Notes under the pieces: generated by a model
The model's database searches: none
Seen by the model: the letters and a program-made list of their open reading frames with translations, nothing else
Told to the model about the DNA's origin: nothing
Source of the DNA: Chloroflexota bacterium
GTDB taxonomy: Bacteria; Chloroflexota; Anaerolineae; J102
Assembly: GCA_003353825.1 (NCBI GenBank)
Contig: PIVW01000214.1
Location: 1-9,325 of the forward strand
DNA: 9,325 nt
Direction: 5' to 3'
Translations under genes and position numbers: made by a program
Shown: positions 1-9,325 of the stretch, piece after piece
How the letters are laid out: the number at the start of each line of letters is the position of its first letter
How positions within the stretch are numbered: position 1 is the first letter of the stretch

Positions 1-119
1 GACTTCGCGTGACGATCACGAATTTCAGTCGATGATGCCCCCACACCTAGTGGCTGGTTGTGTTAAACGTCTAGATATCGTGCGAGGAAAATCCGCATCA
101 CGCGAAATCCCAGAGAACC
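1..119. mobile_element. MITE-like element, left copy (outer end outside the window), ISL3-type ends
   Basis: Bases 1-62 are identical to 9218-9279, and 63-109 match 9280-9325 with about 11 substitutions and one indel. The inner end (98-119), reverse-complemented, begins GGTTCTCTGGGATTTCGCGT and matches 9208-9229 at 19 of 22 positions, so the element has terminal inverted repeats. By analogy with the other copy, the missing outer end should lie 10 nt to the left, giving about 129 bp in all. No transposase fits in this length. Ends beginning GGYTCTYT resemble ISL3-family insertion sequences; that assignment is from memory of the family. The element provides the last 18 codons and the stop of the truncated M14 gene. 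The expected 8-bp target duplication on this side would be 120-127 (gttccaca). Confidence 0.7.
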
Positions 120-755
120 GTTCCACATAAAGTCTGCACCACCTCCCATCTCGGGGCTGATGGTAGGGATGCCTCTGCGCACGGAGATCTCGTGCAGCGT
201 GCCGTGCCAGGGTGTGCGGCAGAATACATCTATCAAACCGTATGCCAGGGCCATTTGCTTGCTCGCTGCCACCACCTCGGGTGTCAGGTCTGGAGTATCC
301 TCGTAGATCGTATACCACACGAACGCGTCCGGCCCGCCGGAATGGATATCGATCCAGTAGTCTGCCTTGTACACGACCTCGTTGAGATAGGCGTAGGCAA
401 GACGCTGGGCCTCGGTGCCATTGGGGTCACCTTCCCCTTGGCGGTTCAAGTCCTTGCCGTCCCAGATCACCTCTCGCTTTTGGAACTCAAATCCGGCCGT
501 GTTGACAACCGGCACTGCAATTAAGGTTCCTTTGATATCTTTGGGTTCGATAGTACGCAGCAGTTGGCCGATGGCGACTGTGCCGATGTTCTCCTCGCCG
601 TGGAGCGCTGCGTCTACCAGTAGGGTTGGTCCATCCTCTAATCCACGAACGATATTGATTGGAATGCTGACCGGAATACGACCGCGGGTTTCATCCACCT
701 GCATGTAACCAAAAGCGCGTTCGCCACGCCCACATTCGATGTTGCTGATTTTCAC
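63..755 (-). CDS. M14-family deacylase (succinylglutamate desuccinylase/aspartoacylase type), C-terminally truncated
   Basis: This is a 230-residue protein starting with GTG, preceded by AAGGAA at good spacing and 27 nt after the epimerase gene. It aligns without gaps to the 338-residue paralogue at 2783-1767 from the N terminus to residue 213. Zinc ligands H52, E55 and H138, the substrate-binding N104-R105 pair and the catalytic base E202 (SPEMGGG) are all present. The family hydrolyses N-acyl amino acids to a carboxylate and a free amine using one zinc. After N212 homology stops, and residues 213-230 are read from the inserted repeat element, ending in TAA. About 110 C-terminal residues are therefore missing; in aspartoacylases this domain narrows the active-site channel. 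The protein may be inactive, or active with altered specificity. The lost 3' end should lie left of base 1. Confidence 0.85.
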   Translation of the reverse strand: MKISNIECGRGERAFGYMQVDETRGRIPVSIPINIVRGLEDGPTLLVDAALHGEENIGTVAIGQLLRTIEPKDIKGTLIAVPVVNTAGFEFQKREVIWDGKDLNRQGEGDPNGTEAQRLAYAYLNEVVYKADYWIDIHSGGPDAFVWYTIYEDTPDLTPEVVAASKQMALAYGLIDVFCRTPWHGTLHEISVRRGIPTISPEMGGGADFMWNGSLGFRVMRIFLARYLDV

Positions 756-782
756 AATGTTCCTTTTTATCCTTTGAATAGA

Positions 783-1760
783 CTATACAGTCGTTGAGTG
801 TAACCAAGTCATGTAGTCTGCTATGCCTGTTGTCAGGTCGAACTTGGGTTGGAAACCGATATCCTCTCGCATTCGGGTGATATCCAGGGGACCCCGCTGC
901 ACATCACGCCCATAAGCCACATCTGCCTCGCCATTTGGACCGACGATCTCGTAACGGAACTTGGGCTCCACCGTTGTGAAGTCGTCCAGCACCTGCTGCA
1001 AAGTGTAGGCGACTCCGTAGGAGACATTGTAGGCATCGTAGCTGTGTTTGGGAGCCTCCAGGAGCGCAATCAACTCGCCTGCGATGTCGGCAACGTGGGT
1101 CCAGCTCCGGGCAACTTCTACACCCCGAACTCGCAGAACCTGCCCCTCAAGCAGCGCTCTGGCCATTTCACAGATCGCCGACATTCCGGTTCGAGACCGA
1201 GTCGGCCTTTCCATGGGACCATACGTTGCGCAGACGCGGCCCGAAACGGTGTTTATCCCGTACATGTTCTTATAGCGGTTGCAGACCGCCTCACTGGCGA
1301 CTTTTGCGATGGCATAGAGATTATCGCCACGAGCCGGCGTATCTTCTGTCACCGGTTTGGTGGGGTCCTCTATGCCGCCGTAGAGGCCGTTGGAACTGAC
1401 ATAGACGAACGAGCGAACGCCATTTTCTCTGGCTGCGTCAAGGGCCTTTATCGTGCCCATGAAATTGATGTTCATGATACGCGCCGGCATCGCACGCTCG
1501 GTCTCGGGCCTTGGCGTCATAGCAGCGCCGTGGATGATGCCCTCGGGTCTGTGCTCCTGCACAATGGCCGACAGCTGCTCTTGATCCTCAACATCTCCCG
1601 GCAACAGATCTATACGATCACGAACCGGCTCTAGAAAATCAAGTGCGTCTTGATCGGGCGGGGTGCGGTACAGTGCCACCACCTGATTGTCCTGCTCGGC
1701 CAGCAGCCGAACAACGTTGATCCCAACGAAGCCGATGGCGCCGGTCACCAGGGTTTTCAT
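783..1760 (-). CDS. NAD(P)-dependent epimerase/dehydratase (extended SDR family)
   Basis: This is a 325-residue cytoplasmic enzyme of normal length for the family. An N-terminal Rossmann motif TGAIGFVG (6-13, GxxGxxG) binds the dinucleotide, GDV at 55-57 is the usual adenine-contacting site, and YVSSNGLYG (120-128) carries the catalytic Ser. The YxxxK pair is Y149/K153. The C-terminal part (DITRMREDIGF...) is the typical sugar-epimerase substrate-domain ending. Its ATG lies 6 nt after the stop of the M14 gene, and its Shine-Dalgarno GGAG sits inside the last codons of that gene, so the two are probably translationally coupled. The family acts on nucleotide sugars and other hydroxylated substrates. 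Its place between two deacylase genes suggests that it modifies the same compound, but the substrate cannot be read from the sequence. Confidence 0.9.
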   Translation of the reverse strand: MKTLVTGAIGFVGINVVRLLAEQDNQVVALYRTPPDQDALDFLEPVRDRIDLLPGDVEDQEQLSAIVQEHRPEGIIHGAAMTPRPETERAMPARIMNINFMGTIKALDAARENGVRSFVYVSSNGLYGGIEDPTKPVTEDTPARGDNLYAIAKVASEAVCNRYKNMYGINTVSGRVCATYGPMERPTRSRTGMSAICEMARALLEGQVLRVRGVEVARSWTHVADIAGELIALLEAPKHSYDAYNVSYGVAYTLQQVLDDFTTVEPKFRYEIVGPNGEADVAYGRDVQRGPLDITRMREDIGFQPKFDLTTGIADYMTWLHSTTV

Positions 1761-1766
1761 AGCCTA

Positions 1767-2783
1767 TTACTCCCACGTCCACTGGTGAGTTGTTAGATCG
1801 ACTTCGTCCATTTTATCGCCCAACACACCCAGGAACTGATTCGGTGGGCAGTGGGGCCAGACCAGGCCGGTGTTGAGAACCGTGCCGTCGGCCGGCGCAT
1901 AATACCTGGCCAGCTCATCACCCGTTGTCGGGTCGTATTTGATGGCGAAGAGGTCGCCCTTTTTGAGCATCTGTCCGCGCTTGGCTTCCACAAGCATCAG
2001 CGCTCCTCTGCCGTCATTCAAAATCTCGGTATGACCATCCCAGATGATCGCTTTGTTCGACTCAGTCTCGATCTCACCTGGCAAGATGCCCATCAACTTC
2101 ATCACGTTGACAATGCCACGAGCGCACCAATCGATCTGCTTGCGTCCGTTTTGATAGAAATCCCCACCGCCCCCGACCTCGGGCGTAATGGCGGGGATGC
2201 CCGCGTTCATGCTTTCCTCCAGAATGGTACCGTGCCAGGGTGTCTTGCCCATTACTTGTTCGAGACCGAACGCCATCGACATTTCTTTCGTTTTACGTAG
2301 CGTCTCAGGAGAAGTGTCCTTGGTCTCATGATAGAGTGTATACCAGACAAGCCCAACCGAGCTGCTGGAATGGATATCGACGTGCGCGTCACCTTTCAGG
2401 ATCACTTCATGGAACAGGTGATAAACAAGTCGCTCGGTGACCGTGCCATCCTTTTTGCCCGATTTCTGGCGGTTCGGGTCCTTATCGTCCCAAAGGACAT
2501 GGCGCTGGTCGAACTCGCGACCACTCATGTTCACACAGGGCACGGCGATCAGGTTGCCACTCATTTGACTAGGATCGATCTCTCGTAGCACTTTACCTAG
2601 GCCAAGAGGGCCGATGGCCTCGCGTCCGTGCAGGGCTGCAGTCACCACCAGCGTTCTTCCCGGCTTTGCGCCCATGACAATCGTGACGGGCAGTTCGACG
2701 GGGATCTGCGCCGTCGTATAGGTGACAAGTAGCCGACCTCTGACCTTTTGACCGGACTGTCCAACGATATCTCCAACTTTCAT
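1767..2783 (-). CDS. M14-family zinc deacylase, succinylglutamate desuccinylase/aspartoacylase type (full length)
   Basis: This is a 338-residue protein, a typical length for AstE/AspA/DoeB-like enzymes that cleave N-acyl groups from amino-acid-like substrates. The zinc site is H52-xx-E55 (ALHGREAIG) with H138 (VDIH). D102-P103-N104-R105 matches the conserved substrate-binding Asn-Arg. E202 in TPEVGGGGD is the catalytic base. Residues from about 240 to 338 form the C-terminal domain that the shorter paralogue lacks. The ATG follows AGGAGA by about 10 nt and lies 72 nt after the DppC-type permease gene, in line with operon membership. There is no signal peptide, so it should act in the cytoplasm on imported substrate. 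Proximity to M24 hydrolases recalls the ectoine pathway, where the deacylase is DoeB/EutE. The exact acyl group is not predictable. Confidence 0.9.
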   Translation of the reverse strand: MKVGDIVGQSGQKVRGRLLVTYTTAQIPVELPVTIVMGAKPGRTLVVTAALHGREAIGPLGLGKVLREIDPSQMSGNLIAVPCVNMSGREFDQRHVLWDDKDPNRQKSGKKDGTVTERLVYHLFHEVILKGDAHVDIHSSSSVGLVWYTLYHETKDTSPETLRKTKEMSMAFGLEQVMGKTPWHGTILEESMNAGIPAITPEVGGGGDFYQNGRKQIDWCARGIVNVMKLMGILPGEIETESNKAIIWDGHTEILNDGRGALMLVEAKRGQMLKKGDLFAIKYDPTTGDELARYYAPADGTVLNTGLVWPHCPPNQFLGVLGDKMDEVDLTTHQWTWE

Positions 2784-2855
2784 AGTGTTGTTTTCTCCTG
2801 TTCTGTGAATAAATATGTTGTATCCAATGGGGAGCTTTCAGACCACTATTTTCGG

Positions 2856-3767
2856 CTAGGCTTCTCCTGTTCCTCGCAGTCTGGGATCGAGGACATCGCG
2901 CAGCCAATCCCCCAGGAAAATGATACCGAGGACCGTGACTGTAATCGCCACGCCTGGGAATGTTGCCAACCACCAGGCTCCGGCCAAATAATTGCGACCA
3001 TCGGCCAGCATTAAGCCCCAAGTTACGGTAGGGGGTTGCACGCCCACGCCCAGGAAGCTCAACGCTGATTCGGCGATGATTGTGGCGGCTACTTGCAATG
3101 TTGCCAGCACTATCACTGAGGCCATGGCGTTGGGCAAGATGTGACGAAAGGCGATCCACAAACCGGACTGACCGATCACGTGAGCTGCGGTCACGTACTC
3201 GCGCTCCCGCAGAGTTAGAACCTCGGCTCGCACCACGCGCGCGTAGCTCTGCCATTGTACCAATCCCAGGGTCACTACCACGGTCAGGACACTGGGGCCG
3301 AGCATCCCTACGATGGTCATCGCCATCAAGATGAAGGGGATAGCGAAAAAGGCATCCACAATACGCATAGACACGGAGTCGATCCAGCCGCCACGAAAGC
3401 CTGCCAGAAGGCCCACTGAGATTCCGAGAAAGCCCGCAATGACTACGGCGCTAATGCCGACGAGAACGGAGATACGTGATCCGATGATGAGCCGACTGAG
3501 CAAGTCCCGCCCCATTTGATCTGAACCGAGAATATAATTCCAGGATCCTCCTTCCTGCCAGACGGGGGGTACCAGCCTTTGCTTGAAATCGAATTCCGTC
3601 GGATCATGGGGCATGATCAGGGGTGCAAAAATGGCCATGAAGAATACGAGTCCGACGATAATCACGCCGATGATCCCGACCGGGCTCTTGCGTAGACGGC
3701 TCAACATATAGTTCCGTCGTGTTCTTGCCGGTTTCAATTGGGGCATGGATGGCGATGTTTCAGTCAT
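2856..3767 (-). CDS. Dipeptide/oligopeptide-type ABC transporter permease (DppC/OppC type)
   Basis: This is a 303-residue inner-membrane permease. Residues 1-28 are a basic cytoplasmic tail, the first membrane segment spans about 29-52 (OppC N-terminal domain), and the hallmark LGSDQMGRDLLSRLIIGSR follows at 80-98. Further hydrophobic segments run to about 288. The EAA loop that contacts the ATPase is at about 191-212 (YVTAAHVIG...HILPN). It would pair with the DppB-type permease, which ends 71 nt upstream. No clear Shine-Dalgarno precedes the ATG at 3767, only a weak GGA. The class imports peptides, nickel, opines and other small solutes, so the subunit alone does not identify the cargo. Confidence 0.93.
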   Translation of the reverse strand: MTETSPSMPQLKPARTRRNYMLSRLRKSPVGIIGVIIVGLVFFMAIFAPLIMPHDPTEFDFKQRLVPPVWQEGGSWNYILGSDQMGRDLLSRLIIGSRISVLVGISAVVIAGFLGISVGLLAGFRGGWIDSVSMRIVDAFFAIPFILMAMTIVGMLGPSVLTVVVTLGLVQWQSYARVVRAEVLTLREREYVTAAHVIGQSGLWIAFRHILPNAMASVIVLATLQVAATIIAESALSFLGVGVQPPTVTWGLMLADGRNYLAGAWWLATFPGVAITVTVLGIIFLGDWLRDVLDPRLRGTGEA

Positions 3768-3838
3768 TGAGTATTCCAGAGAAGGCTAGAGGCACCGGTT
3801 GATGAAGCAAAGCGCGGCACTAAAATAGCGTCTCGATG

Positions 3839-4756
3839 TCAGTCATAACTGATCCTGGGATCGACGACTGTATAGATGACATCTGTGAGTAGGTTGATGA
3901 CCAAGACTGCCATGGCGGCGATGAATATACCGGCCTGCACCACGGCCATATCCCGTGTCTGAACCGCCTTGACCAACAGGCGCCCCATGCCGGGCCAGGC
4001 AAAGACCGTTTCCACGATTACCACACCACTGAAAAGCCACGCCATCTGCAAAGCGAAGACAGTGATCACTGGAATCAAGGCGTTTCGAAGCGCATGCTTG
4101 ATGAGGATGACGCGGTCATGCAATCCTTTGGACCTGGCCGTGGTGATGTAATCCTGGCGAACAACCTCGAGCATGCTGGAGCGGATAATGCGGGTCAGGG
4201 TTGTCGCCAGTCCCAGGCCCAGAGTGACCATGGGCAGAATGATACTGCCTGGCTTGTCTCGACCCGAAACCGGGAAAATGGGATAGGCCACTGCCAGAAA
4301 TAAGATTAACATGATTCCAAGCCAATACGACGGCATGGCGCGGCCAATGGCCGAGAAGGTCGTGGCGACCAGATCCAGGAGAGAGTTGGGTTTTAGGGCC
4401 GAAGTAATTCCAAGAGGAAGGGATACAACCAGCGAAAAAATCAGGGCAGCGAAAGCGAGTTCCAGAGTGGCAGGGATGCGTTCGAGCACAATCGGCATTG
4501 CGGGGGCGTGATAGCGCATAGATCTGCCGAAATCGCCCACAACCAGTTTGGAGAGGAATTTCCAGTACTGGACATATAACGGCTCGTCGAGTCCATACGC
4601 ATGCCGCAGCATTTGGATCTCCTCTTGATTCAGATCGAAGGGCGCCAACTGAGCTATTGGATCACCTTTCAAGCGGATGACGAAGAAGACGATCAGTGTG
4701 AGGATGAATATTGTCGGGATGATTTCCAACACACGGCGTATCAGATATCGTTGCAC
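3839..4756 (-). CDS. Dipeptide/oligopeptide-type ABC transporter permease (DppB/OppB type)
   Basis: This is a 305-residue inner-membrane permease starting with GTG at 4756; a weak AGGGAA lies about 10 nt upstream. The N-terminal MQRYLIRRVLEIIPTIF is typical of DppB proteins, with the first membrane segment at about 9-28. A periplasmic region with DEPLYVQYWKFL and GDFGRS (57-79) is also characteristic. Later membrane segments lie at about 98-120, 129-160, 172-190, 227-250 and 273-297. The EAA loop is at 202-230 (DYITTARSKG...NALIPV). The gene follows the solute-binding lipoprotein gene by 95 nt, with a strong hairpin between them, and precedes the DppC-type permease, the usual Dpp order. Together the two permeases form the translocation pore. 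Confidence 0.93.
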   Translation of the reverse strand: MQRYLIRRVLEIIPTIFILTLIVFFVIRLKGDPIAQLAPFDLNQEEIQMLRHAYGLDEPLYVQYWKFLSKLVVGDFGRSMRYHAPAMPIVLERIPATLELAFAALIFSLVVSLPLGITSALKPNSLLDLVATTFSAIGRAMPSYWLGIMLILFLAVAYPIFPVSGRDKPGSIILPMVTLGLGLATTLTRIIRSSMLEVVRQDYITTARSKGLHDRVILIKHALRNALIPVITVFALQMAWLFSGVVIVETVFAWPGMGRLLVKAVQTRDMAVVQAGIFIAAMAVLVINLLTDVIYTVVDPRISYD

Positions 4757-4806
4757 GGGATGACTTCCCTGGAATGATTTTTCGTGGGCCTGTATAGGGG
4801 CCTCAA

Positions 4807-4840
4807 CGAGGAGGGGACATCACCTGATGTCCCCTCCTCG
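4807..4840 (-). terminator. Intercistronic stem-loop after the solute-binding protein gene
   Basis: Bases 4807-4822 (CGAGGAGGGGACATCA) are perfectly complementary to 4825-4840. This gives a stem of up to 16 bp, in practice about 14 bp with a 6-nt loop. It starts 11 nt past the stop codon of the binding-protein gene. No U-run follows on the transcribed strand, so it is unlikely to be a complete intrinsic terminator. In other binding-protein-dependent transporters such hairpins shield the upstream message from 3' exonucleases and reduce read-through. The result is many more binding proteins than permeases; that role is inferred here. Confidence 0.75.
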
Positions 4841-4851
4841 TCTAGCGGCAG

Positions 4852-6456
4852 CTATTCGGTAAATTGAGCGTTGTGCATCCAGTAGAAGTTATCAGGCGGG
4901 ATCGGCCATTCAAGGCTAGAATCTTTGCCGTACGCAGTCTTCATGAAATACATCGTGTTGTACGGTCGTCCTTCGGCCACAATCGCCTGCATGTCGAGGA
5001 ACATCTGCTCCCGAGTCTCAGGATCCATTTCCACTAAGGCAGACCGCCAGAGTTCATCGAAATCCTCGCTGACCCAATTGGAACGTTGGCGCGTCTCTCC
5101 AGAGTGGAAGCCTTTCATGGCAATCCAGGGATCGAAGAAACTATTGCTCAGAGCCAGCATCATGATCTCTTCGTTGGCCCCTTCGGGATAGTAAACCTGT
5201 TCGCGGAAGGTGCTTGGTTCCATGATCTGAAGGTCAACGTTGAAACCGGCTGCGGATAACATGGCAGCGGTCGCCTCGGCCACTTCTTTCTGTAAGAACC
5301 AGGATGTGGTGGAGTGGAAGGTAATCGGCTCACCGTCGTATCCTGCCTCTTCCATCAACGCCTTTGCTTTTTCGGGATCATAGTTGTATTGGTCGTAGTA
5401 GTCGGGGCTCCAAGACATGGTCGGAGGCGTGATGCGTGAAGTTACCGGCGTGCCCATATCTCCGATTAGTTCTACCAAGGCGGCATCGTCAATGGCGTAA
5501 TCGATGGCCTCGCGAATCAATGGATCTGCAGTGACAAAGCCCTCGTCGGCGCGGTGCACAAGCAACATTGTTCGGGTCGTTGGCGCTTTAATCAATTCGA
5601 GATTGCCAGCTTCTTCGACACGTGGCCAGTCTTGTGGCTCAACCGGATCGGTGATGTCTACACCCCCGGTCAATAGCTCAGCCACTCTGGTTGAGGGCTC
5701 TGGGATCACGCGGAATGTCAGTTCCTCGATCTGCGCGGGACCTTGCCAGTAATCGGGGTTAGCGACGAGGGTAATATGGTCATCGCGCATCCATTCATCG
5801 AACATAAAGGGACCGGTGCCGACTGGATTCTTGGCGAATTCCTCTTTGCCGATCTCTTGCACCAGTTTGGGCGGAACGTTACCACAGCCCGTGCCGGCGA
5901 GCTTTGAGAGCATGTCCGGAACGGGATAAGCTGTTACGATATCAATGGTGTAGTCATCGACGATATTCACCTCATCGATGTGTGTCCATTGCGAGTGCAC
6001 GATCATCTGATCGTCGTTAAGGATGCGGTCGATGCTGAATTTGGCGGCCTCGGCGTTGTAGGGTTCACCGTTGTGGAAATTGACACCTTCTCGCAATTTG
6101 AAGCGCCAGGTCAATTCGTCAACGATCTCCCAGCTTTCGGCCAGTGCCGGTTCAAATCCATCATGGTTTACGCGGCCGCGCCACACCAGGCAGTCGAACA
6201 TATTCGAAACGACCCAGGTGGTGACGATGGCCCAGTCTGTGGGGGGATCCAGTGCCGAGACGTCCTCGGCAATACCGACCGTAAGGGTTTTTTGTATCTC
6301 AGCGGGGGCTTCTTCTTCCGCTTCCGGTTCTTCGGCAGCAGGTTCCTCCTCTACGACCGGCGGCTGAGCAGCTGGAGCGGCCGGTGCAACGCAGCCAGTT
6401 ACCAGCATGACGGCTACCAGGATAAGGCTGAGCGGTAGAAACAGTTTGCTCTTCAT
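4852..6456 (-). CDS. ABC transporter substrate-binding lipoprotein, family 5 (DppA/OppA type)
   Basis: This is a 534-residue extracytoplasmic binding protein. I place the start at the ATG at 6456: AAGGAG lies 8 nt upstream, and translation then begins with a clean lipoprotein signal (MKSKLFLPLSLILVAVMLVT), lipobox VTGC and modified Cys22. The frame stays open to 6621, but that start would bury the signal 55 residues in. A low-complexity Ala/Pro/Glu linker (about 23-52) tethers the domain to the membrane, as is common in Chloroflexota. The mature domain shows family-5 features: TLTVGIAEDVSALDPP, ALAESWEIVDELTWRFKLREG and YDPEKAKALMEEAGYDG. It would deliver substrate to the two downstream permeases. 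The family binds peptides, opines, sugars and metal chelates, so specificity is open. Confidence 0.93.
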   Translation of the reverse strand: MKSKLFLPLSLILVAVMLVTGCVAPAAPAAQPPVVEEEPAAEEPEAEEEAPAEIQKTLTVGIAEDVSALDPPTDWAIVTTWVVSNMFDCLVWRGRVNHDGFEPALAESWEIVDELTWRFKLREGVNFHNGEPYNAEAAKFSIDRILNDDQMIVHSQWTHIDEVNIVDDYTIDIVTAYPVPDMLSKLAGTGCGNVPPKLVQEIGKEEFAKNPVGTGPFMFDEWMRDDHITLVANPDYWQGPAQIEELTFRVIPEPSTRVAELLTGGVDITDPVEPQDWPRVEEAGNLELIKAPTTRTMLLVHRADEGFVTADPLIREAIDYAIDDAALVELIGDMGTPVTSRITPPTMSWSPDYYDQYNYDPEKAKALMEEAGYDGEPITFHSTTSWFLQKEVAEATAAMLSAAGFNVDLQIMEPSTFREQVYYPEGANEEIMMLALSNSFFDPWIAMKGFHSGETRQRSNWVSEDFDELWRSALVEMDPETREQMFLDMQAIVAEGRPYNTMYFMKTAYGKDSSLEWPIPPDNFYWMHNAQFTE

Positions 6457-6477
6457 TTTTGGCTCTCCTTGATAAAG

Positions 6478-6490
6478 GTCAACGGTTGAC
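6478..6490. promoter_or_regulatory. Palindrome in the binding-protein leader (possible operator)
   Basis: GTCAACGGTTGAC is a perfect 6+1+6 inverted repeat ending 21 nt upstream of the binding-protein start codon. It is a size typical of a dimeric regulator site, and it could equally form a small RNA hairpin near the ribosome-binding site. No regulator gene is present in the window, and I do not recognise the motif as a known site. The palindrome is certain; its function is a guess. Confidence 0.4.
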
Positions 6491-6522
6491 GATGGGTTTT
6501 CTCTTGATCGACGATAAAACGC

Positions 6523-6537
6523 TTGGTCGATTACCAA
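6523..6537. promoter_or_regulatory. Inverted repeat TTGGT-N5-ACCAA (possible GntR-type operator)
   Basis: TTGGTCGATTACCAA has 5-bp perfect arms around 5 nt, in the 201-nt gap between the second M24 gene and the binding-protein gene. The arms resemble sites of the FadR subgroup of GntR regulators (for example PdhR, TTGGT-N3-ACCAA), but the spacer is 2 nt longer. With the nearby palindrome at 6478-6490 it marks this gap as the likeliest control region inside the cluster. Confidence 0.35.
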
Positions 6538-6568
6538 CCTACACTTAATGCTTATCTCTATGCTATCA

Positions 6569-6580
6569 ATCACCTCCTTT
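6569..6580 (-). promoter_or_regulatory. Orphan extended Shine-Dalgarno tract in the leader (AAAGGAGGTGAT)
   Basis: On the transcribed strand the tract AAAGGAGGTGAT is a 12-nt complement to the standard 3' tail of 16S rRNA. It lies 112 nt upstream of the binding-protein ATG, which has its own AAGGAG. No ATG, GTG or TTG stands at a workable distance: the nearest TTG is 3 nt after GGAGG and opens a three-codon frame. Known precedents for such orphan tracts are 30S-bound mRNA-stabilising sites (the STAB-SD of Bacillus cry3A). A relic of a lost gene start is the alternative. Confidence 0.45.
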
Positions 6581-6657
6581 GTTCGCAGCAAGTGCGTTTT
6601 TTTAGGTTCGCTGATTGCCAACTCGGCTGGAACGGACAGCGCAGTTTTGTGATGCGG

Positions 6658-7857
6658 TTAAGCTGGAATCGTCAGCTCATCCAAACTACGCGGATAGTTC
6701 GTCAAAATGTTGCAGCCCGTGTTGGTCACAACGATGGTGTCGGAGTGGCGGAAACCGCCAATATCTGGCGCGTAGAATCCTGGCTCTACGCTCATTACCA
6801 TGCCTGGCTGCAGAATGGTGTCATCGCCGCGGTCGAAGAATGGCATCTCATGCCCCTCGTAGCCGCGGCCGTGGCCTGTGTGGTGGTGGCGCATATGCAG
6901 CACGCCCATATTCTCCGCGAAATCGTAGACCGCCTGATCTACGGTGCTACAAGGAATCCCCGGCCGGATCATCTCGAAAGCAATATCTTGGGCCTTGCAC
7001 ATGATGTCGAAGAGCCGTCGCTGCTCGGCAGTGGGCGTGCCTAAAATCATTGTACGTTCAAGTTCGCTGGAGTGTCCGTCCAGAATGGCGCCGCCAGACC
7101 AACTGATGATGACATCGCCTTCTTCCATGGGGCGGTTGGTGTCAAGCGGGTGAGGTAGGGCGCTGGTGGGGCCGGCGATCAGCCCTCCAGGCACGGGAAT
7201 ACTGCCGTTGTCCTGACCAATATAGTCGATGCCCAGCTTCGTTAATTCATCGAACATCATACTCACCCCCTCGGCGCAAGCCACGAGACTGACTTCGATC
7301 TCCGTCTTGCCTGACGCGATGATGTCCTGGATGAAGCGGTGTTGCATATTGCCGAAGATGACCGAGTTGCGGATCAGTTGGATCTCGGCCGGGGACTTGA
7401 TCATCCGCATTTCCTCGATCAGGTAGGGCCAAGTTGCGATCTCGATGCCGCCCAGCACGTCGGACAACGAGGGGCCGCGGTAACCCGGCGCTCCATAAGA
7501 TAGGGAGTCGGCCGCCAGGCGATCGGGCGAGAGGCCCATCCTGGTGATAAGCTCAAAAAGGTACTCAAATGGATGGCGGAGATCAGGATACTCGGGATAG
7601 ACCTGTACCGTCTTGAGCCAGGGCACACGGATAGGAAGATGCGCCTCTTCCAACTCTGGGACGAGGATACCCGGCTCACCCTCGGCTGGTACGAGCAAAA
7701 CCACGGGGCGCTCGCTCGGCGAGTGTCGAAAGCCGGTTAGGTACAGAATGCTTACTGCGCTGAAGAGACAGAGGGCGTCTCTTTCTGCGTCCCGCAGGGC
7801 TTCTCGAACCCTGTCGAGTCTTGCGGTATATTCCTCAGGCGGAAGCTCGATCATCAT
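6658..7857 (-). CDS. M24-family hydrolase, creatinase/Xaa-Pro dipeptidase-like, with altered metal site
   Basis: This is a 399-residue protein with a creatinase-type N-terminal domain (about 9-150) and an M24 pita-bread domain (about 160-390). H329 (TGHGRG), H336-E337 (GHEMPF) and E358 (MSVEPGFY) are the usual conserved residues. Of the five metal ligands, the first Asp is replaced (ISWSGG, 251-256), the second is Glu265 (SSELERT) and the last Glu is Ser372 (GGFRHSDT). ELERT closely matches the ALERT segment of metal-independent creatinase, whose Glu contacts substrate. I infer a creatinase- or ectoine-hydrolase-like enzyme cleaving an amide or amidine C-N bond rather than a proline peptidase. 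The frame opens with two ATG codons; AAGGAG is 11 nt before the first. The first ATG overlaps the stop of the preceding small ORF. It is cytoplasmic, with no signal peptide. Confidence 0.87.
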   Translation of the reverse strand: MMIELPPEEYTARLDRVREALRDAERDALCLFSAVSILYLTGFRHSPSERPVVLLVPAEGEPGILVPELEEAHLPIRVPWLKTVQVYPEYPDLRHPFEYLFELITRMGLSPDRLAADSLSYGAPGYRGPSLSDVLGGIEIATWPYLIEEMRMIKSPAEIQLIRNSVIFGNMQHRFIQDIIASGKTEIEVSLVACAEGVSMMFDELTKLGIDYIGQDNGSIPVPGGLIAGPTSALPHPLDTNRPMEEGDVIISWSGGAILDGHSSELERTMILGTPTAEQRRLFDIMCKAQDIAFEMIRPGIPCSTVDQAVYDFAENMGVLHMRHHHTGHGRGYEGHEMPFFDRGDDTILQPGMVMSVEPGFYAPDIGGFRHSDTIVVTNTGCNILTNYPRSLDELTIPA

Positions 7858-8048
7858 GACCAGGAGGTCTCCTTACCTGGGTGACCGGGAGGATAGGGAT
7901 GGACGCAGTAGGCGATGACCCGTTTGCCAGACAAAGCATTGTACACACAGATGTCGAAAGCCGACAAAAACAACGTGATGAGCGTAGCATAACGTACGGC
8001 ACGGGTCAAACCTAAATCTCGGTAAAACTTTAGTGATTCTTTTCTCAT
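7854..8048 (-). CDS. Small hypothetical protein, 64 aa, one possible membrane segment
   Basis: The ATG overlaps the stop of the upstream M24 gene (ATGA), and its TGA overlaps the ATG of the downstream M24 gene (ATGA), so the ORF fills the gap exactly. This double overlap is the main argument that it is translated, by coupling. The product begins MRKESLKFYRDLGLTRAVRY and has a hydrophobic stretch at about 21-39 (ATLITLFLSAFDICVYNAL, one Asp). It ends in a Pro/Gly/His-rich tail (PYPPGHPGKE). I recognise no family. Its first half is more AT-rich than its neighbours, so a decayed remnant or a non-coding spacer remains possible. Confidence 0.45.
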   Translation of the reverse strand: MRKESLKFYRDLGLTRAVRYATLITLFLSAFDICVYNALSGKRVIAYCVHPYPPGHPGKETSWS

Positions 8049-9181
8049 TGCATTACCCGCCAACGCAGATCCCAGGGTATGGAAAACCGCTCGGCGCCGT
8101 CCGCCGTGATGACGATATTCTCGTCGATGTGAGTGAAGCCGGCATACGGTTCGACGTTGCGTCGGGCGTGGAAGGAGAAGGTCATCCCCGCCTCCAGCAC
8201 AGCATCCTGGTCTGTATCCAAGTTTCCCCACAGCGGCCACTCGATGGCATCCATTCCCTGGCCGTGGATGTCGTGATGCGGGGACTGCCTGTCAGTTAAC
8301 TTCCAGCCATCCTCCACGTACACCTGTTCCAGGGTGGCTGTCAGTTCGCTGAGTCTCACGCCGGGTCTGGCCTGCTTGCGCATCTCATCGTAGGCGCGCA
8401 ACTCCGTGTCCATCAGTTTCAGTTCCAACCGGGTGGGTTCCCGATAAGCACAGGTGACGTTCAACTCGCACCAGTGCCCACTCGGCCCGGTAACCTCCAT
8501 GTGGTAGTCCACCAGTCCGTCGAGAGTGACGACTTTCTCGCCGGGGATGTCGCCGTTGAAGAATACCAGCAGGTCGCGGCCACCTCCGGCCAGGATGACT
8601 TTGCAAGCCTCGGCAGCCAATTCTGCCTGGGTCCTGCCCGACTCCAACACCTCGACGAAGCGTTCCATGGCCGCTTTGGCCAGAACCCACAGTTCCCTGT
8701 TTTGCTCGATTTCCAGGGGGCTTTTTACGGCCCGAACCTGGTCGATGACCCGGTCAGCGTTGACGAATTCGACGTCAGGCAGGCTGCTGGCGAGGATCTC
8801 GTAGGTGCCGATGCCCATGGTTTGGCTGTAGCCGGCGATTCCGACCTTGCCTTGGGTCAGCCCTTTGCGCTTCATTGCCTGAGCGATTTCTACGACGATC
8901 TTTGGATCGCCGGTGACATCGGTGATCCAGTCGTTCTCCGCTATCATCTCAGCCACTGCGCCGCTGGTCAGCGTCAACATCGGCTCACCCGCCAATGGCA
9001 TCAGGATGGCACCGTCGTGAGCCCACAGATGGAAGTCGGTCAGGTAACGAAAATAGCCGCGACCTGTCCACCAGTGGCCTTTGCCGGCCAGGATCAGTGC
9101 ATCCAGACCCGCGCTCGACATCGACTCTCGTAATCGCTTGAAACGCAGATTGCGTTCCTCAATTCCGGGCTGTGTAGCCAT
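8045..9181 (-). CDS. Divergent M24-family hydrolase (aminopeptidase P/creatinase fold)
   Basis: This is a 378-residue protein. An N-terminal creatinase-like domain spans about 9-150, ending in VRAVKSPLEIEQNRE, the classic join to the M24 domain (about 160-375). H306 in IHGQGMD fits the conserved GHG histidine, and E314 in AIEWP the HE-P glutamate, but its preceding His is Ile. The other metal positions are changed: Glu229 (MEVTG) and Glu239 (CELNVT) replace the two Asp, His338 (FSFHARR) replaces Glu, and HIDEN (351-355) replaces the final R-x-E-D. It is therefore unlikely to be an ordinary metal-dependent Xaa-Pro peptidase; non-peptidase M24 enzymes include creatinase, ectoine hydrolase and DMSP lyase DddP. 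The ATG follows GAGAGG by about 8 nt. It is the first gene of the train visible here and starts 26 nt from the repeat element. Confidence 0.85.
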   Translation of the reverse strand: MATQPGIEERNLRFKRLRESMSSAGLDALILAGKGHWWTGRGYFRYLTDFHLWAHDGAILMPLAGEPMLTLTSGAVAEMIAENDWITDVTGDPKIVVEIAQAMKRKGLTQGKVGIAGYSQTMGIGTYEILASSLPDVEFVNADRVIDQVRAVKSPLEIEQNRELWVLAKAAMERFVEVLESGRTQAELAAEACKVILAGGGRDLLVFFNGDIPGEKVVTLDGLVDYHMEVTGPSGHWCELNVTCAYREPTRLELKLMDTELRAYDEMRKQARPGVRLSELTATLEQVYVEDGWKLTDRQSPHHDIHGQGMDAIEWPLWGNLDTDQDAVLEAGMTFSFHARRNVEPYAGFTHIDENIVITADGAERFSIPWDLRWRVMQ

Positions 9182-9207
9182 ACTTGTTCCTCTCTATTAT
9201 CGCTTAC

Positions 9208-9325
9208 GGCTCTTTGGGACTTCGCGTGACGATCACGAATTTCAGTCGATGATGCCCCCACACCTAGTGGCTGGTTGTGCCAGCGCCTAGATATAGTGTG
9301 GAAAAAATCAGCACCACGCGAAATC
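9208..9325. mobile_element. MITE-like element, right copy (outer end outside the window), ISL3-type ends
   Basis: The element starts GGCTCTTTGGGACTTCGCGT, the inverted partner of 98-119, and is in the same orientation as the left copy. Inside it, CCACAC (9257-9262) pairs with GTGTGG (9296-9301) and GGCTGG with CCAGC around a 5-nt loop, so this copy is an imperfect palindrome; the pairing is weakened in the left copy. By analogy the outer end should lie about 10 nt past the window. The expected 8-bp target duplication on this side is 9200-9207 (tcgcttac). It sits directly upstream of the first M24 gene, so it may separate that gene from an older promoter or supply a new one. Confidence 0.68.

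Follow-up and report, generated by a model that had tools for sequence, protein, structure and literature searches.

A Chloroflexota gene cluster combining atypical M24 proteins, AstE/AspA-type M14 proteins, and a peptide-type importer, with a possible role in small-amide catabolism

Gene content and boundaries of the locus

The window, which is the whole stretch of 9,325 nucleotides analysed here (contig PIVW01000214.1 of a Chloroflexota bacterium), harbors eight ORFs on a single strand, all of them passing the Pfam gathering scores (Table 1). Read 5′ to 3′, the order is M24a, M24b, a solute-binding protein, two permeases, M14a, an SDR protein, and M14b, with intergenic gaps of 187, 198, 95, 71, 72, 6, and 27 bp. 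The collinearity of these families and the shortness of the gaps (6–198 bp), both described in an earlier note on this DNA, were confirmed; the term "fused", applied there to the set, was not, since the genes are separate and none is fused.

Table 1. Features of the window
Feature	Positions	Strand	Basis and remarks
M24a, Creatinase_N + Peptidase_M24, 378 aa	8045-9181	-	ORF and Pfam; H227, E239, H306, H338 form a non-canonical site
M24b, Creatinase_N + Peptidase_M24, 399 aa	6658-7857	-	ORF and Pfam; site W, E265, H329, E358, S372
Family-5 extracellular solute-binding lipoprotein, 535 aa	4852-6459	-	Start set at ATG 6459; lipobox-like VTGC
Strong hairpin in the gap between binding-protein and permease genes	4806-4841	unassigned	dG -39.8 over 4797-4851
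DppB/OppB-type permease, 305 aa	3839-4756	-	GTG start
DppC/OppC-type permease, 303 aa	2856-3767	-	ORF and Pfam
M14a, AstE/AspA-type deacylase, 338 aa	1767-2783	-	H52, E55, H138, E202 retained
Extended SDR, NAD-dependent epimerase/dehydratase, 325 aa	783-1760	-	ORF and Pfam
M14b, AstE/AspA-type, 230-aa ORF	63-755	-	GTG start; MITE interrupts after ~212 codons
MITE, left part of 128-bp element, inside M14b	1-119	-	Contig stops within element
Second copy of the MITE, directly upstream of M24a	9208-9325	-	Truncated by contig end

The element at the left end is an ISL3-type MITE that interrupts M14b, so that about 212 residues are followed by MITE sequence, and the M14b of the nearest relative, a Chloroflexi MAG (locus L001), has 339 residues. 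The second copy is missing from the corresponding L001 position. In the genome of the relative, 19 matches to the 128-bp element were obtained; 13 cover the full stretch searched, and perfect 8-bp target duplications were observed at all eight copies inspected. Because the repeat at both window ends corresponds to this dispersed MITE, a circular or tandem unit was rejected. A plasmid or viral origin was also rejected, as the window presented no near-identity match to plasmids and no viral contig was found that encoded a close M14a relative or held the 62-base repeat. An RNA element at the window ends was discarded on the basis of an Rfam scan of the window and of locus L008, which returned no match up to E 1.

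The importer genes encode an SBP_bac_5 protein and two BPD_transp_1 permeases, the binding protein plus two permeases also found in Dpp, Opp, and Nik importers; none of these proteins reached an NCBIfam equivalog cut-off. The cluster differs from such systems in having no visible ATPase gene: no ABC ATPase occurs among the ORFs of the window, a short contig, or of the relative's 33-kb contig (C96), and the 18 oligo_HPY matches obtained for OppD/OppF-type ATPases across the relative's genome all lie outside C96. L001 also carries a hairpin in the gap that separates its binding-protein and permease genes. In agreement with the earlier note on the absence of ectoine importers, neither Ehu nor Ueh/Tea genes were seen in the window or on the relative's contig.

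The M14 and M24 proteins

Both window M14 proteins surpassed the PF24827 gathering score of 25 (68.4 and 71.3 bits). In M14a, H52, E55, H138, and E202, which we take to be the Zn/catalytic residues of the AstE/AspA deacylase family, are all kept and invariant in the alignment, and the protein is classed by its sequence as a member of this M14 family with a predicted intact active site. Its nearest solved structure is DoeB. The ectoine pair of DoeA/EutD (M24) and DoeB/EutE (M14) belongs to the same two families as the window proteins; the M14 proteins form a clade apart from DoeB and miss the DoeB/EutE cut-off of 402.7 bits (TIGR02994), with 82.8 bits for M14a and 70.6 for M14b. M14a and M14b are paralogues, 47% identical over about 213 residues, and the duplication previously proposed for both families therefore holds for M14. 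It does not hold for M24, where a plain duplication was rejected: M24a and M24b are not duplicates of each other, because they share 23% identity and represent distant subfamilies in separate supported clades.

M24a resembles 337 database clusters, and the named homologues among the matches listed are mostly annotated as Xaa-Pro or M24 peptidases. M24a was also found in Thermoleophilia and Hyphomicrobiales MAGs. The alignment comprised 72 sequences, i.e., 68 of the 120 matches listed (of 337), the window protein, and those of three loci, with near-copies, fragments, and others excluded. At the five metal-ligand positions, where prolidases and aminopeptidase P present the dinuclear D-D-H-E-E site, M24a displays H-E-H-H-N/D, the first four being invariant in 72/72; the canonical residue is thus replaced at four of the five positions, and only the histidine stays. 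The assignment of the first position depends on the alignment, as H227 was obtained by MAFFT and by profile alignment with canonical proteins, whereas profile alignment with DoeA placed E229, not H227, opposite DoeA's glutamate. In total, seven residues (H227, E229, H236, E239, E260, H306, and H338) are invariant in the 72 aligned sequences. M24b, aligned with 29 of the 120 matches listed (of 1850) after the same kinds of exclusion, shows W-E-H-E-S, with three of five positions changed and H329 and E358 kept. Neither protein thus retains the full D-D-H-E-E site; the prolidase fold is shared. The metal ligands of the M24-type enzyme DddP are given in PMC4108388.

The earlier note had regarded a grouping of the M24 proteins with ordinary prolidases as contrary to its reading. 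In the tree, M24b is indeed found on the side of the prolidases, grouping with canonical peptidases (93/90), whereas M24a forms its own clade and, in one tree only, falls with DoeA and a further subfamily, M24c, on one side (93/90). Both M24a and M24b stand outside the DoeA clade, each in its own supported clade. They also miss the DoeA/EutD cut-offs of 613 (TIGR02993) and 575 bits (NF038259), with 46 and 43 bits for M24a and 75 and 87 for M24b, and the E-P-Y-M-T residues found in two DoeA sequences are absent from both. By structural alignment, the predicted model of M24a was nearest to DoeA, Foldseek ranked prolidase above EutD for the same protein, and creatinase and prolidase tied for M24b.

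Recurrence of the gene set and its neighbors

Locus L001 presents a gene order identical to that of the window, with proteins 90–100% identical, and therefore this order is not attributable to chance; the conservation in a relative, on which the earlier note had made its reading depend, was found. The surrounding island on the 33-kb contig contains five M14 genes, four M24 genes, and two importer sets. The M24–M14 linkage also recurs elsewhere. Of the 12 strong window-type M14 loci (at least 160 bits; G712, G720, and G658, of equal range, were left out), 10 had an M24 gene within the stretch retrieved, versus 1 of 16 weaker loci of the same class (109–145 bits, 15 genomes, hand-picked, many apparently representing one related cluster). 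These M24-positive M14 loci are not independent, because nine of the ten carry one related cluster, whose M24c proteins are 72–100% identical. Importer genes were no more discriminating, being found at 9/12 strong and 10/16 weaker loci. SDR homologues with 42% identity were present in the G513 and G666 clusters, and aminotransferases, Ldh_2, OCD-family, and Gfo/Idh enzymes in relatives. Neighbor names come from the best BLAST match in a small reference collection and were checked against Pfam/NCBIfam for selected genes only. No comparable cluster was observed in the haloarchaeal M14 contexts or in the M24 contexts of Cytobacillus and Streptomyces, and a literature search conducted largely outside subscription journals retrieved no description of this gene cluster.

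The neighbors of M24a in other genomes set this system apart from the ectoine pair. HyuB was found within 10 kb of M24a in 8/10 genomes and 5/7 lineages (P about 8e-8, assuming uniform gene placement and taking four near-kin genomes as one lineage), and HyuA was near M24a in G622. These N-methylhydantoinase/5-oxoprolinase/caprolactamase genes are neighbors in other genomes rather than members of the window cluster, as neither occurs in the window or on the relative's 33-kb contig. In L003, whose stretch includes no HyuB, M24a adjoins a protein above the hydantoinase/carbamoylase cut-off (367 vs. 204 bits). An allantoinase-like gene lies ~1.1 kb from M24a″ in G001, scoring 318 against the allantoinase cut-off of 358 bits, and amidohydrolases 45–46% identical to it lie at about the same distance from M24a in G427, G454, G514, and G586.

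Proposed function and alternative explanations

We tentatively propose, with somewhat less than even confidence, that the cluster serves to take up and break down a small amide. The compound would be either a cyclic amide, such as a lactam, hydantoin, or ureide, or an N-acyl derivative of an amino acid. In the best reading of the sequences, the M24 protein would be a non-peptidase amide or ring hydrolase partnered with an M14 deacylase. The lipoprotein and the two permeases would import the compound, powered by an Opp/Dpp-type ATPase encoded elsewhere; an M24 from the clade uniting M24a and M24c, which falls on the same side of the family as DoeA, would hydrolyze the ring or the first amide bond; the M14 zinc deacylase, judging from its kept residues, would strip the acyl group; and the SDR, together with the aminotransferases, Ldh_2, OCD-family, and Gfo/Idh enzymes of relatives, may process the amino-acid product. 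The open-then-deacylate logic advanced in the earlier note was thus partly sustained, by the conserved gene order, the M24–M14 linkage, the altered M24 sites, the intact M14 site, and the cyclic-amide neighbors, and weakened by the missed DoeA/DoeB cut-offs, the position of M24b near the prolidases, and the peptide-type enzymes in these islands.

Peptide scavenging is a serious rival, even if we consider it less probable. According to this explanation, the importer would bring in D-amino-acid, γ-glutamyl, or proline-containing peptides to be trimmed by M24, M14, M55, and S9 enzymes, and the M24 changes would reflect peptidase tuning. The Dpp/Opp-type binding protein and permeases fit such a role, as do an M55 D-aminopeptidase, an M14 carboxypeptidase, and GGT in the relative's island, S9 peptidase genes in M24c clusters, and the grouping of M24b with canonical peptidases and its retained H329 and E358. 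Moreover, in the haloarchaeon Natrialba magadii a peptide importer and DUF1028 (for which a literature search gave no match) accompany an M24b homologue (43%), a canonical M24, and proline dehydrogenase; the proline-compound reading drawn from this context was demoted to a rival only. However, the metal ligands altered at four positions in M24a and three in M24b, and the non-peptide enzymes neighboring M24a (HyuA/HyuB, allantoinase-like, carbamoylase), argue against scavenging. Creatine-like chemistry, in which one M24, most likely M24b, would be a guanidino amidinohydrolase and the surrounding cyclic-urea enzymes would treat the ring form, appears improbable: M24b is widespread in other contexts, with binding-protein or permease genes at 5/16 loci; identity to creatinase is 20–22%, the trees having been built without creatinase sequences; no creatine pathway genes were seen; and no creatinase-named model appeared among the NCBIfam matches at E 1e-5.

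That M24a proteins are catalytically dead binding or regulatory partners is very improbable. Such a role would accord with the loss of all canonical ligands but the histidine, and Spt16 domains, which are non-enzymatic relatives, appear among the structural matches of the window M24 proteins; yet the seven invariant residues are expected of a working site. Least probable of all is a true ectoine/hydroxyectoine degradation cluster with another importer. It is favored by the shared families and by one tested M24c cluster with aminotransferases and a gene of the OCD family, to which EutC belongs (146 vs. a cut-off of 472 bits), and contradicted by the cut-offs missed widely, the separate clades, the DoeA-type residues absent, and the lack of ectoine importer genes among those seen. 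Ectoine degradation proper, from which the window cluster also differs in its SBP5/Opp-type importer and several M14 copies, was rejected on model cut-offs, trees, and metal-site residues.

Returning to the small-amide reading, a bolder and rather doubtful extension is that M24a and its sister M24c may be a novel catalytic lineage of pita-bread-fold enzymes, one that opens lactam, hydantoin, or ureide rings. The D-D-H-E-E center would have been rebuilt, and in M24a the invariant set of three histidines and one glutamate may hold a single metal. With the M14 partner, this would represent an unrecognized cyclic-amide system scattered through Chloroflexi, analogous to EutD/EutE but independent of it.

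The peptidase metal site is gone in the 72 aligned M24a sequences, despite the mostly peptidase names among the matches listed; if M24a-type enzymes work alongside M14 deacylases to open cyclic amides, the Xaa-Pro and M24 peptidase names would be wrong. The altered M24a site offers a direct biochemical test of how M24-fold chemistry shifts across prolidase, creatinase, DddP, and ectoine hydrolase. If true, this would be an overlooked route by which uncultured Chloroflexi break down nitrogen-rich small molecules.

Gene set and its counterpart in a relative

The window looks like an entire contig of 9325 bases, the contig size recorded for its own M24b protein. All eight of its genes are carried on the minus strand with intergenic gaps of 6 to 198 bp, and all eight passed the Pfam cut-offs, which bears out the set of M24, M14, importer and SDR genes described in the earlier note. 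This neighbourhood also proved to be conserved: in L001, a locus of a Chloroflexi MAG (isolate Bse_26), the gene order was that of the window, protein identity was 90-100%, and a hairpin was again found at the junction of the binding-protein gene and the permeases. Examination of this relative's 33-kb contig (as L019 and L020) revealed that the window corresponds to a section of a larger island. No ABC ATPase gene was seen on that contig, and the 18 oligo_HPY ATPase matches in the relative's genome were all located on other contigs.

At the DNA level, identity to L001 reached 99.7% for M14a and 99.3% for the SDR gene and only 86-88% for M24a, M24b, M14b and the binding-protein gene, an unevenness that may reflect either recombination over that tract or an assembly chimeric for strains. 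A near-identical strain probably also has a second M24a copy, because P0001 and P0007 (database proteins 99% and 67% identical to M24a) share a contig size of 30,009 bases.

Location and order of features
Feature	Location	Strand or note
M24a, M24b, family-5 binding lipoprotein, two permeases, M14a, SDR epimerase, M14b	window	minus
MITE copies	window 1-119 and 9208-9325	also L004-L011, L126, L128
Strong hairpin	window 4806-4841	between binding-protein gene and permeases
Tract of high identity to L001	window ~760-2830	M14a, SDR
Allantoinase-like amidohydrolase, aldo-keto reductase, M24a'', binding protein, M14 carboxypeptidase, DUF1028, two permeases, M55 D-aminopeptidase, two M14, M24a', M24a, M24b, binding protein, two permeases, M14a, SDR, M14b, M14c, Gfo/Idh oxidoreductase	relative's island	in this order
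Gamma-glutamyltransferase, two aminotransferases	relative's island	opposite strand
Paired aminotransferases	L115 1762-4028; L020 13627-15947
Haloarchaeal SBP5 importer and DUF1028 cluster (L040)	Natrialba magadii plasmid pNMAG02, 84657-103823

A MITE at the window ends

A sequence of about 109 bases is repeated at the two termini of the window. The repeats, which form the contig's ends, belong to a MITE that is 128-129 bp long and has inverted ends of 21 bp. Among 199 class genomes searched, it was present in the relative alone, with 19 matches, 13 of them spanning the full stretch searched; perfect 8-bp target duplications flanked all eight copies inspected. Two of seven loci of ISL3-type transposase hits share the MITE end with 2 mismatches; mobilisation by such a transposase is probable. 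One copy is situated upstream of M24a, a place without a MITE in L001. The other interrupts M14b after ~212 codons, and its 230-residue ORF is therefore the remnant of a 339-residue gene.

Distribution of the M24 and M14 genes

M24a is rare, matching 4/400 phylum genomes at 1e-20 (above 30% identity in the relative only) and, by alignment-based search, 8/396 class genomes at 1e-60. The full order was found in L001 and related sets in two genomes: G513 (M14-SDR-DUF1028-M24a-permease-permease-binding protein) and G666 (M24a with two M14, HyuB, SDR and permease). Their M14 proteins are 26-28% identical to the window type and form its sister group in the tree. HyuB was found within 10 kb of M24a in 8/10 genomes from 5/7 lineages (P 8e-8, uniform placement assumed), and was absent near M24a in the relative and in L003, where an M24a neighbour exceeds the hydantoinase/carbamoylase cut-off (367 vs 204). 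M24b is distributed differently (37/396 class genomes at 1e-80), and 5/16 fetched M24b loci had binding-protein or permease genes.

Window-type M14 profiles matched 71/396 class genomes at 1e-30, with tandem genes in a dozen. Arrays of four were observed in G724, G665, G720, G712 and G658, some matches having one internal stop; in L112 and L113, the two loci read, the tandem array clusters with M24c (the sister of M24a), S9, aminotransferase and OCD-family genes. An M24 gene was present within the fetched stretch of 10/12 strong M14 loci versus 1/16 weaker ones, and nine of those ten represent one related cluster with M24c and an S9 peptidase, in part alongside genes for aminotransferases, OCD, PrpD and SBP5 importers. 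Importer genes were not discriminating (9/12 vs 10/16). The paired aminotransferases accompanying M24-M14 clusters had the guanitoxin cyclodehydratase GntC as best NCBIfam match, under cut-off in 4/4.

A putative small-amide module

The ectoine hydrolase DoeA acts through a covalent glutamate, Glu-255. DoeA has been likened to creatinase (PMC3187862), and EutD and EutE are described as a two-enzyme module (PMC8739950). An earlier survey reports EutD orthologues as confined to Proteobacteria (PMC5924519); further phyla are listed in PMC13188858, where the term 'Chloroflexi' was not found in the main text. The nearest solved structure to M14a was DoeB (3.3e-18; a homologue whose substrate is not named scored 5.7e-18), but M14a stayed below the cut-off of the DoeB model (82.8 vs 402.7). 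M14a and M14b formed one clade (99/99) separate from DoeB and from AstE, which with others had long branches. H52, E55, H138 and E202 were invariant in the M14 alignment.

Peptide scavenging is a live alternative, favoured by peptide-type neighbour genes in M24-M14 islands and clusters and by the proline dehydrogenase of the Natrialba cluster, which also includes an aldehyde dehydrogenase and two M24 proteins, one canonical and one homologous to M24b (43%). A small-amide catabolic module, putative as to its substrate and following the open-then-deacylate logic proposed in the earlier note, is supported by the changes at the M24 sites, by the preserved M14 site, by the repeated association of M24 with M14 genes and by neighbours of cyclic-amide type.
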